A stretch of 64,000 nt of DNA, from NCBI RefSeq assembly GCF_000021485.1, contig NC_011761.1:2772501-2836500 (forward strand). Direction: 5' to 3'. A program made the translations under genes and the position numbers. The first letter of the stretch is position 1, and every line of letters starts with the position of its first letter. Source of the DNA: Acidithiobacillus ferrooxidans ATCC 23270 (GTDB taxonomy: Bacteria > Pseudomonadota > Gammaproteobacteria > Acidithiobacillales > Acidithiobacillaceae). The notes beneath the pieces were generated by a model, which saw only the letters and a list, made by a program, of their open reading frames with translations, was not told the origin of the DNA and made no database searches. This document shows positions 1 through 64,000 of the stretch, in pieces.

Positions 1-298
1 CCTCTTCGCGACTCAACGCTTTGCGGGTAACGCTCTTGCCCGTGGGGTCGCCGATCATGGCGGTGAAATCGCCGATAACGAACAGCAGGCGATGGCCGAG
101 ATCCTGGAATTGACGGGCCTTATGGAGTAGCACGGTATGCCCCAGGTGCAGATCCGGGGCGGTGGGATCCATGCCCAGCTTGATCCGTAGGGGGCGGTTA
201 TCGCGCTGCGCCGCTGCGAGCCGCGCCAGCATTTCGCCTTCGGGCAGCATGTCGACGGTGCCAAACGCGATTTGTTCGAATGCATCCTGATGCTTCAT
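1..298 (-). CDS. tyrS: Tyrosyl-tRNA synthetase, N-terminal part (cut by window edge)
   Basis: The reading frame starts at an ATG at 298 and runs leftwards off the window, so only about 99 residues are visible. It charges tRNA-Tyr with tyrosine in the cytoplasm. The visible part carries the class I signature region: [15 protein letters not shown] (the HIGH box is HLGH), then a stretch resembling the TyrS nucleotide-binding fold with [14 protein letters not shown]. The form with this GMDPT start is the TyrZ/TyrS-2 type common in proteobacteria. The stop codon and the KMSKS loop lie outside the window, so integrity cannot be judged. Confidence 0.9.
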
Positions 299-403
299 AG
301 TCATAAATTGGCCGGTGTCTTGTGATGAGGCTGCATATTAGCATCGGCGGGCTCTCGGCTGAATGCTCTTTGCCGACACCGGGATTGGCGCCATGGGTCA
401 CGG

Positions 404-2695
404 TCAGGCACTGGTTAGTCGCCGCAACAAAGGCACCTTGATCTGGTCGAGGATCAGGGTGTAGACCATCGTCGCCAGGAGCAGGCCGACGATAATCGGC
501 ATCGGTAAGGGCGCCATCAACCAACCCATCGCAGCCAGACCGCCCACCACCAGAATATCCGCGAGGCTGGCCCAGAGCAGGAAGCGACCGGGGACTGACG
601 CCCAGAGATGGCCACGCTCCCGCACCAAAAAAACATTGGCCAGGCCGGAAAATACCAGTCCAAGGAAATCCAGGGTCTGCACGGATGCCAGCGGCAGCCC
701 CAGCGACCGGCCCACACCATACACGGCGAAGATATAAATCAGCCAGGCGAAGGCAACGACCAGCGAGGAAAATACCAGGGTATGTATGTCCCAGCGATCC
801 GGTTTCGGCGAGGGACGCACGTTGTCCTCCGCCAGGGACATGGTCACGAAATCGTTGGCAAAGAGCAGCAGAAGAACCAGCAGCGGGGTAACCACAAAGC
901 TGCGGAACAGCAGGAAGCCCAGGCTCAGGAACAGGGCGACCTGAAAGACTTTGACAATTTTATTGAGGGTGTAGGTGAGCATGCGCTGATAGACGCGCCG
1001 CCCGGTGACCACCGCATCAAGCACCCCCTGCAAACCGGGCGCGGTGAGCACGAGGCTGGCCGCCGCCTTGGCAACATCGGTGGCGCTTTCCACGGCCACG
1101 CCCATCTCTGCCTGTTTGAGGGCGGGGGCGTCGTTGACCCCGTCGCCCGTCATTCCGACGATCCGACCTTTTTTCTGCAACCCTTGCACCAGATGAAACT
1201 TATCAGCGGGGAAGACTCCGGCATACACACCACAGTCCTCAGCCAGGGCCTTGCCGTCACAAACGCTGCCCATGATACCCAGCGCTGTGGCAACATTTTT
1301 TGCGGTCTGCGGACTGTCACCGGTGACCATGCGCACCTGCACGCCCAGTTCCTGTAATTGTTGAACGACTTGGGCCGCATCCGGGCGGATCGGGTCAGCG
1401 AGCGCAAGCAGACCGAAAAATCGTGGTTGGCCATCCGGGCCCGCTGCCACGGCGAGCACCCTTGCGCCACCGGCGGCGAGATCCGTTGTCGCCTGTTCCC
1501 AGTCCGTATTGCCGCAGAGTTTGGCGATGATCTGGGGTGAGCCTTTGAGTGCGCGCCAGGATGCGCCGTCCTGCATGAAAACCCCCTCCGAACGCTTGGT
1601 GGCGGGATCAAAAGGCACGAACTGCTGACGGTCCGGGAGGTGTGGGGTCTGGGCTACCGATGCACGGAGAACGGCGAGATCAATGGGATCCTGAGTGGCA
1701 CTGTCACTGGCGATGGCCGCCATCTTCAGAAGCTCCGTCTCTTCCACGCCGGGCCAACCCTTTGCCTGACTGAGGCTGAGGCGGTTCTGAGTGAGAGTGC
1801 CGGTTTTGTCACTACAGAGGTCGCTCATGGCAGCGGCTTCCTCCACGGCGGCCAGGCGAGTGACCAGCACACCCCGGTGCACCAGATGCAGGGAGGAGAT
1901 GGCCGTAGCCAGGGTGAAAGTGGCGGGCAGCGCCACCGGTACCGAAGCAACCAACAGGATGAGCGCAAAAGGCAATATTTCCGCAAGGGGGACGTGGCTG
2001 GCGGCTGCGTAAATCAGGATCGCGGCGACGAGAATGACGTCCATCATTACCAGATAACGGACGATGGAGAGCACCAGTTCTTCCAGGTGACTTTTGGCAC
2101 CGGCGCCGCGCACCAGTTCAGCGGTCTTGCCAAAATAGCTTTTGGCTCCCGTGGCCGTAACTTCCCCGGAAGCTTCGCCGCGGCGGACGACCGAGGCGGA
2201 ATAGAGGCTGTCGCCCGCTGCCCGCTCCACGGGCATGGACTCGCCCGTCAGTGCGGATTGGTCCACCAATATGCCACCATCGCTGAGATGCAGATCGGCG
2301 GGAACCATATCCCCGACCCGCACATGAACCAGGTCGCCCGGCACAAGGTCGGCGGCCGGGATACTTTGCCATTGTCCATCGCGACAGGCGCGGGCCTGAA
2401 TCCGCAGTCGCTCTTTCAGCAGTTCCAGTGCGCTCTGCGCCTTGCGCTCCTGGCTGAAGCCGAGCACTCCATTAAAAATGAGGAGCAAAGTGATGATGAT
2501 CGCTTCCGGCCACCTACCCAATATGGCCTCCAGAATCAGGGTGCCTTCCAGCATCCAGGGTACTGGTGCCCAGAACTTGTGGAGAAAGAGCAGCCAGTTT
2601 TTGGGTTTTTCTTCGATGACTGCATTGGGGCCATATTGGGCAAGCCGTTGCCGCGCTTCATCACTGCTCAGTCCGCTACAGGTGTTTTCCGGCAT
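404..2695 (-). CDS. P-type proton-exporting ATPase (plasma-membrane H+-ATPase type)
   Basis: A 763-residue P-type ATPase. Visible motifs are TGES (residues 150-153, actuator domain), the phosphorylated aspartate D296 in DKTGTLTQ, and TGDGVNDAP in the hinge region. Membrane segments lie at about 45-80, 205-265 and in the last 190 residues. The short N-terminus starting at the actuator (no heavy-metal domain) and the overall sequence match the type IIIA H+-ATPase family found in fungi, plants and some acidophilic bacteria. Pumping protons out would suit an acidophile keeping a near-neutral cytoplasm; this role is inferred from family and habitat. It is monocistronic by spacing. K+ or Mg2+ transport cannot be excluded from sequence alone. 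Confidence 0.85.
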   Translation of the reverse strand: MPENTCSGLSSDEARQRLAQYGPNAVIEEKPKNWLLFLHKFWAPVPWMLEGTLILEAILGRWPEAIIITLLLIFNGVLGFSQERKAQSALELLKERLRIQARACRDGQWQSIPAADLVPGDLVHVRVGDMVPADLHLSDGGILVDQSALTGESMPVERAAGDSLYSASVVRRGEASGEVTATGAKSYFGKTAELVRGAGAKSHLEELVLSIVRYLVMMDVILVAAILIYAAASHVPLAEILPFALILLVASVPVALPATFTLATAISSLHLVHRGVLVTRLAAVEEAAAMSDLCSDKTGTLTQNRLSLSQAKGWPGVEETELLKMAAIASDSATQDPIDLAVLRASVAQTPHLPDRQQFVPFDPATKRSEGVFMQDGASWRALKGSPQIIAKLCGNTDWEQATTDLAAGGARVLAVAAGPDGQPRFFGLLALADPIRPDAAQVVQQLQELGVQVRMVTGDSPQTAKNVATALGIMGSVCDGKALAEDCGVYAGVFPADKFHLVQGLQKKGRIVGMTGDGVNDAPALKQAEMGVAVESATDVAKAAASLVLTAPGLQGVLDAVVTGRRVYQRMLTYTLNKIVKVFQVALFLSLGFLLFRSFVVTPLLVLLLLFANDFVTMSLAEDNVRPSPKPDRWDIHTLVFSSLVVAFAWLIYIFAVYGVGRSLGLPLASVQTLDFLGLVFSGLANVFLVRERGHLWASVPGRFLLWASLADILVVGGLAAMGWLMAPLPMPIIVGLLLATMVYTLILDQIKVPLLRRLTSA

Positions 2696-2819
2696 ATTCC
2701 GTTATCCTGATATCTTTTACGTTTTCCCAAGTATAGAACCCCGAGGCCCGCGAAGATTCCCCCATGGGCCATGCTGGTAGTAAACTGCGCAGATCGCGTT
2801 GCATGGGGAGCATGGCGTC

Positions 2820-2939
2820 ATGTTAAATCTTCTGGGAAAAATGGTGATCGAGGCAGGGATGCCGGTTGCCCTGGCGTCTGTCGCCGGGAGGGCAATCCGG
2901 CTGACCAGCCGCCCGCCCCGGGGAGAGGGTCGGCGATGA
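2820..2939 (+). CDS. Possible 39-residue leader ORF overlapping panD
   Basis: An ATG at 2820 preceded by GGGGAG at a usable distance opens a 39-codon frame whose TGA (2937-2939) overlaps the panD ATG in an ATGA arrangement, the usual geometry for translational coupling. The peptide is basic at its end and has no recognisable family. It may be a coupled leader or chance. No other candidate explains the 2,740-2,935 stretch. Confidence 0.25.
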   Translation: MLNLLGKMVIEAGMPVALASVAGRAIRLTSRPPRGEGRR

Positions 2940-3319
2940 TTCTGTTAACCCTCCTGAAGGGCAAACTGCATCGGGTGCGGGTCACGGCTGTCGAACTGGA
3001 ATACGAGGGTTCCTGTGCGATCGACAGCGAGCTGCTGGCTGCGGCGGGCATTCATCCTTATGAGCAGATACACATTTACGATGTGAATAACGGTGACCGA
3101 TTCAGCACCTATGCGATCAGCGCGTCAGCGGGGTCGGGTATCATTTCGGTCAATGGTGCGGCGGCGCGCAGGGTGTCCCTGGGAGACGTACTGATCATCG
3201 CCGCCTACGCACAGGTCACCGCAGATGCCGTGGCCGGTTTCCGACCGCAACTGGTCTATGTAGACGAGCACAATCGCATCATACGGCGCAACCAGCACAT
3301 TGACTCCGCCCCTGCCTGA
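2936..3319 (+). CDS. panD: Aspartate 1-decarboxylase proenzyme
   Basis: A 127-residue protein closely matching PanD, which decarboxylates L-aspartate to beta-alanine for pantothenate and coenzyme A synthesis. The self-cleavage site is intact: Gly25-Ser26 in YEGSCAID, where Ser26 becomes the pyruvoyl group. NGxRFSTYAI and IISVNGAAA, both family hallmarks, follow. The reading frame is open from 2771, but the ATG at 2936 is chosen because it follows a GGGGAGAGGG ribosome binding site and gives the normal family length. The residues encoded upstream have no resemblance to PanD. The MFS gene begins 12 bases after the stop. Confidence 0.95.
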   Translation: MILLTLLKGKLHRVRVTAVELEYEGSCAIDSELLAAAGIHPYEQIHIYDVNNGDRFSTYAISASAGSGIISVNGAAARRVSLGDVLIIAAYAQVTADAVAGFRPQLVYVDEHNRIIRRNQHIDSAPA

Positions 3320-3331
3320 ACGACACCCCCC

Positions 3332-4561
3332 TTGCTGAAAGGGGTCCCCCGTACTGCGCGACTGCTGATGGGTGCACGCGCCGCGCGCAGCGTGGGGCAG
3401 GGTGCGCTGGTCGTCGACTTTGCACTCTATCTGCATGCCCTGCATTGGTCGGCATTGGCTATTGGCCTCCTGTACTCGGCCAGCCTGCTGGTCGGCGCTG
3501 TAGCGACACTGCTGGTGGGCCCCCTGAGCGATCACTTTGGTGCCAAAGGCTTTCTGCTGGGCTACGAGGCAGTTCAGCTCATCGCGGCGTCCATCGCGCT
3601 GAGTACCGCCCAGCCCATCTGGCTCACTCTGGCAGCCGTATTGGGCGGGTTCGGTCGCGGCGCCAACGGCGGGGCAGGGCCCTTCGCACCAGCGGAGCAA
3701 TCCTGGATATCCCGGAGTGTAACCCGCGGGCAATGGGGACAGGTGTTCCATTTGAATACCAGCATCGGGCTCCTGGGGATGGCCGCCGGCGCTACGCTGG
3801 CAGCCTTACCCGGCCTATTGGCAGGCGTATTGCCGGGTACCGAGGCCTACAGGTTGCTCTTCCTGGTTGTCTTGCTGGGTTCGCTTATCTGTCTGCTGTT
3901 TTTGGGTGCGGCAAAAGAATCGACGGCCGATACGGCATCCGCAGTGCACAGTGAGCAGATACAGACTGCTCCTCCGAAGGTGCGCAAGCCCATCTGGCGG
4001 GTGTTGCTGACTTTCGGTACTATTAATGCACTGAATGGTCTGGGAATTGGTATGGTAGGACCGTTGATGGCGTACTGGTTTCACCTGCGCTTTGGGGTGG
4101 GGCCCGCGGCGATTGGTGGCGCGATGGCCCTCGCCTTCGTCAGTGCCGCTTTCATGTCGCTGATCGGTCTACACCTCATTCGGCGCTTTGGCCTGGTCGG
4201 AACGGTTTTGCGTATGCGTCTGCTCGGGTTGGCGCTACTGCTGGCTCTGCCGTTTGCACCGTTTTTCTGGGTGGCGATGCTGCTCTTCATCGCCCGCGCG
4301 GCCTTGAATCAGGGGAGCATAGGCTCACGGCAGGCCCTCTTTCTGGGTCTGGTGGACAAGAGCCAACGCGGCCTGGCCGCGACGGTGAACAGCCTGTCAG
4401 TGCAGGCACCGCGCTCTATCGGCCCGACCATTACCGCCCTGTTCTTTCAGGCAGAGATGCTGGTAACGCCTTTTTTGATTGCGGGGGCGCTGCAAGGCCT
4501 TTATCTATACTTTTTCCAGCGGTTTTTTAGCCGGGCGGAGGACCACGACCAAGGCGCGTAG
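3332..4561 (+). CDS. Major facilitator superfamily transporter
   Basis: A 409-residue membrane protein with about twelve hydrophobic segments in two halves joined by a charged loop (about residues 195-220), the layout of MFS carriers. The loop between segments 2 and 3 has the family pattern GPLSDHFGAK. The substrate cannot be told. The frame opens with TTG at 3332, twelve bases after panD, without a clear ribosome binding site; an ATG at 3368 would give 397 residues and still include the first membrane segment. It is probably cotranscribed with panD. Confidence 0.8.
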   Translation: MLKGVPRTARLLMGARAARSVGQGALVVDFALYLHALHWSALAIGLLYSASLLVGAVATLLVGPLSDHFGAKGFLLGYEAVQLIAASIALSTAQPIWLTLAAVLGGFGRGANGGAGPFAPAEQSWISRSVTRGQWGQVFHLNTSIGLLGMAAGATLAALPGLLAGVLPGTEAYRLLFLVVLLGSLICLLFLGAAKESTADTASAVHSEQIQTAPPKVRKPIWRVLLTFGTINALNGLGIGMVGPLMAYWFHLRFGVGPAAIGGAMALAFVSAAFMSLIGLHLIRRFGLVGTVLRMRLLGLALLLALPFAPFFWVAMLLFIARAALNQGSIGSRQALFLGLVDKSQRGLAATVNSLSVQAPRSIGPTITALFFQAEMLVTPFLIAGALQGLYLYFFQRFFSRAEDHDQGA

Positions 4562-4719
4562 CCGGTGGCGCTGTCCGTCGCCGGACGTGGTCAGGCGATA
4601 CCGGCGGCCCTCATCGTATCGGCCCGCTTACGGCCGCAGCGGGCCGGACCCAAGCCGTGACAGGCATGAATTTAGGCTTCCGATTGCCAGACAAGGCGCA
4701 TGGCGACTATGCTTTGGGC

Positions 4720-5406
4720 ATGGACCATACCAACCCCAATTCCTTTCGTTTCGCGCCGCTACGGCGGGCGGCCTATCGCCTGAGTGTGACCCAGGCTGGC
4801 CAGTTGCCCGCCGATGATGGCGCCGAAGTAGCCATTGCCGGTCGTTCCAATGTCGGCAAGTCATCCACCCTCAATATGCTGACCGAGCGCCGGGCACTGG
4901 CGCGAGTCAGTCGCACCCCGGGCCGTACCCAGGCCATCAATATTTTCGATCTCGATCCGGGGCAACGCCTCGTGGACCTGCCCGGCTACGGGTACGCCAA
5001 GGTCCCCGAGGCACTGCGGCGCTCCTGGGGGCCACTGCTCGAACAATATCTACGGCGGCGCGGCAGCTTGCGCGGATTGATCCTGGTCATGGATATCCGC
5101 CACCCCTATACTGCCCACGATGCCGACCTCATTGCCTTCGCGGAGGGCTGCAGCAGACCGGTGCATGTCTTGCTCAACAAGGCAGACAAACTCAGCCGTG
5201 GTGCGGCGATTCAGGAAATGGCCCGCTTGCGGCGGATTCCGGAATTGCAGGGGGTCGCCATGCAGCTGTTTTCTGCCCAGTCGGGGTTGGGTATAGATGA
5301 GTTGCATGAACGTATCGCAAGATGGTTCTCAGCGGATTCAGAAAAAGAAACCCCAGCCGGAGCTGGGGCGAATAGCGAGTTCTCAAAGGGAGGGGAGAAC
5401 TCATGA
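4720..5406 (+). CDS. engB: Ribosome biogenesis GTP-binding protein EngB/YsxC
   Basis: A small GTPase that helps large-subunit ribosome assembly. The GTP-binding boxes are all present: G1 GRSNVGKSS, G2 TPGRTQ, G3 DLPGYG and G4 NKAD. The frame is open from a GTG at 4657, but the family normally begins about 30-40 residues before G1, so the ATG at 4720 (228 residues) is preferred; neither start has a strong ribosome binding site. The last 20 or so codons pass through a strong hairpin (5351-5368) and look like low-constraint sequence. The gene order engB - channel - polA is discussed under findings. Confidence 0.93.
   Translation: MDHTNPNSFRFAPLRRAAYRLSVTQAGQLPADDGAEVAIAGRSNVGKSSTLNMLTERRALARVSRTPGRTQAINIFDLDPGQRLVDLPGYGYAKVPEALRRSWGPLLEQYLRRRGSLRGLILVMDIRHPYTAHDADLIAFAEGCSRPVHVLLNKADKLSRGAAIQEMARLRRIPELQGVAMQLFSAQSGLGIDELHERIARWFSADSEKETPAGAGANSEFSKGGENS
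5351..5402 (+). other. Two consecutive hairpins at the engB 3' end
   Basis: CCCCAGC-CGGA-GCTGGGG (5351-5368) forms a 7-bp stem with a tetraloop. It is followed by GAGTTCTC...GAGAACTC (about 5377-5403), whose loop and right arm contain GGGAGGGGAG. Another GGGAGGG lies at 5415-5421. No U-tract follows, so this is not a standard terminator. It could be an mRNA structure or part of a small RNA. Confidence 0.45.
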
Positions 5407-5471
5407 TCCGGTCAGGGAGGGTAGACCGGACCCAGACAACCAAAGGGTCATCTATAGCGTTGGAGTGACGC

Positions 5472-6734
5472 GTGCCAAAAAAGTTCAGTGAGCAGCATCC
5501 CTGGCACGTTTTGCGGCCAGACCGGCGTGCCCGCTGGCGCGCGCGCAGGCAGCACTGGACGAACGTCCTCCACCTGGAGGACTGGTATCCGCATTTTCCC
5601 ATCGCGGCGGCGGTAGGTTTTCTCGGGCTCTTCAATATCCTCCCGGCGCTGGAGCATCTGCTGGGCCTGAGCTACACCGACAGTCTGGCGGATGTCTCGC
5701 ACAGTTTTGTGCTGGATGCCTTTCGCGGCGTTCCCCAGGGTGCTGCGGGCGTGGTGTTGCTGATCATGTCCCTGGGCCTGGTCTTCCGCTCCCGTTTTGC
5801 CTGGGCTATCGTCCTGACCATGGCGACGGCCATCCTCGCCTTTGGAATTTACCGCCATCCTCAGCAGATTACCGTGCTGCTGTGTTATAATGCCGCGCTG
5901 GTCTTTTTCCTCTGGATATTTCGCGGCCGTTTTAACCGCAGCAGTCTGGCCACCGGCACCCTGTTTGCGTTGGTCGGCGCCATCATGGTCATGAGCTACG
6001 GCATCTTTGGCGCATATATTCTGGGGAACGGGTTCAGACCGCAGATTCATAGCCTGTCTACGGCACTGTATTTTTCGGTGGTCACCATGGCTACCGTGGG
6101 CTACGGCGATATCCTGCCGGTCAGCAACGAAGCGCGGCTTTTTGTGGTATCTTTAATCGTGCTGGGGATAACGGTGTTTGCCACGTCGCTTTCGGCCATT
6201 ATCGTTCCGGCAGTGAACAACCGCCTGCAATCCGCCCTGCAAGGAGAAAAGCGCCACATGATCCGCAAAGGCCATTATATTATTGCGGGCGACACCCCGC
6301 TGGCGCGCAACAGCTATCGCGAACTCAAGAGTCGCAATCTACCCGTGGTAATGGTTATGGGGCATCAGCCTGATGACTCCATCTATCAGCCGGAAGATCT
6401 CGTTATCGGCGACTCCAGCGACACGGACGTGCTGCGCAGTGCCGGGGCCGACCAGGCAGCGGCGGTACTTGCCCTACGGGCCGACGACTCGGAAAATGCC
6501 TTTGTGGTGCTGGCGGTCAAAGAAATGGAGGGCTCCGCCAAAACCGTAGCTGCCGTCAACGATAGCAAAAATCTGGGACGCGTCCGCCGGGTGCAGCCAG
6601 ACATGATCATCGCCCCCCAGGTGCTGGGCGGGGAACTGTTGGCCATGGCCCTCAACGGCGAACAACTGGACAGCGACGCAGTGATGAAGATGTTCCGCTT
6701 CAGCAGCGGCACGGAGACCGCCGGGAAAGACTGA
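5472..6734 (+). CDS. Voltage-gated-type K+ channel with RCK (TrkA-N) domain
   Basis: A 420-residue Kch-like channel. The N-terminal 240 residues hold about six membrane segments; the selectivity filter TVGYGD is at residues 208-213 between the last two. The C-terminal 180 residues form a Rossmann-type regulatory (RCK/TrkA-N) domain beginning at about GHYIIAGDTPLARN, where the usual glycine-rich loop is altered. Such channels let K+ cross the inner membrane; in acidophiles K+ helps build the inside-positive potential that resists proton entry (inference). The start is GTG at 5472. It converges on polA with two bases between stop codons. Confidence 0.88.
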   Translation: MPKKFSEQHPWHVLRPDRRARWRARRQHWTNVLHLEDWYPHFPIAAAVGFLGLFNILPALEHLLGLSYTDSLADVSHSFVLDAFRGVPQGAAGVVLLIMSLGLVFRSRFAWAIVLTMATAILAFGIYRHPQQITVLLCYNAALVFFLWIFRGRFNRSSLATGTLFALVGAIMVMSYGIFGAYILGNGFRPQIHSLSTALYFSVVTMATVGYGDILPVSNEARLFVVSLIVLGITVFATSLSAIIVPAVNNRLQSALQGEKRHMIRKGHYIIAGDTPLARNSYRELKSRNLPVVMVMGHQPDDSIYQPEDLVIGDSSDTDVLRSAGADQAAAVLALRADDSENAFVVLAVKEMEGSAKTVAAVNDSKNLGRVRRVQPDMIIAPQVLGGELLAMALNGEQLDSDAVMKMFRFSSGTETAGKD

Positions 6735-6736
6735 GT

Positions 6737-9436
6737 TCAGCCATGCGCTTCATCCCAGTGCTTGCCGATACCCAACCCCACGAGGAGCGGCACCGCCAGT
6801 TCCGCTACCCCCTCCATACGCGCCTTTAGTGCCGACTTCGCAGCCTCCAGGCCGGCCTCCGGCACCTCCAGAATCAGTTCGTCATGTACCTGGAGAATCA
6901 TCCGACCACGCTCGGGCCGTTCCTGCAACCAGGCATCCACGGCAATCATCGCCATCTTGATGAGATCCGCCGCAGTGCCCTGCATAGGTGCGTTAATGGC
7001 GGCACGCTCGGCATAAGTACGCCGAGCCGGGTTGCTGGAGCGAATCTCCGGTACATACAGGCGACGGCCAAAGAGTGTCTCCACATAGCCCTGCTTTTTC
7101 GCCAGGGCACGGGTCTGCGCCATATATTCGAGAACACCCAGATAGCGCTCGAAGTAACGGTCCATGTATTGCCGCGCGGCCGCCTGATCAATGCCCAACT
7201 GTTGCGCAAGGCCGTAGGGCGTCTGCCCATAAATCAGACCGAAGTTGATAGCCTTGGCGGCACGACGTGCGGCACTGTCCACATCTTCCGGAGCCAGATC
7301 AAAGACCTCGGCAGCGGTAACCGCATGAATGTCCTCGCCCTCCGCAAAGGCTTGCAACAGGCGTGCATCCCCGGAGAGATGGGCCAGGATACGCAGTTCG
7401 ATCTGTGAGTAATCGGCGCTCAGCAGCCAGTGCCCCTCCTCGGCGACAAAAGCCTGGCGGATACGCCGACCCTGTTCGGTACGCACCGGGATATTTTGCA
7501 GGTTCGGATCGTTGGAGGAAAGGCGTCCGGTGGCCGCGACCGCCTGCTGAAAATGGGTATGGACCCGGCCGGTGTCGGGATTGATCATCTGCGGCAGTGC
7601 ATCCGCATAGGTGTTCTTGAGCTTGGCCATGCCACGATAATCCAGAATCAGGCGCGGCAGATCGGCATGAACAGCGAGCTGGGCGAGCACATCTTCATTG
7701 GTCGACGGCTGACCGCCGGGGGTTTTCTTGAGTACCGGCAACCGCATCTTGTCGAAGAGAATTTCCTGAATCTGCTTTGGGGAGTTGAGGTTGAAGGACT
7801 GCCCCGCCAGAACAAAGGCCTTCTGTTCACAGTCCGCCATGTCTCTACTCAGTTCCGTGCTCAGCACTTCGAGCTGGGCACGATCGATTTTGACGCCCGC
7901 TTCTTCCATACGCGCCAGCACCAGCACCAGCGGCATCTCTATTTCCATCAACACGCGCCGCAAGCCCGGCTCGCTGGCGAACCGCGGCCAGAGCAGCGCG
8001 TCCACACGCAGACAGACATCGGCATCCTCTGCCGCGTAGGGCAGCGCCTCCGCTACCGGCACATCGGCGAAATTACGCGCTGACTTGCCTTTGCCGACCA
8101 CCTCTTCGTAGCGGATATTCTGATGTTGCAAGTAGCGCTCGGCGAGGGTATCCAGATCGTGACCATTGTGACTGCTGTTTAAGACGTAGCTTTCCAGCAA
8201 CGTGTCGCGGGCCAGGCCGGCGGGGTGGATGCCATGTCGCCAGAAAACCCGCCAATCGTATTTAGCGTTCTGGGCCAGCTTGGCGGCCTGCGGGTCTTCC
8301 AACCACGGGCGCAAGGCGGTGAGGACTGTCTGTCGATCCAGTTGCGGACCAGCGTCGCGGTGGCCAACGGGAACGTAGACAGCCTGATAGTCGCCACCGG
8401 CCTGCCAGGCACAGGAAATTCCCACCAGATCGGCATGCAGCGGATCGAGGCTCGTGGTTTCCGTATCCAAAGCGACCACATCGGCCGCTTTCAGGGCAAG
8501 CAGCAGCACATCCAGCGCTTCCGCAGTGGTGATGGCCCGGTAGGCGGCGCGATCTATATCACTGCTCCGCTTTTCCGGCACTTTCCCCGCATCGCCCGCA
8601 GGCAGGTCCCTGAGCCAGGCCTGAAAACCCAGGCGCTGCGCCAACGCCCGCAAGGCGACCACATCCGCCGCCCGGCGGGCGTACGTCGCGACAGGCAGCG
8701 TCAGATCACAGCGAATGGTCGCCAGATCGCGGCTCAAAGGCAGATAATGTGCGGAGGCACGCAGCGCCTCACCCACCTTGCCGCCGATATCGCCGGCGTG
8801 GGCCAGCACACCGTCCAGATCGCCATATTGCGTCAGCCACCGGGCAGCCGTTTTCGGTCCGACCCCGGGCACGCCGGGAATGTTGTCCACCTTGTCGCCG
8901 ATCAACGCCAGCAGGTCGGCAATACGCTCCGGCGGTACACCAAAGCGCTCCTCAACCCCGGCCGCATCCGTTTCGATACCTTTCATGGTATCGATAAGCC
9001 GCACCCGCGAGTTCACCAATTGGGCCATGTCCTTGTCGCCGGTGACGATAAGCACCTGCTGGTCGGGCGCCGCCTCCCGGGCCAGGGTGCCGATCACGTC
9101 ATCCGCCTCCACATCGGGCTCGATCACGAGCGGCAGGCCGGTGGCCCTGATCCAGTCGTGCAGCAGCGGAACCTGGACTCGTAGCTCCTCCGGCATGGCC
9201 GGCCGGTGTGCCTTATACTCAGGATAAAGTCTGTCCCGAAATGTCCCGCCGGGGGCGTCGAATATGACGATGATTTCGTCACTCGGATGCTCCTTCAGCA
9301 GGCGGCGGAGCATGTTGGCGACGCCGTAAATGGCTCCGGTCGGAAGATTGTCCGGGGCGCGCAAGTCAGGCAGCGCGTGAAAGGCACGATAGAGGAAACT
9401 GGAGGCATCGACGAGGATACGGGGATCTTGGGGCAT
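6737..9436 (-). CDS. polA: DNA polymerase I
   Basis: An 899-residue protein with the full three-part architecture: 5'-3' exonuclease (residues 1 to about 290, starting PRILVDASSFLYRAFHA), 3'-5' proofreading exonuclease (about 300-490) with acidic residues kept in DTETTSLD, AQNAKYD and AAEDADV, and the family A polymerase domain with motif A (SADYSQIELR), motif B (RRAAKAINFGLIYG) and motif C (QVHDELILEV). It fills gaps and removes RNA primers during replication and repair. The proofreading site looks functional. It is divergent from the LOG-family gene, with a 51-bp shared upstream region. Confidence 0.97.
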   Translation of the reverse strand: MPQDPRILVDASSFLYRAFHALPDLRAPDNLPTGAIYGVANMLRRLLKEHPSDEIIVIFDAPGGTFRDRLYPEYKAHRPAMPEELRVQVPLLHDWIRATGLPLVIEPDVEADDVIGTLAREAAPDQQVLIVTGDKDMAQLVNSRVRLIDTMKGIETDAAGVEERFGVPPERIADLLALIGDKVDNIPGVPGVGPKTAARWLTQYGDLDGVLAHAGDIGGKVGEALRASAHYLPLSRDLATIRCDLTLPVATYARRAADVVALRALAQRLGFQAWLRDLPAGDAGKVPEKRSSDIDRAAYRAITTAEALDVLLLALKAADVVALDTETTSLDPLHADLVGISCAWQAGGDYQAVYVPVGHRDAGPQLDRQTVLTALRPWLEDPQAAKLAQNAKYDWRVFWRHGIHPAGLARDTLLESYVLNSSHNGHDLDTLAERYLQHQNIRYEEVVGKGKSARNFADVPVAEALPYAAEDADVCLRVDALLWPRFASEPGLRRVLMEIEMPLVLVLARMEEAGVKIDRAQLEVLSTELSRDMADCEQKAFVLAGQSFNLNSPKQIQEILFDKMRLPVLKKTPGGQPSTNEDVLAQLAVHADLPRLILDYRGMAKLKNTYADALPQMINPDTGRVHTHFQQAVAATGRLSSNDPNLQNIPVRTEQGRRIRQAFVAEEGHWLLSADYSQIELRILAHLSGDARLLQAFAEGEDIHAVTAAEVFDLAPEDVDSAARRAAKAINFGLIYGQTPYGLAQQLGIDQAAARQYMDRYFERYLGVLEYMAQTRALAKKQGYVETLFGRRLYVPEIRSSNPARRTYAERAAINAPMQGTAADLIKMAMIAVDAWLQERPERGRMILQVHDELILEVPEAGLEAAKSALKARMEGVAELAVPLLVGLGIGKHWDEAHG

Positions 9437-9487
9437 GGTCTGAGACTTCTCCGCGGATTTCCGTCATAATACGGAAAACTACCACCA

Positions 9488-10225
9488 TTGACACTGGAAC
9501 GACGGATGCGGGCACATCTCGATGCGGAAAAACTGCGCGACAAGGGCGAGGGGCGCCTCACCCGTGAAGCCTGGAAAATTTTTCAGATTATCGCTGAGTT
9601 TGTACATGGTTACGAAAAGCTGGCCGACGTCGAACCCTGTGTCAGCATTTTCGGTTCAGCCCGCATCGAGCCGGAACATCCCTGGTATCTGAAAGCCCAG
9701 GAAATTGCCGAGAAACTCTCCAATGCCGGGTTTTCCGTCATCAGCGGCGGCGGTCCCGGCGTGATGGAAGCTGCCAACAAGGGCGCCTTTCGCGGCACGG
9801 GCTACAGCATCGGGCTCAATATCGAACTGCCCCATGAGCAACACACCAACCCTTACCAGGATGTCTCCATATCCTTCGAGCATTTCTACTCACGCAAGGT
9901 CATGTTCGTAAAATATGCGGTCGCCTACGTGGTGATGCCGGGCGGTTTCGGAACCCTGGACGAACTGGCCGAGTGCCTGACCCTGGTCCAGACGGGCAAG
10001 ACCCGCAAAATGCCCATCATCCTGGTGGAGTCCAGCTTCTGGAAAGGGCTGATCGACTGGTGGCGGGACTCCATGCTCACCGCAGGCACCATCCGACAGG
10101 AAGATCTCGATCTCATCACCATGATCGACGACACCGACGAAGTGGTATCGGCCATTTTCAATCACTATGAAAAACGCGGCTTTGCGCCGTCCGCCGCTGA
10201 GACAGAGGCCCTTCTCAACCTTTAA
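9488..10225 (+). CDS. LOG-family Rossmann-fold protein (TIGR00730; nucleotide 5'-monophosphate nucleosidase-like)
   Basis: A 245-residue protein with the LOG/lysine decarboxylase-like signature: GGGPGVMEAANKGA and PGGFGTLDE. Family members cleave nucleoside 5'-monophosphates into base and ribose 5-phosphate. The start is drawn at TTG 9488; an in-frame ATG at 9506 would remove only six residues. Two small downstream genes on the same strand (DUF2782 and thrB) may be cotranscribed. Confidence 0.85.
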   Translation: MTLERRMRAHLDAEKLRDKGEGRLTREAWKIFQIIAEFVHGYEKLADVEPCVSIFGSARIEPEHPWYLKAQEIAEKLSNAGFSVISGGGPGVMEAANKGAFRGTGYSIGLNIELPHEQHTNPYQDVSISFEHFYSRKVMFVKYAVAYVVMPGGFGTLDELAECLTLVQTGKTRKMPIILVESSFWKGLIDWWRDSMLTAGTIRQEDLDLITMIDDTDEVVSAIFNHYEKRGFAPSAAETEALLNL

Positions 10226-10245
10226 GGACCCCAGGGAGTATTACC

Positions 10246-10581
10246 ATGTCCATACGTATCTTCGTCATAGTTGTCGGTGCCTGCTTTGCGTTAGGCACCA
10301 GCCTCTCCACATGGGCTGCGGACGATCTCCAAAAACTGCATCTGCCGACGCTGGCCCCCAAGGCCAAAACCGGTCCCAAAGCCGAGATCAAAGTGCCGAA
10401 AGGCTCCCGGATCGAGGAATATAAGGTCAATGGCAAGGTGTACATGGTCAAGGTCATCCCACCCAAACCGTTCCCACCCTACTATCTGGAAGACAAGGGT
10501 GGCACCGGCCGCTTCACCGAGGTGCCGCAGACGGCAGCTGAACACCTGAGTGTGCCACATTGGGTTATTTTCCGCTGGTAA
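10246..10581 (+). CDS. DUF2782 family secreted protein
   Basis: A 111-residue protein with a clear signal peptide (cleavage near TWAADD) and a proline-rich C-terminal half containing PPYYLED and a final VPHWVIFRW, typical of the DUF2782 family. Family members commonly lie next to thrB and polA in gammaproteobacteria and relatives, as here. It starts at ATG 10246 after a GGGAGTATTACC leader. Function is unknown. Confidence 0.8.
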   Translation: MSIRIFVIVVGACFALGTSLSTWAADDLQKLHLPTLAPKAKTGPKAEIKVPKGSRIEEYKVNGKVYMVKVIPPKPFPPYYLEDKGGTGRFTEVPQTAAEHLSVPHWVIFRW

Positions 10582-10623
10582 TTCTGCCCTGTTCCTCCCC
10601 ATCTCCGAGCGAAAGTGCCGTTT

Positions 10624-11556
10624 ATGTCTGTTTATACCAATGTCAGCGAACACGAACTCGCGCAATTTCTCAGAGACTATGAGCTCGGCGGCGCCTGCGC
10701 GTTGACCGGCATCTCCGCCGGTGTAGAGAACAGCAACTATTTCCTCGACACCGAAAAAGGTCATTTTGTCCTGACCATATTCGAGCGTCTGCCGCGTAAT
10801 AAAATTCCTTATTTTCTGGATCTCACCGAATGGCTGAGCCTACACGGCATTCCCTGCCCACGCCCAGTGCATACCACCGCAGGAACCAGTCTCAGTACGT
10901 TATGCGGCAAACCGGCGGCCATCGTTCAGCGTCTGAGTGGTGCGTCCATCGAGGGGCGGGTACCCTCTGTTACCGAAATCGGCATGCTCGGCACCTTGCT
11001 GGCGCGCATGCATCTGGCCGGAGAGACCTTCCCGGAGCGGCACCCCAACCCCGCCGGACTCCTCTGGTGGCAGGAAACGGCCAGACATCTGGTGCCGCAC
11101 TTGAGCCCGGAAAACAACGCCGTGATTGCGGATGAAATTGCCTATCAGAGCGCACTCAATCGCAGGGATCTTCCCGGTGGCGTCGTCCATGCGGATCTTT
11201 TTCCCGATAATGTGCTGTTCGAAAAAGGCCAGATCTCCGGCACCATCGATTTTTACTATGCTGGGGACGATGCCTGGCTTTACGATCTGGCGGTGGTGGC
11301 CAATGCCTGGTGCTCGGAAGCCGATGGTCGTTTCGACCGGGCATTGGTTACGGCGTTGTGGGATGCCTATGTGGCTACCCGACCTCTGCAGACCGGCGAG
11401 GAAGCATTGTGGTTTCCACTGCTGCGCGCAGCGGCCCTGCGCTTCTGGCTCTTGCGCCTGGATGCCATGCACTTTCGCCGCCCCGGGACCATCACCCAAT
11501 GCAAAGACCCGGAGGAATACCGGCGGATCCTCCTCATGCGCCAGCGAGGCGCTTAG
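10624..11556 (+). CDS. thrB: Homoserine kinase (ThrB2, aminoglycoside phosphotransferase-like fold)
   Basis: A 310-residue enzyme that phosphorylates homoserine, the step before threonine synthase. It belongs to the kinase-like ThrB family rather than the GHMP family: the catalytic loop is VVHADLFPDNVLF, followed by the metal-binding GTIDFYYAGDD. The frame extends to a GTG at 10615, but the ATG at 10624 (MSVYT) matches the usual family start. It lies 42 bases after the DUF2782 gene. Confidence 0.93.
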   Translation: MSVYTNVSEHELAQFLRDYELGGACALTGISAGVENSNYFLDTEKGHFVLTIFERLPRNKIPYFLDLTEWLSLHGIPCPRPVHTTAGTSLSTLCGKPAAIVQRLSGASIEGRVPSVTEIGMLGTLLARMHLAGETFPERHPNPAGLLWWQETARHLVPHLSPENNAVIADEIAYQSALNRRDLPGGVVHADLFPDNVLFEKGQISGTIDFYYAGDDAWLYDLAVVANAWCSEADGRFDRALVTALWDAYVATRPLQTGEEALWFPLLRAAALRFWLLRLDAMHFRRPGTITQCKDPEEYRRILLMRQRGA

Positions 11557-11594
11557 CCTCCAGCCTGACGCTGCTCGGAGACACGCCATTGGTA

Positions 11595-11918
11595 TCACGA
11601 TTGATCATCGGGTGGCTTCTTTCCCGACCAGTGTGCGAGCACCACCAGCGCGAGCCCGAAGAACAGGCCCTCGCTGGCCGGTAAGGCCCAATCCAGCGGA
11701 TGCCCACCGGCAAGGATCGAGGCGAAGAGTGCAACCGCCGCCACCATCAGAAAGATTCCCAGACTCTGCATGATTTTTTGAAACCGTACGGTATCGACCG
11801 AACTGACCAGGTTCCACAAACCCAGCAAGCGCAGCAGCCGTTGGGTCTGGCGCGGAAAGAGCACGGCCAGGACGATACCTACGGCGATGCAGGTGTTGAT
11901 GACGTACAGCCAGATCAT
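11595..11918 (-). CDS. Small membrane protein, unknown function
   Basis: A 107-residue protein with three hydrophobic stretches: the N-terminus (WLYVINTCIAVGIVLAVLF), about 60-80, and about 85-100. Its ATG at 11918 sits three bases after GGGAGGGG, an unusually strong but tight ribosome binding site. An upstream in-frame start at 11939 is less likely. I do not recognise the family. Confidence 0.6.
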   Translation of the reverse strand: MIWLYVINTCIAVGIVLAVLFPRQTQRLLRLLGLWNLVSSVDTVRFQKIMQSLGIFLMVAAVALFASILAGGHPLDWALPASEGLFFGLALVVLAHWSGKKPPDDQS

Positions 11919-12120
11919 GGGCCCCTCCCTTATCTGCACCAGCCGGTATCCAGCGACCTTTCACGCTCGCGCCGGGCCCCTGGTTTAAGGATATCAGAGT
12001 GTTCTTATAGTCCTGCCGGGGTCAGGATTCAAGCATCATCTTGGCGGTCCGGCCTGCCTGGGTTAGAGTGCTCCGATCCACCCTGAATCCGGTCCGTTTA
12101 TGACGTGGAGGCGTCGCCCA

Positions 12121-12723
12121 ATGAGCCTGTGTGCAGAAGCCAACTCGAAACCACCCCGCAATATCTGGCCCCGGGAGGGCCGTTGGCTGCACGCAGGGAT
12201 TGCCTTTGGCGTCACCTGGCAGCTCTGGTCTTCGCTGTGGATGGAGCCCAACTGGAAGCATGCCAACTATGGCAGTATCGGCGGCATCCTCTTCAGCCTC
12301 CATTCCTGGATTGGCCTGATGACGGTGCTGTTCATTCTCTGGCAGTGGTTATGGATTGCCAGCGAACCGCAGATCCGCCGTGAGATCTTTCCTTGGAGAG
12401 GGCCGTGGGCGTCCATCCTGGCAGATGCCCGCATGCTGCTGCGTGCCCGCCTGCCGCCAACCGGGCCCCGTTGCGGGCTGGCCGGCCTGATGCATGGTCT
12501 GGGACTGCTGGCGGTGACCTGCACCGGGGTCATCGGCTCCGTCATTTTCTTTTTCCTGCCCCAGAGCGGGACCCCGCCGGGGGACACCCTGCACATGCTG
12601 GTTCCCCTGCACGAATTCCTGGGTACCGTGGTCTGGGTCTACTGGATCGGGCATGTCGGCATGGCGGTCCTGCATGCCTGGCATCGCGAACCGATCTGGG
12701 GGATTTTCCGCCCGATGGACTGA
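12121..12723 (+). CDS. Cytochrome b561-type membrane protein
   Basis: A 200-residue protein with four to five membrane helices and histidines at the ends of helices (EGRWLHAG near the start, LHSWIG, GLMHGLG, PLHEFLG, GHVGMAVLHAWH), the pattern of bacterial cytochrome b561 or hydrogenase-type b subunits binding two hemes b. It would pass electrons to or from quinone. The ATG at 12121 follows GGAGG at a proper distance; the ATG at 12100 is poorer. It is not next to a partner oxidoreductase, so its role is open. Confidence 0.72.
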   Translation: MSLCAEANSKPPRNIWPREGRWLHAGIAFGVTWQLWSSLWMEPNWKHANYGSIGGILFSLHSWIGLMTVLFILWQWLWIASEPQIRREIFPWRGPWASILADARMLLRARLPPTGPRCGLAGLMHGLGLLAVTCTGVIGSVIFFFLPQSGTPPGDTLHMLVPLHEFLGTVVWVYWIGHVGMAVLHAWHREPIWGIFRPMD

Positions 12724-12733
12724 GGCAGATCGC

Positions 12734-13141
12734 TTAGTCCTTCAGCGAGAAAGCGTTCGTCTGCGGACCACTTTCCAGGATATACCCGTGACTACCGTGT
12801 CGGACAACGCGCTCCTCGCCGGTCGGCACGGCGGTATGGGAATGCCCTGGGCGTCTGGCTGCGGTTTGTGGCAGGGTCGTGGCACCATCGAGACTGAGCA
12901 CCGGGCGCAACCGCTCCAGGAGCCTGGGACCGATACCGTGAACACTGGTGAGTTCATCCACGCTCCGGAAAGGCCCGTGCGCCTGCCGGTATTCCAGCAC
13001 CGCCTGGGCCTTGGCCGGACCGATGCCCGGCAGCGCATCCAGCGCCGTCGCGTCCGCGGTATTGATATTCACCGACGCCCAGACGGCGGGGGCGAACAAC
13101 AGAAATAGCACGCACAAAATGCCCTGCAGTTTCATTTCCAT
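12734..13141 (-). CDS. ComEA-like helix-hairpin-helix DNA-binding protein
   Basis: A 135-residue protein with a signal peptide (cleavage near AVWASV) followed by a ComEA-type double helix-hairpin-helix: VNINTADATALDALPGIGPAKA and SVHGIGPRLLERL. ComEA-like proteins bind DNA in the periplasm for uptake during transformation. The C-terminal 55 residues are low-complexity and unlike the family. The ATG at 13141 follows AAGGAGTG; the GTG one codon upstream is less likely. It lies downstream of uvrD on the same strand. Confidence 0.85.
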   Translation of the reverse strand: MEMKLQGILCVLFLLFAPAVWASVNINTADATALDALPGIGPAKAQAVLEYRQAHGPFRSVDELTSVHGIGPRLLERLRPVLSLDGATTLPQTAARRPGHSHTAVPTGEERVVRHGSHGYILESGPQTNAFSLKD

Positions 13142-13159
13142 CACGCTCCACTCCTTGTT

Positions 13160-15289
13160 TTAAGGTAACCGCTCCAAAGCCACCACCCCCAGCGCCAGCC
13201 ATTTGCTTCCCGAGGCAAACTGCACCTGAATCCGGCCCTGGCGGCCGCCAGCCTCGTAATCCAGCACCATTCCCTCACCAAAGACCGGGTGCTGGAGGCG
13301 CGCCCCCAGGGGATAGGGCATTTCCGGTGCCTGTACTCGCACTGGCATAGCAGGTCGGCTGACCCGTGCCCGTGGCCTCAGCTCCCGCAGCAGTTCCCGG
13401 GGAATCTCCCGCAGAAAGCGCGAGGGTATGGTCATCCGCTCACTGCCGTGCAGGCGGCGGCTCTCGGCATGGCTGATGACCAGCAGGCGCATGGCCCGGG
13501 TCATGCCGACGTAACACAGGCGCCGTTCCTCAGCCAGCCCCTGGGGGTCTTCCAGAGAGCGCTGATGGGGAAACAGCCCCTCTTCCAGCCCCACCAGAAA
13601 CACCAGCGGGAACTCCAGACCCTTGGCGCTGTGCAGGCTCATCAACTGTACACAGTCCTCCCAGGCGTCTCCGGCACCATCCCCGGCTTCCAGGGCAGCA
13701 TGGGTCAGGAACTCCGAGAGCATATTCCCCGGTTGCGGCGCAAGATCACCGAGATTGGGGTCGGCGGACCAGTCCTGGGCATAGCCGCGTGCCGCATTGA
13801 TCAGTTCATCCAGATTCTCCAGGCGGCCTTCGGCGCGGTCGCCCTCGCGGCCGTGCCATTCACGTAGGCCGGTGTGGGCCAGTACCATCTCCACCCGCTC
13901 GCCGAGATCCGCCTCCGCCGTTCGTGCGGCAAGATCATCCACCAGATTGAGGAACGCGCTGATTTTCGGCTGACCGAGTTCGCCGGCGGCCTGCCAGAGC
14001 GAGAGGCCGCGCTCGCGGGCCAGATTCCGCAGACGCTCGACACTGACCGCACCAATGCCCCGCGCCGGCACGTTCACCACCCGTTCGAAAGACGCATCAT
14101 CGTGGCGGTTGGCGGTAAGGCGTAGATAGGCCAGAGTATCCTTAATCTCCGCTCGCTCGAAAAAGCGCAGGCCACCATAGACCCGATAGGGCATCCCTTC
14201 ACGCACCAGCACTTCTTCAAAGGCCCGCGACTGGGCATTGGAGCGGTAGAGGATGGCGCAGTCCGCACGCCGCCCACCATCGTCCAGCCATTGCTGAACG
14301 CGGCCCACCACGTAGCGCGCCTCGTCAAATTCGTTGTAGGCGGTGTAGAGTTGAATGGATTCACCGCCCGGTTCCGCCGTCCACAGGGTTTTGCCGAGGC
14401 GATCGGAATTGTGGGCGATAATGGCATTCGCCGCCTGCAGGATGGGTGCCGTAGAACGGTAGTTCTGCTCCAGGCGCACCACCCGCGCCCCGGCAAAGTC
14501 TTCGCCGAAGCGGAGCAGATTCTCCACTCGTGCGCCTCGCCAGGCATAAATGGACTGGTCATCGTCGCCGACCGCAAAAATCTGCCCATGCCGAGCCAGC
14601 CCCTTCAGCCAAGCGTACTGCACCGCGTTGGTGTCCTGAAACTCATCCACCAGAATATGCTGAAAACGGCGCTGATAATGATCGAGGATTTCCGGCGATT
14701 CCCAGAGACGCAGGGCGTAGAGCAACAGATCACCGAAGTCCACCAGCCCGGAGCGCTTTTTAGCCGCTTCATAGGCGCTGTAGATGGGAATGAAGGGCGC
14801 GGCTGCCGGACCTTCATATTGTTGTACCTGCTCCGGCCCCCAACCCTCGTCTTTCCAGCGGCCGATACGCCCGGCCATGGCGCGCGGCGGCCACTGCTTC
14901 TCATCCATCTGCGCTTCACGCATGATCCGCCGCAGCAGACGCTGGCTATCGTCGGCATCCAGGACCTGAAAGTCTGCGGGCAGGCCCAGCACTTCGTGAT
15001 GCATGCGCAACAGACGGTGGGCGATGCCGTGGAAGGTGCCCATCCACAAGGCCCGCAAGTCCATGGCCACCATGCCATCCAATCGCCCGCGCATAGCGCG
15101 TGCCGCCTTGTTGGTGAAGGTCACGGCAAGAATTGCGCCAGGGTATACGTCCCCTTCCAGCAAATGGGCGATACGACTGGTCAGCACCCGCGTTTTTCCC
15201 GATCCTGCCCCCGCCAGCACCAGCGCCGGACCAGACGGCAGGGTCACCGCCTCCATCTGGCGGGGATTGAGAGCAGACCATTCAGACAC
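13160..15289 (-). CDS. uvrD: DNA helicase II (UvrD/Rep family)
   Basis: A 709-residue superfamily 1A helicase with all core motifs: Q-motif LNPRQMEAV, Walker A GAGSGKTRVL, Walker B VDEFQDTN, motif III VGDDDQSIYAWRGA, motif IV LEQNYRS, and motif V/VI with LMSLHSAKGLEFPLVF and YVGMTRA. It unwinds DNA 3'-5' in nucleotide excision and mismatch repair. The C-terminus ends in the short barrel-like tail seen in UvrD/PcrA. Translation starts at GTG 15289, after AAGGAGTTATC. Confidence 0.95.
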   Translation of the reverse strand: MSEWSALNPRQMEAVTLPSGPALVLAGAGSGKTRVLTSRIAHLLEGDVYPGAILAVTFTNKAARAMRGRLDGMVAMDLRALWMGTFHGIAHRLLRMHHEVLGLPADFQVLDADDSQRLLRRIMREAQMDEKQWPPRAMAGRIGRWKDEGWGPEQVQQYEGPAAAPFIPIYSAYEAAKKRSGLVDFGDLLLYALRLWESPEILDHYQRRFQHILVDEFQDTNAVQYAWLKGLARHGQIFAVGDDDQSIYAWRGARVENLLRFGEDFAGARVVRLEQNYRSTAPILQAANAIIAHNSDRLGKTLWTAEPGGESIQLYTAYNEFDEARYVVGRVQQWLDDGGRRADCAILYRSNAQSRAFEEVLVREGMPYRVYGGLRFFERAEIKDTLAYLRLTANRHDDASFERVVNVPARGIGAVSVERLRNLARERGLSLWQAAGELGQPKISAFLNLVDDLAARTAEADLGERVEMVLAHTGLREWHGREGDRAEGRLENLDELINAARGYAQDWSADPNLGDLAPQPGNMLSEFLTHAALEAGDGAGDAWEDCVQLMSLHSAKGLEFPLVFLVGLEEGLFPHQRSLEDPQGLAEERRLCYVGMTRAMRLLVISHAESRRLHGSERMTIPSRFLREIPRELLRELRPRARVSRPAMPVRVQAPEMPYPLGARLQHPVFGEGMVLDYEAGGRQGRIQVQFASGSKWLALGVVALERLP

Positions 15290-15358
15290 GATAACTCCTT
15301 GCGCGCATGCGCCCAGGCTTGAAAATACGGCGTAATGACCGCATTGTGGCAGGCAGAC

Positions 15359-15386
15359 TTGCAGTCGGACCGCTGTCTGCTATAAC
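15359..15386 (+). promoter_or_regulatory. Likely sigma-70 promoter of cbpA
   Basis: TTGCAG (15359-15364), 16 bases, then TATAAC (15381-15386) lie just upstream of the cbpA ribosome binding site. Spacing and both hexamers are near consensus. Transcription would begin near 15393, giving a short leader. Confidence 0.6.
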
Positions 15387-15405
15387 CAATGATAAGGGGG
15401 ACGAG

Positions 15406-16338
15406 TTGGAATACAAGGACTACTACAAAATTCTGGGAGTCGAACGCAGCGCCGATGCCGATGCCATCAAAGCGTCTTATCGCAAAATGGCGCGCAAATA
15501 TCACCCGGATGTGAGTAAGGAAAGGGATGCGGAGGAACGCTTCAAGGACCTCCAGGAAGCCTACGAGGTGCTCAAGGACCCGGAGAAACGCGCCGCCTAT
15601 GACCAGTTGGGCAGCAACTGGCGCGCCGGCCAGGAGTTCCGGCCCCCGCCCGGTTGGGGTCAGGCGGCCGGGGGTGGCTTTGGCGGGGGTGGCGGCGGGT
15701 TCAGCGACTTTTTCGAGTCCATATTCCGCCAGCAGGGTGGTGGCTTCGGAAGCGGCGGGGCGAGCGGATTCCGCAGCCAGGGCGAAGATAGCGAGGCGAC
15801 GATCCGCGTCAGCCTAGAGGATGCGGCCCACGGCGCCCAACGTGAGATCAGCCTGGAAGTACCCACCATGGGTCCCGATGGCCGTATGCGCCGTGAAGCG
15901 CGGCGCCTGACCGTCAAGATCCCCAAAGGCATCCGCGAAGGGCAGCGACTGCGTATGGCGGGGCAGGGTGCGCCGGGTATGGGTGGCGGTCCCAATGGGG
16001 ATCTGTACCTGCACATCCAGTTTCTGCCACACCCCAGATTTCGGATAGAGGGCAGTGATTTATATCATGACCTGCACATCACTCCGTGGGAGGCGGTGCT
16101 CGGCGCCAGCGTCGAAGTTCCCACCCTGGATGGCGACGTGCGCATGAAGATTCCGGCCGGTAGCACCAGCGGGCAGAAGCTGCGACTCAGTCAAAAGGGA
16201 TTGCCGGGCGCCGGCAGTAAACCACCTGGAGATTTGTATGCCGTAATCCAGATTGTCGTCCCCAAAAAAATCAGCGAACCGGAAAAAGCCCTGTGGAACC
16301 AACTGGCAGAGATGTCCGACTTCCATCCCCGCCGCTGA
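15406..16338 (+). CDS. cbpA: DnaJ-type co-chaperone CbpA
   Basis: A 310-residue J-domain protein. The N-terminal J domain starts YKDYYKILGV and carries HPD in ARKYHPDVS; a Gly/Phe-rich linker follows (about 80-130), then two C-terminal substrate-binding domains. There is no zinc-finger domain, which separates CbpA from DnaJ. It stimulates DnaK and can bind DNA. The start is TTG at 15406, chosen because AAGGGGG lies six bases upstream and the protein then starts exactly at the J domain; the frame itself is open further upstream. cbpM follows, as in E. coli. Confidence 0.92.
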   Translation: MEYKDYYKILGVERSADADAIKASYRKMARKYHPDVSKERDAEERFKDLQEAYEVLKDPEKRAAYDQLGSNWRAGQEFRPPPGWGQAAGGGFGGGGGGFSDFFESIFRQQGGGFGSGGASGFRSQGEDSEATIRVSLEDAAHGAQREISLEVPTMGPDGRMRREARRLTVKIPKGIREGQRLRMAGQGAPGMGGGPNGDLYLHIQFLPHPRFRIEGSDLYHDLHITPWEAVLGASVEVPTLDGDVRMKIPAGSTSGQKLRLSQKGLPGAGSKPPGDLYAVIQIVVPKKISEPEKALWNQLAEMSDFHPRR

Positions 16339-16362
16339 CCAGAAGACCGAGGAGAATGCGCC

Positions 16363-16659
16363 ATGGTTTCACCACCGATCACCGTCATCGAAGCGGAGTT
16401 GCTGGAAGAGGGCGGTTTCTGCTTCGATTTTCCGCACTTTTGCAGCCTGCTCCACTGCGCCGAGGGCGAAGCCGTGCAACTGGTGCATTACGGCGTCATT
16501 CATCCCGAAGGCAGCGGCCCGCAGCACTGGCGCTTCCGCAGTCTCGATCTCTATCGCGCCCGCCTCAGCCGCCGCCTCAGCCGCGATCTGGAGATCGATA
16601 TGGCAGGCGCCGCGCTGGCGGTGGACTTGCTGGAGCGGTTAAGGGGGTTCCAACCATGA
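16363..16659 (+). CDS. cbpM: Chaperone modulator CbpM
   Basis: A 98-residue protein of the MerR-like CbpM family, which binds the CbpA J domain and blocks its action with DnaK. It lies 24 bases after cbpA, as expected for the pair. Its TGA overlaps the ATG of the next gene (ATGA), indicating translational coupling. Confidence 0.85.
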   Translation: MVSPPITVIEAELLEEGGFCFDFPHFCSLLHCAEGEAVQLVHYGVIHPEGSGPQHWRFRSLDLYRARLSRRLSRDLEIDMAGAALAVDLLERLRGFQP

Positions 16660-17324
16660 CTACTTATCCCCCGCATTATGCCAGCCGCGAAGCGGCTGCA
16701 GAATTACTGGCGCACAGCCTGGCCGCTTATGATGGCAAAGATCCCCTGGTGCTCGCCATTCCCCGCGGGGCACTGCCCATGGGGCGCATCATCGCCAACG
16801 CGCTGCATGGTGATCTCGACGTGGTGCTGGTACGCAAAATCGGGGCGCCCGGCAATCCCGAATATGCCGTAGGCGCCGTCGATGAAAGCGGGCGGATATG
16901 GATGGATCCCATTGCCGGCCGTCTGGGCATCGGCGAGCAGTACATTCGCGACGAAGCCGCGCGGCAACTGGAGGTGATCAAGGCGAGACGGGCGCAATAC
17001 ACGCCGATTCACCCGGCCATCGATCCCCGTGGCCGGGTCGTCATTGTGGTGGACGACGGCGTCGCCACCGGCGCTACTCTGGGAGCTGCACTGCGTCTCC
17101 TTCGCCAGCAGCGGCCCGCGCGTCTGATCGCCGCCTTTGCCGTGGCCCCTCCCGACACCATCGCACGCTTGCACCCCCTCGCAGATGATCTGGTTTACCT
17201 GTCGGCCCCGGAGCCATTTCATGCGGTAGGAGAGTTCTTTACGGATTTCCGGGAAGTCAAGGACGAAGAGGTGCTGGAGATCTTGCGCAAAACACCGTCG
17301 TCACGAAAACCGCCGCATCCGTAA
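16656..17324 (+). CDS. Phosphoribosyltransferase-domain protein
   Basis: A 222-residue type I phosphoribosyltransferase-fold protein with the PRPP-binding loop VVIVVDDGVATGAT. The N-terminal part (LAIPRGALPMGRIIA, VVLVRKIGAPGNPEYAVGAV) matches the erythromycin-esterase-associated or uncharacterised PRTase family rather than a known purine enzyme. The substrate is unknown. The frame is open further upstream, but the ATG at 16656 overlapping the cbpM stop is the sensible start. polX begins three bases after its stop, so cbpA-cbpM-PRTase-polX probably form one operon. Confidence 0.85.
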   Translation: MTTYPPHYASREAAAELLAHSLAAYDGKDPLVLAIPRGALPMGRIIANALHGDLDVVLVRKIGAPGNPEYAVGAVDESGRIWMDPIAGRLGIGEQYIRDEAARQLEVIKARRAQYTPIHPAIDPRGRVVIVVDDGVATGATLGAALRLLRQQRPARLIAAFAVAPPDTIARLHPLADDLVYLSAPEPFHAVGEFFTDFREVKDEEVLEILRKTPSSRKPPHP

Positions 17325-17327
17325 GCC

Positions 17328-19058
17328 ATGCCCGTTCTCAACCCCGACATCGCGCGCGCATTCGACGAAATCGCTGATCTTCTGGAGATCGAGGATGCCA
17401 ACCCCTTCCGGGTACGGGCATACCGCACCGCCGCCCGCCTCGTGCTGGGGCTGAGCAGCGACCTCAAGACCATGGTGGAGGCTGGAGAGGATCTCACCGA
17501 GCTGCCCGGCATCGGCGAGGATCTAGCCAAAAAAATTATCGAGATCGTCACCACGGGACACTGCTCCTTCCTCGAAAAACTGGAAAAACAGACCCCGCCC
17601 GCGCTGACGGAGCTGCTCAAGGTGCCGGGTCTTGGACCCAAGCGGGTCAAGGCGCTTTGGCACGAACTGGACGTGGAAACCGTGGACCAGCTCACCCGCG
17701 CCGCCAGAGAGGGGCGCATTCGCAGTATCCCCGGTTTTGGGGAGAAAACCGAAGCGCGCATCCTGGAAGCCCTCCAGGCCCAGATCGCCGCCGTTCCCCG
17801 TTTTCCCATCGCCGTCGCCGCCCCGTATGCCGCTGCCCTGGTCCGCTATCTGCAGAACGTACCCGGTGTGCGGCGGGTGGTGGTGGCCGGCAGCTTCCGA
17901 CGCGGCAGGGATACGGTGGGCGACCTGGATATACTGGCTACGGCCACTGCAGACAGCCCGGTCATGGAACGCTTCACCGCCTATGAGGATGTGGCGGAAG
18001 TGTTCTCCCAGGGTACCACCCGAGCCACCGTGATCCTGCGAAACAAGCTCCAGGTGGACCTGCGCGCCGTGGACGAATCCTCCTATGGTGCCGCCCTGCA
18101 TTATTTTACCGGCTCCAAGTCCCACAACATCGCCATCCGCCGCATGGGTCAGGACATGGGTTTGAAAGTCAACGAATATGGGCTTTTTCGCGGAAAGGAA
18201 CGGATTGCCGGCGATACGGAGGAGTCGGTCTACGCCGCTGTCGGCCTGCCCTATATCGAGCCGGAATTGCGGGAGAACCGCGGCGAGATCCAGGCCGCCC
18301 GCGCCGGACATCTGCCGAAACTGGTGGCGATGGGCGATTTACGCGGTGACCTTCACGCCCACAGCAAGGCCAGCGATGGCCACTATAGTATGCGGGACAT
18401 GGCTGCGGCGGCCCGGGCCGCGGGTCTGGAATATCTGGCTATCACCGAGCACAGCCGCCACCTGACCGTCGCCCATGGCCTCGACCCGGTGCGTTTGCGT
18501 CGGCAGATGGACGAGATCGATGCCCTCAATACCGAACTCGATGGTATCACGCTCCTCAAGGGCATAGAGGTCGACATCCTGGAAGACGGCAGCCTGGATT
18601 TACCCGACGGCATCCTGTCTGATCTGGACCTGGTAGTGGCTGCCGTGCATTACCGCTTCGACCTGCCCAGGAACAAACAGACCGCACGCATCCTCAAGGC
18701 CATGGACAGCCCCCATTTCACCATCCTCGCCCACCCCAGCGGGCGACTCATCGGCAGCCGGGAACCCATGGATGTCGACATGCCCCGCATCATCCGCCAT
18801 GCGCGCGAGCGGGGATGCTTTCTGGAGATCGATGCCCAGCCCGAGCGGCTGGATCTCGTCGATATCCATGCGCGGACGGCCAAGGAAGAAGGAGTGCTGC
18901 TGGCCGTCAATTCCGACGCCCACAGTATTCACGACTTCGACAACCTGCGTTTTGGCCTGCAGCAGGCGCAGCGCGGCTGGCTGGAGATGAAGGACGTGCT
19001 CAATACGAGAACGCTCGAGGAGTTGCGGCCCCTGCTGGCAGCGACCATGAGCCGGTAG
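17328..19058 (+). CDS. polX: DNA polymerase X family protein with PHP domain
   Basis: A 576-residue bacterial PolX. Residues 1 to about 315 form a Pol beta-like polymerase with helix-hairpin-helix motifs (LTELPGIGEDLAKKI, LKVPGLGPKRVK) and the nucleotidyltransferase signature GSFRRG...GDLDIL at about 190-205. Residues from about 338 form a PHP phosphoesterase domain with LHAHSKASDG (from about 342), ITEHS and VNSDAHS metal-binding motifs, which give 3'-5' exonuclease and AP-endonuclease activities in this family. It acts in gap-filling base excision repair. A hairpin terminator follows. Confidence 0.93.
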   Translation: MPVLNPDIARAFDEIADLLEIEDANPFRVRAYRTAARLVLGLSSDLKTMVEAGEDLTELPGIGEDLAKKIIEIVTTGHCSFLEKLEKQTPPALTELLKVPGLGPKRVKALWHELDVETVDQLTRAAREGRIRSIPGFGEKTEARILEALQAQIAAVPRFPIAVAAPYAAALVRYLQNVPGVRRVVVAGSFRRGRDTVGDLDILATATADSPVMERFTAYEDVAEVFSQGTTRATVILRNKLQVDLRAVDESSYGAALHYFTGSKSHNIAIRRMGQDMGLKVNEYGLFRGKERIAGDTEESVYAAVGLPYIEPELRENRGEIQAARAGHLPKLVAMGDLRGDLHAHSKASDGHYSMRDMAAAARAAGLEYLAITEHSRHLTVAHGLDPVRLRRQMDEIDALNTELDGITLLKGIEVDILEDGSLDLPDGILSDLDLVVAAVHYRFDLPRNKQTARILKAMDSPHFTILAHPSGRLIGSREPMDVDMPRIIRHARERGCFLEIDAQPERLDLVDIHARTAKEEGVLLAVNSDAHSIHDFDNLRFGLQQAQRGWLEMKDVLNTRTLEELRPLLAATMSR

Positions 19059-19080
19059 ATATTGACGGACTAAACTGTCA

Positions 19081-19111
19081 CTCCGGCGGAGCCGGGGGAT
19101 TTCCTGTTTTT
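19081..19111 (+). terminator. Terminator after polX
   Basis: CTCCGGC-GGA-GCCGGGG (19081-19097) forms a 7-bp GC-rich stem followed by a T-rich run ending in TTTTT (19107-19111). It lies 22 bases after the polX stop. Confidence 0.65.
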
Positions 19112-19124
19112 GATCATTAACCCG

Positions 19125-19631
19125 GCCCTTGAATATCCGACATGGCCTAGCGGGCGGCAGGGTGCCGCAAATGGCTGGCGATCTTTTGCGGCATTTGGCG
19201 CGGGCTCTGCTGGAAGGCCACTTCACCTCGTGGCGAAATCGCCGAGATCATGGACAGCGTAGTCCAGCGGGCTGGTACGGCCAATACCGGGGTTTGTCCC
19301 CGAGGCGCATATTCGCGTACCCCATAGGCGTCCTCCTTGATGGCGGTTTCATCTCCCCAATAAATCACCGCCCCTTCCTGAGCAGCCTGGGCGCATAGGC
19401 GGCGATAGTCCTGCTCCAGCCACTGACGAACCGCTTCCGGATTCTGCTCCAACGCCCTTTTGACGGGACTGCGCCGGACACCGTTGCCAACTCCTTCACG
19501 CGCATCCCGGATTGCTTGCGCAGCCGCACCACCATCCGGCGGAGCATCTGCCTCTCTTCTATCTCAAACCGCGCACATCGATTCGTTCCATGCGTTAGGT
19601 TACACCACGCTATGGTCGGGTATTTAAGGGC
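19125..19631 (-). mobile_element. Internally deleted IS630-type element with both terminal inverted repeats
   Basis: The left end GCCCTTGAATATCCGACAT (19125-19143) matches the reverse complement of the right end (19612-19631) with two mismatches and one gap. Between them lies a broken IS630-family transposase on the minus strand. At about 507 bp it is roughly half the length of a full IS630 element. Short TTAA sequences flank both ends, in line with TA target use by this family. Confidence 0.75.
19147..19591 (-). pseudogene. IS630-family transposase remnant
   Basis: Three frames must be joined to read the protein. An ATG at 19591 gives MERIDVRGLR then a stop; a shifted frame continues with MLRRMVVRLRKQSGMRVKELATVSG (read in segments); a second shift gives RALEQNPEAVRQWLEQDY and then the catalytic-core piece VIYWGDETAI, with the first DDE aspartate, and LSMISAISPRGEVAFQ. 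The part carrying the remaining catalytic acids is missing. The gene is therefore both frameshifted and truncated at its 3' end. Confidence 0.8.
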
Positions 19632-20100
19632 ATGTTAATAAAACCACCGTTTTGGTCGCTTCTCTATTGCTGCATCCATCTGTCGATATCGCCCACCCAT
19701 GTCCGTCTCACCCGGAAAACCCAAGGTGTTCCTGCTTTGAATCAACAGTCAGACCCTCTCAGACTTATATTGGTACCATTGAATGCGTTTATATCTATCG
19801 CAAATTTGTTCACTTTTTAATAATAACGACACGGTAAGTATATTCCGTGAGCGCGTTTGGTCTTGTTTAGCGATTGGTCGGGAAATGACGGGCTTGGTCG
19901 TGGGATGGTGGTCCTGATCACCATCCCTGCAGGGCCTTTCTTGCTCCGCCTTCCAGGCAGGCTTTGATGTGCAGTTTGGGCAGTATCTTCACAATCAAAG
20001 AGAGGGTTGACCATAATCAGTTTTTATAGTCATATATAGTCGTTATGTGGTTATAGATGAATTAGATGATAAGTATATGCTAACTCGGGGGTGAAGATAG
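19632..20100. other. Upstream region of petI, no gene seen
   Basis: This 469-bp stretch is AT-richer than the DNA before it. No frame longer than about 65 codons has family resemblance. Several A/T-rich hexamers (TATAGT and TATATAGT between 20,025 and 20,040) lie close to cycA1 and may hold the petI promoter; no single -35/-10 pair stands out. Confidence 0.4.
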
Positions 20101-20883
20101 ATGGTCCAACTTAGCTACACCAAAAAATCCGGCAAGATGGTGGCCATGGTATCTGTCGTGTTTATTGGTATGGGTGCGATGCCTTTTGACACAATTGCTT
20201 ATGGAGCGGCAAGCGCACCGAACAGCAAGATTGTTGCTGCCACCGTTTCTTCGTCCGCGGCCGTTACGGCTCCAACGCAATCCGTGGCGAGTGCACAGAA
20301 AACGACGGATACCAATGCGGGAGGCATTCCGCAACCGGTAAGCACTACCTGTATGGCATGTCACGGAATGACTGGAATATCCCCCGGTGGATCAATGTTT
20401 CCAGATTTGGCTGGTCAGTGGGCTCCCTATCTGGTCAAACAACTCAATAACTTTAGAAGTCATACGCGTGCGGATCCCATGGCAAAGGCTATTATGTGGG
20501 GCATGGCCGCGTCGCTGACGCCGGCACAGGTGCAACAGGTAGCAAATTACTTCTCTACCCAGACTCCACCGAAAGCAAAAATGGTAAACGCTAAACTAGC
20601 GGCAGAAGGAAAGAAGATATATGAAGGTGGAATATCTAACCTTCATGTGCCTGCCTGTATGGCATGCCATGGCCCAACCGGTCTGGGTGACCCGCCTTAC
20701 TTTCCTCGCTTGGCAGGTCAACGACGAGCCTACGTAGAATTGCAGCTGCATTATTTCAAAAAAGGTCTTAGAACCAATGATCCGTATGCCATAATGCGGT
20801 ACGTCGCCTCGCGGCTAACGGGGCCGCAGATTACCGAGTTAGCAACCTATGTACGCAGTTTACCCGGAGGTGCTAATGAATAA
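20101..20883 (+). CDS. cycA1: Diheme c4-type cytochrome CycA1 (petI operon)
   Basis: A 260-residue exported cytochrome with an N-terminal membrane/signal segment (about 12-30), an Ala/Ser/Thr-rich linker, and two c4-type heme domains. Heme motifs are CMACH at residues 84-88 and 186-190, each followed by a typical PDLAGQ or PRLAGQ element; later methionines supply the axial ligands. In the A. ferrooxidans model CycA1 links rusticyanin or other periplasmic carriers to the bc1 complex for uphill electron flow from Fe(II) to quinones. The ATG at 20101 follows GGGGGTGAAG. It overlaps sdrA1 by eight bases. Confidence 0.93.
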   Translation: MVQLSYTKKSGKMVAMVSVVFIGMGAMPFDTIAYGAASAPNSKIVAATVSSSAAVTAPTQSVASAQKTTDTNAGGIPQPVSTTCMACHGMTGISPGGSMFPDLAGQWAPYLVKQLNNFRSHTRADPMAKAIMWGMAASLTPAQVQQVANYFSTQTPPKAKMVNAKLAAEGKKIYEGGISNLHVPACMACHGPTGLGDPPYFPRLAGQRRAYVELQLHYFKKGLRTNDPYAIMRYVASRLTGPQITELATYVRSLPGGANE

Positions 20884-21667
20884 TTACGTACCAGTTGATG
20901 GCTTGCTGAACGGGCGTGTAATCATTGTTACAGGAGCCGGAGAAGGGATTGGTCGCTGTGCTGCCGTAGAATTTGCTCGTTTGGGTGCTGAAGTAGTGTT
21001 ATTGGGCCGAACTCAGCGGAAGCTAGAGGGTGTATACGACGAAATTGTTGATTCAGGTTATAAAGAGCCGGTTATACATCCCATGGATTTGCTGACTGCC
21101 AAGGGGCGCGATTATCAGGATTTTGCGCAGCGCCTGAAGGAGAGTTTAGGCCGTTTGGATGGGATCCTGCACAACGCTGCGGAACTCGATATATTGACAC
21201 CGATCCAGTATTACGACGAGGAGTTGTGGGAAAGCGCGATGAAAGTGAACGTGACCGCGCCATACTTATTGACACAAGCCTGTTTGCCACTGTTGCTGGC
21301 ATCCGAGGATGCCTCCATTGTTTTCATTACTGATGACTGCGCCCGTGAGGCAAAAGGTTATTGGGGTGCCTATGCTGTAAGTAAAGCGGCAGTACAACAC
21401 CTTGGACTTACGCTTGCAATTGAATTACAAAACACCAACGTTCGCGTGAACGTGATAAATCCTGGGCCATGCCGTACGGGAATGCGGGTGAGGACACATC
21501 CGGGAGCGTCAATAATGTCCGTTCCACCACCGATAGCGATCATGCCCCTTTATGAATATTTGTTAGGGCCCGATAGCAAAAATACACGTGGGCAGATCAT
21601 GAATGCCAGAGATTGGCTGGATGCGGAACACGATGATCGCCAGATAGTTGCTGTTCTTGAGCAATAA
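20876..21667 (+). CDS. sdrA1: Short-chain dehydrogenase/reductase SdrA1 (petI operon)
   Basis: A 263-residue SDR with the nucleotide-binding loop TGAGEGIG near residue 19, the structural HNAAELD (NAG-like) segment, and the catalytic YAVSK. The closest general family is the YciK-type SDR. Its substrate and role in the petI operon are not known, although the gene is a constant member of it. The ATG at 20876, inside the cycA1 end, is preferred over the upstream frame start because it gives the normal SDR N-terminus. Confidence 0.9.
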   Translation: MNNYVPVDGLLNGRVIIVTGAGEGIGRCAAVEFARLGAEVVLLGRTQRKLEGVYDEIVDSGYKEPVIHPMDLLTAKGRDYQDFAQRLKESLGRLDGILHNAAELDILTPIQYYDEELWESAMKVNVTAPYLLTQACLPLLLASEDASIVFITDDCAREAKGYWGAYAVSKAAVQHLGLTLAIELQNTNVRVNVINPGPCRTGMRVRTHPGASIMSVPPPIAIMPLYEYLLGPDSKNTRGQIMNARDWLDAEHDDRQIVAVLEQ

Positions 21668-21765
21668 ATCGAACGAAGTTAGATAGTGTCGCAAATACCA
21701 ATACGGAATAAGGCAAACTCTGGTAGTTACGCTGTTTGTATCAGAGCACTAGCGAGGTTATAGAA

Positions 21766-22386
21766 ATGACAACAGTTACAGATTCGGAACATGGCCACAA
21801 AAATATTACACGCCGGCGATTTTTGGCGGCGGCTACATCCGCAGTTGGCGCGGTGGTGGCCGGAATGGTTGCGGTGCCGCTCGTCGATTCATTGGAGCCA
21901 ACGGCAGCGGCCGAAGCAGCATCGTCAACCACCGTAGATCTGACGCCCATTGAACCAGGTATGCAGGTAACGGTGCCGTGGCAGAAGAAACCGGTAATAA
22001 TAATAAATCGGACCCCGGAAATGTTGGCTACATTAAAAGAAACGATGGCAAAAGGGATTTTGAAAGATCCGCTATGCAAAGTGCCGCAGCAGCCTCCATA
22101 CTGTACAAACATGTATCGTTCCAGAGTTCCTGAATGGTATGTCGGGATACGTATCTGTAATCATCTATGCTGTATTCCACATTATAGACCGAAGAAAGGA
22201 AGTGTTGCACCATGGTGGCTTGGCGGATTTCACTGCCCGTGCCATGGTTCAATGTACGATCTGTCTGCACGGGTGATACAGGGTTCCCCAGCCCCGCATA
22301 ATATGGCGGTGCCGGAGTATGAGCTCTCCACAGAGAAGATGAGTGCTACGATAACTCATATGTATCCCAAAGCTCACTTGTGTTGA
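21766..22386 (+). CDS. petA1: Rieske iron-sulfur protein of the bc1 complex PetA1
   Basis: A 206-residue Rieske subunit. A twin-arginine motif (TRRRFL, residues 15-20) precedes a hydrophobic anchor, so export by Tat is expected. The 2Fe-2S boxes are C131-N-H133-L-C135-C136 and C157-P-C159-H160-G-S162: the four cluster ligands (C131, H133, C157/C160-equivalent Cys-His pair) and the disulfide cysteines are present, but box I has Cys where most proteins have Gly. The ATG at 21766 is chosen; the frame opens at TTG 21736 without a good ribosome binding site. Confidence 0.93.
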   Translation: MTTVTDSEHGHKNITRRRFLAAATSAVGAVVAGMVAVPLVDSLEPTAAAEAASSTTVDLTPIEPGMQVTVPWQKKPVIIINRTPEMLATLKETMAKGILKDPLCKVPQQPPYCTNMYRSRVPEWYVGIRICNHLCCIPHYRPKKGSVAPWWLGGFHCPCHGSMYDLSARVIQGSPAPHNMAVPEYELSTEKMSATITHMYPKAHLC

Positions 22387-22413
22387 CAGATTGATAATTG
22401 AGGAGTGGATCCG

Positions 22414-23622
22414 ATGAGTAGATTTTCGGCATGGGTTAACAAGAGGCTCCCGGTAGATGAGACCATAAGGGAGCACATGACAGAATATTTTGCGCCAAGA
22501 AACTTCAATATTCTATACTATGCAGGATCATTGCTGTTGTTGATGATCGTGCTCCAGCTGATTAGCGGGTTTTTTCTGATGGCGCATTATGTTCCTACAT
22601 CTCAAGATGCCTTTGCTTCAGTGCAAGGCATCATGTACGACACAAAATGGGGCTGGTTGATACGCTATATGCATGTTGATGGCGTATCTTTAATATTTAT
22701 CTTACTCTATACCCATATGTTTCGCGGGCTACTGTATGGCTCGCATCGTGCCCCTAGGGAGCTTGTTTGGGTTATCGGGTATGTTATTTATTTGTTAATG
22801 ATGGCGGAAGCCTTTGTCGGCTATGTATTGCCATTTGGAAATTTATCTTATTGGGCTGGCGAGGTTATTACCTCCATCATGCACGCACTGCCGGTGGTTG
22901 GGCCATCTCTTACTACCCTGACGCGCGGCGGGCCCGGGATTGGGTCTGCGACACTGCAACGCTTTCTAGCGCTGCACGTGGTTCTGTTCTTCCTTATTAT
23001 TCTCGCAGCCATCGCGCTCCATATCGTAGCATTGCATCGGGTAGGTTCGAACAACCCCGACGGTATTGACATCAAAAAACACAAGGGCCCGGATGGAAAA
23101 CCGTTAGATGGTGTACCATTTCACCCATATTATACCGTGAAAGACCTGTTTGGTGTTGGGGTTTGGCTGACCATATTTGTTTCTGTTATATTTTATGCTC
23201 CAACCATGCATGGGGTATTCATGGAACGTACGACGTTCCTTGCCGCAAACCCGATGGTCAGTTTACCAGATGTAACCCCACCTTGGTACCTATCGCCTTA
23301 TTACGCAATGCTCCGTGCGGTACCTAACAAGTATTACGGAATCGCAATAATGATTACATCCGTCTTGCTGCCGTTGCTGTTGCCTTGGCTCGATCGTAAC
23401 CCGGTTCGGTCCAGCAGATACCGTCCAGTGTACAGGATAATGCTTATTGTTGCGGGGGTTTCCTTCATTATTTTGGCATGGATTGGTCAGGAACCACCGT
23501 TGCCTAAATATTTCTTGATCGAGCGGGTGGCGACAGCTTTATACCTCGGGTTTTACCTCTTGCTGCCGTTCGTTAGCATGATAGAACCTACACGGCCCGT
23601 ACCGGAGAGGGTTACAGGATGA
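22414..23622 (+). CDS. petB1: Cytochrome b of the bc1 complex PetB1
   Basis: A 402-residue eight-helix cytochrome b that binds hemes bL and bH and both quinone sites. Helix B histidines are H87 and H101; helix D histidines are H188 and H203, 14 residues apart instead of the 13 common in proteobacterial bc1. The Qo-site motif reads PPWY (289-292) instead of PEWY. The ATG at 22414 follows GAGGAG; the in-frame GTG at 22405 lies inside that ribosome binding site. The stop overlaps petC1 in ATGA. Confidence 0.95.
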   Translation: MSRFSAWVNKRLPVDETIREHMTEYFAPRNFNILYYAGSLLLLMIVLQLISGFFLMAHYVPTSQDAFASVQGIMYDTKWGWLIRYMHVDGVSLIFILLYTHMFRGLLYGSHRAPRELVWVIGYVIYLLMMAEAFVGYVLPFGNLSYWAGEVITSIMHALPVVGPSLTTLTRGGPGIGSATLQRFLALHVVLFFLIILAAIALHIVALHRVGSNNPDGIDIKKHKGPDGKPLDGVPFHPYYTVKDLFGVGVWLTIFVSVIFYAPTMHGVFMERTTFLAANPMVSLPDVTPPWYLSPYYAMLRAVPNKYYGIAIMITSVLLPLLLPWLDRNPVRSSRYRPVYRIMLIVAGVSFIILAWIGQEPPLPKYFLIERVATALYLGFYLLLPFVSMIEPTRPVPERVTG

Positions 23623-24347
23623 GCACGTACAGATATCTATGGTTTTTGTTGGTGTCCATGTTGATTCCCGGGATAGCATGGGGAGCGGAAAATACGGTAC
23701 ACTGGATGACGCCGCATTATACGTTCAACCGGACCACTGTAATAGCTGGAGCGCGTTATTTTGCAGATCACTGTATGGCGTGTCATTCAGTTAGTTCGTT
23801 GCGTTACGAGTACCTCCGTGCAGATCTTGGCATGACGAAAAAAGAGGTGGAGAAGGACATCATGCTTCCGAACGGTGCGGCCTGGAAGGGACAAATAGTC
23901 TCCCCAATGCCCCCTGACATGGCAGCCAAATGGTTAGGCAAGCCTCCTCCAAACTTGAGTCATATGGACCGGTATCTTGGCTCAAAATTTATTTATACGT
24001 ACCTGCTGTCATTCTATTGGGATCCTGCGCGACCATCAGGTTGGAATAATTATGTGTTCCCAATGGTTGCCATGCCAAATATATTGGCTCCATGGGGCGG
24101 TACGGTTGGGTCAAAGGGGCAAGTAATTTTTCCCGGAAGACTTTCTCCTGCCAAGTATCACCAAAATGTTGCAGATGTCGTGGCGTTCCTTCGGTACGCC
24201 TCGGATCCTTCGTATTTTACAAGAATGGCTATCGGCCCATATGTCATTGGCATAATGGTACTATTCACCATTCTTGCTTATTTTCTCAAGACAGCATATT
24301 GGATTGATCTGAAGAAAAAACGTAGTAATACCCATACAAAGGGCTAG
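23619..24347 (+). CDS. petC1: Cytochrome c1 of the bc1 complex PetC1
   Basis: A 242-residue cytochrome c1 with a signal peptide (cleavage near AWGAEN), heme motif CMACH at residues 52-56 followed by the c1 hallmark SLRYEYLR, a distal Met region near FPMVAMPN, and a C-terminal membrane anchor (about 207-228) ending in a basic tail. It accepts electrons from the Rieske protein in forward mode; in petI the flow is believed to be reversed. Last gene of the operon, followed by a strong terminator. Confidence 0.94.
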   Translation: MSTYRYLWFLLVSMLIPGIAWGAENTVHWMTPHYTFNRTTVIAGARYFADHCMACHSVSSLRYEYLRADLGMTKKEVEKDIMLPNGAAWKGQIVSPMPPDMAAKWLGKPPPNLSHMDRYLGSKFIYTYLLSFYWDPARPSGWNNYVFPMVAMPNILAPWGGTVGSKGQVIFPGRLSPAKYHQNVADVVAFLRYASDPSYFTRMAIGPYVIGIMVLFTILAYFLKTAYWIDLKKKRSNTHTKG

Positions 24348-24384
24348 TGGTTCCATACCTGTTGTATGCCGGGCATGAAGATGG

Positions 24385-24425
24385 CCCGCCTGACCAGCGC
24401 GTTTTTAGGGGTCTGGCGGGTTTTT
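24385..24425 (+). terminator. Rho-independent terminator of petI
   Basis: CCCGCCTGACC (24385-24395) pairs with GGTCTGGCGGG (24410-24420), 11 positions with one mismatch, followed by TTTTT (24421-24425). It lies 38 bases after petC1. Confidence 0.85.
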
Positions 24426-24899
24426 CGACATGAACGCGCGGTGTTAGTTTGCCCCGGTGTGGGCTCGCTATGCTCCGTCGCCAACAACGTTGCGCGGTAA
24501 AGAGATATGATTTATTAGTGGGTGGTAACATATTGATATAATGATGAGTGCTGATGCCGATGTCGAGGATGCTGCGTTCTCGCCAAAGCGGAACCTCCAG
24601 CGCCTGACAGGGTCTCATTCCAGGGATCTTCGGGGCGGCTCCGGGAGATCGCGATGCAGGGCTTGATTGCCCCATGCGCATATGGTATCAAGCTAATTAT
24701 ATGGTTTATGCTTAGGATAACGCGATAGTGCATGGTTTGCCCCATGGATATCGGGTCTTCACTTTGTTTGTCGTTGCGGGTGAGTAACATGCAATGGGTT
24801 GGTTCCGGGCATAAACATGCATTGTTATCTTATTATAGAACTATTTACAGGTGTATTAATAGCCTGCCACTAATCATGTAGTTATCAGAGGGATCAGAT
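24426..24899. other. petC1-resB intergenic region
   Basis: A 474-bp region without a convincing gene. A GC-rich core (about 24,550-24,680) contrasts with AT-rich edges and looks like a degraded insertion, but no transposase motif or terminal repeat could be matched. GATATAAT near 24,535 and TTATTATAGAAC near 24,832 are possible -10 regions. Confidence 0.35.
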
Positions 24900-26744
24900 T
24901 TGGCTAAGCAGATTTCTGGAGATGCAAGTTATTCGAGAACGCGCTTAGCAATAAATTTTTTGGGTTCCATGCGATTGGCGGTTAGTCTGCTGGTATTACT
25001 GGCCATCGCCTCTGTTATTGGTACAGTTCTCAACCAACAACAACCCTATGAGGATTACGTTTTAAAGTTTGGCTCATTCTGGTTTGCTGTTTTTCGTGAC
25101 GTCGGTTTGTACAATGTTTACCGGACTAATTGGTACCTGGCGATTGTTGGTTTTCTCGTGCTGTCTACTAGCACATGTTTGATTCGTAATACACCGCGCA
25201 TGCTGAGGGAAATGCGCGAGCCGGATTTGGCGGTTGGGTCTGGGTACGATCCGCGAGGGATGGTGAATAATACGGAAATGTTCTCGCCATTAGCCATCCA
25301 GTCCGCAAGTAACATGGTGGTAGCCGTTATGCGGGGGCGTGGATATCGACCGAAACTCCACGAAAGCAACGGTGGAGTGGTAGTTACTGGTCGTAAAGGG
25401 CGTTATAATCGACTTGGGTATATACTAACGCATGCGGCGATCATAGTATTTTGTGCGGCCGCGCTTTATAACGCCGATATTCCGGTGAAGCTGGATATGC
25501 TGACCGGCGCAGTACGACCGGAGAATAACTTTCATATTCCGCTGTCGGAAGTCAGCAAAAAGGCTTGGCTCTCGGATAATAATCCTGCATACCGTGGCAC
25601 GGTTACTGTACCGGAAGGCCAGTCAACGCAAGTCGTCTATGAGTTGGTGGGGAATGGTTATCTGGTCCAACCACTTCCGTTCCGGATCATGTTGAAGCGG
25701 TTTCATGTCGCTTACTACTCTACGGGCATGCCCAAGGATTTTATTTCCAATATCGTTCTTTACAATAATGAAGGCAAGGTACTGAAAGAGGCTAATGTCC
25801 GAGTTAATCACCCACTTACCTATCATGGCGTTCAGATATTTCAGGCGAGCTTTGTCGACGGGGGATCCCTTCTGAAAATGAAACGCTACATGTTCAATGA
25901 TCCGGGTGCGGGTGCGGTTGATGAGCAAGCGCGCGTCGGGCAATCAATAAAACTGCCCGGTACGACCTATATGTTAAAATTAAAAGGATTCTCCTTGGAT
26001 AATGTTGTCCCTGCAGACGCCATAGAATCCCGGCCGGGCGCCGCACACAAACATATCAACCTCGGGCCGAGTTTTACATATATTGCGCAAAGTACATCGG
26101 CGTCTAGTGCCGAGTTCAAGACCTATATGCAGCCGATCACGAGAGATGGACAATCCTATTTTGTGCAAGGGGTTAGGACAGCGTTCGGTACTCCATACCA
26201 ATATCTTTTTATCCCAACGGGACCAAATGGTTCCATTGGTTTATTTATGAAATACTTATCTGCGCTGCAAAAGCAGGCGGGCATGAATAGCGGTGAGAGC
26301 ACTAAACGTTACGTTTTACATACATTTAAGGTGGTGATCAGCAAATATGCGCCATCTATGACGACGGAAGCCGAGGCACTATATTTTCAGTCCGCGATCA
26401 GCGCAATACTGCAGCTCAAAGCATACCCAGTACCCTTCGTGGTTACTCTTACCGGATTTGATCACCGATGGGCGGCTGGGCTGGAGGTTACGAAGTGGCC
26501 TGCCACTGTGGTTATTTATTGGGGTTGTGCTGTACTGGTTCTTGGCATATTTATACTGTTCTATCTGCCGCAGCGCCGGATGTCGGTTGCCTTGCGCGCA
26601 TCGAACGATGGCACAGAGGTAATAATCGGTGGCGCGAGCAGCCGAAACCCGTACGAGTTCACCAAGGAGTTTGAAGGATTTGTTACCCGTCTCAAGAGTG
26701 CCCTGCAGAGTCAGGATGACAGGAAGGAGAATAATGATGGCTAG
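24900..26744 (+). CDS. resB: Cytochrome c biogenesis protein ResB/Ccs1
   Basis: A 614-residue ResB-family protein: three membrane segments in the first 195 residues (including LAVSLLVLLAIASVIGTVLNQ), a large periplasmic domain (about 200-530) with VNHPLTYHGVQIFQASF typical of the family, and a final membrane segment near 545-565. With ResC it moves and attaches heme to apocytochromes c (System II). The start is TTG at 24900 following AGAGGGAT. The resC start lies inside its 3' end. Confidence 0.9.
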   Translation: MAKQISGDASYSRTRLAINFLGSMRLAVSLLVLLAIASVIGTVLNQQQPYEDYVLKFGSFWFAVFRDVGLYNVYRTNWYLAIVGFLVLSTSTCLIRNTPRMLREMREPDLAVGSGYDPRGMVNNTEMFSPLAIQSASNMVVAVMRGRGYRPKLHESNGGVVVTGRKGRYNRLGYILTHAAIIVFCAAALYNADIPVKLDMLTGAVRPENNFHIPLSEVSKKAWLSDNNPAYRGTVTVPEGQSTQVVYELVGNGYLVQPLPFRIMLKRFHVAYYSTGMPKDFISNIVLYNNEGKVLKEANVRVNHPLTYHGVQIFQASFVDGGSLLKMKRYMFNDPGAGAVDEQARVGQSIKLPGTTYMLKLKGFSLDNVVPADAIESRPGAAHKHINLGPSFTYIAQSTSASSAEFKTYMQPITRDGQSYFVQGVRTAFGTPYQYLFIPTGPNGSIGLFMKYLSALQKQAGMNSGESTKRYVLHTFKVVISKYAPSMTTEAEALYFQSAISAILQLKAYPVPFVVTLTGFDHRWAAGLEVTKWPATVVIYWGCAVLVLGIFILFYLPQRRMSVALRASNDGTEVIIGGASSRNPYEFTKEFEGFVTRLKSALQSQDDRKENNDG

Positions 26745-27924
26745 CTCACAAGCAGATGAGTCGCTCGCGCTTACGAAAATGGAAGCCGAGGGACATTGGG
26801 TGAATCGTATCAGCAAGCAGGACCTGCTGTGGTTCGCGGGGCTTACGGTTGCTGCTGGTGTTTTGGTGGACGTTTTTAACAGCCAGTTTTGGTTTTGGCA
26901 ATATGTGGTTCTTGCTACCTGGTATGTCACGTTGGTTGCAGTCGGTATTCACTGGCGCGCCTTCCAGGTGGCATTCTTAACGGTGGTCAGCGCCGCTCTT
27001 CTGGGTGTTTGGTTGTATAGCATCGGCCAAACACCTGCTAACGATGTCATTTTATGTTACGTATTACAAGGCTATGCCGGTGTTATGTGGATGATCGGTT
27101 TTCTTTTGGCCGCCACCAGTGCTTATATTATCTACCTGTTTACCCTCTCGGAAAAAGTGGGGCGCTTGGCAACGGGGCTGACATGGGTCGGTGTTATTAT
27201 GGGCTTCATCGGCCTTGGTGTCCGTTGGCGCGAAACCTATATCGGGCATCCTGATTGGGGACATGTTCCGGTGACCAATCTTTGGGAGGTGATGGTGGTA
27301 TTTTGCGCAGCCACTGCCCTCTTTTACCTTTATTATGAGTCCCGCTTCAAATCCAGATCGCTAGGGGCTTTTGTCATGCCCTTGGTTGCGGCGGCTGCAG
27401 GGTTCCTTATCTGGCTGACCTTTGTCCAGCATATGGATCGTATAGCACCGATAATTCCTGCGCTACAAAGCTTCTGGATGAAATTGCACGTACCGATGAT
27501 GTTTGTGGCATATGCCAACTTCACCATCGCCAGTCTGGTTGGTCTCGCTTATCTTCTCGGCGACCGCTCGCGTAGAAGTGGTGGCGGCGGCGTTCTCGCG
27601 CGGGCTCTTCCCAGCGGGGAGGTTATGGATAACATGATGTCCAAGGCAATTGCCTTGGGATTTCTGTTGTTTACGATCGCCACTATCCTCGGTGCTGTAT
27701 GGGCCGCCAAGGCATGGGGCGGATTTTGGTCGTGGGATCCCAAGGAGACGTGGGCACTTATAGTTTGGTTGAATTATGCCGGATACCTTCATGCCCGTAC
27801 AAGTAAAGGATGGCGGGGCAAGCAGATGGCGTGGTGGTCCTTTATGAGTCTGTGGGTTGTGACATTCTGCTTTCTGGGCGTCAACCTCTTTCTATCCGGG
27901 TTGCATTCTTACGGGAAGCTCTGA
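26734..27924 (+). CDS. resC: Cytochrome c biogenesis protein ResC/CcsA
   Basis: A 396-residue multi-pass protein with the tryptophan-rich WWD heme-handling motif WGGFWSWDPKETWALIVWL and conserved flanking histidines (KLHVPMMFVAY upstream; LNYAGYLHAR downstream). It forms the heme export and ligation complex with ResB. The ATG at 26734 (or 26737) follows AAGGAG and overlaps resB by 11 bases, so the two are coupled. The longer open frame reaching back into resB is not used. Confidence 0.92.
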   Translation: MMASSQADESLALTKMEAEGHWVNRISKQDLLWFAGLTVAAGVLVDVFNSQFWFWQYVVLATWYVTLVAVGIHWRAFQVAFLTVVSAALLGVWLYSIGQTPANDVILCYVLQGYAGVMWMIGFLLAATSAYIIYLFTLSEKVGRLATGLTWVGVIMGFIGLGVRWRETYIGHPDWGHVPVTNLWEVMVVFCAATALFYLYYESRFKSRSLGAFVMPLVAAAAGFLIWLTFVQHMDRIAPIIPALQSFWMKLHVPMMFVAYANFTIASLVGLAYLLGDRSRRSGGGGVLARALPSGEVMDNMMSKAIALGFLLFTIATILGAVWAAKAWGGFWSWDPKETWALIVWLNYAGYLHARTSKGWRGKQMAWWSFMSLWVVTFCFLGVNLFLSGLHSYGKL

Positions 27925-28103
27925 TTGCCATTAGCGTTAAGGATATTTCGTGCGGGGCGACAAAAGTTGGTGGCGCCGGCAGGTAATGAAGGACGGAACG
28001 CATGGAAATGGAATTTGGCCGGCATGGTGGCGCTCCCTTTATCCTTCGGCGTATGATAAAACATGGATAGATGTCGGTCATTATCGGTATTGCAGGCGTG
28101 TGC

Positions 28104-28469
28104 ATGAGATATCTGATGATTGTTGTTACAACCCTGGATATGGAAAAGAGCACAGCCATAGAGGCTGTTTTCAACCGGGCCAAAGCAGCCACGGCTGAGT
28201 ACGATGTAGAAGTTATTTTGACTGGAGAATCTGGGGTTATTGCAACAACACATGCGGTAAAAAGCGGCATCGATGAAGAATATCTGCGTCTACTGTATGA
28301 CTCTATGCGATCTGCAAAATCAGCCGGTGTGAAAATTAGTATTTGCGAACGATCTATAGAGTGGTGCAGTTTAAATAATGATGAGCTTATCCCGGAGATA
28401 GATGACGTCGTCAGCAGTCAATATATTATGGAGCGGGCCGCACCAGATACATATGTTGCTTATTTCTGA
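28104..28469 (+). CDS. DsrE-like small protein
   Basis: A 121-residue protein with DsrE/DsrF-like fold features: an N-terminal beta strand YLMIVVTTLD, a helix, VEVILTGESGV, and a C-terminal PEIDDVVSS segment. Two cysteines lie in KISICERSIEWCSLN, near where DsrE-family proteins carry a reactive cysteine. Family members bind persulfide sulfur or act in unknown redox roles. The ATG at 28104 begins the fold directly; an upstream ATG at 28071 is possible, and neither has a strong ribosome binding site. Confidence 0.65.
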   Translation: MRYLMIVVTTLDMEKSTAIEAVFNRAKAATAEYDVEVILTGESGVIATTHAVKSGIDEEYLRLLYDSMRSAKSAGVKISICERSIEWCSLNNDELIPEIDDVVSSQYIMERAAPDTYVAYF

Positions 28470-28532
28470 AGTTGGAATTGTGAAATAAAAGCGTTATGAC
28501 GCAATTCTGCCTGTCGTTCATAAATGTTCATT

Positions 28533-28600
28533 GGGGGCGCACATGGCGGCGGTTATAAAGAGGGCATTCCGAGATGTAGAATAACAGGAATGTCGCCCCC
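28533..28600. repeat. Nested inverted repeat
   Basis: An outer 7-bp pair GGGGGCG (28533-28539) / CGCCCCC (28594-28600) encloses an inner pair GGCATTCC/GGAATGTC (about 28563-28594). Located 64 bases after the DsrE-like gene and without a U-tract, it may be a transcript-end structure or part of an RNA element. Confidence 0.4.
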
Positions 28601-28647
28601 CTCTGCCGGGGATGACCCATGATAGTCTGTAGTTGCTCTAATTATTA

Positions 28648-28842
28648 TCAGGTGGTCGGGTATACTTTAACGGTCTTGTGCCCGCAAAAAGAGGGCGACC
28701 CAATGCAACTAATGCCTGAGGTGGTTTTTCGTGCTGCGCTGGCGTGAGAGTCTTTCCTGGCGCATGCCGACGAAACACACATGATGCCGCCCATCAGCAA
28801 TACACGAATGAGCGTGGAATACTTTGGCGATGCTAAAGGCAT
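28648..28842 (-). CDS. Possible small lipoprotein
   Basis: A 64-residue frame with a basic N-terminus, a hydrophobic run (IRVLLMGGIMCV) and SSAC that could serve as a weak lipobox, followed by a polar tail. AAAGGA lies nine bases before the ATG. No family is recognised, and the lipobox lacks the usual Leu at -3. Confidence 0.35.
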   Translation of the reverse strand: MPLASPKYSTLIRVLLMGGIMCVSSACARKDSHASAARKTTSGISCIGSPSFCGHKTVKVYPTT

Positions 28843-28947
28843 AATTAATAGTCCTTTTATAAAAAGTGATGTTTATCAATGAGCCATCAGGCCATCCCCC
28901 CTTCAAAGGGCGCATAAGGCGGCGCTGGACTTTTGCGGTGTGGAAGC

Positions 28948-28983
28948 CCCGTCCTTCCCGTCCTTCCCGTCTTTCCCATTCTT
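28948..28983. repeat. Four-unit 9-bp tandem repeat
   Basis: CCCGTCCTT occurs twice, then CCCGTCTTT and CCCATTCTT. Read on the minus strand it gives a Lys-Asp-Gly repeat inside a 64-codon frame (28903-29097) that has no other sign of being a gene. Confidence 0.6.
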
Positions 28984-29239
28984 GGGAGCGGCAGCCATAG
29001 GCTGAGGCGGGGAGGGCGTCCACGCTACCGTGGCAGTACTGCCAGTATCGAAGGCTACCACGCTGTTCCTGCCAGATTCCATGAATCTGTTATGCATTCA
29101 AGCCCACAAGGGAGAACGCGATTGTCAGATACTGTTCTCCTCGTAGTTATTTGGCGGAGGATAATATCTGCTTATTGTCCCGATGTTTGAATGCGCCGGA
29201 TTCTCCTGCCCCTGTTTCAGCTCAACACCATTGGCCAGC

Positions 29240-29640
29240 CATATGCTGGCCGTAGGCGGCCCGACTCAAAGGCTAAGCGATCTATTTCATCTCATTCAAG
29301 CACCGGCTTGAGGCGCGTTGCTGGCTTCCCGCCTTGTCCACCCCGTTTGCGCTTTTGGTCATCCAGAAAGATTCTGGCATGGTTCATCAAAACCGCGTCG
29401 TCAGATTCCAGATAATCAAAAAAACAAGACCGTGGCCGATATTCTCACCGTTTGCGTACTTTTCGGAGAAATGGTTCCGTCAATACCGTTAGTGACGAAT
29501 TTTCGAACGATGTCAACACCCGCTTCTGATATGTCCAGAACCCCGTCTGATCCACAATATTCGAGAAAGCGGCGCACTGTGTGTCCGTAGATGCGCATGG
29601 TGGCTGGTAAATACGGGTTTTGGAAGTTTTGACCTGCCAT
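29240..29640 (-). pseudogene. Decayed tyrosine-recombinase-like gene (N-terminal part)
   Basis: From an ATG at 29640 the frame gives MAGQNFQNPYLPATM and RIYGHTVRRFLEYCG, resembling the SAM-like core-binding domain of integrases. It stops after a run of seven T (minus strand; A run at 29418-29424). Removing one T restores a frame reading FFDYLESDDAVLMNHARIFL and on to RLKPVLE, where a TGA interrupts DEIDRLAFESG. The catalytic domain is absent. A homopolymer frameshift, an in-frame stop and truncation mark it as a remnant. The family assignment is moderate. Confidence 0.5.
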
Positions 29641-29974
29641 TCAGGTGACGAAACCGCTGCTGAGCCTGCCTATGTCGATCATACCCCCCAATTTCCCCCA
29701 TCGCGACGCCCATGTAATTAGTATAATGTATATTATGCTAACCATGGTAACGCAGCTTGGTCCTTCATGCCAGTCCAGGCGTTGAAATATTATCTAACAT
29801 TATGCGTCGTAGCGCTCGTCAAGTGGTTTTATACGAAACATCATCGTTTGATGGTTAACTTATGGATGGTCTCAATAATGACCAAGAATGTAGCAGGAAT
29901 ACTCGTTCGGCGGGTATCAACAGAGTATTTCGGGGATGATGCGGTTGATCGGATCCTAACCAGGCTTACAAAAG

Positions 29975-30460
29975 CTATGTTTCGTTGTGGCGGGGAGGAA
30001 ATTGGACAGCGGCAACACGTGCGGCCACCAGGACGGCTAACAGCGCTGCGATGGCCAGAAGTTCGGTTGAATCCATGCGATGGGCGTAAAGGCCGATAAA
30101 CATCTCACGCAAAACAAAAACGATGCCTACTTCGGCCAGTACCCGCAAGCGAAGGCGGTGAAACTCTAAATAATCTGTGAAGGTGCGGAAAAGCTCAATC
30201 AGGACGAAGGTTGAGAGAACATCGATGACGAGACCCTGCCCGAGGTCCTCAACGAGGCCGTGGATATGTGTGAGGCCTTGGACAACAGCCGCCTCGCGCA
30301 GAGTGCTCACTGCAACTGCAAAATCATAGGCCAAGCCAGCCAATGCACCCAGCAGAGTAAGCAGCATAACAAAGATCAGTGCTATGACAATGAGGTCCAG
30401 AAGCTTGCCATAAAAAGTCAGAGTCCTACCTCGAGCCCCCACTCCTATCTCTTGTGACAT
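29975..30460 (-). CDS. PsiE-family membrane protein
   Basis: A 161-residue protein with four membrane segments and the PsiE/DUF family core LIELFRTFTDYLEFHRLR...VGIVFVLREMFIGLYAHRMDS. E. coli PsiE is induced by phosphate starvation; its molecular role is unknown. The ATG at 30460 follows AAAGGAAT; the longer frame from 30490 is less likely. It stands alone among remnants. Confidence 0.85.
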   Translation of the reverse strand: MSQEIGVGARGRTLTFYGKLLDLIVIALIFVMLLTLLGALAGLAYDFAVAVSTLREAAVVQGLTHIHGLVEDLGQGLVIDVLSTFVLIELFRTFTDYLEFHRLRLRVLAEVGIVFVLREMFIGLYAHRMDSTELLAIAALLAVLVAARVAAVQFPPRHNET

Positions 30461-31034
30461 GATTCGATTCCTTTCTTGCTGTTCTGGCATGGGTTAGTCC
30501 GTAGTCGTGGTAGCTTGGTCCAGGCAGGGCCAAAAAACCAGCTTGTATCGATAACGTTTCAAGTATGCACCTGTTGTTATCAGCCGGCAAGATTGGTCCC
30601 ATTACCGTGCCTGAAGGCCAACTATTGTCGTTCCACTGACATTCAACCGCGCCACGTTTCTGTAATAAGAACCAATCATATAATGTAAATATATTTAATG
30701 ATCAGGGGAAGTAAAAAGTCATGATAACCTAGGTGTGTTATGTTCCATGGGTGATATTCGTTAACCAATGGTTATGCTTCTGTTTGGTTTTACGTATGAT
30801 ATATTGCATTATATTTAGTAGAATAAGTTATTATATAGGTTGTCTCGTGGTAGAGTCGTGCGGTCCGAAGATATTGGCAACGCACCATAGCATGATTATC
30901 TTTCTATAAAATAATATTGCGATTATCGATTACTACAAACGTCAAACAATACGCTATAATCATTCTGTCCGAGTAATCCACATTGGCAATCTCTTGCCGA
31001 GGAGCCGCCATATATTTGGCAGAGTGAGGTTTTC
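30461..31034. other. AT-rich region upstream of the sulfur cassette
   Basis: A 574-bp AT-rich region without a gene. TATAAT at 30955-30960 is a good -10 for the DsrE-TusA-SQR genes, with a weak -35. The expected leader holds a small hairpin GGCAA-TCTC-TTGCC (about 30986-30999) and GAGG before the first ATG. Confidence 0.45.
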
Positions 31035-31421
31035 ATGTCGGGGTTATATATCATCTGTTTGAGCGGGGTGAGAGAGAAGTTGCAGTTTGCGGCGATGGCG
31101 GCGTCGGTTGCGGCGGTTTCTGGGTCGGAGGTGCATGTTTTCCTGTCCATGAATGCCTTTCCCTATTTTGTGAAAGGACACGGCAAGGAGGCTCCGGCGG
31201 AAGGTGAGATGGGGCATTGGATGGCCGGACGCAAGGTGCCGCCATTCTACCAGATCTTTGAGCAGGCCGTGGAGCTGGGCGATGCCAAAATCTGGGCCTG
31301 CTCCATGGCCATGGACGTGATGGGGATCAAGGCGGATGCGTTGGAAGACATCGTCGCCGGGCCTTTGGGCCTGACCAGGTTCCTCAGCGACGCCGAAGGC
31401 GCGCAGGTCCTGACTTTTTAA
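31035..31421 (+). CDS. DsrE/F-like sulfur-carrier family protein
   Basis: A 128-residue DsrE-like protein (COG2044-type): [19 protein letters not shown] at the start, [13 protein letters not shown], and a single cysteine C89 in [13 protein letters not shown], the position that carries sulfane sulfur in related DsrE2-type proteins. It is followed by tusA and an SQR-like gene, a combination common in sulfur oxidisers. Cytoplasmic persulfide transfer is the likely job, by analogy. Antisense to it begins a very long open frame that is a codon-use shadow. Confidence 0.8.
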
Positions 31422-31464
31422 AATCGCCGCGCCGGCGCGGCGCGCGCAAGCATAGGAGTGGTAG

Positions 31465-31695
31465 ATGAGTGAAAGAATCGTAGATGCCCGCGGCAGTTTT
31501 TGCCCCGGGCCGCTGATGGAGCTGATTTCCAGCATGAAGATGATGAGTGTCGGCGACACCCTGGAACTGTTGTCCACCGACGCCGGTTCCGCTGCGGATG
31601 TACCGGAGTGGATCCAAAAGGTCGGTCACGAAATGCTGGATACCCGACAGGATGATGCGGGCACCTGGCACATCCGGGTGCGCAAGACCAAGTAG
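31465..31695 (+). CDS. tusA: TusA-family sulfurtransferase
   Basis: A 76-residue TusA with the CPGP motif (C13-P-G-P), the cysteine that holds persulfide. In sulfur-oxidising bacteria TusA and DsrE proteins shuttle sulfur to or from rhodanese and the Hdr-like complex; no hdr genes lie in this window. It lies 43 bases after the DsrE-like gene with AGGAGTGG before the ATG. Confidence 0.92.
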   Translation: MSERIVDARGSFCPGPLMELISSMKMMSVGDTLELLSTDAGSAADVPEWIQKVGHEMLDTRQDDAGTWHIRVRKTK

Positions 31696-31737
31696 CACGA
31701 CGTCCAACCAGTACACAGACCAACAAGGAGTGACACC

Positions 31738-32877
31738 ATGAGAATTCTCGTCGTCGGTGGGGGTATGGGGGGCACCATTTTCGCCAATCATCTGGCCCGC
31801 CGTATCCACCATGAAATGAAAACCGGCAAGGCGCGCATCACCATGCTCTCGGCCAGCCACGAACACGTCTATCAGCCCGGCTGGCTTTATGTGGCCATGG
31901 GCCGGACGACCCCGGATGAACTGGTCCGCGAACAGCAGGGCCTGCTGGAGCCCGGTATCGAGTTTCATGTCGATCCCGTGGAGGAGTTTCATCTGGCTGA
32001 CAATCATGTCCAGTGCAAGAGCGGCAAGGTCCATGAGTATGATGTCATCGTCATTTCCACCGGCTCCCGTCCCATGCCAGAAAACATCCCCGGCCTCAAG
32101 GAGAACTCCATCAACTGTTATACCGCGGAGAATGCGGTGGAGTTCTTCCGGCAACTCTCGGACTTCAAGGGGGGGCGCATCGTCGTCACCGTCGGTCTGC
32201 CGCACAAGTGTCCGATGATCCCGCTGGAAATCACCTTCGCCATGCACGATTTCATTCAGGATCGTGGCCTGCTGGACAAGACCGAGTTCTACTACACCTA
32301 TCCCATCGGTCGGGTGCACAGCCTGGAGAATGTGGCGAAGTGGGCGGCACCGGAATTCGACCGGATGGGCATCCAGTACGAGACCCTGTTCAACATGAAG
32401 GAAGTCGATGGCAAAAATGCCCAGGTCCTCAGTGAGGAGGGGGGTGCCGTCAAGTATGACCTGTTGGTGGCGGTGCCGCCGCACAAGGGTCAGGAAGTCA
32501 TCGAGAAGAATGGCCTCGGGGAGAATGGCTGGATTCCTACCAACCGCACGTCCCTGCACATGGAAGGGGAATACGGCAAGAATGTCATCATCCTGGGGGA
32601 TACCACCAACCTGCCGATCAGCAAGGCCGGCTCCACCACGCATTTCGAGGCAGAGGTTGCCGCCGAGAATGTCGCGGCGGTGATCAAGATCGGGCGGCCG
32701 GTACGCAGTTATGATGGCAAGGTCTTCTGCTTCATAGAAGCGGGCAAGGATCGCGCCACGTATGCCATGTTTGATTACCAGCATCCTCCGCAGCCCAAGG
32801 CCCCGACCGGTGCGGTCCATGCCTTCAAGATGGCCTACAACCAGCTCTATTGGGCCAGTGCCCGCGGCTTGCTCTAA
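31738..32877 (+). CDS. SQR-like FAD-dependent oxidoreductase
   Basis: A 379-residue flavoprotein of the sulfide:quinone reductase/FCSD superfamily. The N-terminus holds the FAD loop VVGGGMGG; the second part has VIVISTGSRPMPENIPG and a C-terminal LGDTTNLPISKAGS FAD contact. Cysteines C127 (INCYTAEN), C158 (HKCPMIP) and C331 (VFCFIEAG) roughly match the spacing of the three redox cysteines of A. ferrooxidans SQR, but the protein is shorter and lacks an obvious C-terminal membrane helix pair. Sulfide or persulfide oxidation is likely; the electron acceptor is uncertain. Confidence 0.8.
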   Translation: MRILVVGGGMGGTIFANHLARRIHHEMKTGKARITMLSASHEHVYQPGWLYVAMGRTTPDELVREQQGLLEPGIEFHVDPVEEFHLADNHVQCKSGKVHEYDVIVISTGSRPMPENIPGLKENSINCYTAENAVEFFRQLSDFKGGRIVVTVGLPHKCPMIPLEITFAMHDFIQDRGLLDKTEFYYTYPIGRVHSLENVAKWAAPEFDRMGIQYETLFNMKEVDGKNAQVLSEEGGAVKYDLLVAVPPHKGQEVIEKNGLGENGWIPTNRTSLHMEGEYGKNVIILGDTTNLPISKAGSTTHFEAEVAAENVAAVIKIGRPVRSYDGKVFCFIEAGKDRATYAMFDYQHPPQPKAPTGAVHAFKMAYNQLYWASARGLL

Positions 32878-32889
32878 GGGAGGTGATCT

Positions 32890-33516
32890 ATGACGGCTGT
32901 TATGGCGGAAACCTCCCACGAGGAGGAGCTGGCCAAGGCCCGGGAGGCCCTGGGGCATCTGGTGGAAAACGGGGATCTGGAGCGTATCGTGCATCTGGCG
33001 CGTCTGGTCGGTGCCGCGCAGGATTCCATGAGCGACGAAATGGTCGGACGGATGGCGGGTCTGGCCAGCGACGGCCTCGACCTGCTGGACCGGGTCCATC
33101 GCAGTCAGGTCGTCCATGCCCTGCCCGCCATCTCCGCGCTGGTGGAGAATGGGGATCTGGAGCGTATCGTGCACCTGGCGCGTCTGGTCGGTGCCGCGCA
33201 GGATTCCATGAGCGACGAAATCGTGACGCGCTTGGCGGGCATGGCCAGCAAGGCCCTGTGCCTGCTCGACCAGGCTACCCGCACCGGCGTCATGGAACGG
33301 ATGGTGACGGTGGCGGAAAAGATGGATCAGGAGCATATCCTGACCGATTTCCTCCGCTGCCTGGCCGGGGCTACGGAAGAAGCGGCCCATGCCCCCCCTC
33401 CCAAAGGCGGCCTCACCGGACTCTGGGAACTGATAAAACAACCGGAAACCCAGCAAACCATCCAGTTCCTCATGCTCCTCGGCAAACACTTCCGATCCTG
33501 CCGACTCAAACACTGA
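32890..33516 (+). CDS. DUF1641 protein with internal tandem duplication
   Basis: A 208-residue soluble helical protein of the DUF1641 type often found beside SQR-like or formate dehydrogenase genes. Residues about 25-51 and 85-111 are the same 27-residue segment (LVENGDLERIVHLARL, then VGAAQDSMSDE), 60 residues apart. At the DNA level the copies differ at three positions, all silent. It starts 12 bases after the SQR-like gene and ends the cassette. Function unknown. Confidence 0.8.
   Translation: MTAVMAETSHEEELAKAREALGHLVENGDLERIVHLARLVGAAQDSMSDEMVGRMAGLASDGLDLLDRVHRSQVVHALPAISALVENGDLERIVHLARLVGAAQDSMSDEIVTRLAGMASKALCLLDQATRTGVMERMVTVAEKMDQEHILTDFLRCLAGATEEAAHAPPPKGGLTGLWELIKQPETQQTIQFLMLLGKHFRSCRLKH
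32961..33221 (+). repeat. Direct repeat inside the DUF1641 gene
   Basis: Copies at 32961-33041 and 33141-33221 are 81 bp each, 180 bp apart, and differ at three bases only (GAA/GAG, AAC/AAT, CAT/CAC). Confidence 0.9.
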
Positions 33517-33642
33517 GGCTCGGATGTTTTCCGCGCTGGCAGAGCTGGACGCCATGCCCGATTGTGGCCGGGTTTTCCTTCCGGTGTTGGGTAGAGGCGA
33601 TGGAGTGGTCTCGTTTTCAGGGGTTACGAGCCGAGGTGCGAT

Positions 33643-33921
33643 ATGTGCAGGCATCACTTGATCATTGCGACATGGATGGTCGCAATGCTGTGGTTATCCG
33701 GATGTGCTGTAAGTCAACGAGAAAAGCCGCTGACGATTGGAACAACGTATACTGCTGCAGTATCCATGGCCATGCTTAAATTCAAGGTGTTGTCCTACAA
33801 AGGTGATGGTTGGTATGACGTTCAACTGATCGGTAGCAACATGGAGCCTTTTACCACCACTGAACCCGCGCTGATAAATTCCCATGCCCTTTCTATCCTG
33901 CAACCCAGCAAGGGCAATTAA
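33643..33921 (+). CDS. Small lipoprotein, unknown function
   Basis: A 92-residue protein with a lipoprotein signal: basic start, hydrophobic core and lipobox LSGC (Cys at residue 21). The mature part is polar with a KVLSYKGDGWYDVQLIGSN segment that looks like a small beta-barrel or SH3-like fold. No family recognised. Ribosome binding site CGAGG lies upstream of the ATG. Confidence 0.65.
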   Translation: MCRHHLIIATWMVAMLWLSGCAVSQREKPLTIGTTYTAAVSMAMLKFKVLSYKGDGWYDVQLIGSNMEPFTTTEPALINSHALSILQPSKGN

Positions 33922-33968
33922 CCCTCCATAACCCCTGCAGGATGCTTGCGGGGTGTCCTTTCCGGAAG

Positions 33969-33989
33969 CCCCCTCCTTGTTGGAGGGGG
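33969..33989 (+). terminator. GC-rich hairpin after the lipoprotein gene
   Basis: CCCCCTCC-TTGTT-GGAGGGGG gives a perfect 8-bp stem 48 bases after the stop. No U-tract follows, so termination is a guess. A weaker hairpin (CCCCTGCA/TGCGGGG) precedes it. Confidence 0.45.
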
Positions 33990-34218
33990 GCCAGTGCGGC
34001 CGTACCATGAAGACCGACCGGGGTGACGATGGCGGGACATTTTGTTGACCGCACATGGTCGAAGTGGTGTATCTTCCATGATCCGGGCGCGGGGGCGATC
34101 GGATGTGATCATCGTGCCGACTTGGTCATTCGTGTCCACGGATCGGCCATGCCGCCATCTGGTGTGACTTCGAGGCTGCTGATGCCATTTGTTTCCATGC
34201 TATACGGGGAGTGATCTG

Positions 34219-34533
34219 ATGACCATGCAGGACTGGGTATTGATGTACATTGCACTGGCTTTTGTGGCCGCCAACCTGCCGTGGTTGAGCAATCGCCTGT
34301 TCTTCTTTCGCAAGGTGGCTGGCGGTAAGGTATTGCGGCAGCACCTGTTCGAATGGCTGGTAATGTATCTTGTTGTCGGGATTATCGGCATGGGTATAGA
34401 GGACGGTCTGAATGGTCATCTCCATGCGCAGGGCTGGGAGTTTTATGTAGTTACTTTGTGTATGTTTGCTGTTTTTGCCATTCCGGGATTTATCTGGCGC
34501 TTCAATCTTTTGCCAATATTGCGCAGATCCTGA
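34219..34533 (+). CDS. DUF2818 family membrane protein
   Basis: A 104-residue protein with three membrane segments and the DUF2818 pattern: AANLPWLSNRLF near the start, GMGIEDGLNG, and QGWEFYVVTLCMFAVFAIPGF near the end. In many betaproteobacteria the gene follows the nuo operon; here it stands alone. The ATG at 34219 follows GGGGAG; an earlier start at 34189 is not supported. Confidence 0.78.
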   Translation: MTMQDWVLMYIALAFVAANLPWLSNRLFFFRKVAGGKVLRQHLFEWLVMYLVVGIIGMGIEDGLNGHLHAQGWEFYVVTLCMFAVFAIPGFIWRFNLLPILRRS

Positions 34534-34884
34534 GTCGTTTCCTGCTGGTGTCTGAAGCACTGTTTTTGCGGAAAATCCCCACGCAGAGAAAATTCTGTCG
34601 TTCGAGACTCGCCCATTGCGTCCGCTTGTGCATTCCGGATGGTGAGGTATAGAAGGCTATCGGCAGTGCCTGGACTGTTGGGGTCCGGGTGCACTGTCGC
34701 ATCTGCAGCGCAGACGCAACGATGCCTTTGCCCGTTCGTCGGATATCAATCATCCAAACCAATAAGCATATAGATATAATATATCGGTCTTTCAGCTTTT
34801 GTACGCCGTCGATTAGTCTTTGTCCCTGATGTTCGCCGAGCCGGTGCGATGAATCATGGTGACAATCGATAAGATGGTGCTGCA
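34534..34884. other. Upstream region of the cys operon
   Basis: A 351-bp region without a gene. TATAAT at 34775-34780 in an AT-rich patch is a likely -10 for cysJ, giving a leader of about 100 bases. No clear CysB-type or other operator could be picked out by eye. Confidence 0.4.
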
Positions 34885-36651
34885 ATGGAATTGATCCGAC
34901 AATCAGACTTTCTACTGGACCCGCGAAAGCAGGAGGACCTGCGACGTTTCGCGGAGGGCATGACTCGCGAACAATTGCTGTGGTCCAGCGGCTATTTGAC
35001 GGGTTTTGGGGAAAGTGCGCCTGCCTCAAAAATACAAGAAGACATTGGAGAAAAGATCACCATACTGTTTGGCACGGAAACCGGTAATGCCAAGCGGTTG
35101 GCGGAACTTTTGGCGGCCAGGGCCCAGGCGATGGGTGTGCAAACCAGCATTCAGGACATGTTGACGTATGGTCGTGCACAATTGCGCCGGGATCGCGTCA
35201 TCGTGCTTATTGTCAGTACGCATGGGGATGGTGAGCCACCAGACAGTGCCCGCATGCTTTTGGCTTCACTGACCGATGGGCCGGTTCCGGATCTGCACGG
35301 CAGCCGCTTTGCCATATTGGCATTGGGTGATGCCAGTTATCCAAAGTTTTGCCAGGCGGGAAAAGCGTTCGATATTGCCCTCGCTTCCGCCGGCGCCGAG
35401 CGCCTTCTCCCCCGAGTCGATTGTGACGTCGATTACGAAAGGGATGCCATGTATTGGATGGAGCAGGTCCTGGGGGCACTCACCACCGGCAAGTCCTCTC
35501 CGGCAGTACCGTTTCCGGCTCCCGTTCCGAAACAGGGATACTCGAGCCATGCCACTTTCCCCGCCGTTCTGCTGGGCAAGGTGAATCTCTCCGGCCGCGG
35601 GTCGGACAGGGAAGTCTGGCATCTCGAACTGGACCTCGACGGATCTGGCCTTCACTATGCACCAGGCGATATCGTGTCCGTTGCTCCGAGCAATCCGCCC
35701 CAACTCGTAGAGGAGCTACTCGACCGGCTCGAACTGGACCACAAGGCCTCCGTACGGACCAGACAGGGTGAAATGCCGCTGGTGGAGGCCCTCGCCGCGC
35801 ACTATGAAATCACCAGAATCACATGGCCCTTTCTGGAGCGTTACGCGCGCCTGAGTGACGCGAAGGCTTTGCAAAGCGCGATTGCCGGGCGAGATGTCAA
35901 CGGCCTCGACACTTGGACAGACGGCCGGGAAGTCATCGACATCGTCGGGCAATACCCCGTCAAGGGGCTTAGTGCGCAATCCTTCGCCGACTGCCTGCGG
36001 CCCTTGCCGCCGCGGCGGTATTCCATCGCCTCCAGCCTTCTCGCCGTTCCGGGCGAGGTCCACCTGACGGTCGCCGCCATCCGCTACAGCAGCCACGGAC
36101 GGGAGCGTCTGGGGGTTGCCTCGACATTTCTGGCGGATCGTGTCGCCATCGGCCGGCCTGTACCCATATTTATCGAACCCAATGCCGAATTCCGGCTACC
36201 CGAAGATTCCGGACAGGCGATGATCATGATCGGGGCCGGAACCGGGGTGGCCCCCTTTCGTTCCTTCCTGCAGGAACGGGAGGCGCTGGGTGCTGCCGGA
36301 AATAACTGGCTTTTCTTCGGGGACCGTCACTTCAGCACCGATTTTCTATACCAGCGGGAGTGGCTGCGCTGGCTCAGGGATGGGCGCCTCACCCGACTCG
36401 ACGTTGCCTTCTCCCGCGACCAGGAACGCAAGATATACGTCCAGGACCGTTTGCGGGAGCGTGCCGGTGACGTATTCGCATGGCTTGAAGAAGGTGCCGC
36501 CGTGTATGTTTGCGGGGCCGAAGCGATGGGCAGGGCGGTACATCAATCCCTGGTGGATATCGTTCAGTCGGCCGGGCGCACGCAGGTTCAGGCCGAGGAA
36601 TATATTCTGGAATTGAAACAGACGGGGAGATATCACCGAGATGTCTATTAA
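34885..36651 (+). CDS. cysJ: Sulfite reductase (NADPH) flavoprotein alpha subunit
   Basis: A 588-residue CysJ with an N-terminal flavodoxin domain ([20 protein letters not shown] binding; SLGDASY-like [11 protein letters not shown]), a connecting domain, an FAD domain (RRYSIASS) and an NADPH domain ([28 protein letters not shown]), ending YHRDVY, nearly as in E. coli. It passes electrons from NADPH to CysI for six-electron reduction of sulfite to sulfide. The start context is weak. cysI begins 11 bases inside its 3' end. Confidence 0.95.
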
Positions 36652-38332
36652 TGACAAAGCACTTTCCGATGTGGAACGGATCAAGGCAGAGAGCCAGGGG
36701 CTGCGCGGTACGTTGCGGGAGAGTCTGCACAATCCCGTCACCGGTGCACTGGCGGAAGATGACGTTCAGGTCATCAAGTTCCACGGCATTTACCAGCAGG
36801 ACTATCGCGACCTGCGGGCGGAACGCCACCAGCAGAAACTGGAGCCCCTGTATCAATTCATGGCCCGGCTGCGCCTGCCGGGCGGCGTATTGAGCGGAGC
36901 GCAATGGCTGGCGTTGGGCGACATCGCCCGCACCTACGGCAACGCCAGCCTGCGTATCACCAGCAGACAGAGCATACAATTTCACGGACTGCTCAAGCCG
37001 CATCTCAGGCCGGTGCTGCAAGCCCTCGACCGGGCACTGCTCGATACGGTCAGCGCCTGCGGCGACGTCAACCGCAACGTCATCGCCAGTTCCGCCCCTC
37101 AGATCTCCGCCTTTCATGCCGAGGCATACGGTTGGGCGCAGAAAATTGCCGAGCACCTGCTGCCGCAGAGCCACGCCTATCATGAAATCTGGTTGGGCGG
37201 CCAACAGATAACCGCACCGGAGGAGGATCTCCTGTACGGGTCTACTTATCTGCCCCGCAAGTTCAAGATTGCCATCGCTGTGCCGCCGCACAACGACGTC
37301 GACGTGCTCACGCAGGATCTTGGGTTCATCGCCATACACGAGGAGGGGCGACTGGCGGGATTCAATGTTTGCGTTGGGGGAGGCCTTGGTCGCAGCCACA
37401 ACAAACCCGATACCTACTCGAGGCTGGCGGATGTCTGCGGATTTTGCGCCCCCGGGCAGGTGTTGGCCATAGCCGAAGCCGTGCTCATTACCCAGCGTGA
37501 CCACGGAGACCGAAGCAATCGAAGCCACGCCCGCCTCAAATACACGGTAGACCGTATGGGTTTGGATCGCTTCATGGAAGAGGTGCAGCAACGCACCGGA
37601 TTTTCGCTGGCCCCGCCGCGCCCGTTTCACTTCGAGACTTCGGGAGACCGGTTCGGCTGGCTCGAAAATGATGACGGAACAGCCTGCCTTACCCTCTTCA
37701 TACCCGGTGGCCGGGTTGCCGATGGTGATATTCCGCTCCTCAGCGGGCTGGATGCACTCGCACGCCTGCACCATGGCGAGATCCGGCTGACCTGCAATCA
37801 GAACCTGCTGATCGCCGGCATTTCCCCCGCGGAACGCCCGGTTGTCGAAACCGTGCTTGCTGAATACGGGCTTAACCGATTGCTGAATCTCGCCCCGGTC
37901 CGTGCCCACGCGATGGCATGTGTGGCGCTGCCCACCTGCCCCCTGGCGATGGCCGAGGCCGAGCGCTATTTGCCGGTTTTTCTGGATCGCATCGAGGCGT
38001 TGCTTGCCGAGGTCGGTCTGGAAGGAGAAGCGTTGACGGTGCGTATGACCGGATGCCCCAACGGGTGCGCCCGGCCTTATCTCGCGGAGATCGGCCTGGT
38101 CGGCAAAGCGCCAGGCCTTTACGATCTTTATCTGGGCGGCGATCGGACCGGCATGCGCCTGAACGCACTTTACCGGGAGGCATTGGATGAAGAAGCTCTG
38201 CTGGATGCCCTGCGCCCCCTGTTGAAGCGCTTTGCCGGCCAGCGCTGGGCCGGCGAGACATTCGGGGACTTTGTGCGGCGACAGGATTTATTACCGCCGG
38301 ATCCCGGCCTTCCGCATACAGGGAGACGGTGA
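36641..38332 (+). CDS. cysI: Sulfite reductase hemoprotein beta subunit
   Basis: A 563-residue CysI. The 4Fe-4S/siroheme cysteines are C427 and C433 (CVALPTC) and C472 and C476 (CPNGC), the usual spacing. Substrate-binding basic residues lie in [12 protein letters not shown]. It reduces sulfite to sulfide for cysteine synthesis. It overlaps cysJ, so the two are translationally coupled; cysH starts seven bases after the stop. A 506-codon antisense frame is a high-GC shadow. Confidence 0.95.
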
Positions 38333-38339
38333 GAAATCC

Positions 38340-39077
38340 ATGAGTGTAGGAACCAGGATACAGGATGTGCTCCTCCTTTTCGGGGAATTGCGCAACGCGC
38401 CATACGCACCGGCGGTTTTTGCCACCAGCTTCGGGGCGGAAGATATGGTGCTCACGGACCTGATTGCGAAACATGCGCCCTGGATAGAGATATTCACCCT
38501 CGATACCGGTCGTTTACCGGAGGAAACCTACCGGCTGATGCAGGAAACCCGGGGGCACTACCACCTCCCCATCCAGGTGTATTTCCCGGAATACGGGACA
38601 GTGGAGCGCTATGTCCGGGAACACGGGCCCAACGCCTTTTATGAAAGCCAGGAATTGCGCAAAGCCTGTTGCCATATGCGTAAGGTCGAACCCCTGCAGC
38701 GGGCATTGCGGGGTAAAGGGGCCTGGGTGACCGGAATGCGCCGGGAGCAGGCGCTTTCGCGGCAAGACCTCGCCATCCGGGAATGGGATGCGGCTCACGA
38801 GCTGCCCAAGTTTAATCCCTTGGCTGATTGGCATGGCGAAGAAGTCTGGGACTATATCCGTCATTTTGAGGTGCCTCACAGTCGTCTTCATGATCAGGGT
38901 TACCCCAGCATCGGCTGTGCCCCCTGCACGCGCGCCATCTCCCCCGGCCAGGATATCCGCGCGGGTCGTTGGTGGTGGGAGAATCCGGCCACCAGAGAGT
39001 GCGGCCTGCATGTCATTGACGGCAAACTGGTCCGCGCCAAGCCAGTAACACCACAAAAAACTTCAGGACAAATATGA
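38340..39077 (+). CDS. cysH: Adenylyl-sulfate (APS) reductase type CysH
   Basis: A 245-residue thioredoxin-dependent reductase. It keeps the four cysteines C110, C111 (KACCHMRK) and C193, C196 (GCAPC) that bind a 4Fe-4S cluster, plus catalytic C221 in ECGLH. Presence of the cluster marks the plant/bacterial APS reductase type, so APS rather than PAPS is the likely substrate. That fits the absence of a cysC gene here. The ATG at 38340 is chosen; the upstream in-frame extension is inside cysI and has no resemblance. It overlaps cysD in ATGA. Confidence 0.93.
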   Translation: MSVGTRIQDVLLLFGELRNAPYAPAVFATSFGAEDMVLTDLIAKHAPWIEIFTLDTGRLPEETYRLMQETRGHYHLPIQVYFPEYGTVERYVREHGPNAFYESQELRKACCHMRKVEPLQRALRGKGAWVTGMRREQALSRQDLAIREWDAAHELPKFNPLADWHGEEVWDYIRHFEVPHSRLHDQGYPSIGCAPCTRAISPGQDIRAGRWWWENPATRECGLHVIDGKLVRAKPVTPQKTSGQI

Positions 39078-40012
39078 TGCATACTACAGCCGAAAAACAT
39101 GTTCTCGATGCCGCTAGCAATCACCATCTGGACTGGCTGGAATCAGAAGCGATCCACATCATGCGCGAGGTTGCGGCCGAATGCGCCAAACCGGCGCTGC
39201 TGTTTTCCGGCGGCAAGGATTCGCTGGTGCTGCTGCGCATCGCCGAGAAGGCCTTCCGCCCCGGCAAGTTCCCGTTTCCGCTGGTACATATCGATACTGG
39301 CCACAATTTCGCTGAGGTCATCGAATTCCGCGACCGACGCATTGCTGAACTGGGCGAGCAACTGATCGTGCGTTCCGTCGAGGAGTCGATCAGGCGGGGC
39401 ACCGTGCGCCTGCGTAATCCCGCAAGCGATTCGCGTAATGCGGCGCAGGCCGTCACACTGTTGGAGGCCATTGCCGAATTTCAGTTTGATGCCTGCATCG
39501 GCGGCGCCCGTCGCGATGAAGAGAAGGCTCGCGCCAAAGAGCGGATTTTTTCATTCCGCGATGAGTTCGGGCAGTGGGATCCGAAGGCGCAGCGCCCAGA
39601 ACTCTGGGATTTATATAATACCCGCATTCATCCTGGCGAAAATATGCGCGTGTTCCCGATCTCCAACTGGACCGAACTAGACGTTTGGCAATACATCGCC
39701 CGCGAAAAACTGGCGCTACCTTCGATTTATTTTGCCCATGAGCGCCAGGTCATTCCGCGTAACGGCTTTCTGGTGCCGCTGACCACGCTGACACCGGCCA
39801 AGGAAGGCGAGGTAATCAAGACCCAGGTCGTGCGTTTCCGTACGGTTGGCGATATCTCATGCACCTGCCCGGTGGCATCGGATGCCGCTACCATCGAGGC
39901 CATCATCGCCGAGACCGCCATGACCAAAATCACCGAACGCGGTGCAACCCGGATGGATGACCGGACATCGGAAGCATCGATGGAACAACGCAAGAAGGCA
40001 GGATATTTCTGA
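39074..40012 (+). CDS. cysD: Sulfate adenylyltransferase small subunit
   Basis: A 312-residue CysD, the ATP pyrophosphatase subunit that makes APS from sulfate and ATP. The PP-loop is LLFSGGKDSLVLL near residue 45. Other family segments include IGGARRDEEKARAKER and VFPISNWTELDVWQYI. It overlaps both neighbours by a few bases (ATGA at each side), making CysH-CysD-CysN a tightly coupled set. Confidence 0.95.
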   Translation: MMHTTAEKHVLDAASNHHLDWLESEAIHIMREVAAECAKPALLFSGGKDSLVLLRIAEKAFRPGKFPFPLVHIDTGHNFAEVIEFRDRRIAELGEQLIVRSVEESIRRGTVRLRNPASDSRNAAQAVTLLEAIAEFQFDACIGGARRDEEKARAKERIFSFRDEFGQWDPKAQRPELWDLYNTRIHPGENMRVFPISNWTELDVWQYIAREKLALPSIYFAHERQVIPRNGFLVPLTTLTPAKEGEVIKTQVVRFRTVGDISCTCPVASDAATIEAIIAETAMTKITERGATRMDDRTSEASMEQRKKAGYF

Positions 40013-41364
40013 TGAGCGCGACCATTCCCAAACAATTTTTTCAGGAACTGACGAGAGAGCGCGGCTTGCTGCGCTTCATTACTGCCGGTTCGGTGGATGA
40101 TGGCAAGAGCACGCTGATCGGCCGTCTGCTGTTCGACAGCAAGGGCATTTTTGCCGACCAGTTGGACGCGATATCCCACGCCAGGCACCGTCGCACCATC
40201 GGCGACGCGATCGACTTGTCGCTGCTGACGGATGGCCTGGAAGCCGAGCGCGAGCAGGGCATCACCATCGACGTCGCTTACCGCTACTTCGCTACGCCCC
40301 GGCGCAAGTTCATCATCGCCGATACCCCGGGTCATGAACAGTACACGCGCAACATGGTTACCGGAGCATCCACCGCTGACGCCGTCGTCATCCTGATCGA
40401 TGTCTCGAAAGTGAAGATGGGCGAGGATGGCAGCGTGGAATTACTGGTGCAAACCAAGCGCCATTCGACCATCGCCCACCTGTTGCAGATCGAACATGTC
40501 GTGGTCGCGGTCAACAAGATGGATCTGGTGCATTACGACCAGGCGGTGTATGACCGTATCGTTCAGGCGTACCGGGAATTCGCGCAACGGCTGGGCCTGA
40601 AGGATATCCGCACGATTCCATTGTCCGCCCTGGCGGGCGACAATGTGGTCACTGCGGGCGACAGGATGCCCTGGTATCAGGGGCCAACACTGATCGAACT
40701 GCTCGAATCCCTGAGCGTCTATGACGCATGCCATGACGAACCGCTGCGTTTTCCGGTACAACTGGTGGCGCGCCACAACGGCCACGAAGCCAAGGACTTC
40801 CGCGGTTATATGGGCCGCATCGAAGCCGGGAAAGTCCGCAGGGGTGACCGGTTGGTGGTGCAACCAGGAGGACCGGCGGCGACCGTGAAAGACATTCTGA
40901 TACTCGATCAATCGCTGGAATCGGCCGTCGTCGGCCAATCGGTAACGCTGTTGCTGCAGGAACACCTGGATATTTCGCGTGGCGACATGCTCGCGTCCGC
41001 CGATCGTCCGGCCAGCCTGCTCAAAACCGTCACCGCCGACGTCTGCTGGTTGTCGGAGGATCCGCTTGATCTGCGTCGCAAGTACTGGCTGAAACACACG
41101 ACCCGGCAAGTCACGGCGCGCGTCATAGAAATCAATGCGTTGCTCGATATCAACACGCAACAGAAGCGTCCGGCCGATGCCTTGCGGCTGAATGACATCG
41201 CCAGCGTCACGCTGAATGTGCAGCAGCCGCTCGCCGCTGATGCATATGACGCCATTCGCGCGACCGGAGCGTTTATTTTGATCGACGAAGTGACACATCA
41301 AACCGTTGCGGCCGGGATGATCCGTCTCGACGATTCCGGGGTGAGGAATGTATCCGAACGTTAA
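40012..41364 (+). CDS. cysN: Sulfate adenylyltransferase GTPase subunit
   Basis: A 450-residue CysN. GTPase boxes are present: GSVDDGKSTLIGRL (G1), DTPGHEQY (G3) and NKMDLV (G4). GTP hydrolysis drives the unfavourable sulfate adenylylation by CysD. There is no fused APS kinase (CysC) domain; the protein ends after the elongation-factor-like beta-barrel domains. Confidence 0.95.
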   Translation: MSATIPKQFFQELTRERGLLRFITAGSVDDGKSTLIGRLLFDSKGIFADQLDAISHARHRRTIGDAIDLSLLTDGLEAEREQGITIDVAYRYFATPRRKFIIADTPGHEQYTRNMVTGASTADAVVILIDVSKVKMGEDGSVELLVQTKRHSTIAHLLQIEHVVVAVNKMDLVHYDQAVYDRIVQAYREFAQRLGLKDIRTIPLSALAGDNVVTAGDRMPWYQGPTLIELLESLSVYDACHDEPLRFPVQLVARHNGHEAKDFRGYMGRIEAGKVRRGDRLVVQPGGPAATVKDILILDQSLESAVVGQSVTLLLQEHLDISRGDMLASADRPASLLKTVTADVCWLSEDPLDLRRKYWLKHTTRQVTARVIEINALLDINTQQKRPADALRLNDIASVTLNVQQPLAADAYDAIRATGAFILIDEVTHQTVAAGMIRLDDSGVRNVSER

Positions 41365-41469
41365 AACTACTGGTCTCCGGAGTATGAGGCCTGGGCTGGA
41401 GCGGCTGCACGCACAAGACGCCGGATCAACCGGCCAACGGCGGCTGCTGATCGCCGGAGGGCCCCACCT

Positions 41470-42291
41470 GTGAGCAGAGAAGGCTATGGTAATAGCGGGA
41501 AAGTCTGGATTGTCGGGGCAGGTCCGGGTGACCCCGACCTGCTGACCCTGAAGGCGGCCGCCCTTGTGGGTACGGCCGATATCATCTTTCATGACGCCCT
41601 GGTCAATCCACGCATTCTGGACATGGCACGGTCGGACACCAAATTGGTGGATGTAGGCAAACGGGGCGGCAGGCCCTCTGCTTCTCAGGTGAGCATCCAG
41701 ACGCGGATGATCCACGCTGCGCGGCAAGGTATGCGTGTAGTGCGCCTCAAGGGGGGCGACCCGTTTATTTTTGGACGCGGTGGTGAGGAGTGTATGGCAC
41801 TGTGGACGGCCGACATCGACTACGAAATAGTGCCCGGCATCACCAGCGGCCTTGCGGCGGCAGCCTGTGCCGCCGTACCGCTGACGTACCGCAGCATCAG
41901 CCAATCCGTCCTGTTCGTAACAGGGCACGAAGCGGCGAATACCTCACCAGTGGACTGGCATCGTATCGCAAACGCAGCCGATACCCTGGTCATCCATATG
42001 GGGATAGCCCGCATACTGGAGATTCAGAACGCCTTGATCGCCGGTGGACGGCACCCGGATACGCCGGTGCTGGCCATGCAATGGGCAACTTTGCCGCAGC
42101 AGCGCCATGTGTACGCCAGGTTAAACGATCTGACCGATGCCATTCACGAAGCAGATCTGGGTAGCCCGGCAATCCTTATTGTGGGTGAGGCGGTACGCTT
42201 GTCGCAACAGTTATCACACGGAATAAATCCCGCTTCTGATGACCCCTTTGGCCAAAGATGGTGGTATTTATCCGCAGTTGGCAGTGCATGA
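41470..42291 (+). CDS. Uroporphyrinogen-III C-methyltransferase (SUMT)
   Basis: A 273-residue tetrapyrrole methylase with VWIVGAGPGDPDLLTLKA at the start, VVRLKGGDPFIFGRGGEE and VPGITSG, the standard SUMT signature set. It methylates uroporphyrinogen III twice to precorrin-2 for siroheme, the CysI cofactor. It lacks the CysG dehydrogenase/chelatase half. GTG start at 41470, overlapped by the TGA of a 29-codon frame of no known meaning. Its TGA overlaps the next ATG. Confidence 0.92.
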   Translation: MSREGYGNSGKVWIVGAGPGDPDLLTLKAAALVGTADIIFHDALVNPRILDMARSDTKLVDVGKRGGRPSASQVSIQTRMIHAARQGMRVVRLKGGDPFIFGRGGEECMALWTADIDYEIVPGITSGLAAAACAAVPLTYRSISQSVLFVTGHEAANTSPVDWHRIANAADTLVIHMGIARILEIQNALIAGGRHPDTPVLAMQWATLPQQRHVYARLNDLTDAIHEADLGSPAILIVGEAVRLSQQLSHGINPASDDPFGQRWWYLSAVGSA

Positions 42292-42641
42292 CCAAGGAAG
42301 CCCATTTGCTGCTCGCGCATGGGTCCCGTGATCCGGAATGGCGCCTTCCGTTTGAGATCCTGGCGGCCGACTTGAAGGCAATCCATCCGGAACGCCCTAT
42401 CCGACTATGCTACTTGGAACTGTGGCACCCCATGCTGACCGACGCCATTCAGGAGGAATATGGCCGCGGTATCAGAAATTTCAGAATATCCCCTCTGTTC
42501 TGGAGCCGGGGGCGTCATCTCCGGGAAGACCTCCCGCGTCTGGTTGATGCGGTGATGATCCCCGGTATGCACATCCGTATAGACGGGCCATTGGGACTCA
42601 ATGAAGAGGTATTGCGGGCAGCATTGACTGCTCTGACCTGA
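42288..42641 (+). CDS. Short CbiX/SirB-type sirohydrochlorin chelatase
   Basis: A 117-residue single-domain CbiX-like protein: LLLAHGSRDPEWRLPFE at the start, with the metal-binding histidine in AHGS, then CYLELWHP and ISPLFWSRGRHLREDLP, corresponding to the second histidine region. It would insert Fe2+ into sirohydrochlorin next to SUMT. The ATG at 42288 overlaps the SUMT stop; the longer frame from 42258 is not used. The precorrin-2 dehydrogenase step is not encoded nearby. Confidence 0.82.
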   Translation: MTKEAHLLLAHGSRDPEWRLPFEILAADLKAIHPERPIRLCYLELWHPMLTDAIQEEYGRGIRNFRISPLFWSRGRHLREDLPRLVDAVMIPGMHIRIDGPLGLNEEVLRAALTALT

Positions 42642-42670
42642 TGTTTTATTACGGGAACCAGGAGCATCCA

Positions 42671-43177
42671 ATGAGCAGAAAAGAAACTGTAGTTCATATT
42701 TTCAAGGACGGTGAGCGCAATATTACGGCATGCAGGCTGGACGATTCCGAGAATATATCCTTAAACTTTTGCTTGCCCGATATACAACTCACCCCATTGC
42801 ATTTGCTCAACATGGCTCTTGGCCGATGCCTCGTGGAACTCACGTTACGGTTTCTGGAACGACGGGACTTAAGGGCAACCTGCCTGATGAGCATCTGCAC
42901 AGCTGTAAAAACCACTGGCGCGGTGCGGATTGATGAGATCAATATTACATTGACATTACCATTGCAATTATCACCTGATGATGAAGTGATCCTGATCAGG
43001 ATGCTACACCAATGTCCGATACATGCAGCTATCACCGGAAGCGTTTCCATCACCTTACAGATAGGTGATGACCGCGAAGCCCTTTCACGCTATGAGCAGA
43101 ATCCATTATTCCAAACGTCTGCCAACATATTGCACGCCCATACGGTTAGCGACAACGCTAATGATATCCGGATATAG
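42671..43177 (+). CDS. OsmC-like protein
   Basis: A 168-residue protein resembling OsmC/YhfA: LTPLHLLNMALGRCLVELTLRFL and HQCPIHAAITGSV place two cysteines (about C53 and C115) like the peroxidatic pair of OsmC, although spacing and neighbours differ. OsmC proteins reduce organic peroxides with thiols. Ribosome binding site AGGAGC precedes the ATG at 42671. It is 30 bases after the chelatase gene and may belong to the cys operon. Confidence 0.65.
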   Translation: MSRKETVVHIFKDGERNITACRLDDSENISLNFCLPDIQLTPLHLLNMALGRCLVELTLRFLERRDLRATCLMSICTAVKTTGAVRIDEINITLTLPLQLSPDDEVILIRMLHQCPIHAAITGSVSITLQIGDDREALSRYEQNPLFQTSANILHAHTVSDNANDIRI

Positions 43178-43195
43178 CGCCATAAATTCGTCACA

Positions 43196-44620
43196 TCATG
43201 AGTTGGTGTGGCCTGACGCTGACCGGTGGTCGTGCTGTGCGTTGAATAATGAATGCTCACCGCCAAACATCATTGCTATTCCTACCGTGAGCATGGCGGG
43301 CAGAAGTACACCATAGCTCCCGGTCATTTCGGTGATCATGACGATAGTAGACAAGGGCGCGTTGGCCGCTACGGAAAAGACCGCCATCATGCCGACCACC
43401 ACAAACATGGCAATGGGTATATTGAGGTTAGGGGAAACCACCTTCGCAAAATGCCAGAACAAGGCGCCCGAGAGCCCACCGATAACCACCGTTGGGCTAA
43501 AGGCCCCGCCAGATGCCCCGGATCCGGCAATCAGGGACATGGCCAGAATGACACAAATTATACCAAGCGTTAATTCGGATACTCCAGGGGAGATTTTGTG
43601 GTCCATGATCAACTGCAACCAGCCATAGCCGTTGCCTATGGCATAAGAAGATAACAAACCAATGCAGCCGGCCAGGACACCGCCTATCAGGGCAGTGACA
43701 TAGATCGGCTGCTTCAGCTTCTTGAACAAATCAGAAATATAATAAAACACCCACAACAGAAAGCGGGCAATCAGACCGGAAAAAATACCAAAAATGGAAA
43801 ACCACAGAATATATCTCAACTCAAAGTTGTGTACCGGCAGAACACCTATGCGGAACAGCGGCGAAAATCCTACCTTGGTGGCTACCACCAGGTAAGCTGC
43901 AGCCGATGCGGCAAACGCGGGAATGATCGTTTCGATATCGAAATCGTGCTTGAAAAATATTTCACTACTAGCAATTGCCCCCGCGAGAGGCGCCTTAAAC
44001 ATGGCTCCCAGCCCGGCGCCGACCCCTATAGCCAAAGCTTCGCGCACTTCATGGGGTTTTTGCCGGAGCAGCTTGGCAATGAACACGCCGACGCTGCCGC
44101 CCACCATGCTTACCGCGCCCTCGCGGCCAGAAGGCCCGCCGGAGCCAAGAACCATAGCTGAAGTAAAAAGCGTGGTAAATGCCTCCTTTAAAGTGAGGGA
44201 TTCAGGGTTCTCATGGTAAGCGCGAATCGCTTTGTTGGCACCAAGACTCCCCGGATTTTTAATCATAAAATAGGACAGCACCCCGGAAATGAACGCAGCC
44301 ATTCCTTCGACAAGAGGAATCATGAAAGGATAGCCCGGGGCGGAGGTGTAGCGCGACTCGACCCCCCCGCCAAAACCGGACGAACGCGGGGGAGTGAAAT
44401 GTGCAACGACACCCAAAGACAATCTCGTAAAAAAATCCATTATATCAATAAAAACTAAAGATAATACCCCAACAATGATTCCGATAATAACAGGGGTAAT
44501 AAAGTATCGCGCCTTGTTTTTACCTTTTGCAGGCGGTTCAAGTATATTTTTCCAGCTATGTTGGGGTGCCTGTTCATCAGTAGATTCGATATGGTTCACG
44601 ACAAACCTTTCATTTTCCAT
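43196..44620 (-). CDS. ClC-family chloride channel/antiporter
   Basis: A 474-residue ClC protein with ten or more membrane segments and the selectivity motifs GSGGPSGREG (with the gating glutamate in GREG) and GGAFSPTVVIGG. ClC antiporters exchange Cl- for H+ and support acid resistance in other bacteria. There is no C-terminal CBS domain. It converges on the OsmC-like gene. Confidence 0.93.
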   Translation of the reverse strand: MENERFVVNHIESTDEQAPQHSWKNILEPPAKGKNKARYFITPVIIGIIVGVLSLVFIDIMDFFTRLSLGVVAHFTPPRSSGFGGGVESRYTSAPGYPFMIPLVEGMAAFISGVLSYFMIKNPGSLGANKAIRAYHENPESLTLKEAFTTLFTSAMVLGSGGPSGREGAVSMVGGSVGVFIAKLLRQKPHEVREALAIGVGAGLGAMFKAPLAGAIASSEIFFKHDFDIETIIPAFAASAAAYLVVATKVGFSPLFRIGVLPVHNFELRYILWFSIFGIFSGLIARFLLWVFYYISDLFKKLKQPIYVTALIGGVLAGCIGLLSSYAIGNGYGWLQLIMDHKISPGVSELTLGIICVILAMSLIAGSGASGGAFSPTVVIGGLSGALFWHFAKVVSPNLNIPIAMFVVVGMMAVFSVAANAPLSTIVMITEMTGSYGVLLPAMLTVGIAMMFGGEHSLFNAQHDHRSASGHTNS

Positions 44621-45073
44621 GGCTTATTCCGTGGGTAATCTATAACCTGACCGGTCGCCCTGTCCGATTTCAGCAGGGGGCCCGTTATCAGCCCGGGTGT
44701 TCGCCCAGCAGTCTTTACCGAGGCGGTAATGTTAGCGCATGAAGTGTCACCGCTTGTATACTAAAAAGCAACAGACCTCTCCTCAATGCCGGATGAGGCA
44801 CGCCGCTCGCACCCTTGGCAGACGCTTCGCTGGCAAAACGCTCTTCGAGAATGTTTTTGCCAGCGCTTGGGCGAGGCTTGCCGTCACCGCGCTCAATTTG
44901 TTACCGACATGTCCCTGCGTATGCCTGCTGGAGGGCTGGCAACCTGTGGCACCTGAAATTCAGCGAAACTTAAATCTACATAGAGATCATGACTCACTAA
45001 ATGCAGGGCAAAGCGTGACTATGTATCTTTCACTGACCACCCACATAGTGAATTATATCATTTAGCCACTATA
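44621..45073. other. ClC-tatA interval, no gene supported
   Basis: A 453-bp region. A GC-rich patch at about 44,790-44,950 carries open frames of up to 108 codons on the plus strand with no family resemblance and no ribosome binding site; it may be a decayed gene. Confidence 0.35.
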
Positions 45074-45322
45074 TTATGATTTGGTATGAAGACTTTTTGC
45101 GATGGTTTCTCCTGTCTCTGCATCTGCACCGGGCTCGAGCGCCTTAGTTACTGGTCCGCCCGTTGTTGGCGATTCCGAACGTTCTTCTTCCTTCATCGCC
45201 TGCCGGAAACTTTTTATGGCGGAGCCTAGATCACCTCCTATATTCTTTATTTTTGATGTCCCGAAAAGCGCCATAACGATCAACAACAAAATAATCAAAT
45301 GTGGAAGACTGAATATATCCAT
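45074..45322 (-). CDS. tatA: Twin-arginine translocase subunit TatA
   Basis: An 82-residue TatA: short N-terminal membrane helix (LPHLIILLLIVMALF) followed by the hinge FGTSKIKNIGGDLGSAIKSF and an acidic tail. It forms the Tat pore for folded proteins such as the Rieske protein PetA1. The ATG at 45322 is preferred over 45328 because GAGG then sits at proper distance. No tatB or tatC is nearby, so it may be a second copy. Confidence 0.88.
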   Translation of the reverse strand: MDIFSLPHLIILLLIVMALFGTSKIKNIGGDLGSAIKSFRQAMKEEERSESPTTGGPVTKALEPGADAETGETIAKSLHTKS

Positions 45323-45328
45323 GGTCAT

Positions 45329-45758
45329 ATCCTCACTGGTTGACTCATGCCCTTACTCTGATCTGTCCAGCCCGGCAACACCTCCACTAATAGTGCCAAC
45401 ATTAAATTTTATTAACATGTCATGCCTGGCCGACCGTATGCACTAAATTCACCAACCAATGATCATGATATACTAATCCTGGCAGGTTGAACAAGGTTGA
45501 TGACCGTGAGTCGGCGGGCGCCGGATGCGGCACCGTGACAGTGGCGTTCTCGGGCATGCAGGTGCCGGGGAGTGGTCTCAACGGGGAAAACGTGACATCC
45601 TCCTGTTTGGGAGGCTACGAACAGCTTATGATACCTTCAGGATCACCACGCTTAGACTAGGCATGTGGGCGTTTTTATCACGAGCGCCTTTGTGGAACTT
45701 TTCCATTGAATATGGGGAGATGCTGGATATCTAATATCACTTATGGAGTGATCTGTGC
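45329..45758. other. Interval with no supported gene
   Basis: 430 bp without a recognisable gene. A 69-codon frame at 45525-45734 lacks family resemblance and a ribosome binding site. Confidence 0.35.
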
Positions 45759-45986
45759 ATGCGCTGCGGCCTGATCCAATACCTCTGGTCCATAGCCCGC
45801 AGAATATGGAATTGGTCGTTCACTCCTGGCGCCAGAGAGTTGCGCGACTTGACGGCTTATGGGGTTGCCGGTGCGGTGCTCTGTGGTAGTGCTGCCTATC
45901 TGATATTATCCCATGATACCCTGGACATACTCGCAGCGGCAGCGAATGGTCTTCTTTGGGGCATTATCATTGGTTTGAAACTATGA
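45759..45986 (+). CDS. Small membrane protein, unknown function
   Basis: A 75-residue protein with a basic, tryptophan-rich N-terminus and one or two membrane segments (AYGVAGAVLCGSAAYLIL and AAANGLLWGIIIGL). GGAGTGATCTGTGC stands before the ATG. Not recognised. Confidence 0.5.
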   Translation: MRCGLIQYLWSIARRIWNWSFTPGARELRDLTAYGVAGAVLCGSAAYLILSHDTLDILAAAANGLLWGIIIGLKL

Positions 45987-46046
45987 CCAGACATAAACTC
46001 ACGAACCATGACGACGATGAGTCTTTGCAAAATGACGTCATACCAG

Positions 46047-46865
46047 TTAGCGGCCCTGCCGTCCTTTAAGAAACCACCCTGGCCTGCGAAAAAATTGGAC
46101 CAGCCTGGCAAAGAAAACGCGTGCGGCCACAACAAAAGGCGGGATGCGGGTCACCCTGGCAAGAAAATGACCGAAGATGACCATCCCCACCGCGGGCACG
46201 AGAAAGAACACAATGATCCCCCATACGAGCCACGTCGGAACGGTTTGATTGTTGGCCTGCGCGACCTGTTCCACCGGTGACGGCGGTTCCCATTCTTTAT
46301 TTTCACTGATGGGCGCTGTATCCATCCGGGCAGGTAATGAACCGTGCATACCGGTGAGCTTTTCCGCGCGCATCGCCTTGACGATGGCGACATTCTCAAA
46401 ATCCATGTAAGTGGTGGTTATCGGCCACCCTCGCCAGACCTTGACTTCCATGCCACCGCCCTCTTTCCAGCGTGCTATGACTGGCCCATGGTTGATGTCG
46501 CCGGTTATACTGCTTGGCCGTCCATACTTATACGTGACCATGGTGATAATGTTTTGGACCTGCCTGGTGTCCCCGAAGCTGGGGAATTTATACTCGGCAA
46601 GCGCAAACCGGTTATGTCTGTCATACTCCACAGAAAACATACTTGCGCCTTGCAGTTGTGGCAACTGCCCGTTTATCCGGTAGGTGTCGGACCATTGCTG
46701 GGGGCCGTTCGGAATAGGGGGAAGGCCTGCTTTCTCTAAAGCAGGCGTCAGCGTCGTGCGCGTCGCGTCCTGTAGAGGAACACCAAAAAGCAAAAGAGGC
46801 GCAGCCGTCGCGCTTCCGAGCCAAGCCCATAGCGATATGGCCACAATAAAACGCATCCTGATCAC
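46047..46865 (-). CDS. Exported membrane-anchored protein, unknown function
   Basis: A 272-residue protein with a signal peptide (cleavage near SATAAP), a soluble domain of about 185 residues including MFSVEYDRHNRFALAEYKFPSF, and a C-terminal membrane helix (about 212-233) followed by a short basic cytoplasmic tail. Not recognised. A 53-codon gene precedes it by 17 bases on the same strand. Confidence 0.65.
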   Translation of the reverse strand: MIRMRFIVAISLWAWLGSATAAPLLLFGVPLQDATRTTLTPALEKAGLPPIPNGPQQWSDTYRINGQLPQLQGASMFSVEYDRHNRFALAEYKFPSFGDTRQVQNIITMVTYKYGRPSSITGDINHGPVIARWKEGGGMEVKVWRGWPITTTYMDFENVAIVKAMRAEKLTGMHGSLPARMDTAPISENKEWEPPSPVEQVAQANNQTVPTWLVWGIIVFFLVPAVGMVIFGHFLARVTRIPPFVVAARVFFARLVQFFRRPGWFLKGRQGR

Positions 46866-46882
46866 CTGCTCACCCTCCCCTA

Positions 46883-47044
46883 CTATGGATATACCCTACT
46901 GTACATACTCCGCATGATGTCCATTGCTGCTTCACTGCGTTCAACAAGCGGGATGACGATAATCGCCCAGATTCCATACTGGCGCAGAGTCGGGGCAGAT
47001 GCACTAATCAGTGGCGCTAATGTAGTAAGAAACCAGCGCATCAT
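46883..47044 (-). CDS. Small ORF (53 residues) upstream of the membrane-anchored protein
   Basis: Starts with two ATG codons (47044 and 47041) after GAGAGGGTGGAAG, a strong ribosome binding site. The peptide begins MMRWFLTTLAPLISAS and has a hydrophobic centre (YGIWAIIVIPLV) and a charged end. Its stop is 17 bases before the next gene, indicating one transcript. No family recognised. Confidence 0.5.
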   Translation of the reverse strand: MMRWFLTTLAPLISASAPTLRQYGIWAIIVIPLVERSEAAMDIMRSMYSRVYP

Positions 47045-47726
47045 CTTCCACCCTCTCTGCTGGCAATGTCAGAGCTATTCTCTGACAGCACCATTATGAA
47101 CAGCATTTGTCCCCCCGCCAAGATGTGGGGCCGACTTCGACCGCTTTACGACCTCCCCAGGACCACCACGGATATCACGAGCACCGCCATGAGCTTCGTC
47201 GTTTTGCGCTCAGGCGCGGTCCATGATCTTGTGTGATCTGGTAATGGCGAAAGGTCTGATGGCCGCAATCTATAAGGGTTTACTGTATAATTTGATCATC
47301 AACAAGACCGCACAGCGGTATTGTATCACCACGACGTATCGGCGGTTATTTTCGGTGCCGGGCAGGCCCCACCACAGAGGGTTTTAGCAACAACCATACA
47401 CGCGGTTATACGACACTCATGGTTTGCCATCCTGAGCCCTCCTCTTTGTCGATCATTTTTCTGGCGACCGCGTCCAACGTTGAAGGGCAGGGTTTGGTAT
47501 TGGCCTTTGCATATACGCATTACCTACCACGGCAGTATGAGTAATTGCCCAACATTTGTTGGAATGTAGTGCATCTCTGGGTGAACGCACCTCGGAAAAC
47601 GCCGCGATCCTCTTTACGTTGAAAATTTTCCTATTATACTAAAATTGGTAGAGTTAGTTTTATACTTACCATCCAAGGAATAATAGATGATGTTATAATC
47701 ACGCTACAGGTGAACAAGGAGGCATC
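47045..47726. other. Interval upstream of the PepSY gene
   Basis: 682 bp with no supported gene. A 41-codon frame (47419-47544) lacks a ribosome binding site. The last 60 bases hold the promoter and leader of the next gene. Confidence 0.4.
47691..47699 (+). promoter_or_regulatory. Extended -10 promoter of the PepSY gene
   Basis: TGTTATAAT is a perfect extended -10 (TG-N-TATAAT at 47691-47699). No good -35 is present. The start point near 47,706 would give a leader of about 20 bases with AAGGAGG before the ATG. Confidence 0.55.
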
Positions 47727-48131
47727 ATGAAACTCACATCACGCCATTTCGCTATCACCTTACTCGCCGGCACCATCGGTTTGATAAGCAGCACCGCCGC
47801 TTGGGCCTATGAGGGTCAGCAGTATGCTCAGGAGGCACGCATCAGCCCAGACAAGGCGGAGACCATCGCCATGAACGCCAGTAGGCCCTGCGGATTTCGA
47901 CTAAGCAAGGGCTTTTTTCATCCTCTGCAAGCAAAGACCATCGCCAAACAGACCTGCCCCCCGAACACTGCCAAAGTCACCGGTATGAAGTTGGAAAAAG
48001 CCCCCGGCGGTAGTGGCCTGCGTTATGTTGTCGACGTTAGCCGCGAAGACCTGATGTACACTATCTCCATTGATGCAAAAACAGAGAAACTCTTGGAGAT
48101 GGTGATTCTGCCGGGCGGTTCCAAGCCCTGA
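47727..48131 (+). CDS. Secreted PepSY-domain protein
   Basis: A 134-residue protein with a signal peptide (cleavage near AAWAYE) and PepSY-like elements: ARISPDKAETIAMNAS and, after an unusual middle section containing two cysteines, VTGMKLEKAPGG..LRYVVDVSREDLMYTISIDAKTEKLLE. Such proteins may inhibit peptidases or sense envelope state. The middle section (about 52-80) does not fit a single PepSY and may reflect a partial duplication. Confidence 0.65.
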   Translation: MKLTSRHFAITLLAGTIGLISSTAAWAYEGQQYAQEARISPDKAETIAMNASRPCGFRLSKGFFHPLQAKTIAKQTCPPNTAKVTGMKLEKAPGGSGLRYVVDVSREDLMYTISIDAKTEKLLEMVILPGGSKP

Positions 48132-49179
48132 ATGGCCACCAGACAAAGTCGCCAAATCCGTCCCCGCAAATCTGCATATAGTGGCGCGGAGTGACGAAGG
48201 CATCCCGCCAGCGCCGTGCAACATGCATGTGCAGCGCTGGCGACCTTGGCTTAGGCTGCGCTCATGGGTTTCCACAGCCACTCACAAAACCCGCAGCAAC
48301 AGGCACGTTAGCCGTGCGAGAACACCAACAAACCTACCGTCTCCAGCGTTTGGCCAGCGGTAAGCGTCCTGTATGAATGTCCTCGGTTTTGCAAGATGTC
48401 ATAATTTTGGAGAAGAGGTCGACTGCACACATGTATCCGGCCTGTTTGTAGATATTGTTCTGGCCCCTACGGGTAATCCGCATATCTGTTCCTCATCAAA
48501 GCAACGGCCTGTACCTCGACCAAGACGCTTCCCAGGTTTCCCAGATATCGGTTCGACCAATTCGCCATCTTCACGTTATCACGCATATGAATTCCCCCGT
48601 ACGTTGCCAGACGTCGACTGTTTTACTCGTGATGGCAGGAATCGTTACTAAAGGCCCTCAGATTCCATCTGGAGCTTGGATATACCTATCCCGTCACGCT
48701 GCTCCCAAGTTCGAACTTCGACCGGCACGCACCATCCGATGCTTGGATTGGGTCAGGTATGTCGGATAACCGACGGTGTAATCACGGCAACCTCGCCAGA
48801 GAACACCGCACCGGAAAGCTTACTTTCTGATCGCCATGTTTGTAACTAATAATATTATATTGTTCGCATGTATTGTTGTTCCGTGTTTTTAACGGCCGCT
48901 GAATTTGATGTCCCGCTCTACGACCTGGACAGATTTGTAACTGTGTGATAACACCTGATATGATGAGGTTTCATATAGCTGGGTTAGTTCGTTCCCCTGT
49001 GGAGCACTTGGCTTTGCTGGAGGCAGCGCTATGCTGCATGAGTCGGGCCCTATTGCGCCGTCACCTGGTCTATAGGTCATTTATAACCTGATGTGCAGGG
49101 ATGTTTCGCGACATTGTTTACTTACTTTCGGTATCTTTTATAAAGATCCATAACCCGTCACCTATGGTGTATTTTTAAT
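48132..49179. other. 1-kb interval upstream of regB, no supported gene
   Basis: Several frames of 60-104 codons exist, but none has family resemblance, a ribosome binding site or consistent codon use. The patch at about 48,450-48,770 and that at about 48,900-49,080 look like decayed coding DNA of unknown origin. The last 120 bases are AT-rich and probably hold the regB promoter. Confidence 0.4.
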
Positions 49180-50454
49180 ATGCATTCCACTAACCACGCC
49201 ATGTCTCATGGCGCCTTGAACCTCCAGCGCGTTTTGCTGCTACGCGGAATGGCTGTCATCGGCCAATGCATGGCCATAGCCGTGGTTACGATCATTCTCA
49301 AATGGCACATACCCATATGGCATTTGGCGGCGGTAGTCGCCATAGAAATACTCCTGACAATGGCCACCACTGTTCGCCTTACTTTCCAGTGGCCTATCAG
49401 CAACCATGAGTTCTTTGCGCAGATCCTGGCCGATGTTGCCATTCTGGTGGCCCTCCTATATTTTTCCGGGGGCCCTACCAATCCATTTATCGCCTTACTG
49501 TTGTTACCATTAGTTATTACCGTTGCCACCCTTCCAAAAATATACGGGTGGTCAATGGCGGCGATAACCGTATTGTGCTATTCAGGATTGATGGCTTCTT
49601 ATGTACCGCTACCACTACATGCTCTTGCCACATACGAAATGAAGTTGCACATATGGGGGATGTGGTTTGAATTTATTATAATTGCCGGCGCTATCAGCTA
49701 TTTCGTCAAACGCATGAGCGACAGCCTGCAGGAACGGGATCAGGCTATCGCCCATGCGCGCGAAGAAAAACTGATGATGGATCGCGTTGTTGACCTAGGT
49801 GCTTTGGCGGCCGGTGTTGCTCATGAGCTGGGGACGCCTCTCGCCACTATGACGATAATAACCAAGGACCTGCAGCAGGACTATAAAGAAACCCAGAATC
49901 TTTCGGAAAGTCTGGGTATTTTGTATGAACAGCTGCAGCGGTGTAAACGCATTCTCAGCACAATGTCTGCTTCCGCTGGCCAGTTGCAGGCATCGAGCGG
50001 TTGCCAGCTACGCATCGAAGAATACCTCAATGATATCATTACCAAATGGGGCGATGCTCGTCCGGGTATTCACGTCGAATTTCGTTCAGATGGCTCCGGA
50101 TCGACTGCAAAAATTGTTGCGGAGCATACCTTGACTCAGGCGCTAACCAACATTTTCAATAACGCCGCCGACGAATCGCCTGATTATGTAGAAATAGATG
50201 TACACTGTAGCGATCACGATGTCGTCATTGATGTCTGCGATCTTGGTCGCGGGGTCACTCCGGAGATAGCCAGGGATGTGGGACAACCTTTTGTCTCTAA
50301 AAAAGAAGATGGTCTTGGTCTTGGGCTTTTTTTAGCGACTACCATTATAAACCGTTTGGGTGGGAGCGTCTCCCTGTTCAGCCGGAGAGAGGGAGGATCC
50401 TGTACCCGTGTGGTATTTCCCCTGACCTCATTACTGATAAGTACCAACAACTAA
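49180..50454 (+). CDS. regB: Redox-sensing histidine kinase RegB
   Basis: A 424-residue sensor with six membrane segments (to about residue 172) and a kinase core. The phosphorylated histidine is H215 in GVAHELGTPL. Two RegB/PrrB redox features are visible: the quinone-binding heptapeptide GGPTNPF (97-103) and the redox cysteine C255 in QRCKRIL. N- and G-boxes (NNAADES, DLGRGV) follow. It should sense the quinone pool and phosphorylate RegA. Its position between the iron operons suggests control of both; this is an inference supported by published A. ferrooxidans models. Confidence 0.93.
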   Translation: MHSTNHAMSHGALNLQRVLLLRGMAVIGQCMAIAVVTIILKWHIPIWHLAAVVAIEILLTMATTVRLTFQWPISNHEFFAQILADVAILVALLYFSGGPTNPFIALLLLPLVITVATLPKIYGWSMAAITVLCYSGLMASYVPLPLHALATYEMKLHIWGMWFEFIIIAGAISYFVKRMSDSLQERDQAIAHAREEKLMMDRVVDLGALAAGVAHELGTPLATMTIITKDLQQDYKETQNLSESLGILYEQLQRCKRILSTMSASAGQLQASSGCQLRIEEYLNDIITKWGDARPGIHVEFRSDGSGSTAKIVAEHTLTQALTNIFNNAADESPDYVEIDVHCSDHDVVIDVCDLGRGVTPEIARDVGQPFVSKKEDGLGLGLFLATTIINRLGGSVSLFSRREGGSCTRVVFPLTSLLISTNN

Positions 50455-51029
50455 TGACCGTAAGAACTATGGAAAATAGTGCGGATATCACCGCCACACC
50501 GGTTTCTAACATTATGGTGGTGGACGACGATGTAACCTTTTGCCGGGTGCTGTCAAACGCGTTTTCCAGGCGCGGTTTTGAAGTATGCACTGTGCATGAT
50601 AGCGCCGATATAATCGCGGTTGCGGAACTTTACGTGCCGGACGCCGTAGTTCTGGATCTGCGAATGCCGGGGGTTTCCGGTTTGGAAATGATAAGCCCCC
50701 TTCGGAGCATCAACCAGGATATCAGAATCCTTGTGCTCACCGGTTACGCCAGCATCGCAACAGCGATTGAGGCCATAAAGCTCGGGGCGGTATATTATCT
50801 GACAAAACCTGCAGATGCAGATGAGATTATCGCTAGGTTACATGAAAAGGATGGCAACCCCACCGCTCCGGTCAAAAACGAGTTCTTGTCAGCGCGCAGA
50901 GTTGAATGGGAGCATATCAACAAGGTACTGATGGAGTGTAATGGCAACATATCGGCTGCCGCCCGCAGACTGGGAATGCACCGACGGTCCTTACAACGCA
51001 AGATGAATAAGCACCCCGTACGACGCTGA
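50454..51029 (+). CDS. regA: Response regulator RegA (ActR/PrrA type)
   Basis: A 191-residue regulator: receiver domain with MVVDDD and phospho-acceptor D68 (LDLRMPG), conserved Thr/Lys in LVLTGY and YYLTKPAD, and a C-terminal Fis-type helix-turn-helix with GNISAAARRLGMHRRSLQRKM. The ATG overlaps the regB stop (TAATG), so the pair is coupled. Likely targets are the petI, rus and cta promoters. Confidence 0.94.
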   Translation: MTVRTMENSADITATPVSNIMVVDDDVTFCRVLSNAFSRRGFEVCTVHDSADIIAVAELYVPDAVVLDLRMPGVSGLEMISPLRSINQDIRILVLTGYASIATAIEAIKLGAVYYLTKPADADEIIARLHEKDGNPTAPVKNEFLSARRVEWEHINKVLMECNGNISAAARRLGMHRRSLQRKMNKHPVRR

Positions 51030-51041
51030 CCGTTGAATGTG

Positions 51042-51055
51042 CCTATAATTATAGG
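51042..51055. repeat. Short perfect palindrome after regA
   Basis: CCTATAATTATAGG lies between the convergent regA and oxygenase genes. It may be part of a transcript end or an operator-like site; no U-tract. Confidence 0.35.
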
Positions 51056-51087
51056 GCAAATCGGTGAGGACGGTTAAGCGTCGGATA

Positions 51088-51735
51088 TCACAGTGTTCTA
51101 CGGATAACTTGATCTACCCGATCGACAGACGGCGTTATATATGGGTTCTCTCGTATCCAGATGGAGGCTATCCATTTTTCTCCATGGGTAACCGGCAAGC
51201 CCGCATGTAGGGACTCCCGCAACTGTCGGTTCTGCGCGTCTGTATTCCTGAATAAAATACCGGATCCTGCGTTGGGCACTATATTCGCCATGATGTGCGG
51301 GAATTGTGTCCATCCACCATACTCCACATCATTCAGGTACAGCAGTACCGTTAACAGCCTGTTCCCGCCATTCCTCAATTGCGGAGATCCGTCCGAAAAG
51401 GCATCATAGTGTATATCATACTTCCCGCCACGGGTATAATGCAGAATCTGTAGTGGTTCCTGATTTTCCTGCGAAATCCCGGAAAATAGCTCGATACGCC
51501 GCCTTATCTCCAGAATTATTGGATACGCGTCAACTGATGGCGCCACCACCGTACTGCAGCGCCCGGGTGTTTCATATGCAGCATCGGAAGCACCATCAAC
51601 CACTACCGAAGGTTTTGCGTCGGATACACTACCAATCGCTATCAATTCGGCGCACTCGTCAAGACTCAGAAGCCCCTTGAAGTGAACCAGTCCTATGGTA
51701 TCGTTCACCGAAAGTATTTTTGGTCCCATGCCCAT
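51088..51735 (-). CDS. 2-oxoglutarate/Fe(II)-dependent oxygenase (prolyl 4-hydroxylase-like)
   Basis: A 215-residue protein. The Fe-binding HxD is in YDIHYDAFSD, the distal histidine in SLHAGLPV, and the 2-oxoglutarate lysine in THGEKWIASIWIRE. The segment LTVLLYLNDVEYGGWTQFP is typical of prolyl 4-hydroxylase alpha-like enzymes. The target is unknown; free-standing bacterial members may hydroxylate proteins or small molecules. Start at ATG 51735 (or the second Met). Confidence 0.85.
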   Translation of the reverse strand: MGMGPKILSVNDTIGLVHFKGLLSLDECAELIAIGSVSDAKPSVVVDGASDAAYETPGRCSTVVAPSVDAYPIILEIRRRIELFSGISQENQEPLQILHYTRGGKYDIHYDAFSDGSPQLRNGGNRLLTVLLYLNDVEYGGWTQFPHIMANIVPNAGSGILFRNTDAQNRQLRESLHAGLPVTHGEKWIASIWIRENPYITPSVDRVDQVIRRTL

Positions 51736-51846
51736 ATCTCCAATAGATGCGGGGCGGCATTGGCAGCAGCAGCCAAAGTTTGAATTCTTTGTATCACAGT
51801 GCAGATCAGGGATATCGGCCGATAATCAGGATAGGTATCGTATTTT

Positions 51847-52374
51847 TCAGTGCATGGGGCCCATCTGCATGTGGATCATCGCCTCATACTTGCCATCCGT
51901 TTTTATAACTCCTTCGGGAACACTGACTCTATAGTACTCGTTACCTATAGAGGCGCGAATGTTATCGTATCCTGATCTTATTTGCGGCCACTCCTTGGCG
52001 AGGCTCATGGGTGTTGGTGACCATGTAAATGCGATGTACCCATCTATTATATTCCTTGCCGCATTAACAATGGATTGCGATTTTTTGGCATCCGCAGAAT
52101 CGGTCGGGATTTTGCATTGCGACAGATTCTTTTTTGCGTACAGTGCATACAGCCAGCTGGTTTCATCAAAAGATGCCCCCGGATTTTTATTTTTAAAAAA
52201 GCTTACATCCGTGGCCATATGTCCGGATGCGACGACTGCATCGCGATAAACTGCCAGGGTCGGGGGCAATACACAATCATAAAACGATTCCATCTGGGTT
52301 GCAGGCGCACACCGTGCCATCACCGGTACGGCCAGTGCTACTACTATCGTAATAAATCGTAAAATATTTGTCAT
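51847..52374 (-). CDS. Exported protein, unknown function
   Basis: A 175-residue protein with a signal peptide (cleavage near ARCAPA) and a mature domain with two cysteines (YDCVLPP and SQCKIPT) probably forming a disulfide, and helix-rich sequence. AGGAG five bases before the ATG at 52374 supports this start over the GTG at 52389. Not recognised. Confidence 0.65.
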   Translation of the reverse strand: MTNILRFITIVVALAVPVMARCAPATQMESFYDCVLPPTLAVYRDAVVASGHMATDVSFFKNKNPGASFDETSWLYALYAKKNLSQCKIPTDSADAKKSQSIVNAARNIIDGYIAFTWSPTPMSLAKEWPQIRSGYDNIRASIGNEYYRVSVPEGVIKTDGKYEAMIHMQMGPMH

Positions 52375-52487
52375 AACGACTCCTATCACTGGATGGTTTT
52401 CCCCATCATAATTTCAGGGCACCTGTCTTGCTCTAACCAACAGAAAAGCAGACCGCCAAAGAACGGAATCCGGCGCACCCAATGGCC

Positions 52488-52928
52488 CTAACACTGCACG
52501 GCAGCGGTCACCGCATCAACCCAAAACATTGCCCGCGATATCGCGCCAACAGTTTGCCCCCTTAGAAAGCCCATTTCACGGCTTTTGATGGCCTCCCATT
52601 GTGGATGTAGAGGACAAAGCGTAGTATTTCTAACGCAGTCATGGCCCAGTATGCAGCGTATCTCTAGCGGACGCCCTTCGGTAATCTCAATGACGTCAAT
52701 AATATTTAGGGACTCGGCACCAGGGCGCAACATATAGCCACCGCCCTTCCCTTTTACGGAATACAGGATTCCACGCTTGGCCAAGCAGCGCAATACTTTG
52801 GTAACGCATGGCGCGGAGCCCCCTATATAGTCAGAAATATCCCGGCTCAGCACCGGCCTTCCCGATGGCTGAGCGGCCAGATAAATTAGACTCCGCAGGG
52901 CATATTCGCTAGCTTTGCTCAACATCAT
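52488..52928 (-). CDS. ctaR: Rrf2/IscR-family transcription regulator
   Basis: A 146-residue regulator with a winged-helix start (MLSKASEYALRSLIYLA) and a cysteine-rich loop CILGHDCVRNTTLCPLH that resembles the three-cysteine-plus-histidine 2Fe-2S site of IscR, though with its own spacing. It could respond to iron, Fe-S status or NO. It lies downstream of ctaA-ctaB-MFS on the same strand, in agreement with the A. ferrooxidans cta cluster. The ATG at 52928 fits the family start; GTG 52937 is possible. Confidence 0.85.
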   Translation of the reverse strand: MMLSKASEYALRSLIYLAAQPSGRPVLSRDISDYIGGSAPCVTKVLRCLAKRGILYSVKGKGGGYMLRPGAESLNIIDVIEITEGRPLEIRCILGHDCVRNTTLCPLHPQWEAIKSREMGFLRGQTVGAISRAMFWVDAVTAAVQC

Positions 52929-52942
52929 CTGGCGCACTCATT

Positions 52943-54169
52943 TTATGATTTTTGAGAATAATCCGGTTCCAGCAATAGTGCCACGCGTTTTCCGTTCCAG
53001 CTTTGCAGGGCGAGGAGCAATCCGACGACGGCAAGGAGATAAATGACACCCTGCTCGCCGGCCATGCCCAGCCCCCAGCCACCGACCACACCCCCCGCGA
53101 ATATCCCCAGAAACTGCATCAGCGAGTATACACCACTGGCCGCCCCCCGCTGTTCCTGGGTGGTGCTGCGGCTCATCATCGAAGGCAGAATCGCCGAGGC
53201 CACGTTATAACCCGTGAAGAAAATCACCGCTCCTACCGCCACCGGCCAGAAGTGACCAGCGAGCAAACCCATGAACAACGCTCCCGCAGCAATGGCAAGA
53301 CCACTGAAGACCAGCATCTGTCCGTGCTGTCTGTGCCTTTCGGCGTGGATCACCGGGTAGAGCATGCCCGCCACCGAGAGCAGCATCACCGGCAGATACA
53401 CTTCCCAGACGGCGCTGCCCGGAATGTGCATGGCCTTGACCAGTTCCGGGGAGAGCACCACAAAACTGGCCCCCAGCACCATCTGCAGGATGAAGATGCC
53501 GACACTGGCGGTCAGAACCGGGGGGTATCTGAATATCCTCAGGGCGTCACGCCAGTTCCCCATGCGCTGCTGCAGATTGCGGGGGATGGGGGGAATCACT
53601 TTCCACAGCGGTAACAGCGCGAGGACGCCGAGTGCGGCGGCCACCAGAAATACCCCGGTCAGCCCGGAGAGACCGTAAAAGACGGGCCCCATCGCCATCC
53701 CCAGAACATAGGCGATGGCGATGCTGCCGCCGATGGCGGCCATGGCCTTGGTGCGGTGCTGTTCACCGGTGAGGTCCCCTGCGGTGGCCAGGAGCACCGA
53801 GGAGACGGCGCCCGCACCCTGCAGCAGACGGGCGAGAATGATGCCCCAGATGTTGTGGGTGACCGCCCCCAGCAGGGAACCCAGGACGAAGATCAGCAGA
53901 CCAAAGACCAGTACCCGCTTGCGCCCGAAACGGTCGGAGGCCACCCCGAAGGGAAACTGCAGGGCGGCCTGGGCCAGTCCGTAGATGCCAATGGCCAGGC
54001 CCAACAGCACCGGGGTGCTGTGGCGAAGCTGGTCGTTGTCCAGGGCCAGTACCGGCATGAGCATGAACAGACCGAGCATGCGCGCGACATAGATGAAGCT
54101 CAGTCCCGCCACCGCCCGCTTTTCGAACGGGCTCATGGGCGGGCCTTTGGCGGCCTCAGAAGAAGCCAT
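52943..54169 (-). CDS. ctaT: Major facilitator superfamily transporter of the cta cluster
   Basis: A 408-residue MFS carrier with twelve hydrophobic segments and the loop 2-3 motif GVASDRFGRKRVL. It overlaps ctaB by 14 bases. Substrate unknown; the constant link with ctaA-ctaB suggests a role in oxidase assembly or metal (for example copper) supply, as for CcoA-type carriers, but this is unproven. The symbol follows usage for A. ferrooxidans. Confidence 0.82.
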   Translation of the reverse strand: MASSEAAKGPPMSPFEKRAVAGLSFIYVARMLGLFMLMPVLALDNDQLRHSTPVLLGLAIGIYGLAQAALQFPFGVASDRFGRKRVLVFGLLIFVLGSLLGAVTHNIWGIILARLLQGAGAVSSVLLATAGDLTGEQHRTKAMAAIGGSIAIAYVLGMAMGPVFYGLSGLTGVFLVAAALGVLALLPLWKVIPPIPRNLQQRMGNWRDALRIFRYPPVLTASVGIFILQMVLGASFVVLSPELVKAMHIPGSAVWEVYLPVMLLSVAGMLYPVIHAERHRQHGQMLVFSGLAIAAGALFMGLLAGHFWPVAVGAVIFFTGYNVASAILPSMMSRSTTQEQRGAASGVYSLMQFLGIFAGGVVGGWGLGMAGEQGVIYLLAVVGLLLALQSWNGKRVALLLEPDYSQKS

Positions 54170-55100
54170 AGCCCATCACCAGTTTACCCAGGATCAGGGC
54201 AGTAAAGAGTAAAAAAAGGTAGGAGATGGAGTAGGCGAACATCCGCCGCGCGTAGCGGTTCATCTCCGGGCCTTCGGGCAGACCTTTGAGACGCAGGGCC
54301 ATGCCCACGAACCATGCGCCGGAGAGCCAGGCGATGGCTCCATATAACCAGTCGCCGGTGAGTAGCGCTGGCACCATACTGACGATCCAGGTGAGTATGG
54401 CGTAGTTCAGCACTTCCCGGCGGGTGCGGTCGACACCATGGGTCACCGGCAGCATGGGTATGCAGGCCTTGGCGTAGTCTTCCCGACAACAGATGGCCAG
54501 GGGCCAGAAGTGCGCCGGGGTCCAGACGAATACCAGCAGGACCAGCACCAGAGGCAGCACGGCGAGACTGCCGGTGATGGCGGTCCAGCCGATCAGTGGC
54601 GGCAGGGCACCGGCAAGGCCGCCCCAGACGATGTTCCAGGGCGTGCTGGGCTTGAGGTAGAGGGTGTAGACGACGCCGTAGCCGACGGTGCCCACCAGGG
54701 TCAGTACCAGGGTCAGAGGGTTGGTGCCCCAGGCGAGTACCGCAATGGCGGCGCACATCAATGTCATGGCATAGGCAATGGCACCAGCACGGCTGATGCG
54801 GCCTTCGGCCAGCGGCCGGTGGAGGGTGCGTCGCATGTGCTGGTCGAGGGCGGGTTCGACAATCTGGTTGAGTACCCCTCCTGCTCCACCGGCCAGCGCG
54901 ATGCCCGCCAAACCAGCCAGCGCCGACTCCCAGTGCAACAGGGCGTCGGGGGCGAGGATCTCGCCCACTGCGGCGGTAAATACCAGCAGCGATACCACCC
55001 GCGCCTTGGCCAGAACCCAGAGATCGCGAAGATAAGACGGCCGTGCCCGGGGACCAGAAAGTTCGCCAATGCCGTCGCTGTGTAATCCTTCTTTTAACAT
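54156..55100 (-). CDS. ctaB: Protoheme IX farnesyltransferase (heme O synthase)
   Basis: A 314-residue UbiA-type prenyltransferase with nine membrane segments. The first Asp-rich motif reads NQIVEPALDQHMRRT (a variant of NxxxDxxxD: N, E and D at the expected positions), and WTPAHFWPLAI and the second loop YAKACIPMLPVTHG are typical of CtaB/CyoE. It converts heme B to heme O for the aa3 oxidase. Lies 15 bases after ctaA. Confidence 0.93.
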   Translation of the reverse strand: MLKEGLHSDGIGELSGPRARPSYLRDLWVLAKARVVSLLVFTAAVGEILAPDALLHWESALAGLAGIALAGGAGGVLNQIVEPALDQHMRRTLHRPLAEGRISRAGAIAYAMTLMCAAIAVLAWGTNPLTLVLTLVGTVGYGVVYTLYLKPSTPWNIVWGGLAGALPPLIGWTAITGSLAVLPLVLVLLVFVWTPAHFWPLAICCREDYAKACIPMLPVTHGVDRTRREVLNYAILTWIVSMVPALLTGDWLYGAIAWLSGAWFVGMALRLKGLPEGPEMNRYARRMFAYSISYLFLLFTALILGKLVMGYGFF

Positions 55101-55115
55101 GACGCTAGGACCTCA

Positions 55116-56069
55116 TTAACGCCACTGCAGGACAATGGCGAGGGACATGAGCAGGACCATGGATTGGTGAAAGACCACCATGACGCCAGGATCCCGGGGT
55201 TTGAGATTCACCGCATGAAACAATAAAAAACCAACAGCAACCTGGGTTACCGCCAGATAAAAAGCGACAGGATAAGCTGGCATCATCCAGCCAAGGGTGG
55301 CGACCAGCAGCAAGGCCGCACTGACGTGGGCAGCGATGGTCCACTGTGAGGCCTTCTGAGGTTTGACGAAGGCGCCGATGGCAGTGCCGAAGCCGCGCTG
55401 ACCGGTGGTCATGCCCCCGAGGAATACGGCGAGGAGCAGGGCATGCAGAGCACCTACGGCACTGAGGTAGCTCCAGAAGTCGAGCTCCGGATAGACCAGA
55501 CCGGTCAGGTAAACGAGGAAGACCCCATAGGCGAGCAGGCCGTGGGTGCCGTGAACAAACGCCGGGGCCCTGCCGGCGAGGACATACAGGGTGCCCATAC
55601 CGAACAGGGCGGTAACTACGATCAGGGACAGCCCGCTGATCGTAGTGATACTTGGCGACAGTATCACCAGCGCAAGGGCCACCAGGCCGACCAGGGTCGC
55701 TACCAGGCGATGTGCAGCCTCAGGATCACCACGCACCATCAGTACCGCGATGTTGCGCGTGTAAGGCCAGCGGGTCCCCAAGGACAGACCGTAGCCGAAA
55801 CCCTCAACAATACTGCCGAGCAGGATCAGGGCAATGGCAAAACCTACTTCGCTGGCTTTGAGGCCGTTGACGACATCCGCTATAAAACCCTGGTGGCTGT
55901 TCATGCCACGCCACAACCCGGTCAGCACCGCCGCCAGCAGCATCCCGGTAATCAGCCAGCCGATCACTCGTACTACCGGCGTCATTTCCCCTTCTACGGC
56001 GTGGGGAATGCCGTTCGTATCCTGGTAGGTAGCCCCGCCCGATACCCCATGATGAATATTGCGCCGCAT
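55116..56069 (-). CDS. ctaA: CtaA-like heme A synthase
   Basis: A 317-residue membrane protein with eight hydrophobic segments and histidines in two matching halves (AAHRLVATLVG, VHGTHGLLAYG, AAHVSAALLL, FHQSMVLLM), as in COX15/CtaA, which oxidises heme O to heme A. Similarity to well-studied CtaA is moderate. The ATG at 56069 follows AAGGTG; the GTG at 56078 lies inside this ribosome binding site. Confidence 0.83.
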   Translation of the reverse strand: MRRNIHHGVSGGATYQDTNGIPHAVEGEMTPVVRVIGWLITGMLLAAVLTGLWRGMNSHQGFIADVVNGLKASEVGFAIALILLGSIVEGFGYGLSLGTRWPYTRNIAVLMVRGDPEAAHRLVATLVGLVALALVILSPSITTISGLSLIVVTALFGMGTLYVLAGRAPAFVHGTHGLLAYGVFLVYLTGLVYPELDFWSYLSAVGALHALLLAVFLGGMTTGQRGFGTAIGAFVKPQKASQWTIAAHVSAALLLVATLGWMMPAYPVAFYLAVTQVAVGFLLFHAVNLKPRDPGVMVVFHQSMVLLMSLAIVLQWR

Positions 56070-56276
56070 ATTTAACACCTTAAATGAAGAAACGTCAGGT
56101 TATCTGCGTTTGGGAGTTTATCTGGATTAATTAATATATGTACCGTGGCGATCCTGTTTTCGTGGTCTATAGTTCAATAAACTTAACCAATCATCATACG
56201 CTGCATGCAAGTATACTCATAACATCATATAACGCATACCGCAAGACATGAATTCGTATTTTATAATAAACACCAA

Positions 56277-56309
56277 TGGCCAGGGCAAGATAACCATCCG
56301 CCCTGGCCA
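56277..56309 (-). terminator. Terminator of the rus operon
   Basis: TGGCCAGGGC and GCCCTGGCCA form a perfect 10-bp stem around a 13-base loop, 53 bases after the rus stop. The following bases (TTGGTGTTTATTAT on the minus strand) are T-rich but not a pure run. The stem lies between rus and ctaA. Confidence 0.8.
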
Positions 56310-56361
56310 CCGGGATCTACACTAACAAAGCGTCGTTACCCGAACAACAACCATCCGCGAA

Positions 56362-56925
56362 TTACTTGACAACGATCTTACCGAACATACCGGTGGCGGC
56401 ATGCCCCGGTATCTGACATACGTAGTAGTAAGTGCCCGCCGTCGGATGCCAGGTAAAATCCGTATATCCGAACTTGCCATCTTTTGGGACCGGACTGAAT
56501 CCTGTTCCTGCAACAATGGGGTCGATCACCGGCATAACCGCATAAGGAGGTCCTTTTTTGGTGATGTCAAAACTATGACCGAATCCCTTGTTGGTGTTAA
56601 TGAAGGTCACGTCCACCGTTGCCCCCGCGGGAATCTCCAAGGTCGGGTTCTTTTTGTCATGAACTTCAAAACTCGGAAATGGAAATCCCGGGAGCACGGC
56701 CGCCGCGACCACATGTACAGTCTTGCCACTGTAGGTAACAGTGTCACCACTGACTTTCCCGGTGTCTTTCTCCAACATGGCCTTTACTTGGGGAAGCGTC
56801 GCCTCTTTCCATGTGGTATCCAGAGTACCGGCCATCGCGGTGCCCATGCCGACCGTTGCCGCCAGAGCCGCAGCCGCACCAACAGTTACATACCAGTTCT
56901 TTTTCATCGTGTTCTGTGTATACAT
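56362..56925 (-). CDS. rus: Rusticyanin
   Basis: A 187-residue precursor of the acid-stable blue copper protein. The signal peptide ends near MAGTLD; the mature part is essentially the known A. ferrooxidans type A rusticyanin. Type 1 copper ligands are the His in FGHSFDI, and Cys, His and Met in YVCQIPGHAATGMFG. It takes electrons from Cyc2 in the periplasm and hands them to Cyc1 or CycA1. Start at ATG 56925 after AAGGAGAAGGG. It is the last gene of the rus operon. Confidence 0.97.
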   Translation of the reverse strand: MYTQNTMKKNWYVTVGAAAALAATVGMGTAMAGTLDTTWKEATLPQVKAMLEKDTGKVSGDTVTYSGKTVHVVAAAVLPGFPFPSFEVHDKKNPTLEIPAGATVDVTFINTNKGFGHSFDITKKGPPYAVMPVIDPIVAGTGFSPVPKDGKFGYTDFTWHPTAGTYYYVCQIPGHAATGMFGKIVVK

Positions 56926-57053
56926 TAGATCCCTTCTCCTTAACGTTTAACCTGATGTAGAACCAGCCGCCCTACAAAACAATCACTGGGCTATCTGGCA
57001 TTTTAATATGCTACTACACGATATTCATCACCCATTCCAACCGGGAAACTATC

Positions 57054-57194
57054 TCAAAACAGCACCCTAAGGGTAACATAATAGCCACCCAGAGCAATAA
57101 TAGCCCACAATAATCCTATGATCAACACGATGTTTCCATCCCATGCGCCATCATCGCGATCATCGTGAGAAATTAAACGGCCCTCGTTGTTCAT
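57054..57194 (-). CDS. Small membrane protein (46 residues) between coxD and rus
   Basis: An ATG at 57194 sits seven bases after AAAGGAGG, one of the best ribosome binding sites in the window. The 46-residue peptide has an acidic N-terminal part (SHDDRDDGAWDG) and one membrane helix (NIVLIIGLLWAIIALGGYYV). Length and topology resemble small oxidase subunits of the CcoQ/CbaD/CoxD type, but no homology is claimed. It is absent from the usual eight-gene description of the rus operon. Confidence 0.7.
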   Translation of the reverse strand: MNNEGRLISHDDRDDGAWDGNIVLIIGLLWAIIALGGYYVTLRVLF

Positions 57195-57255
57195 GATTTA
57201 CCTCCTTTGAAGCATGGGTAACGACGACGTCACGGTAAAACGCAAAACAAATCTG

Positions 57256-57284
57256 GATGGCCGCCCGTTATTCGCACGGCCATC
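57256..57284 (-). repeat. Hairpin between coxD and the small gene
   Basis: GATGGCCG and CGGCCATC form a perfect 8-bp stem with a 13-base loop. On the transcript it is followed by a T-rich stretch (ATTTGTTTTGCGTTTTA), so it could act as a leaky terminator or an RNA processing barrier. Confidence 0.6.
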
Positions 57285-57292
57285 GTGGAACG

Positions 57293-57487
57293 TCATGCGT
57301 TGCTAGATGCGCCGTTTTCTCCCTTTTTTAGAATACGCAGCCGATCTTCCTTGCCTGCCTCCTTTAATACCCACCAAAAGTATGCACTAAGAAACACTAC
57401 AGGAAACCCAATGTACCCCGTCAGCCAGAAGAACGTCGGATTATCAGCTCCGGACGGGATAACGAACGATAAATGTGACATATCCAT
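57293..57487 (-). CDS. coxD: Cytochrome c oxidase small subunit CoxD
   Basis: A 64-residue protein with one membrane segment (FFWLTGYIGFPVVFLSAYFWWVL) and a charged C-terminus, the fourth subunit of the rus-operon aa3 oxidase by position. GAGGG precedes the ATG. Role probably structural. Confidence 0.88.
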   Translation of the reverse strand: MDMSHLSFVIPSGADNPTFFWLTGYIGFPVVFLSAYFWWVLKEAGKEDRLRILKKGENGASSNA

Positions 57488-57527
57488 TGTTTTACCCTCA
57501 CTCTATTAGATAATCTTCTATACGACC

Positions 57528-58082
57528 TTATGCAATATAGAAGACAATAAAAAACGCAACCCATAGAACAACCACACCGCCCCAGAAGGTTAACACGTTA
57601 TACGACACCCATCGCTCGCGTTTCGCGCGCTCCGGAGTGCGGGTGATTTTCATGATACTCGCCAGCAGCGCCAGGATGGCCGCCACGAAATGTACCAGAA
57701 ACCACAAGCTGGTAATGTCATAAATCCCGCCATAACCACTACCGATGGTTAAGGTAGTCCAGTTGTAGACGATTCCACCCGCCATCACCAACGAGACCAC
57801 CATCAGGGTTGCCAGGCTGCTCACGATACCGGCATCATCGCCCTGATCCAGTTTTTTGCGGGCCGTCATCACCGGCACCAGGCTGACAAGCATCAAAACA
57901 GTCAGCGCAACACCCACGCCCATGCTCAATGTAGCGGGCACCGCAGTGCCCCCCCACAGAAAACGCGCGAGGTCCCACATCGCAAAAATGATGGCTGCAA
58001 AAAGCAGCAGGAAAAAGAACGCACCCCTTTTTGCACGCTCCGAAGCCGGATCCATTAGCGTGGCATAACCGTTGTCTGTCAT
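57528..58082 (-). CDS. coxC: Cytochrome c oxidase subunit III
   Basis: A 184-residue subunit III with five membrane segments, shorter than the seven-helix form. SLWFLVHFVAAILALL and the C-terminal SYNVLTFWGGVVVLWVAFF are subunit III-like. It stabilises subunit I. AGGAGG lies upstream of its ATG, 19 bases after coxA. Confidence 0.92.
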   Translation of the reverse strand: MTDNGYATLMDPASERAKRGAFFFLLLFAAIIFAMWDLARFLWGGTAVPATLSMGVGVALTVLMLVSLVPVMTARKKLDQGDDAGIVSSLATLMVVSLVMAGGIVYNWTTLTIGSGYGGIYDITSLWFLVHFVAAILALLASIMKITRTPERAKRERWVSYNVLTFWGGVVVLWVAFFIVFYIA

Positions 58083-58101
58083 GGTTTAATTCCTCCTAAA
58101 T

Positions 58102-59985
58102 TTACTTGCTTGGCGTAGGTACCCAAATAAAAGGTTCTTTCGCTTCCGCCGCATAGTTATCGTTCGGGCCCACAACCTCTGGCTCAGTCCCTGCCGGATA
58201 TGGCACATACGGTGTTGGCGATTTTATTTGCCATTCCAGGCCGTTGCTGCCCCAAGGGTTGGCTTCGGCCTTGGGCCCATAGCGCCAACTGTATAAAAGG
58301 TTGGCCAGCGGAATGAGAAACCCTGCGCCCAGGAAAAAGGACGAGATAGACATAAACAGGTTAATGTCATGCAGGTAAGGAAGATATATCGCAATTCTCC
58401 TGTTCATTCCATCGAGGCCAGCTATAAACATGGGAAAGAACGTACAATTGAAGAATACGAAAAACCACCATGCGTGAAACTTTCCCCAAAATTCATTGAT
58501 CTTCCGTCCAGTAACCTTGGGAAACCACCAGTATAGCGCGGCAATCCAGCTAAAAATCACCCCACCAAGCATCGTATAATGAAAATGCGCAATAACCCAG
58601 TAGGTGTTGTGCAGCTGAAGGTCTGCGGGAACATCGGCATTGAATATGCCTGTCAGACCACCGATCAGGAAGTTCATCATCGCCATCAACACGAGCAACA
58701 CCGCAGCGTTAATTCTTAAACGACCACCCCATAACGTCCCGATGGCGGACAAATAAATGAACCCCGTCGGAATGGATACGGTTTCCGTTATCGTCATGAA
58801 TATGGGCATACGTGCGTCACTCACCGCAGTGAAGTAGTGATGAACGCCCAACATTGCACCCAACATGGAAACGCCAACCAGTCCAGCGATTGCCCAACCC
58901 CTAGCAAATAACGGACGCTTGGCCGCGGCAGGAAGAATCTCCAGCCATATGGCAAAAGCGGGCAGGATGAAAACGTAGACCTCTGGATGGAACAAAAACC
59001 AGAACTGATCCAGATACGCTAAGGGGTGCCCGGTGGGGCCGGTGTAAAAATGTGATCCGGCGATCATATCGGACAAATCCATGAGTGCGCCGGTATAGGT
59101 TGCTGGCGACTCTACGACGAGAATAGTGGCTGCCGCAAACAAACCCCACACAAAAATCGGAACGCGACCCAAGCTCATGCCCTTGGCGCGCATGTACACC
59201 ATGGTTCCGGCGATATTGATGGCTCCAAGTAGCGACGCAAAAAGAATGGTGGCGGCACCAAGGACGTACCACACAATACCGCTACCACTGTTTTGCGCCA
59301 ATGGCGGATATCCCCACCATCCAGTCTGAAACCCACCAATCGTAGGACTCATGAAAACAGCGACAGTCGCCGGTGGTAAAAGCCACCAACTCAGGCCGAG
59401 AAGCTTTGGGAATACTACATTTCTCGTGCCAAGCATCAACGGAATAAGATAGTAGCCAACACCGCCGACGATGGCAGATGCCACCACTCCCAGCAACATC
59501 ATCAATCCATGAATACCGAACGTTTGGTTGTACTGAATTTCCGACAGCCACCAACTGGTGGAATCCGGCGTCAACAATTCAATGCGGATAGCCATGGCGG
59601 CCATACCGGCGAGGAAGAATGTTACTATATTTAATACCACGTAGCGTACGGCCGTAGATTTTGAATCGGGACCAAAACGAAAATAACGTTCGATGCCCGT
59701 GTAAGTTGGGGCTTCTTTTCCTCCAAATGCGCGTCGTATCCATCCCTCCCATACGCCGCTGCCCATCAGCCAGCAGACCAAGCCGACCACATAACCCACT
59801 GTCGCGGGTAAAGGATTTACTATTACCGTATGGAGCAATAAAGCGGTAATCCATGCCGCAGCAAAATATCCGGTTAGTCCCCAAAGCGTCGCACGGACCA
59901 GCGGAAACAGCATGCTGGCCGCAAATGGCGTCTTGTCCACTCCCATGTTGTTCAACGCACTTTCCTGAATTTCGTTAGTTGCCAT
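58102..59985 (-). CDS. coxA: Cytochrome c oxidase subunit I (aa3 type)
   Basis: A 627-residue catalytic subunit with at least 12 helices. Ligands seen: low-spin heme His in FGIHGLMML; CuB His and cross-linked Tyr in FHPEVYVF; CuB pair in GVHHYFTAV; heme a3 and a His in AHFHYTMLGG. The residue before HPEVY is Phe rather than Gly. It reduces O2 to water using electrons from Fe(II). AAGGAG precedes the ATG. Confidence 0.96.
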   Translation of the reverse strand: MATNEIQESALNNMGVDKTPFAASMLFPLVRATLWGLTGYFAAAWITALLLHTVIVNPLPATVGYVVGLVCWLMGSGVWEGWIRRAFGGKEAPTYTGIERYFRFGPDSKSTAVRYVVLNIVTFFLAGMAAMAIRIELLTPDSTSWWLSEIQYNQTFGIHGLMMLLGVVASAIVGGVGYYLIPLMLGTRNVVFPKLLGLSWWLLPPATVAVFMSPTIGGFQTGWWGYPPLAQNSGSGIVWYVLGAATILFASLLGAINIAGTMVYMRAKGMSLGRVPIFVWGLFAAATILVVESPATYTGALMDLSDMIAGSHFYTGPTGHPLAYLDQFWFLFHPEVYVFILPAFAIWLEILPAAAKRPLFARGWAIAGLVGVSMLGAMLGVHHYFTAVSDARMPIFMTITETVSIPTGFIYLSAIGTLWGGRLRINAAVLLVLMAMMNFLIGGLTGIFNADVPADLQLHNTYWVIAHFHYTMLGGVIFSWIAALYWWFPKVTGRKINEFWGKFHAWWFFVFFNCTFFPMFIAGLDGMNRRIAIYLPYLHDINLFMSISSFFLGAGFLIPLANLLYSWRYGPKAEANPWGSNGLEWQIKSPTPYVPYPAGTEPEVVGPNDNYAAEAKEPFIWVPTPSK

Positions 59986-60041
59986 TACTTACTCCTTATT
60001 ACATTTTACGTTGGGTGCTGGCAAATCTTCAGCTGGCTCTA

Positions 60042-60806
60042 CTAGAAGCTATTGTTTGCCACCCAAGTCTTGAAGTCCGCTGGTGTCACCACCTTAACCG
60101 GAGCGCGCATCAACGGATGTCCGTTGCCACAAATCAAGGAACACTGTACACGCAGCATGGGGTTTGTAGCGGTTGTTCCCAGCATGGTGGGTGTAATAAA
60201 CAAGTGCCGCACTTCATTTGGGATCACGTCCTTTTTCTCACCCCAGGCAGGTACCCAAAAATCGTGCATGACGTCCTTTGTCCGCAGAACAAAGTCTATG
60301 GTGCGCCCCTCTGGAACCACCAGTTGTGAAACATCCGTTACGCCCTGCTTGGGATAAGAGAACGTCCACTTCCATTGTTGCGCGGTAACATCGATCACCA
60401 ATGGATTTTTCGTATCTAACTGGATACCCCAAAGTTGTTCCAGGCCCACCATACCCGGGTAAATGGTATTTGCCAGGTTGATGCCTATGGCCAAAACCAG
60501 CCAGGTCACTACGAAAGGTGCCCAGGTCCGCTTTTGATAAGCCGGCGCCGCAGTGTCTGACATGGACGATGCGCGGAAACGAAACGCGCTATATACAACC
60601 GCACCGCCGACCAGCACATATATGGCTACGGCCTGCCATAACAGGTATGTGGTGGCATCCGCGGTAATATGCGCCTGGATACTCCCCAAAATTGGCCAGT
60701 TACCGATGCCCCAGGCCATCAGCGTTTCGCCAATCGCCAGGCCAATAATCCAGACCATCACCAAGCCACGGAAAGCTTTCCATAAATTTTCTTTTGCTGC
60801 GTTCAT
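60042..60806 (-). CDS. coxB: Cytochrome c oxidase subunit II
   Basis: A 254-residue subunit II with two membrane helices and a periplasmic cupredoxin domain binding CuA. The CuA loop reads CSLICGNGHPLM: both Cys, the His and the Met are in place, but the usual Glu of CSE-C is replaced. The upstream His is in MHDFWVPAWG. It receives electrons from Cyc1/AcoP. GGGAGGG precedes the ATG. Confidence 0.95.
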   Translation of the reverse strand: MNAAKENLWKAFRGLVMVWIIGLAIGETLMAWGIGNWPILGSIQAHITADATTYLLWQAVAIYVLVGGAVVYSAFRFRASSMSDTAAPAYQKRTWAPFVVTWLVLAIGINLANTIYPGMVGLEQLWGIQLDTKNPLVIDVTAQQWKWTFSYPKQGVTDVSQLVVPEGRTIDFVLRTKDVMHDFWVPAWGEKKDVIPNEVRHLFITPTMLGTTATNPMLRVQCSLICGNGHPLMRAPVKVVTPADFKTWVANNSF

Positions 60807-60820
60807 ATGCCCTCCCTAAA

Positions 60821-61372
60821 TTAGCTTCCCTGAGCAGGTAGTATGTCAAGAATGCCATGCATACCATTCATGAAGTGTTGACCCGTCTGCAGAAAACACC
60901 CATATTCCCATTTCCCGGGCTTATTGGGCACCACAAAACTGAAGGTGTACTTTTGTCCGCCGTTGAGGCTGACGGAAAATGCCGGTACCGGTCCTGTCTG
61001 GCCCCCGCTGGTAATTGGCACACCATCAAAGAAGTTATCTTTCCATCCCACGGCTATAGCCTGTGATTTTGGAAAGCCATTGTCCCGGGATACCAGTGTT
61101 CTGCCGATGGAGAACTGATGCGCAATCGGGGGTGCCGATTGCGATCGGTTATCTATCGTCAACTCCACTTTTTCCCCGACATGCCAGGTCATCCGATCCG
61201 GTTTATAATAATAGTTAAACTCATCAATCGTATAATGATGTACTCCATTAATGACCTGCCCGGAAGGATTGGGCAGAGCTACCGCTTTTTCCCACTGCAG
61301 GGCGCCTATAATTACCCCCGCGCATATCACGGCGGATACAAGCACCGTAGTCATACCTTTTTTTGCTGCCAT
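60821..61372 (-). CDS. acoP: Cupredoxin AcoP (oxidase-associated)
   Basis: A 183-residue periplasmic cupredoxin anchored by an N-terminal helix (VLVSAVICAGVIIGAL). Copper ligands are likely the His in IAHQFSIG and Cys and His in YGCFLQTGQHFMNGMHG; the usual Met ligand is not at the plastocyanin position. In A. ferrooxidans AcoP binds the aa3 oxidase and supports electron transfer or oxidase stability. The ATG at 61372 follows AAGGAGGTAGAGGT; the frame open from 61414 is not used. Confidence 0.9.
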   Translation of the reverse strand: MAAKKGMTTVLVSAVICAGVIIGALQWEKAVALPNPSGQVINGVHHYTIDEFNYYYKPDRMTWHVGEKVELTIDNRSQSAPPIAHQFSIGRTLVSRDNGFPKSQAIAVGWKDNFFDGVPITSGGQTGPVPAFSVSLNGGQKYTFSFVVPNKPGKWEYGCFLQTGQHFMNGMHGILDILPAQGS

Positions 61373-61473
61373 ACCTCTACCTCCTTTGAGAAGCACATAA
61401 ATCTGTCGGTGCAAATGCCTGGCAGACCCATTTTTATAAATTTCAGTCTGCCAGGAAAACTTCTGCTGACCAG

Positions 61474-62166
61474 TTACAACGATGAAAGATAAGCCGCCAC
61501 ATCCTTCATCTGCGCCACGGTGATATTCTTCGCAATCTGATTCATCAGGGTATTAACCCGTGTGCCGTTGTGGAAGTAGGTCAACTGCTGAATGATGTAA
61601 CCGTAACGCTGGCCCGCCAAGCGGGGGAACGGGCCCGCTCCTTGGCCAGCCGATCCGTGGCATTCCATGCAGGCAGGGATTTGTTCGTTGGTAACCCCTT
61701 GGTTGAATATGGCCTTTCCTTCTTTCACACCGGCATGCTTGATGCCGCTGCTTTGCATCGGCGGCTTCTGGGCGTTGAAGTAATCCGCCAGCGCCGTGAT
61801 TTTCGCACTGTCCAGCGCTTGTGCCACGGGCCACATGTAGATTTCGCCATTCTGATCGGCACGGGAGTGGTCCTTATACGCTTTCAACTGCGCCTCCAGA
61901 TAACTTTTATGCTGTCCGGCCAAGCGGGGGACGATCGGGTAAAGTGTGTCACGGCCAGTCATCCCGTGGCACACCATACAATCGCTGGAAACGCGGTATG
62001 GCGCCGGCGCGTCGGCGCTGCCGACGGCAGCACTCGCCTGCCCGGCCACCAGCAGGAGTGCGCTGAACAGGAGGAAGGTTTTCGACTTATACATCTTGCT
62101 ATGTGGATGGGTCATCGTGTCGTTCTCTTTATTGCGCAACCGGTCTTGGCTTAAGTATGTCGTCAT
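61474..62166 (-). CDS. cyc1: Diheme c4-type cytochrome c-552 (Cyc1)
   Basis: A 230-residue precursor, the length known for A. ferrooxidans Cyc1. Signal helix TFLLFSALLLVAGQASA, then two heme motifs, CMVCH and CMECH, each with a downstream PRLAGQ. It carries electrons from rusticyanin to CoxB/AcoP. In-frame ATGs at 62115 and 62094 could be the real starts since AGAGAA lies before 62115; the signal peptide is kept in either case. Confidence 0.94.
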   Translation of the reverse strand: MTTYLSQDRLRNKENDTMTHPHSKMYKSKTFLLFSALLLVAGQASAAVGSADAPAPYRVSSDCMVCHGMTGRDTLYPIVPRLAGQHKSYLEAQLKAYKDHSRADQNGEIYMWPVAQALDSAKITALADYFNAQKPPMQSSGIKHAGVKEGKAIFNQGVTNEQIPACMECHGSAGQGAGPFPRLAGQRYGYIIQQLTYFHNGTRVNTLMNQIAKNITVAQMKDVAAYLSSL

Positions 62167-62177
62167 GGCATCGGCTC

Positions 62178-63635
62178 CTAGTATGATATCCAGGCCAGCA
62201 GTTCAAGGGTGTTATACGCAGACGCCCCATATCCAAGGTTGTTGGACGACGCCGAACCAACGCCATTGAACTTGTTGTATACGACATATCGCAAGGAGAA
62301 GCGGGTATTCCACCACGGCAGATAGGAAGCCTCTATCCATTCATTGCTGGTGTCCGGAGAACCACTATTGGTGTATGTGGTACCGTAGAGACCGGGGTTG
62401 GCGGATCCCCACACATTCCGGTATCCGCCCTGGATACCGTAGTGGTCGTGATACCAATAGGTGGCATTAATATTGAAGAAATTCAAGTTACCGGAGGAGT
62501 TCGAAGATATGACATTCCCCGCTCCAAATTGCTGCTGCTCGTTTACCCATGCAGCACGGATCGTCACGTTATTGTTGTCGTTGGTGTCAAGCCATTGGAG
62601 CTGAGTATCTAAATCATAATCATCGAAGGTATCAATGGGGCCGCCTGCTTTATTGAGAGTGTTATTTATGGTGTTATCGTACACGCTGGACCACATGCCA
62701 AAGGTACCGACCTCCCAGTTCCAGTCACCCCAATCGTGCTGATAGGCAAGACGAACATAAGGGGCGCCCCCTGAAAGTCTGCCCTGGGGGCCAGCTGCAG
62801 TAAAGCCGCCAACCGGGTTGACCTGGGTTCCTTGACCGTTGGTATAAACATCGGCGTCTGCGTAGAGCCAGTTTGCCCTGTTTGGCCCGAAGATATCGGC
62901 TCCGTAGACACCAACACCCGCTAATGGGTAACCAGCACCTGCTGAACTTTCAATGAATGGCTGAGGTACGTGGCCCCAAGACGAATAGTCTGAGCTAAAA
63001 AATGGTGCCTGCCAATCCGGTGTGGTATTCCACAAGTCCATAGCAGTCGGCGTATTGTTGACGTCTACGCCCGTGACCAAAAGATTATTGGTGCCCAACT
63101 TCCATGGATGGGTCCAGACAATGCTGGAGTCATCAAAACTAAATCCTCCGGCACCGGCACCACTGCCGCCGCCAGAGTAGGTCAAATGCAGAAACGACCC
63201 AATATGCGGAGTGATTTCACCGGCATAGAACAAGCTCACCTGTTGGGGGAACTGAACATTATTGTTGGGAGAAGCACCCGCATTAGAGTTCCCAGGACCA
63301 AACACCGCCTGACCGCCACCAACATTGGTCGCCGAAGCCTGCAGAAAAATAGAAAATTGTGATACGCGGGATATGAGCAGACCGACGCTGTTCCCGAACT
63401 TGGCTTGGAGTTTCTGTTGCCGTTGCAGGTTTGTGGTCGTGAACCCGAGCAATTTGAACATTCTGCCCATGGGCGTCAACTGCGGGTAGGATGTGTGACA
63501 GGCAGCGCACGACCAACCGGTCTGACGCGCAAAGGATGGCAGTGCCCAGGCACCGGAAGACAACGCCATTCCACCAACTGCTGCTAATGCTACGATCAAC
63601 CTTTTCTTTTTAAAACCAACGGACGATGACACCAT
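62178..63635 (-). CDS. cyc2: Outer-membrane iron-oxidising cytochrome c Cyc2
   Basis: A 485-residue precursor, the published length. Signal peptide ends near GAWALP; a single heme motif CAACH (C43, C46, H47) opens the mature protein, followed by about 420 residues of alternating, aromatic-rich beta-barrel sequence ending in a terminal aromatic (LLAWISY), as in porins. It oxidises Fe(II) outside the cell and passes electrons inwards to rusticyanin. The ATG at 63635 follows GGAGGGG; the frame start at 63647 is less likely. First gene of the operon. Confidence 0.96.
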   Translation of the reverse strand: MVSSSVGFKKKRLIVALAAVGGMALSSGAWALPSFARQTGWSCAACHTSYPQLTPMGRMFKLLGFTTTNLQRQQKLQAKFGNSVGLLISRVSQFSIFLQASATNVGGGQAVFGPGNSNAGASPNNNVQFPQQVSLFYAGEITPHIGSFLHLTYSGGGSGAGAGGFSFDDSSIVWTHPWKLGTNNLLVTGVDVNNTPTAMDLWNTTPDWQAPFFSSDYSSWGHVPQPFIESSAGAGYPLAGVGVYGADIFGPNRANWLYADADVYTNGQGTQVNPVGGFTAAGPQGRLSGGAPYVRLAYQHDWGDWNWEVGTFGMWSSVYDNTINNTLNKAGGPIDTFDDYDLDTQLQWLDTNDNNNVTIRAAWVNEQQQFGAGNVISSNSSGNLNFFNINATYWYHDHYGIQGGYRNVWGSANPGLYGTTYTNSGSPDTSNEWIEASYLPWWNTRFSLRYVVYNKFNGVGSASSNNLGYGASAYNTLELLAWISY

Positions 63636-64000
63636 AATCCCCTCCATAGCGGTATGCGCTTTCAGGCATATTAGATAAACAAAATACGCTCATGCGCCCG
63701 GTCTTCCTGCCAGGCTGGTAACAGCAAACCACAACAACGCGATGCCAATTAATAAAACCTATAGCCAACCAGAATTCATAATGTAGGCTTATGAATTGTT
63801 TCTGGTTGGTCTCAACCCGCCCCTAACCAGTGGTGTTGCGTTGCTAACAGCACCCACACGTTCTATTTAGTACAAACCGTAATACTTTGCAACACCTTTT
63901 TATGCTCCCATTAAAATACATGGCCAACCCTTCCATGCATTTCACGATCACCTCGCGAGCTACAATTATAATACTCATACAATCAATACGTTGTGAACGC
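63636..64000. promoter_or_regulatory. Upstream region of the rus operon
   Basis: 365 bp without a gene. It holds the cyc2 ribosome binding site (GGAGGGG), a long inverted repeat at 63765-63809 and AT-rich DNA where promoters are expected. I could not assign a specific -35/-10 pair or RegA site by eye. Confidence 0.5.
63765..63809. repeat. Large inverted repeat upstream of cyc2
   Basis: CCAACCAGAATTCATAA (63765-63781) pairs with TTATGAATT (63789-63797) and CTGGTTGG (63802-63809); the two right-hand pieces are separated by a 4-base GTTT bulge, around a 7-base loop. All 17 left-arm bases can pair. Confidence 0.85.

Follow-up and report, generated by a model that had tools for sequence, protein, structure and literature searches.

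A putative ninth gene of the rus operon of Acidithiobacillus ferrooxidans, predicted to encode a small single-helix membrane protein

Comparison of sequences from three bacterial groups indicates that the rus operon of Acidithiobacillus ferrooxidans ATCC 23270 carries a real ninth protein-coding gene, here termed X, which lies between coxD and rus and probably represents a component of the iron-oxidising respiratory machinery that has been missed. The operon specifies the textbook electron path from iron to oxygen. In the sections of PMC2754497 consulted it is described as cotranscribed and more highly expressed in Fe(II)-grown cells. The published gene lists, as excerpted, give the operon eight genes and place none between coxD and rus; as there are eight locus tags for these eight genes, no tag is left over for X. 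Excerpts of the open-licence literature on iron oxidisers similarly name no gene at this position. A Figure 1 legend dealing with the oxidase clusters of iron oxidisers does include a gene for a ‘short hypothetical protein’ (PMC8239418, legend text), which could be either cup or X.

The window, that is the whole 64,000-nucleotide stretch of DNA that was analysed (NC_011761.1, positions 2,772,501 to 2,836,500), holds the features collected in Table 1. The original prediction, made from the letters of this DNA, proposed a 46-codon frame on the operon strand between coxD and rus, and an open 46-residue frame is indeed found there, on the minus strand that it shares with both neighbours, with the translation MNNEGRLISHDDRDDGAWDGNIVLIIGLLWAIIALGGYYVTLRVLF. 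It starts 98 bases past the coxD stop codon and ends 128 bases ahead of the rus start codon. The sequence that had been noted ahead of its ATG, the Shine-Dalgarno site AAAGGAGG, is present as well, although it is separated from the ATG by six bases by our count rather than seven, and most X orthologues are preceded by purine-rich sites of the GGAG or GAGG type. Because a stop codon lies two codons 5′ of the ATG, this ATG is the sole common start codon ahead of the conserved core of the protein. The length of the frame by itself means little, since dinucleotide shuffling of the 367-base coxD-rus gap produced an ATG-initiated frame of at least 46 codons in 1511 of 5000 trials; a frame together with a Shine-Dalgarno site arose in 18 of the 5000, and one that also encoded a hydrophobic helix in two. 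It is the conservation of the frame across relatives, at 20 loci in 19 genomes, that establishes X as a gene.

Table 1. Features of the rus operon region, with coordinates in the window
Feature	Coordinates	Strand	Basis or remark
X, 46-aa putative single-helix gene, ATG to stop	57054..57194	-	frame, orthologues, selection
X conserved core, residues 20-46 (modelled helix 20-45)	57057..57137	-	alignment A4, pN/pS ~0.2, AlphaFold
X fast-evolving head, residues 1-19	57138..57194	-	pN/pS 0.54-0.79
X Shine-Dalgarno site	57201..57208	-	6 bases ahead of ATG
rus (rusticyanin, 187 aa), downstream neighbour of X in 20/20 loci	56362..56925	-	
coxD, 64 aa, upstream neighbour of X in Acidithiobacillaceae	57293..57487	-	
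coxC	57528..58082	-	
coxA (subunit I, COX1)	58102..59985	-	PF00115
coxB (subunit II)	60042..60806	-	
cup/acoP, longest frame, start provisional	60821..61414	-	name from operon order; orthologues
cyc1, longest frame, start provisional	61474..62166	-	name from operon order; orthologues
cyc2	62178..63647	-	name from operon order; orthologues

The X orthologues encode proteins of 44-48 residues and fall into three bacterial groups, the Acidithiobacillaceae and two others that we call Acidihalobacter-like and Acidiferrobacter-like, names inferred from their gene orders and from the operon descriptions in the available part of PMC10654088. Within the genus Acidithiobacillus, 7 of 17 genomes gave a match (E 1.3e-13 or better), and within the order 8 of 31 (E 7.2e-6 or better; G000, G002 twice, G003, G004, G005, G007, G011 and G024). 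X is thereby found also in A. ferruginosus, A. ferrivorans, A. ferriphilus, one MAG and A. ferrianus (G002), which has two highly similar rus plus cta operons, each with X, on separate contigs (L091 and L092). All three genomes of the Acidihalobacter-like genus carry X (three of the five in its order), as do 8 of the 14 in the Acidiferrobacter-like genus (8 of the 57 in its order). Sampling more widely, X was confined to 3 of 369 genomes across the class, the three with a rus operon, and across the phylum 2 of 398 genomes matched, namely the genome under study and G799. The latter match (E 7e-4; L112:3925-4611) is the N-terminus of a longer frame, has no oxidase context and was taken as chance; its internal hydrophobic helix, which probably sits N-terminally in the protein, is similar to that of X (24.6 bits), and the frame is flanked by what we take to be glyQ and glyS. 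No plasmid record matched the X query P0001 at E 0.01. Weak matches in five further genomes of the order (E 0.07-0.72) were set aside. One of these, in G019 (E 0.07), overlaps longer frames and adjoins no operon gene, and the other weak matches in the order (E 0.35-0.87) were taken as chance uninspected. Matches from the genus search at E 0.05-1.24, which lie mostly inside long frames (66-456 aa), were set aside as well.

Frame conservation and synonymous bias across relatives had been proposed as the check on X, and both were found: 19 of the 20 copies are intact and pN/pS of the core is close to 0.2. Frameshifts or stops in relatives, which were to count against the gene, occur in one copy, that of the Acidihalobacter-like genome G397 (L090:7310-7610), where a frameshift in the C-terminal third lies beside a run of G and may be either a sequencing error or real decay. 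Alignment A4 contains 18 of the 20 copies, the second G002 copy (whose protein is the same as the first) and the frameshifted one being left out, and the selection tests used 17, from which G024, fitting no group, was also omitted. Pooled over pairs that are not independent of one another, pN/pS for the whole of X was 0.39 among the seven Acidithiobacillus copies, 0.52 among the eight Acidiferrobacter-like copies and 0.35 for the one Acidihalobacter-like pair. From G20 onwards the corresponding values were 0.22, 0.19 and 0.22, and for the head they were 0.54, 0.64 and 0.79. When base differences were permuted, amino-acid changes as few as those observed were obtained in none of 2000 permutations for five of ten pairs, in 3 of 2000 for two and in 67 of 2000 for one. 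The two close pairs gave 303 of 2000 (G000-G004) and 1085 of 2000 (G000-G005), neither of which alone rejects neutral change, so that the signal of selection on X comes mostly from the wider pairs.

The sequences around X provide further points of comparison. In each of the seven pairs compared, the gap that precedes X shows lower conservation than X itself (43-80% against 67-94%). The X-rus gap falls below X in four of these pairs (for example 50% against 84% for G000-G005) and equals or exceeds it in the other three (G004-G005, G002-G011 and G005-G011, with 93 against 92%, 94 against 94% and 73 against 67%), which points to some constraint outside the X frame also. A rus promoter or leader could account for this constraint, at window 56926-57053. 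Two frames of similar length, both in the rus-ctaA gap, served as a control and were followed through six relatives. In both close relatives the one on the minus strand falls apart into two reading frames and the one on the plus strand aligns unbroken; neither was found in the four more distant relatives, where X is intact. In the part of PMC2754497 consulted ctaA is AFE_3144 and rus is AFE_3146, and the tag AFE_3145 may sit in the gap that they flank (window 56079-56361). An annotated gene there could be spurious, the two frames tested being absent from the more distant relatives.

The conservation of the X-rus gap also bears on whether X encodes a protein at all. A leader, or a chance frame that overlaps a conserved promoter or regulatory RNA ahead of rus, would accord with the conservation of that gap in the three pairs just given and with its length of 127-135 bases in the seven Acidithiobacillus copies, and X itself has weak promoter- and terminator-like matches (two and one, against 1.3 and 0.3 expected). 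Such a reading is nevertheless extremely improbable, as the low core pN/pS recurs in three separate groups, unlike a non-coding element, and the same protein frame is found in three different gene orders; moreover, the X-rus gap folds no better than its shuffles (z +0.4), and no Rfam match rose above its gathering score, a single sub-threshold match lying inside rus. It is also very unlikely that X is the decaying remnant of a former subunit that is no longer needed. The frameshifted copy and the poorly conserved head would be in keeping with decay, but the remaining copies are all intact and purifying selection acts on the core in all three groups. Collectively, the conserved frame and start, the Shine-Dalgarno sites, the purifying selection on the helix and the fixed position in three lineages bear out the original proposal that X is a missed gene.

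The protein itself was predicted to have an acidic head followed by one membrane helix, and this description holds, with a net charge of -4 on the N-terminal side and a Kyte-Doolittle peak of 2.37 over residues 22-40. A hydrophobic peak of 1.9-2.5 is found in all 18 aligned sequences, over which G20, V23, L24, W30, L35, G36 and Y39 are invariant and M1, I33 and G37 nearly so; no His, Cys, or Met past the start is conserved among them. AlphaFold models a single helix over residues 20-45, with pLDDT near 90 over residues 21-40, low confidence in the head and a mean pLDDT of 71.6. Of the 18 sequences, 16 have an acidic N-terminal side (-3 to -8), and two Acidihalobacter-like ones have a charge of +1 there. 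This charge distribution hints that the head is periplasmic, or outside, in most copies, an indication that is weak because the C-terminal side has just one positive residue in most of them.

At all 20 loci X is directly upstream of the operon copy of rus, on the same strand. The Acidithiobacillaceae have coxD ahead of X; the other two groups have ctaB there, the order being coxD-ctaA-ctaB-X-rus in the Acidihalobacter-like and coxD-ctaB-X-rus-ctaG in the Acidiferrobacter-like operons. The constant unit across the three gene orders is X followed by rus, and X is always downstream of coxBACD. The genomes with X coincide with those that have coxD, both in the order (8 of 31) and in the Acidiferrobacter-like genus (8 of 14), and coxD is present in all three Acidihalobacter-like operons with X. 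The eight X-bearing genomes of the order also have rusticyanin (TIGR03095). A profile scan of the surroundings of six rus loci on contigs lacking coxD, one of them a contig-edge fragment, detected no X (best E 0.76), and in the positive control all nine operon rus loci matched the X profile (E 1.1e-20 or better). By the same scan X was absent from the second rus of G291 and from two further rus-like genes of G235.

The oxidase can also be followed beyond the operons that carry X. Relatives of CoxA at E 1e-100 were found in 5 of the 369 genomes of the class-wide sample, three of which are those with X, the other two being G180 and G385, which belong to one genus (CoxA identity 52%). Their sister operon, cup-coxBACD-ctaB, is closely followed by a cupredoxin that shares about 34% identity with Rus over its C-terminal half, and the scan of 12-13 kb at these loci detected no X. 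In both regions (L110:2419-9038 and L111:2797-9323) the cupredoxin is followed by a frame of 78-79 aa with one hydrophobic stretch and by one of about 450 aa. Other rusticyanin-like genes of G180 and G385 scored 94 and 97 bits at best against a family cut-off of 146.7, which the G291 rusticyanin, with a score of 137, also fails to reach, so that whether these genomes lack a close rusticyanin depends on where the line is drawn. A second coxBACD copy is present at a contig end in G401 (C52; L113:12867-15718), a genome that also has an X and rus operon, and this contig-cut copy is without ctaB, X or rus downstream. Together with the X-less sister operons, it indicates that this type of oxidase can do without X.

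No credible match to any member of alignment A4 was found in Pfam, NCBIfam or the PDB sequences. Pfam matches to Consortin_C and AIF-MLS (E 0.08-0.11 in three member matches) and PDB matches to filamin, spectrin and plectin chains (E ~1) were taken as chance. Small single-helix chains of known oxidases were also compared with X, their scores against the X profile being read against a background of 705 membrane windows from the loci studied, 652 of them scored and the 53 unscored counted as lower. The Pfam families concerned we take to be PF07835 for bacterial aa3 subunit IV, PF08113 for ba3 subunit IIa and PF08173 for CydX/YbgT. Subunit IV of aa3-type oxidases (7ate_D and 1m56_D, presumably of Paracoccus and Rhodobacter, with a fold that we take to be a single helix) resembles X in being a chain of about 50 aa. 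However, 7ate_D scored -0.2 bits, a value reached by 136 of the 705 background windows, there was no Pfam match, and the rus operon already carries the small CoxD. Subunit IIa of the ba3 oxidase (1xme_C, presumably of Thermus) is, like X, a short single helix, of 34 aa, carrying an LG.Y motif and, close to its end, an Arg, but it scored -2.1 bits, with 527 of the 705 windows as high; the LG.Y...R likeness, though visually attractive, is at chance level and the family gave no match. CoxD too is a small rus operon product with one hydrophobic stretch, and adjoins X in the Acidithiobacillaceae, yet comparison of the two profiles gave a probability of 0.1%, and its X-profile score of -1.9 bits is within the background. 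On these tests all three assignments were rejected.

A functional parallel is provided by the CydX/YbgT proteins, which in the consulted parts of the sources are, like X, small hydrophobic proteins of fewer than 50 aa that are encoded in terminal oxidase operons, are often unannotated and have few conserved residues (PMC4325964; PMC6005532). CydX itself, of 37 aa, is described as part of cytochrome bd, and 80 of its more than 300 homologues were unannotated (PMC4325964, same parts). X has the corresponding pattern of one predicted hydrophobic helix, a length under 50 aa and a place in a terminal oxidase operon, but its oxidase is of the heme-copper class, with coxBACD, rather than cytochrome bd, and none of the 18 X members matched the CydX/YbgT Pfam family at E up to 10 (HMMER filters on). 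As far as sequence comparison indicates, X is a new small family among the small single-helix proteins of oxidase operons.

What X does can be proposed by analogy. The gene would be translated into a 44-48-residue protein inserted by its single helix into the inner membrane, where the helix would bind the aa3 oxidase of the iron-oxidation chain, presumably packing through the conserved G..V/W/LGGYY residues. Once bound, X may stabilise the oxidase, or its contact with periplasmic electron donors, in the manner of CydX in cytochrome bd. For a helix that is short and conserved, bears a GG and aromatic patch and, in the genomes searched, occurs only alongside a terminal oxidase, the best reading is that of an accessory subunit, and we lean slightly towards X being a CydX-like accessory subunit or stabiliser bound to the iron-linked aa3 oxidase or supercomplex. 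The constant link with rus, coupled with the absence of X from a sister operon that has a distant cupredoxin, suggests a role connected with the iron branch. Indeed, with rus rather than coxD as the constant neighbour, and with that sister operon lacking X, rusticyanin or the iron chain is favoured as much as the oxidase, and a shared operon is to be expected whatever function X has in the pathway. The earlier suggestion that X serves the iron-linked aa3 oxidase finds partial and indirect support in the identical X and coxD genome sets and in the lack of X at the six coxD-less rus loci. A more exacting version, which we put forward as doubtful, is that X is an intrinsic subunit only of rusticyanin-wired aa3 oxidases, its helix packing on the oxidase and its head docking rusticyanin or a cytochrome.

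Two other roles have to be weighed against that of an accessory subunit. Small single-helix helpers of oxidase assembly are known, and X could be such a factor, acting in the maturation of the aa3 oxidase (heme A or copper insertion, or the joining of subunits) and absent from the finished enzyme. The position of X after ctaB, the heme O synthase gene, in two lineages would fit this, but in Acidithiobacillus genomes rus stands between X and ctaA/ctaB, and the residues that are invariant are G, V, L, W and Y, with no conserved His, Cys, or Met past the start; we think an assembly role rather unlikely. Alternatively it might be rusticyanin or the supercomplex, and not the core of the oxidase, that X serves, its membrane helix carrying a periplasmic head that docks rusticyanin or a cytochrome near CoxB. 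The invariable succession of X and rus behind a variable preceding gene, the acidity of the head in most sequences and the absence of X beside the sister oxidase, whose cupredoxin is so distant from Rus, would all be in keeping with this. Against it, the six rus loci away from coxD have no X, the head is the least conserved part of the protein and is non-acidic in two sequences, and X is kept in three Acidihalobacter-like operons without a cyc1 match between cyc2 and cup, and we regard a purely docking role as unlikely.

If X were indeed an intrinsic subunit that docks the electron donor, it would be a distinguishing feature of the oxidase with which acidophiles respire Fe(II), and would fill a gap in the supercomplex. 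More generally, a ninth gene present in three lineages would mean that reconstitution, structural and expression work that started from the eight-gene list omitted a component. Since in the genomes searched X occurs only with the rusticyanin-type oxidase operon, it may also serve in surveys to mark iron-respiring aa3 operons as distinct from their sister operons.
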